DNA from: an uncultured Porphyromonas sp.
Lineage (GTDB): Bacteria > Bacteroidota > Bacteroidia > Bacteroidales > Porphyromonadaceae
Length of the DNA: 13,822 nt
Assembly: GCA_945875135.1 (NCBI GenBank)
Contig: CAMCJO010000017.1
Location: 1 to 13,822, forward strand
Direction of reading: 5' to 3'
The translations under genes were made by a program, and so were the position numbers. Under the pieces are notes generated by a model. That model saw only the letters and a program-made list of their open reading frames with translations. It made no database searches and was not told the DNA's origin. Below, piece by piece: positions 1 through 13,822 of the stretch (its first letter is position 1; each line of letters begins with the position of its first letter).

Positions 1-38
1 GTGCGAACCTCAATCCCGAAAGGCTGGGCTAAGCTATA

Positions 39-70
39 TTTTGGGGGGCGAATAGTTTTTTGTACCTTTG
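39..70 (+). promoter_or_regulatory. Bacteroidota-type promoter for tRNA-Arg
   Basis: A TTTTG at 39-43 serves as the -33 element and TACCTTTG at 63-70 as the -7 element, with 19 bp between TTG and the -7 box. This matches the TTTG/TAnnTTTG pattern of the Bacteroidota primary sigma factor. Transcription would start near 76-80, leaving a leader of about 85 nt before the tRNA at 163, to be removed by RNase P. The leader contains a small hairpin, CGACC/GGTCG, around 124-141. No protein gene starts between this promoter and the tRNA. Confidence 0.7.
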
Positions 71-162
71 TCGAGCCGTAGCGGTAATGCGCACGTGCAA
101 GACGTATCAGCTACCTCTTGACACGACCGACGTGAGGTCGCGCTGTGATAACATATAATATA

Positions 163-236
163 GGTCGAGTAGCTCAGCTGGATAGAGCAACTGCCTTCTA
201 AGCAGTAGGTCTTGGGTTCGAATCCCAACTCGATCA
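163..236 (+). tRNA. tRNA-Arg (anticodon UCU)
   Basis: The complete cloverleaf can be folded by eye. The acceptor stem GGTCGAG (163-169) pairs with CTCGATC (229-235), with one G-U pair. The D arm is GCTC...GAGC, the anticodon stem is ACTGC/GCAGT with loop CTTCTAA, and the T arm is TTGGG-TTCGAAT-CCCAA. The loop puts TCT at the anticodon, so the tRNA reads AGA (and AGG by wobble) as arginine. The discriminator is A236. The 3' CCA is not encoded (the sequence continues CAC), so it must be added by the CCA-adding enzyme. A good promoter lies about 90 bp upstream. Confidence 0.96.
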
Positions 237-470
237 CACGTTGCGTAGACTCTAGCCTTGAGCGCGCTTCTTATTGTTCTGTATCCCCTGTCGCAAGGGC
301 TTTCCCGCCTAGTCGCTGGGGACTTCACCATATCTATATAAGGTCATAAGCTAGGGGCTTTTCTCACGCTCTCATACTAAGGTGTTGACGGTAGACGATC
401 GGTCTTGAGTCCAGGCAATGGAGGCGATGGGTGCCTATGGTCTATGTGCAGATTTGAAGAGTAAAAGGAT
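237..470. other. Intergenic region between tRNA-Arg and the BatE-like gene
   Basis: I see no convincing gene here. A C/G-rich stretch at about 284-334 can fold imperfectly (TCCCC near 285 against GGGGA near 328, with an inner AGGG/CCC), and AAGC/GCTT followed by TTTT at 348-362 is a very weak terminator-like hairpin. Either could end the tRNA transcript, but neither is a textbook terminator. CAGATTTG at 449-456 resembles a -7 box (TAnnTTTG) with one mismatch, but no matching -33 element lies 19-21 bp upstream. AAAAGGAT at 463-470 directly precedes the next start codon and could act as a ribosome binding site. Confidence 0.4.
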
Positions 471-1310
471 ATGATAGTACGACATAGAGGCTGTAAGTTA
501 GGGTGTGGTGTGATGATGATGCTTCTTGTGGAGCTCCTCGCACTATGCGCTTGTAGTCGTGCTAATCTCGCCGAGGGTACGCAGCCCGAAGCTCTTGTGC
601 AGGCGGACGCTGCTTATGCTGCTGGTCGTTACGAACAGGCTGCCGAGATGTATCGCCATCTGGCTCAGGAGTCTGAGGGACAAGAGAGCCTGCAGAGTCT
701 CTGCTACTATCGTGCTGGTGCTGCTTACAATGAGGTGGAGCAGAGGGGGCGAGCGATCCTGAACTACCGCAGAGCCTTGCTACTAGCTCCCGACTATTCA
801 GAGGCACGGCACAATCTGCGTCTCGTTGAGGAGGCGAGGATGAATATGCCCGCCATGGAGTACCCGATCGTGCGTCGCTGGGGTGATGCGTGCGCTTATG
901 CCATCTCTATGAACGGCTGGCTCGTTCCATCAATTGTGCTTTTTGTGGGGAGCCTAGTCACTGGCTTGGCTTTCGTCCTAGGTCGCTCCAGGCGAGTGCG
1001 GCGAGGATCGTTTTATGCGATGCTGGCTCTGATCGTCTTGTGGGGCTGCACCTTGCTCATGATACTACATCGTCGTCACTACGATCAGCAGACAGATGTG
1101 GCGGTACTCTGCGGTGTCAAGGCGTCGCTCTATGCTCTGGAGGATGATCCGTCCGTAGCTACCCCGATGATGGAGCTGTATGACGGTGCTGAGATGTGTA
1201 TCGATGTCGAGGATCGTGGTCAAGCTTACCTAGCGGTGACCCTGCCTGATGGCATCTCCGGACAAATAGCCCGTACGGCTATCGAAAAGGTCGTCAGTGC
1301 CCAAAAGTAA
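471..1310 (+). CDS. batE: BatE-like TPR and SH3-domain membrane protein
   Basis: A 279-residue protein. The N-terminus has a basic start and a hydrophobic segment (about 15-28) ending in Leu-Ala-Leu-Cys-Ala-Cys, which looks like a signal peptide with a possible lipobox (Cys26 or Cys28). Two TPR-like helical repeats follow at about 41-122. Then come two membrane segments (about 151-170 and 181-200) separated by a basic loop, and a C-terminal domain (about 208-272) resembling a bacterial SH3 domain. This order is that of BatE proteins from the Bacteroides aerotolerance (bat) operon, which are thought to work at the membrane with BatA-D and a MoxR ATPase. Those partners are not next to it here; a tRNA gene lies upstream. 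An AAAAGGAT sequence supports the start at 471, although three Met codons at residues 15-17 are alternatives. The family call is fairly good; the exact role is inferred. Confidence 0.72.
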   Translation: MIVRHRGCKLGCGVMMMLLVELLALCACSRANLAEGTQPEALVQADAAYAAGRYEQAAEMYRHLAQESEGQESLQSLCYYRAGAAYNEVEQRGRAILNYRRALLLAPDYSEARHNLRLVEEARMNMPAMEYPIVRRWGDACAYAISMNGWLVPSIVLFVGSLVTGLAFVLGRSRRVRRGSFYAMLALIVLWGCTLLMILHRRHYDQQTDVAVLCGVKASLYALEDDPSVATPMMELYDGAEMCIDVEDRGQAYLAVTLPDGISGQIARTAIEKVVSAQK

Positions 1311-1332
1311 AAACAGCAAAAGTGAAAACAGA

Positions 1333-1359
1333 GGAGTGCCTCAGCTGGTAAAGCACTCC
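1333..1359 (+). other. Stem-loop between batE-like and PAP2 genes
   Basis: GGAGTGC at 1333-1339 pairs perfectly with GCACTCC at 1353-1359 around a 13-nt loop, and the outer bases can extend the stem with a mismatch. No T-run follows, so it is not a standard terminator. It lies 23 nt before the ATG of the PAP2 gene and could set mRNA stability or processing between two co-transcribed genes. The loop and right arm resemble a tRNA D arm (CTCAGCTGGTAAAGC). Confidence 0.5.
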
Positions 1360-1382
1360 CTCATGATAGAAGGATAGAAACT

Positions 1383-2087
1383 ATGGTTGAGCAGTTAGCA
1401 CTCTGGGAGCGAGACACTTTTTTAGCCATCAATGCGGCGCACACGCCTTATTGGGACGCTTTTATGTATCTCATCTCTTCGCGCTGGCCGTGGATCGCCG
1501 TTGCTTTCGGACTAGTCATCTTTCTTTTTGCCAAGAAGCCGCTTCGTGAGTCGATCCTCCTCGTTTTGATGATTGCTCTTTTGATTACCGTAGCCGACCA
1601 ACTCTCCAGCGGCTTGATCAAGCCTTACTTCGAGCGGCTGCGACCCTCTTACCATCCACTTACGGCAGACTTAGTGCAGTCGGTCTACGGCTACAAAGCG
1701 TGGGGCTACGGCTTCATCTCAGGGCATGCGACGAACTTTATGGCACTGGCGATGTTTACCGCCCTGGCCTTCCGCAATCGTTGGTACACGGCGGTGGTCT
1801 TCGCGCTGGCACTGACCACAGCTTATAGTCGCATCTATCTAGGCGTGCACTTTATCACAGACGTGGTGCCTGGCACTTGTGTGGGGCTGCTGCTGGGGTA
1901 TCTCGTCTATCTGTTCTATCGCTGGCTACGTGTCAAGCTCTACAACGTACACCCCTCGGAGCCTCAGAGTCGTCTCTGCGCCTCCACGATCGGATATCTG
2001 ACCGCATTCTTTTGCGTCTTTATCCTCTTCCTATTTGCTTTTGCCGGCGAGCTGATGGGCGTGATGAAAGGGCAGGCGGGCTGGTAG
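1383..2087 (+). CDS. PAP2-family membrane phosphatase
   Basis: A 234-residue polytopic membrane protein with the three phosphatidic acid phosphatase type 2 motifs. Motif 1 is K80-x6-R87-P88. Motif 2 is Ser113-Gly114-His115, preceded by Ile where Pro is usual. Motif 3 is S149-R150-x5-H156-x3-D160. His115 and His156 are the expected catalytic residues. About five to six hydrophobic segments are visible (near 35-50, 57-78, 118-130, 135-148, 162-180 and 204-223). The family dephosphorylates lipid phosphates such as undecaprenyl pyrophosphate, phosphatidic acid or phosphatidylglycerol phosphate at the membrane; which substrate applies cannot be read here. The start is supported by AAGGA at 1370-1374, 8 nt before the ATG. 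It probably shares a transcript with the BatE-like gene 72 bp upstream, and it converges on the next gene with only 5 bp between stops. Confidence 0.88.
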   Translation: MVEQLALWERDTFLAINAAHTPYWDAFMYLISSRWPWIAVAFGLVIFLFAKKPLRESILLVLMIALLITVADQLSSGLIKPYFERLRPSYHPLTADLVQSVYGYKAWGYGFISGHATNFMALAMFTALAFRNRWYTAVVFALALTTAYSRIYLGVHFITDVVPGTCVGLLLGYLVYLFYRWLRVKLYNVHPSEPQSRLCASTIGYLTAFFCVFILFLFAFAGELMGVMKGQAGW

Positions 2088-2092
2088 CCGGC

Positions 2093-2824
2093 TTACTTAA
2101 AGTGAAAGTAGTGGGAGAGACGCACGCTGTCATCCCGATTGAACTCCTCCAAGCTCATAATGCGGTGCCACGAATCTAGGGTGCCGTTCTTGCGAATGCT
2201 CCTTGCTAGAGCTGCCTGCTGCCGGTAGTTGAGGTAGGGGTGTGAGGGGATGCTGTCACTACGCAGAGCGTCAAAGGGGGTACTGTAATTCTTTATGCCA
2301 ATATAGAAGAAGGGCTTGATGCGCTGGTAACGATCAGGCTCCATGCCGAAGACCTCTTGCAGCTGCAGTACCGTGTAGTACCCGCCTAGCTGGTCGCGAT
2401 ACCTCACAATGCGTCTAGCAAAGCTGGGGCCAATGCCGGGCACTTGTTGCAGTGCCAAAGTGTCGGCACCATTAAGGTCTATGCGTTGTTCCTCGTGGAG
2501 CTTCGGCTGGGAGCTGTACTGCTGTCGCTCAGGCGCACCGACGTAGTCTGCCGATAGCTCGACCCCTTGAGAGGCGTTACTTACATCTTTACGTGACTTG
2601 TCAGGCTGTACAGGTGGTGCATAAGTACCCCTGTTGGCCTGTTTTTGTATGGAGTCTATGGCTAGGGCACCTATTTGCTCGCTTATCGTCTGCCCCGCCA
2701 GAGGGGCGAGCGACTGAGCATTGTAGTTGTTGTCCCAGAGTACCTTGCCGATAGCCGCCAGTATGATGAGGCTAACGGCTATCAGCACCCAGGTCTCTGT
2801 GCGTCCTCTCTTGAAGCTATTCAT
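2093..2824 (-). CDS. Membrane-anchored helix-hairpin-helix protein
   Basis: A 243-residue protein. A short basic N-terminus is followed by one membrane segment (about 11-29), placing the rest outside the cytoplasmic membrane as a single-pass protein. A low-complexity linker runs to about 112. A ComEA-like helix-hairpin-helix pair follows: Asp117-Leu-Asn with the hairpin [12 protein letters not shown] at about 128-139, then a second unit at about 146-175 with [15 protein letters not shown]. Another helix-hairpin-helix-like unit starts at HPYLNYRQ (about 195-202). Such domains usually bind DNA without sequence specificity; whether this one does is unknown, and Bacteroidota proteins of this shape are mostly uncharacterised. 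It is the last gene of a four-gene minus-strand operon. Its ATG overlaps the 3' end of the ATPase gene by 8 nt (2817-2824), suggesting translational coupling. Confidence 0.8.
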
Positions 2825-3509
2825 GCTGGTCGGGAGCGTACGTGTCGGCTATGATGCGCCCATCTTGTAGTGAGAGGGTGCGGTCGGCTCTCTGCGCAAA
2901 GTTTTCGTCGTGTGTCACGATCAGGAAGGTCTGTCCGAGCTGATCTCGTAGCTCGAAGAATAGCTCGATGAGCTCCTCCTTGCGCTGTGTGTCTAGGCTC
3001 CCCGACGGTTCGTCGGCTAGGATCAGCGTGGGGCGATTGATCAGGGCACGCGCTACGGCTGTGCGCTGCTTCTCACCTCCCGAGAGCTGTGCCGGGCGGT
3101 GCTTAAGACGATCGGCCAGCCCGAGCTGTGTGAGTAGCTGCTCCGCTTCGCTGAGTGCTTGTCGCTTGCTCATGCCAGCGATCATAGCCGGGATGGCTAC
3201 ATTTTCAGCAGCCGTGAACTCAGGCAGCAACTGGTGAAACTGAAAGACGAAGCCAATCTGCTTATTGCGAAAGTGTGCCTGCTTCTGGGCTGAGAGGGCA
3301 AAAGGATTGACCCCGCCGATCGATAGCTCTCCCTTGTCCGGCTTGAGCAGCGTCCCGATGATCTGTAGGAGCGTCGTCTTGCCCGCACCGCTAGGACCGA
3401 CGATAGAGGTTATCTCCCCCTGATGTATCGAGAGAGTTATCTCTTTGAGTATTTGTAGCGAGCCAAAGGACTTGCAGATAGAGTCTAGAGTGACGAGAGG
3501 CGTGGGCAT
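2817..3509 (-). CDS. lolD: LolD-like ABC transporter ATP-binding protein
   Basis: A 230-residue ABC ATPase with all motifs in place: Walker A GPSGAGKT (38-45), Q-loop Gln90, signature LSGGE (142-146), Walker B LILADE (162-167) and H-loop His200. Length and sequence style fit the LolD/MacB/FtsE-type subfamily, in which ATP hydrolysis drives a membrane partner to release lipoproteins to the outer membrane or to perform similar mechanical work. No LolC/LolE-type permease lies in this window, so the partner is presumably encoded elsewhere and the lolD symbol is tentative. It sits 14 bp downstream of tcdA and overlaps the helix-hairpin-helix gene by 8 nt, inside a compact operon. No unusual residues were seen. 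Confidence 0.85.
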
Positions 3510-3523
3510 AAGCTTAGTCGTTT

Positions 3524-4279
3524 TTACTGAGGAGTAGAGAGGTCTTGTAGTACGTAGGCTGCCATGTGAAGGCCAAAGAGCTGGGGCATGTAAGAGATTG
3601 TCCCGACGATGCTGCGTTTGTTCTGATCGCTGTGAGGTAGGGCACGTATAGCCTCCTCGCGCGACGGCTCGCTACTGTATACGCATGGCGTGGTAAAGAC
3701 GGCACGTGGTGCCTCTAGCTGGCGAAGCCGCTTGCGTACGAAGCGTGCCAGGGCGCAGATATGCGTCTTGCTCATCGGAGCGACGGAGACCTGCCGTGGA
3801 TCTAGCTTAGCACCCGCACCCATAGTGCTGATGATCGGGATGCCCAGCTGATGCGCAGCGAGGAGCAGTTCGCACTTAGGCGTGAGCGTATCGATGCAGT
3901 CTAGTATATAGTCGTAGTGATGTGTAGCGAGGAGCGTGGGGATGTTGTCGCCCGTGAGATAGGCCGCATGCCTCTCCACCACTATGTCTGGATTAATCCG
4001 ATGCAGTAGCTCCTCCACGACCTCCACCTTAGGACGCCCTATGGTATCTCTAAAGGCTATCACCTGGCGATTGATATTCGTCTCATCGACCTTGTCGTGA
4101 TCTACGAGCGTAAAGCGACCGATGCCAGAGCGCGCCAAGAGTTCGCACGCCTTGCTTCCCACACCGCCTAGTCCCACGATGAGGATGTGCTTGTCGGCGA
4201 GGCGTCGCAACGTCTCGCTCCCGAGGAGTAGCTCCGTACGCTCCAGCCAGTGAGGCACGCCGTCCATAGGTGTCGTCAT
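3524..4279 (-). CDS. tcdA: tRNA threonylcarbamoyladenosine dehydratase (TcdA/CsdL)
   Basis: A 251-residue E1-like (ThiF/MoeB fold) enzyme. The nucleotide-binding loop is GLGGVGS (36-42), with Asp60 at the end of strand 2 and the adenylating motif NINRQ at 68-72. D127-CID and a region with Cys199 near PCVYSSEP follow. TcdA uses ATP to cyclise t6A to ct6A at position 37 of ANN-decoding tRNAs in the cytoplasm. The length fits TcdA rather than longer MoeB or UBA proteins, and no ThiS/MoaD partner is nearby. The gene starts 9 bp after the mltG stop and ends 14 bp before the ATPase gene, so it is clearly operonic. An in-frame Met at residue 5 is an alternative start. Confidence in the family is high. 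Confidence 0.9.
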
Positions 4280-4288
4280 CAGGTGCCG

Positions 4289-5404
4289 TTACTCTGTGAT
4301 GCCCCGCTCATCTAGAGCCTTCTGATAAGCTCTAGCATTGCGCATGTGCTCAGCATAATTAGCCGCAAAAGCGTGATGCCCCGAGAAGTCTGCCCGAGCA
4401 CACATATAGAGGTAATCGTGCGGCGTGTGATGCAGCACAGCATCCAGCGTCGTCATCTGTGGATAGCGGATAGGACCTGGCGGGAGACCCTTATATTTAT
4501 AGGTGTTGTAGGGCGAGTCAGCCTTGAGTAGCTCGCCACCGATACGCTGCGCCGTGAAGTTGCCCGTAGCAAACTTAAGCGTCGGGTCGGCCTGCAGCGC
4601 CATACCCTTGCGCAGGCGATTGATGTAAAGCCCCGCAATGTCACCGTACTCGTCCGTCTTGCTCGACTCCTCCTCGACGATCGAAGCTATGATCGAGACC
4701 TCTACCGGCGTGAGTCCTATCTCCTGAGCCAGTGCCGTACGCTTCTGATCCCAAAACTTGTGGTAGCTCTGCTCATACTTGTGCAGCAACTCTTTGGGGG
4801 ATACATTCCAGTAGACCTCGTGCGTGTCTGGGAGAAACATACAGCGTATCGTCTCAGTCGTGAAGCCTAGCGAATCGCAGTAGACCGAGTCGCGCAGTAG
4901 CGTGCGAAGCTCATCGGCGCTCATCTCCAGGGGAGCCGTCAGCTTGTCGATCAGCTCCTCCTGCGTACGGATAGAGGAGAAAGAGAGCCTGACTGGTGTC
5001 TGAGCGCCATACTTGATCGTCTTGCAGATCGAGAGGATGCTCATGTTAGGGCTTAGCCGGTAGCGACCCGGGCGCAGTCTCTCCTCGATGCGTACGAGGC
5101 GAGCCACGCTACGGAGCAGGGTCGGGTTCTTGATCTCTAGCTCCTTTGTGATAGTCGTCATCAGCGCCTCGCTACTGGTCGTGTCCGTGATGTAAGCGTA
5201 GCACTCCTGCTGACTCGTGCGCCCCGCAGGACGGAGTAGTAGGTAAGCAGCCCACGAGAGTAGGAGCAGTATGACGATGAGTAGCGTCGAGCGTATCCAC
5301 GTATGTGTGCGTCTAGGCGACCCATGGTGACGACTCCGGTGCGAAGTGTCATTGAAGTATGAGGGACGCCATTGTTTAGATCTAGATCTGCGACTGCGTG
5401 ACAT
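4289..5404 (-). CDS. mltG: MltG endolytic peptidoglycan transglycosylase
   Basis: A 371-residue YceG-like protein. A strongly basic, Ser/Arg/His-rich cytoplasmic tail (1-38) precedes one membrane segment (about 39-57), and the rest faces the periplasm. A LysM-like part (about 68-135, including RPGRYRL) is followed by the catalytic domain. The active-site motif ASIVEEES puts the catalytic glutamate at Glu244, equivalent to E. coli Glu218. Further hallmarks are INRL (261-264), LQADPT (270-275) and YNTY-KYKGLPPGPI (299-312). MltG cleaves nascent glycan strands and sets their length. It is the first gene of the minus-strand operon with tcdA, the LolD-like ATPase and the helix-hairpin-helix gene. 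No clear TAnnTTTG promoter is visible between it and the hairpin at 5448-5508, so it may partly depend on read-through from the DUF349 gene. Confidence 0.93.
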   Translation of the reverse strand: MSRSRRSRSKQWRPSYFNDTSHRSRHHGSPRRTHTWIRSTLLIVILLLLSWAAYLLLRPAGRTSQQECYAYITDTTSSEALMTTITKELEIKNPTLLRSVARLVRIEERLRPGRYRLSPNMSILSICKTIKYGAQTPVRLSFSSIRTQEELIDKLTAPLEMSADELRTLLRDSVYCDSLGFTTETIRCMFLPDTHEVYWNVSPKELLHKYEQSYHKFWDQKRTALAQEIGLTPVEVSIIASIVEEESSKTDEYGDIAGLYINRLRKGMALQADPTLKFATGNFTAQRIGGELLKADSPYNTYKYKGLPPGPIRYPQMTTLDAVLHHTPHDYLYMCARADFSGHHAFAANYAEHMRNARAYQKALDERGITE

Positions 5405-5442
5405 AGAGTAAGAGTCTAATCAGTTAGTAAAGACGGGCGGGT

Positions 5443-5516
5443 AAAGCAGTACCCACAAGGGATGATGTGCACACTCATAGCGAAGTGGCGTCTCCTCTTG
5501 TGGGTACTTCCTTTTT
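5443..5516. terminator. Long inverted repeat between DUF349 gene and mltG
   Basis: AGTACCCACAAG at 5448-5459 is perfectly complementary to CTTGTGGGTACT at 5497-5508, with a 37-nt loop. A small internal loop allows AAAG (5443-5446) to add four more pairs with CTTT (5511-5514). On the plus strand the stem is followed by CCTTTTTG. On the minus strand, which carries the flanking genes, it is followed only by GCTTTACC, a poor U-run. It begins 38 nt after the DUF349 stop and ends about 44 nt before the mltG start. It probably ends or attenuates DUF349 transcription, but the T-run is on the wrong strand for an ideal terminator. Processing or attenuation of a shared transcript is an alternative. Confidence 0.55.
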
Positions 5517-5546
5517 GTCATAGCATAGGGGAGAGCAGGCTAGGCT

Positions 5547-7556
5547 TTACTCCTCCTTACCCTGCTCAGGAGCCTCAGCGGGTGCGTCAGTCTCCTGCTG
5601 CGCTCTCTGCTCCCTACGTATATCACGTAGCTTGAGGTCTAGCTCGTCGATCTCTTGCTGCATCGAGTCACAACGCTCCTCCAGCATCTTGAGCAGGTTC
5701 TCGCCTGCGCTGCTCGTCACACTCAGGCGCTCCTTGTTGTTGCTATAAGTCTGCAGATCGCTCTCCAGCTGCTCCTTGCGGCGCTGTATGCGATCATACT
5801 CCTCACCATAAGGACTCGTCGGACCGAAGTTGCGACGGTTATTGTTGCGGTTACCACGTCTGTCGCCACGAGGCTTGTCGCTAGCTCTCAGCTTATTGAA
5901 GAAAGCATCCATCTGCTCCTTCAGCTCATCCTGTAGCTTACGGCGCGTCTTGCGAGGCATGTAGCCCAGCTGGTTAAAGTCTCGCTGCAGCGTCACTGCC
6001 TCCTCACGATCCGCATCGCTCGGAGATTCGATAGCGGCGAGCTCATGTGCACGAGCTAAGAGCTGCTTAGCCGTAGCTACCGACTCCTTGCTCTCCTCAC
6101 GCTGTGCCTGATAGAGAGCTTTGTGATGCGTGTAGTAAGTGTCGCACGCCTCACGGAAGCGCTTGAAGAGAGCCTGGTGCTTGTTCGTGTGGATCATCTC
6201 GTTCCACTCCGTCTGCAGCTCCTGTATGCGGCTATGTCCCTCAGGCCAACGCTCCTCAGCGACGATCTGCTCGATCTCCTCGATGATGGCACGCTTGCGG
6301 TCGCCCTGCTCGCTGATCTGCTTGTTGCGGTCACGCATGAACTCCTTGCGCTTGTCAAAGAAGATGTCACACGCCGTCCTAAAGTGCAGGTATAGCTCCT
6401 CGCTCACCGCACGAGGCACACGACCAGTCTTACGCCACTGCGTCTGCAGCTCCTTGATCTGGTCCGTGTAGGTGCGCCAATCCTTAAAGGTATGTATATC
6501 GTTCGGGTTGATCGCCTCGATCTGCGTGATGATACCCCGCTTGATCGCTTCGTTCTCACCCTCCTGCGTACGCTGCTGGTTGCGATACTCCTGGTTGTTG
6601 CTGTTGATCTTGGCCGAAAGCTCTTGGAACTGCTTCCACAGATCCTTGCGAAGCTCCTTAGCCACAGGCCCCACGTCGCGCCAGCGGTGGTGTAGATCTT
6701 GCAATTCGCGAGCAGCCTGCGTCACATCGGCAGACTCGGCCAGCTCATTAGCACGCTGTATGATCAGCTCCTTAGCCTCCAGATTCTTCTTGAAGTCATA
6801 GTCGCGAAACTCGTTGTTGATCTGCTGCAGGTCGTAAAACTCCTCCCTAAGATGCTCAAACTCACCCTGTATCTGGCGCATATCCCCAGGAGGCACAGCA
6901 CCCGTATTGTGCCAGCTCTCCGTGATCTCACGGTACTCCTTGCTGATGATGCTAAAGCTCTCGCTCGACGAGAGCAGCTTACGCAACCGCTCCACGAGCT
7001 CACGCTTGATCGTTAGGTTAGCCTTCTGCTCCTCAGCTATCTCCTCCTGGCGCTTGCGATTGCGCTCCTTAAAGTCATTGAGTAGCTCTTTGAGACGTAT
7101 CTCCTGCGCCTCAGCGTCTGCACGTAGCTTAGCGTTCTCCTCCGAAACCGTGTTCAGGTAGCTATTCATCTTGCTGTAGAAGACATTCTTGTAGCGATCG
7201 ATGATAGAGCGTGGAGGCAGCTCGCCGCTCTGTAGCAGGAGCACCACATCGTCCGTGATCTGTGCGCAGCTCATCTTAGCGATGTCTGCATCGCTCTTGT
7301 TGAGGAGCTCCTGATACTGTCGCTCCTCCTCCGATAGCTCGGCCGGCGCCGTCGTCTCAGCTTGAATCGTCTCGGTGGTCTCCTCCGCAGCGACAGACTG
7401 CTCTGGAGTCGTCTCAGCCACCGCCTCGGGCGATGGAGAGGTCTCTGGAGTGCTTGTCGGGGATGTCGTCGCTTCCTGCGTCGATGGTGTGGTAGTCGTC
7501 TGGTCGAGAGCAGAGGTCTGCTCTGTGTTGTTCACTTCTTGTGGGATAAGATTCAT
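5547..7556 (-). CDS. DUF349-repeat protein
   Basis: A 669-residue, mostly helical, highly charged protein. Residues 1-75 are a Thr/Pro/Glu/Gln-rich acidic tail of low complexity. From about 135 onward there are coiled-coil stretches and a series of DUF349 units of about 70-80 residues. These are centred on Trp215 (WHNTG), Trp292 (WRDVG), Trp374 (WRKTG), Trp451 (WNEM) and a degenerate fifth unit near 527-533 (FNQLGYMP). A basic Arg/Asn/Gly-rich segment (about 562-576) and a final coiled coil (about 586-655) follow, ending in an acidic tail. No membrane segment or signal is present, so it should be cytoplasmic. The molecular function is not established to my knowledge; the basic segment hints at nucleic-acid contact, which is inference. 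It has its own -7 element at 7664-7671 and no clear Shine-Dalgarno sequence. Confidence 0.88.
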   Translation of the reverse strand: MNLIPQEVNNTEQTSALDQTTTTPSTQEATTSPTSTPETSPSPEAVAETTPEQSVAAEETTETIQAETTAPAELSEEERQYQELLNKSDADIAKMSCAQITDDVVLLLQSGELPPRSIIDRYKNVFYSKMNSYLNTVSEENAKLRADAEAQEIRLKELLNDFKERNRKRQEEIAEEQKANLTIKRELVERLRKLLSSSESFSIISKEYREITESWHNTGAVPPGDMRQIQGEFEHLREEFYDLQQINNEFRDYDFKKNLEAKELIIQRANELAESADVTQAARELQDLHHRWRDVGPVAKELRKDLWKQFQELSAKINSNNQEYRNQQRTQEGENEAIKRGIITQIEAINPNDIHTFKDWRTYTDQIKELQTQWRKTGRVPRAVSEELYLHFRTACDIFFDKRKEFMRDRNKQISEQGDRKRAIIEEIEQIVAEERWPEGHSRIQELQTEWNEMIHTNKHQALFKRFREACDTYYTHHKALYQAQREESKESVATAKQLLARAHELAAIESPSDADREEAVTLQRDFNQLGYMPRKTRRKLQDELKEQMDAFFNKLRASDKPRGDRRGNRNNNRRNFGPTSPYGEEYDRIQRRKEQLESDLQTYSNNKERLSVTSSAGENLLKMLEERCDSMQQEIDELDLKLRDIRREQRAQQETDAPAEAPEQGKEE

Positions 7557-7663
7557 TTTCGAGATGATTCTAGATGTATAACTAATATCGAGGAGTCGCC
7601 GTATGCGTCAGCGCAACCGTACCAGCTCCTCGTCTGCTCATTCAGCTAATGCTGCTCTGAATG

Positions 7664-7671
7664 CAAAGATA
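7664..7671 (-). promoter_or_regulatory. -7 element for the DUF349 gene
   Basis: Read on the minus strand the sequence is TATCTTTG, followed by CA, a perfect TAnnTTTG box. No TTG lies at the ideal 19-21 bp upstream; that position reads GTCCC. The promoter is therefore a -7-only or activated one. The expected transcript start near 7655-7660 gives a leader of about 100 nt before the ATG at 7556. The direct repeat TGGAAAGTT (minus-strand reading, two copies 11 bp apart at 7713-7732) lies about 40-60 bp upstream of the -7 box and could be an activator site. Confidence 0.55.
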
Positions 7672-7867
7672 ACTAATTCTTCGCGATTGGGGGACTATTT
7701 GCGCAAAGTGTCAACTTTCCAAAAACTTTCCAGCCTTGGGCAAAAGCTAAGACGCCCTCCCCAGAGCCATGCGAATCAGCCCTCTACTCGCCACGCTTAC
7801 GACCGCCATCCATCGGCTTTCGTGTAGACGGGAGGACGCGTAGACGAAGTCATTCGTGCGGGTTGCG

Positions 7868-7898
7868 TTTGCCTGCTGGGCTAGAAAGTGTAACTTTG
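7868..7898 (+). promoter_or_regulatory. Promoter of the hsdM operon
   Basis: TTTG at 7868-7871, a spacer of exactly 19 bp, and TAACTTTG at 7891-7898 give a full match to the Bacteroidota primary-sigma consensus. Transcription should start near 7904-7908, about 20 nt before the ATG at 7928. The promoter lies inside the longer reading frame that could begin at GTG 7856. This is the main reason to place the HsdM start at 7928. Confidence 0.75.
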
Positions 7899-7927
7899 TC
7901 TGTACAAGACCGAATCAATATCACTCT

Positions 7928-9475
7928 ATGACTAGTACTAAGCAACGAGACGAGCTACACGCTGCCATCTGGGGCATTGCCAACGAAGTGCGTGGAGCTG
8001 TAGACGGCTGGGACTTCAAGCAGTTTGTCCTAGGCGCACTCTTCTACCGATTCATCAGTGAGCACTTCGCCAGCTATATGGAGGCGGGCGACCCCGATGT
8101 CACTTACGCCACGCTACCCGATGAGGATATTTCGCCCGAAGTCAAGGAGGACGCCGTCAAGACGAAGGGCTACTTCATCTACCCCAGTCAGCTCTTTGTC
8201 AACGTAACCCATGAGGCACACCGCAACCCCGACCTCAATGTGCAGCTACGGCAGATCTTTGATGCGATCGAGGGCTCTGCTGCGGGATACCCCTCAGAGG
8301 CTGACATCAAGGGGCTCTTTGCAGACTTTGACACGACGAGCAACCGCCTAGGTAACTCCGTCGAGGAGAAGAACCGTCGCCTCGCAGCCGTGCTCACTGG
8401 CGTGGCGAGCCTAGACTTTGGCGATACGGAGCAGCACGAGATAGACCTCTTTGGCGATGCCTACGAGTTCCTCATCTCCAATTATGCAGCCAATGCGGGC
8501 AAGTCGGGTGGCGAGTTCTTTACACCACAAAATGTTTCTAAGCTGATCGCCCGCCTCGCCATGCATGGACTAGATCGAGTCAATAAGATCTACGATCCCG
8601 CTTGTGGTTCTGGGTCATTGCTACTGCAGGCTAAGCGACAGTTTGACGCGCATCAGATCGAGGAGGGCTTCTTCGGGCAGGAGATCAACCACACGACCTA
8701 CAACCTAGCGAGGATGAACATGTTCCTCCATGGGATCAACTACGACAAGTTTGACATCAAGCTAGGCGACACGCTCCTCGACCCCAAGCACAACTATGAG
8801 AAGCCCTTTGATGCGATTGTCTCTAATCCGCCTTACTCGGTGAAGTGGGTAGGTGACAAAGACCCCACGCTAATCAATGATGACCGTTTCGCACCGGCAG
8901 GTGTCTTACCGCCCAATAGCAAGGCGGACTTTGCCTTTATCCTCCATGCGTTGCACTACCTCTCGGCACGTGGGCGGGCAGCTATCGTCTCCTTCCCAGG
9001 CATCTTCTACCGTGGGGGACGTGAGCAGAAGATCCGCAAGTACCTTGTCGACAATAACTTTGTGGAGACCATCATAGCGCTCCCGCCCAACCTCTTCTAC
9101 GGTACCAGCATTGCGGTAAACATACTAGTCCTCTCGAAGCACAAGGCAGACGACAAGATTCAGTTTATCGATGCCAGTGGCGAGGAGTTCTATAAGAAAG
9201 AGACAAACAATAACGTCCTCACCGAGGAGCATATCGCCCGCATCGTTCAGATATTTGCCAACAAAGAGCCCGTGGCACACGTTGCCACATCTGTGCCGTA
9301 CGCTGAGATCGTCGAAAACGACTACAACCTCTCCGTGACCAGCTACGTGGAGCCAGAGGATCAGACCGAAGAGATCGACATAGACCTCCTCCAGAGTGAG
9401 ATCGCCGAGACGGTCGCTCGTATCAACCAGCTTCGCAGCGACATCGATGCAATCGTTAAGGAGATCAGTTGCTAA
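7928..9475 (+). CDS. hsdM: Type I restriction-modification methyltransferase subunit HsdM
   Basis: A 515-residue protein starting [16 protein letters not shown]. The N-terminal helical HsdM domain spans about 5-145. The N6-adenine methyltransferase domain follows, with GGEFFTP (194-200), the S-adenosylmethionine loop DPACGSG (223-229) and catalytic NPPY (300-303). A C-terminal helix (about 485-513) probably contacts HsdS. The length is normal for the family. Two HsdM with one HsdS methylate adenine in both strands of a bipartite target, and the complex with HsdR restricts unmethylated DNA. The frame is open upstream to a GTG at 7856, but the promoter -7 box lies inside that stretch and alignment to the family begins after Met 7928. 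It is the first gene of the operon; four 9-bp repeats start immediately after its stop codon. Confidence 0.95.
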
Positions 9476-9516
9476 GCACTAGAGGCACTAGGAGCACTAG
9501 AGGCACTAGGATTACT
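9476..9516 (+). repeat. Nonamer repeat array 1 (hsdM / four-helix-bundle gap)
   Basis: Directly after the hsdM stop comes GCACT followed by four 9-bp units: AGAGGCACT, AGGAGCACT, AGAGGCACT, AGGATTACT. The first three units can also be read as an 18-bp repeat. The same unit family, reverse-complemented, makes up array 2 at 10276-10338. No Shine-Dalgarno sequence or gene is evident in the 61-bp gap, so the repeats form most of the spacer. Confidence 0.9.
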
Positions 9517-9536
9517 ATCATCAGAGACTTACTACT

Positions 9537-10253
9537 ATGAGACAGCAAGAGCCCTCAGACGCTAACGTCTTACGCACACCAGTCAAGGTCGAGGATCTAC
9601 ACTTCTACCACAAGGCTGATGCCATCTACCAGCTCACCTATCTCTTCTGTCAGCGCTTTCTCCCTCCCTATGGAGATCGCACTGTAGATCAGATGGTGCA
9701 GGCGGCACGCTCGGGCAAGCAAAACATTGTCGAGGGGATAGAGGCGGGGCGTACCTCTTCGGAGACAGAGCTGCGCCTCCTCAATGTAGCACGTAGTAGT
9801 CTCCAAGAGCTTAGAGAGGATTATGAGGACTACTTGAAGACGAGAGGCTTAACTCTCTGGACGAAGGATCACACGCGCTACCATGCGATGCTCCAATACT
9901 GTCGTACGCACAATAGCGGTGACGAGTACCTCCCCTATGCCAATCGGTGGGATGCTGAGGCGTATAGCAATGCGCTGCTCACCTTATGTCACATGACCGA
10001 CCGCATGCTCAGTAGTTACTTAGAGCATCTGGAGAAGCGGTTTGTCCACGAGGGTGGTATCAAGGAGCGTATGTATGCCGTACGCACGGGCTACCGACAG
10101 GCTCAAGACCAGCAGTTGGTCAAGCTTCAGAAGGAGCGAGACAGGCTCCAAGCCGAGGTAACTCGCCTCCAAGCCGAGGTGACGGCGGGTCACAAGGAGA
10201 TAGCCCACTTACGATCACAAATAGAGCACCTAGAGCATAGCGATGAGAGATGA
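9537..10253 (+). CDS. Four-helix-bundle suffix-type protein (S23-like) in the RM operon
   Basis: A 238-residue soluble protein with no signal or membrane segment. Residues about 22-165 resemble the four-helix-bundle family related to proteins encoded in 23S rRNA intervening sequences. The recognisable motif is QMVQAARSGKQNIVEG (52-67), followed by SETELRLLNVARSSLQELREDYEDYL (75-100). Residues about 187-234 form a charged coiled coil with a repeated LQAEVTRLQAEVT, suggesting oligomerisation or docking on a partner. Biochemical function is not known to me. Its place between hsdM and hsdS, the 61-bp gap upstream and the immediate junction with the hsdS frame suggest co-expression with the type I enzyme; a role in regulating or assembling it is inference. 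No clear ribosome binding site is present. It is flanked by inverted arrays of one 9-bp repeat. Confidence 0.75.
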   Translation: MRQQEPSDANVLRTPVKVEDLHFYHKADAIYQLTYLFCQRFLPPYGDRTVDQMVQAARSGKQNIVEGIEAGRTSSETELRLLNVARSSLQELREDYEDYLKTRGLTLWTKDHTRYHAMLQYCRTHNSGDEYLPYANRWDAEAYSNALLTLCHMTDRMLSSYLEHLEKRFVHEGGIKERMYAVRTGYRQAQDQQLVKLQKERDRLQAEVTRLQAEVTAGHKEIAHLRSQIEHLEHSDER

Positions 10254-10275
10254 CCAAATAGCCAGCCGAGGTGCT

Positions 10276-10338
10276 AGTGCTGCTAGTAACTCTAGTGCCA
10301 CTAGTAACTCTAGTGCCACTAGTGCCACTAGTGCTACT
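10276..10338 (+). repeat. Nonamer repeat array 2 (upstream of hsdS)
   Basis: Seven consecutive 9-bp units: AGTGCTGCT, AGTAACTCT, AGTGCCACT, AGTAACTCT, AGTGCCACT, AGTGCCACT, AGTGCTACT. Reverse-complemented they read AGTGGCACT, AGAGTTACT, AGCAGCACT and AGTAGCACT, the same family as array 1 (AGAGGCACT, AGGATTACT). The two arrays are thus in opposite orientation around the four-helix-bundle gene. The unit length is a multiple of three, and the array is open in the hsdS frame, where it would encode Ser-Ala-Thr and Ser-Asn-Ser repeats. AGCCGAGGTG at 10264-10273, just before the array, also occurs at 10172-10181 inside the preceding gene. Confidence 0.9.
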
Positions 10339-10356
10339 AGAAAAACAACAAATCAG

Positions 10357-11565
10357 ATGAAGTACATAGACAGACTACTACAAGGAGCCCCCGTCGAGTG
10401 GCGCCCCCTCGGTGAGGTCTTCGAGATGAGAAATGGCTACACTCCCTCAAAGTCTAATCCTGCCTACTGGGAGGGTGGAACAATCCCTTGGTTTCGGATG
10501 GAAGACTTGAGGACGAGTGGTCGCATACTAGAGGACTCTATACAGCATATCACCCCAGCGGCAGTCAAAGGCAAGGGGCTCTTCAAGGCAGGCTCTATCC
10601 TTATGGCTACAACAGCTACAATAGGAGAGCATGCTCTCCTAATTGCTGATTCGCTAGCGAATCAGCAATTCACGAATTTTGCAATTCGTGAATCGCTCAT
10701 GGGCGTGACCACGCCCATGTTTGCTTACTATTACTTCTTTCTTATCTGCGAGTGGTGCAAACGTAATGTCTATGAGAGTAGCTTCCCTTCAGTCGATATG
10801 AAAAGACTTCGAGAAGTCCGTTTCCCTATCCCGCCAGTGGTGGTGCAGGAGGAGGTGGTGCGGGTACTGGACAAGTTTACAGCGCTGGAAGCGGAGCTGG
10901 ACTGCCGCAAGCGGCAGTATGGGTACTACCGTGATGCGCTGCTCACGTTCGACCTCTCGCCCAGCGACGGGCTGTGCCACAGCCCGCTCTTCCCCGCCCC
11001 CTTTACCGTCGAGTGGCTCCCCCTCGGTGAGGTCGGTGAGTACTCACAATCTAAAGTAAAGAATTCGGAGCTATCCGAAGACTCTTTTATTGGGGTAGAC
11101 AACTTACTCCCAGATAGAAAGGGAAAGACCTCCTCAAGCTATGTCCCAACGAAAGGCCTATCTACAAGGTATCAAGTTGATGATGTTTTAATTGGTAACA
11201 TACGTCCCTACCTAAAGAAGATTTACTTGGCAGACAACAACGGAGGAGCAAGTGGCGATGTCCTAGTAGTCCACGTTACAAGTGATACTATCTCTCCGAA
11301 GTACCTTTATCAAGTACTAGCTGACGATAAATTCTTCTCCTACAATATGAGATATGCCAAAGGAGCCAAGATGCCTCGAGGTAGTAAGGACAAGATTATG
11401 TCTTATCCCATCCCCATCCCGCCACTGGAGGTGCAGGAGCGCATTGTGGAGATACTCGATAAGTTTGACACGCTGGTGAACTCGATTAGCGAGGGGCTGC
11501 CTCGTGAGATAGAGCTGCGACGCAAGCAGTACGAGTACTACCGCGATGCACTCCTCTCTTTCTAA
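10357..11565 (+). CDS. hsdS: Type I restriction-modification specificity subunit HsdS
   Basis: A 402-residue protein starting MKYIDRLLQG. It has two target-recognition domains: TRD1 (about 13-155) starts VEWRPLGEV and TRD2 (about 218-350) starts VEWLPLGEV. Each is followed by a helical conserved region (about 160-200 and 355-402) ending in YYRDALL. Each TRD reads one half of the bipartite DNA target; the helices set the spacing and bind HsdM. The frame is open back to an ATG at 10243 that overlaps the previous gene by 11 nt. That version adds 38 residues rich in Ser, Ala, Thr and Asn encoded by repeat array 2. I prefer 10357 because the conserved domain begins there, but the longer start cannot be excluded. 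TRD1 and TRD2 look more A+T-rich than the rest of the operon, as expected for exchanged recognition modules. Several perfect palindromes lie inside the gene. Confidence 0.93.
   Translation: MKYIDRLLQGAPVEWRPLGEVFEMRNGYTPSKSNPAYWEGGTIPWFRMEDLRTSGRILEDSIQHITPAAVKGKGLFKAGSILMATTATIGEHALLIADSLANQQFTNFAIRESLMGVTTPMFAYYYFFLICEWCKRNVYESSFPSVDMKRLREVRFPIPPVVVQEEVVRVLDKFTALEAELDCRKRQYGYYRDALLTFDLSPSDGLCHSPLFPAPFTVEWLPLGEVGEYSQSKVKNSELSEDSFIGVDNLLPDRKGKTSSSYVPTKGLSTRYQVDDVLIGNIRPYLKKIYLADNNGGASGDVLVVHVTSDTISPKYLYQVLADDKFFSYNMRYAKGAKMPRGSKDKIMSYPIPIPPLEVQERIVEILDKFDTLVNSISEGLPREIELRRKQYEYYRDALLSF
10391..10419 (+). repeat. hsdS internal direct repeat, copy 1
   Basis: These 29 bp encode VEWRPLGEV at the start of TRD1. 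They recur at 11006-11034 with one mismatch (G to T at the tenth base after GTC), encoding VEWLPLGEV at the start of TRD2. The copies are 615 bp apart, exactly 205 codons, so recombination between them would remove or duplicate one TRD plus conserved region in frame. Confidence 0.85.
10622..10719 (+). repeat. Four consecutive palindromes in hsdS TRD1
   Basis: Four inverted repeats follow one another without gaps longer than 4 nt. The first is a 20-bp perfect palindrome at 10622-10641 (half-site TAGGAGAGCA). The second is a 30-bp perfect palindrome at 10641-10670 (half-site AATTGCTGATTCGCT). The third has an 11-bp stem, ATTCACGAATT with AATTCGTGAAT, around a 4-nt loop at 10668-10693. The fourth has a 10-bp stem, CATGGGCGTG with CACGCCCATG, around a 2-nt loop at 10698-10719. 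They encode HsdS residues about 89-121 without breaking the frame. Confidence 0.95.
10901..10918 (+). repeat. Perfect hairpin in hsdS central conserved region
   Basis: ACTGCCGC at 10901-10908 and GCGGCAGT at 10911-10918 form an 8-bp stem with only AA between them. It lies in the codons for the RKRQY segment of the first conserved helix region. The equivalent place in the second half of the gene (around 11521) does not keep this symmetry. Confidence 0.85.
10968..10986 (+). repeat. Perfect 9-bp inverted repeat at the centre of hsdS
   Basis: CGGGCTGTG at 10968-10976 and CACAGCCCG at 10978-10986 are exact inverted copies around a single C. They lie in the codons between the first conserved region and TRD2, a linker that tolerates variation. 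It is one of several palindromes concentrated in this gene. Confidence 0.85.
11006..11034 (+). repeat. hsdS internal direct repeat, copy 2
   Basis: This is the second copy of the 29-bp sequence at 10391-10419, with one mismatch. It marks the start of TRD2 and keeps the reading frame relative to copy 1. The conserved helices downstream of each TRD are also related at the DNA level but more diverged. Confidence 0.85.
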
Positions 11566-11591
11566 CCACTAACTTCTAACCTCTAAAACCC

Positions 11592-13822
11592 ATGTCACAG
11601 TACAAGACGATAGCACAGTTGCCGAACTACATTGTCCTAGAGGACTACACCAAGTACGCTGCCCTTGCGGAGCCACCCGCAGGCTATCAGTCCGAGGCGG
11701 AGCTGGAGCAAGAGTTGATCAAGGACTTAAAGGGGCTGGGCTACCAGTACCGCCCAGACATACGCACGCCCGCAACGCTTCTAGCCAACCTACGGGAGCA
11801 GCTGGAGCGACTCAATGAGGTGACCTTTACCGATGAGGAGTGGCAGCGCCTTCTCAGAGAGTACCTAGACAACCCTGGTGAGGGCATCATAGATCGTACG
11901 CGCAAGGTGCAGCGCAAGTCTGAGTGGGACTTTGTCTTTGACGATGGTCGTATGCAAAACATACGGATCGTGGACAAGAAGCTCATCTCACGCAATCAGG
12001 TGCAGGTGATCAATCAGTTTGAGCAGACGGGCAGCGAGGCAAACCGCTACGATGTGACGATCCTTGTCAATGGCCTGCCGATGGTGCAGGTAGAGCTGAA
12101 GCGGCGTGGCGTGGCGATACGTGAGGCGTTTAATCAAGTGCATCGGTATAGTAAGGAGAGCTTCAACAGTGAGAACTCGCTCTACAAGTATCTGCAGATC
12201 TTCGTCATCTCCAACGGCACCGACACCCGCTACTTTGCCAATACGCTGACACGCGATAAGAACAGCTTTGACTTTACGATCAACTGGGCACTGGCAAACA
12301 ACAAGCCGATCCGCGACTTGAAGGACTTTACAGCGACCTTCTTCCAGCGCAATACGCTCCTCGAGGTACTCCTGCACTACTCGGTCCTAGACGAGAGCAA
12401 TACGCTCCTGATCATGCGCCCCTATCAGATCGCCGCCACCGAGCGACTCCTCTGGAAGATACGTAGCTCTTACCAGGCTAAGCTCTGGAGCAAGCCCGAG
12501 GGCGGAGGCTACATCTGGCATACGACCGGCTCGGGTAAGACGCTCACGAGCTTTAAGGCGGCACAGCTGGCGACGCAGATTGACTTCATTGACAAGGTCT
12601 TCTTCGTGGTAGACCGCAAGGATCTGGACTACCAGACGATGAAGGAGTACAAGCGCTTTGACGAGGAGAGTGTGACTGGCTCCAAGAGTACGGCGGGACT
12701 GAAGAAAAACATCGAGACGACGAAGGGCAAGATCATCGTCACGACGATCCAAAAGCTCAACAACCTGATCAAGAGTGAGAGCAGTCTAGCGGTCTACAAT
12801 GAGCAGGTGGTCTTTATCTTTGACGAGTGTCACCGGTCGCAGTTTGGCGAGGCGCAGCGTAACATACGACGTAAGTTCAAGCGGTACTACCAGTTTGGCT
12901 TCACCGGTACGCCCATCTTCCCTGAGAATGCGCTGGGTGCCGATACGACGGCAAGCGTCTTCGGGCAGCAGCTACACGCTTATGTGATCACCGATGCGAT
13001 ACGTGATGAGAAGGTGCTGAAGTTTAAGGTAGACTACAACACGGTACTCCCACAGGCCCAAGCTGTGGAGCAGGAGCAAGATGAGGAGAAGCTACAGAGT
13101 GCAGAGAGCAAGGCACTCTTGCTACACCCGGAGCGCATCCGTGAGGTGTCTCGTCATATCCTCAAGGTCTATCGAGACAAGACGCACCGCACACTGGGGG
13201 ATAGTATGGGCTTCAACGCTATGCTCGCCGTGAGCAGTGTAGAGGCTGCGAAGCTATACTATCAGGAGCTGACGCAGCTACAGGTTGGTGCGCCCCGTCC
13301 GCTACGGATCGCTACGATCTTTTCCTACGCCCCCAATGAGGAGCAGCGTGCTATCGGTGAGATCATGGATGAGGGCTTTGAGCCGTCGGCACTGGACTAC
13401 AGTGCTAAGGAGTTTCTATCGCAGGTGATCGAGGAGTACAACGCTGCTTTTAAGGTCAACTTTGGGGTGGATAGCGATGGCTTCCAAAACTACTATCAGG
13501 ACCTCTCGAAGCGTATGAAGGAGCGTGAGGTGGATCTGCTGATTGTGGTGGGGATGTTTCTCACGGGCTTTGATGCACCCCGTATGAATACGCTCTTTGT
13601 GGACAAGAACCTGCGCTACCATGGACTGCTGCAGGCGTTCTCCCGTACGAATCGTATCTACGATGCTACGAAGACGCTGGGCAATATCGTCTGCTTTAGA
13701 GATCTGGAGCCAGCGACGATCGAGGCCTTGAGACTCTTTGGAGATGAGAAGTCGCCCTATGAGATTCTAGAGCGGAGCTACAAGGAGTATCTGGAGGGCT
13801 TTACGGATGAGCAGACTCATCA
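11592..13822 (+). CDS. hsdR: Type I restriction enzyme subunit HsdR (3' end outside window)
   Basis: An open frame from ATG 11592 runs to the window edge, giving 743 codons; full-length HsdR is usually about 1000 residues, so the C-terminal helical part that contacts HsdM is missing. The N-terminal PD-(D/E)xK nuclease core has Asp154 and Glu168-Leu-Lys170 (VELKRRG). The superfamily 2 motor follows: Walker A TGSGKT (312-317), DECH (411-414), TGTP (438-441) and a motif VI-like QAFSRTNR late in the readable part. HsdR translocates DNA with ATP and cuts it when the HsdM/HsdS complex meets an unmethylated target. It starts 26 bp after the hsdS stop, across a short pyrimidine-rich spacer with repeated CTAAC, and has no evident Shine-Dalgarno sequence. 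No frameshift or stop is seen in the portion present. Confidence 0.95.

Follow-up and report, generated by a model that had tools for sequence, protein, structure and literature searches.

Palindromes at conserved coding positions of HsdS recognition domains and other gene families, possibly kept by replication template switching

Loci of the hsdS type are reportedly able to recombine via inverted repeats that are common to separate hsdS copies and to change HsdS in this way. The locus described here differs from these, having spacers of 0-4 nt inside one gene and no second close hsdS in the draft genome. In a search of the open-access literature (subscription papers being outside its scope), no title or abstract among the matches listed describes palindromes in hsdS, RhuM, KilA-N, ORF6N or DUF1016. 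Mitochondrial genes of Nematomorpha contain long coding palindromes, reaching 284 bp, whose distribution is scattered, with gains and losses among species; their upkeep by template switching or conversion has been suggested (PMC6649704). The palindromes of the present study are likewise perfect inverted repeats, few of them imperfect, in conserved protein-coding sequence, but unlike those of Nematomorpha they are short, occur in bacteria and plasmids, and sit at largely fixed codons of particular families (PMC6649704).

In coding genes of yeast, template switching homogenises arms and inverts short spacers, with clustered amino-acid changes. Arm homogenisation and short-spacer inversion are suggested by our data as well, whereas the yeast events concern strains of one species and the palindrome sites here are common to several phyla (PMC8604942). 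Template switching is also described as making and keeping RNA hairpins, with multibase compensatory changes and perfect stems; those are RNA genes, in contrast to the protein genes considered here (PMC8794818). PARCELs and Rickettsia palindromic elements are, like the present palindromes, in-frame protein-encoding palindromes in bacteria, but they are inserted or tandem elements, whereas here there is no insertion and the core of the palindrome called P2 below has no genomic copy (PMC2996958, PMC4316617).

The window, i.e. the whole stretch of 13,822 nt that was analyzed, is a single 13.8-kb contig from a 305-contig draft genome of an uncultured Porphyromonas sp. Its relevant features are as follows.

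163-236, tRNA gene (Rfam RF00005)
7856-9475, + strand, hsdM (PF02384 and PF12161)
9537-10253, + strand, accessory ORF between hsdM and hsdS, weakly matching 23S_rRNA_IVP (PF05635; 30.0 bits vs. a cut-off of 33.8)
10243-11565, + strand, hsdS, type I restriction-modification specificity subunit (ORF list; 440 aa as the longest frame)
10393-10890, + strand, TRD1, the stretch used in TRD comparisons (PF01420 residues 52-216 plus alignment)
10622-10641, + strand, P1, 20-bp perfect palindrome, spacer 0, TAGGAGAGCATGCTCTCCTA
10641-10670, + strand, P2 (site H2), 30-bp perfect palindrome, spacer 0, AATTGCTGATTCGCT/AGCGAATCAGCAATT, in the codons of IADSLANQQF
10668-10693, + strand, P3 (site H3), 11-bp arms, 4-nt spacer TTGC (10679-10682)
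10698-10719, + strand, P4 (site H4), 10-bp arms, 2-nt spacer AC (10708-10709)
11592-13820, + strand, hsdR, truncated by the contig end (PF04313, PF18766 and PF22679)

Pfam recognizes Methylase_S (PF01420) in hsdS as two stretches, and the closest solved chains by sequence are EcoR124II HsdS (7bst_A) and 1yf2_A. The first-pass annotation, made from the letters of the window, had reported four inverted repeats within 98 bp of TRD1, which we confirm at 10622-10719. P1-P4 tile this interval, P1 and P2 overlapping by one base and P2 and P3 by three, with 4 nt between P3 and P4; all lie within the first Methylase_S domain (PF01420 residues 52-216) and all four are mutually different. A single strand is predicted to form all four hairpins, with z of -8.2 as RNA and -9.6 as DNA and none of 200 shuffles as good. 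Phase-variable hsdS inversion was rejected as a candidate, there being no second hsdS that shares the repeats; the draft has, on a different contig, just a 30% identical match to residues 325-405. No recombinase was found near hsdS in the ORF list of the window (Pfam scans covered just four ORFs, and the contig stops where the window does).

The annotation had also held symmetry of this density to be very unlikely by chance, and this is borne out both by synonymous recodings and by the genome background. When the 38 codons at 10612-10725 were recoded 20,000 times with the codon usage of the window, the longest arm reached 12 bp vs. 15 bp in the real sequence, and at most two stems of at least 10 bp appeared (in 1/20,000) vs. 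four in reality. Four stems were reached in 0/20,000; the annotation would have been refuted had synonymous shuffling commonly produced such density, which it does not. Permuting synonymous codons within the gene gave a mean of 0.007 stems of at least 10 bp and a maximum of one (300 permutations). With background stems defined by an arm of at least 10 and a spacer of at most 5, the same genome has four elsewhere in 324 kb (20 other contigs), none within frames of at least 90 aa; genome G025, from the same genus, has 11 in 400 kb, seven of them in frames, and genome G460 has 18 in 400 kb, ten in frames including one rhuM.

TRD relatives were located through a pair of peptide patterns, and the 80 best out of 100 were retained, which is not a random sample; these 80 loci with the window and G025 gave 81 rows, L031 (one copy), L081 and L090 being dropped for indels. 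Palindromes at the P2 or P3 codons, with compensatory changes, are present in 35 of the 81 TRD regions, from several bacterial phyla, and the remaining 46, G025 included, are without P2/P3. The other result that would have refuted the annotation, relatives lacking any symmetry, was not obtained either, these 46 regions notwithstanding. The titles of the palindromic records include Bacteroidales, Bacillota, Endomicrobiia, Helicobacter (H2 only), a gammaproteobacterium (H2 only) and a Dadabacteria MAG, several of the records being MAGs for which misbinning is possible. In 79 TRDs (window included, G025 left out) the palindromes with an arm of at least 9 are placed by residue as follows: 31 at 87 (P2/H2), 24 at 96 (P3/H3), six at 105-107 and five elsewhere, the codon-permuted set having 4.0 in all. 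The sites are spaced about nine residues apart, in three steps. No other palindrome with an arm of at least 9 occurs at the P1 site in these 79 TRDs, and at the P4-like position other palindromes are found in L018, L019, L022, L026 and L030. On a TRD tree (127 columns, array columns excluded, many forks unresolved) the trait is clustered, with 9-11 state changes. The array is a position-conserved class and not a local accident.

The pairing is kept while the bases vary. Across the 35 palindromic rows, 461 of 490 H2 cells hold Watson-Crick pairs, and there are exchanges of the types CG/TA (16/17), CG/AT and GC/CG. TRDs with the peptide DSLAN use TCG for Ser in 27/27 cases and GCG for Ala in 26/27, vs. 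19/209 and 17/160 elsewhere in the same TRDs; D-S-L-A-N together with symmetry leaves a single choice at position 3 of Ser, position 3 of Ala and position 1 of Leu, which gives TCG-CTN-GCG. Where residues differ, both arms differ, e.g. D-Y-L-S-N with GATTACTTAAGTAATC. Among distant TRDs the P2-P3 stretch is very alike. Both protein and palindrome are thus kept.

An HsdS match was found in 9 of the 26 genomes of the genus that were searched. G025 carries the same TRD, second in its hsdS, 88% identical over 459 bp with no gaps; P1 is identical there (0/20 differences), and P2-P4 are absent. The differences crowd into the array, at 26 of 78 bases (10642-10719) vs. 27 of 381 in the flanks (12/249 before, 15/132 after), and third codon positions account for 18 of these 26. 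The left arm of P4 differs from G025 at 6/10 bases and the right arm at 2/10. On the tree, the window and G025 are sisters with unlike states and L015 beside them is palindromic, so that loss of the palindromes in G025 would be the simpler reading. We infer that P2 and P3 are old, inherited elements of this TRD family and that P4 was added later; of the four, P4 alone looks recent, with P1 as a possible second. The annotation's suggestion that successive inverted duplications had fixed a new TRD does not agree with the gap-free G025 alignment and the wide sharing of P2 and P3. The TRD has also swapped position within the genus, being first in the window HsdS (10393-10890) and second in G025 (L011:2191-2688).

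Three protein searches (best 120 each) gave 11 proteins with a window-type TRD among the matches listed. Their P3 spacer residues are FA in 8/11 and CK in 3/11 (P0052, P0054 and P0073, with a putatively inverted spacer), a switch that suggests spacer inversion, since TTTGCA and its reverse complement TGCAAA would encode the two. The P4 residues, again among the matches listed, are VVT in 10/11 proteins, which are near-identical, and VTT in the window; GTGGTCACG and GTGACCACG would encode these, which points to inversion of the AC spacer. Both window-type inversions are read from protein letters and would be the likely explanation of the switches. Another protein, P0121, whose record is presumably near to the genome of the window, also has VTT and begins inside P4. 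In P0092 the window-type TRD is fused to the HsdR C-terminal domain PF12008, with P in place of HA at the centre of P1; this may be a genuine fusion or a product of misassembly.

Palindromes of this kind are not confined to HsdS, which the annotation had no means of seeing. A wider scan of 487 kb around the hsdS relatives (arm at least 11, spacer at most 6) found 46 palindromes inside the TRD region and another 31 outside it, the latter count including those of L031 and L081, the dropped alignment rows, which carry palindromes there. Many of the 31 are intragenic at homologous places, in RhuM, KilA-N, DUF1016_N and another TRD. ORF6N was picked before its loci were seen, for the palindrome-like motif RSQIATS, which we take to be an ORF6N motif. 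Matches in the class were found in 38/119 genomes for RhuM, 42/99 for DUF1016_N, 23/119 for KilA-N, 46/99 for ORF6N and 88/99 for HsdM, the control. More matches existed than were taken: the family loci are the 30 (28 for KilA-N) that were given as loci, plus 40, 20 and 20 further places down the lists for ORF6N, RhuM and DUF1016, some being skipped, and the ORF is the longest central frame, which may be wrong in a few cases (e.g. L347 and L405). A score of at least 10 was reached by 14/30 RhuM, 18/30 DUF1016, 14/28 KilA-N and 24/30 ORF6N genes (70/118 in total) and in the codon-permuted nulls by 4/150, 4/150, 3/140 and 1/150, respectively (12/590); HsdM scored 0/30, with a null of 3/150.

Within each family the position is largely fixed. 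In the enlarged sets, the best palindromes of those ORFs that have one span a common alignment column in 30/31 RhuM, 14/14 KilA-N and 52/56 ORF6N genes, and DUF1016 has two main sites with 10/27 each. Amino-acid conservation is lower in the palindrome columns than in the flanks in all four families (0.33/0.50, 0.24/0.35, 0.44/0.55 and 0.41/0.54). At a score of at least 9, 37/57 ORF6N, 30/36 RhuM, 32/36 DUF1016 and 9/16 KilA-N palindromes are free of mismatches, under a scoring that charges each mismatch 2 and so favours perfect repeats. Two palindromes within one DUF1016 gene are alike (0.73 vs. 0.41 shuffled, 1/5000) and match at 0.88 or more in 7/10 genes, and in L154 and L401 the 17-nt cores of the two are exact inverted copies. 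In DUF1016 genes of plasmids, nonsynonymous changes occur in both arms as pairs (TCTC..GAGA to TGTC..GACA), and a one-sided arm change is also present (L258/L270). In eight plasmid loci, the DUF1016 palindrome is found in L259-L261, L262 has one 9-bp arm that was not placed, L257 and L258 have no palindrome with an arm of at least 8 bp, and the HsdS relatives L263 and L264 have no palindrome; in the plasmid DUF1016 genes first fetched, the site is without a palindrome in 3/6. One DUF1016 plasmid gene is represented by two records that are 100% identical.

Inversion of the spacer between the same outer arms is seen in the DNA of rhuM genes, as GAATA/TATTC (L109/L387), AAAAA/TTTTT (L114/L386, and L134 with L126 and L389) and AAATT/AATTT (L390 with L374 and L385). 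Among pairs with unlike centres, which are not independent, inversions account for 6/15 in rhuM, 1/12 in DUF1016, 1/12 in ORF6N and 0/73 in HsdS; their absence at H2 of HsdS may be due to the inverted centre often giving Gln for a conserved Leu. One-base centres are A 11 and T 8 in RhuM, C 22 and G 16 in DUF1016, and A 24, T 6 and G 1 in ORF6N, i.e. one complementary pair per family except for 1/31 in ORF6N. At synonymous centres the other base class, a class chosen after the data were seen, occurs 0 times, where own-gene codon usage leads one to expect 5.6 for RhuM (P 0.0008) and 7.8 for DUF1016 (P 4e-6).

The arms mostly retain full complementarity as their bases and the encoded amino acids vary, the two arms vary in concert, positions are largely fixed per family, and in some genes the spacer is present in both orientations between the same arms. 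On comparative sequence evidence, we give about an even chance to the explanation that these coding palindromes are kept and flipped at the DNA level, most likely by replication template switching. A polymerase at a DNA hairpin would briefly copy the opposite arm, and such a switch could repair a mismatched arm from its partner, invert the spacer, or build a new palindrome beside the old one. The left arm of P4 looks as if it had been overwritten from the right (6/10 vs. 2/10 differences from G025), and, as these sites would lie where the protein tolerates change, several adjacent residues of a DNA-recognition protein might switch in one event (FA/CK at P3, TT/VT at P4). Template switching accounts for the perfect arms, the paired changes, the inversion and the likeness of neighbouring palindromes. 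It leaves the choice of these gene families unexplained, and in its neutral form it does not predict the restricted one-base centres, which a symmetric binding site does. The few spacer inversions outside rhuM, the near-copies upstream of some ORF6N and DUF1016 genes, the 9-11 state changes in the TRD tree, the one-sided arm changes and the 3/6 plasmid DUF1016 genes without a site palindrome were also counted against it. Template switching that diversifies the TRD was one of the meanings proposed in the annotation, and it fits best in the joint arm changes, the spacer inversion in some genes and the coincidence of the array with the window/G025 difference; the interpretation in the annotation is partly supported.

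That P1-P4 are a by-product of protein sequence or codon usage, chance or an assembly artefact is hardly credible. Each palindrome is short by itself and the genome is a draft of 305 contigs, but shuffles in HsdS and the other families fail to reproduce the palindromes, the symmetry forces rare codons, and the corresponding sites are palindromic in many separate genomes and in complete plasmids; chance and codon usage as the source were rejected by the recoding, the background sample and the family nulls. Dyad-symmetric protein-binding sites, i.e. operators in the gene or promoter that are bound by the encoded or a partner protein and whose symmetry is kept by selection, are possible, though we think them unlikely. 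ORF6N, KilA-N, RhuM, DUF1016_N and HsdS are known or presumed to bind DNA, the centres keep to a single complementary class, synonymous sites included, and DUF1016 genes can hold two matching copies. Near-copies of the coding palindrome precede the ORF6N genes L308, L317 and L432, about 40-66 nt upstream of the likely Met, and the DUF1016 genes L152 and L150; less surely, they lie between divergent frames in L322 and L315 (ORF6N), before the likely starts of both, the sites L322:1379 and L315:1852 being read as upstream of both genes from opposite-strand frames. Upstream near-copies at ORF6N are as would be expected for an autoregulatory operator. Such copies reach p of at most 0.05, however, in just 3/22 DUF1016, 0/13 RhuM, 1/10 KilA-N and 3/14 ORF6N genes, and the five-base spacer inversions require an inverting event anyway. 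The palindromes P1-P4 are unlike each other, which speaks against the repeated site of one protein, and no second copy as of an intragenic operator was found: the P2 core is nowhere else in the genome at up to 2 mismatches, the P1 core recurs only twice at 2 mismatches, nothing near P1-P4 lies elsewhere within the window, and 32 palindromic hsdS loci yield one match, with 5 mismatches. Both could hold, with binding sites kept by selection and spacers flipped by hairpins.

Selection on mRNA hairpins that tune how transcripts of hsdS and the other genes are translated or degraded, an idea also put forward in the annotation for HsdS level, is kept as a rival that we consider improbable. The very stable predicted fold and the compensatory changes agree with it, but G-T pairs show no excess over A-C mismatches: H2 of HsdS has 13 GT and 10 AC, 10 of the 13 GT being at the pair whose base is shared with H3; the H3 core has 7 and 13; and the outer part of H3 has 0 and 22, of which 17 are at the base shared with H2. 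The GT/AC counts are 2/7 in ORF6N, 1/3 in RhuM, 0/1 in DUF1016 and 2/3 in KilA-N. Numbers are small throughout, and the sites are not independent of one another. At the gathering score, Rfam gives no RNA family at the array, its sole match being the tRNA gene at 163-236. Insertion into genes of a mobile palindromic coding element, of the Rickettsia palindromic element or PARCEL type, would fit palindromes in several unrelated genes and the likeness of the P2-P3 stretch in distant TRDs, but is very improbable given that the alignment to the copy without P2-P4 (G025) is gap-free, that the P2 core occurs once in the genome and the 17-mer searched for in 2/395 genomes of the phylum, and that sequences vary from gene to gene. 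This element type was rejected, as neither an insertion nor repeats elsewhere were found (gap-free alignment, single P2 core).

Replication template switching may be extended to a wider proposal that, as a whole, we regard as tentative and rather unlikely: HsdS TRDs, ORF6N, KilA-N, RhuM and DUF1016_N, DNA-recognition proteins that travel with restriction-modification loci, phages and plasmids, would have in common a means of diversification that works on the DNA. In each gene, a palindrome in a variable segment of fixed position would correct its own arms and flip its spacer through template switching at the hairpin, and one such heritable and reversible step would exchange a block of neighbouring residues in a DNA-binding domain. 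If true, segments of widespread defence and phage-type proteins would evolve by copying their own opposite strand instead of by single-base steps. Adjacent amino-acid replacements and seeming convergence there might then be driven by mutation, and it would be misleading to read them as positive selection or independent substitutions. The sites would also provide a natural, position-fixed substrate for measuring bacterial template switching, and a simple test of whether restriction enzyme specificity changes via a 4-base inversion.

In viral contigs, P3, P4 and the P2 core each had 0 exact-pattern matches. The 17-mer is present in nine viral contigs, none of them an hsdS by eye, and three of these matches are presumably in tape-measure-like frames. 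TRD relatives in viral contigs amounted to one weak locus, which was left out of the analysis, and TRD1 DNA relatives in plasmids to one weak match. The rhuM of L066 had no match in 5,426 E. coli genomes, and one DUF1016_N piece also matches HTH_ParB. The rhuM gene at L114:1303-2334 carries an in-frame 45-base palindrome with 20-bp arms, and in L071 the palindrome GTAGAGACGCAAAATTTTGCGTCTCTAC occurs four times (at 3587, 4224, 4329 and 4700).

An alternative hsdS start, MKYIDRLLQ at 10357, is found in several relatives. The long hsdS frame has, close to its 5' end at 10300-10341, imperfect tandem units CTAGTGCCA/CTAGTAACT (SNSSATSNSSATSATSAT); in the relative P0053 the tandem version is shorter, so that the length of the leader may vary.
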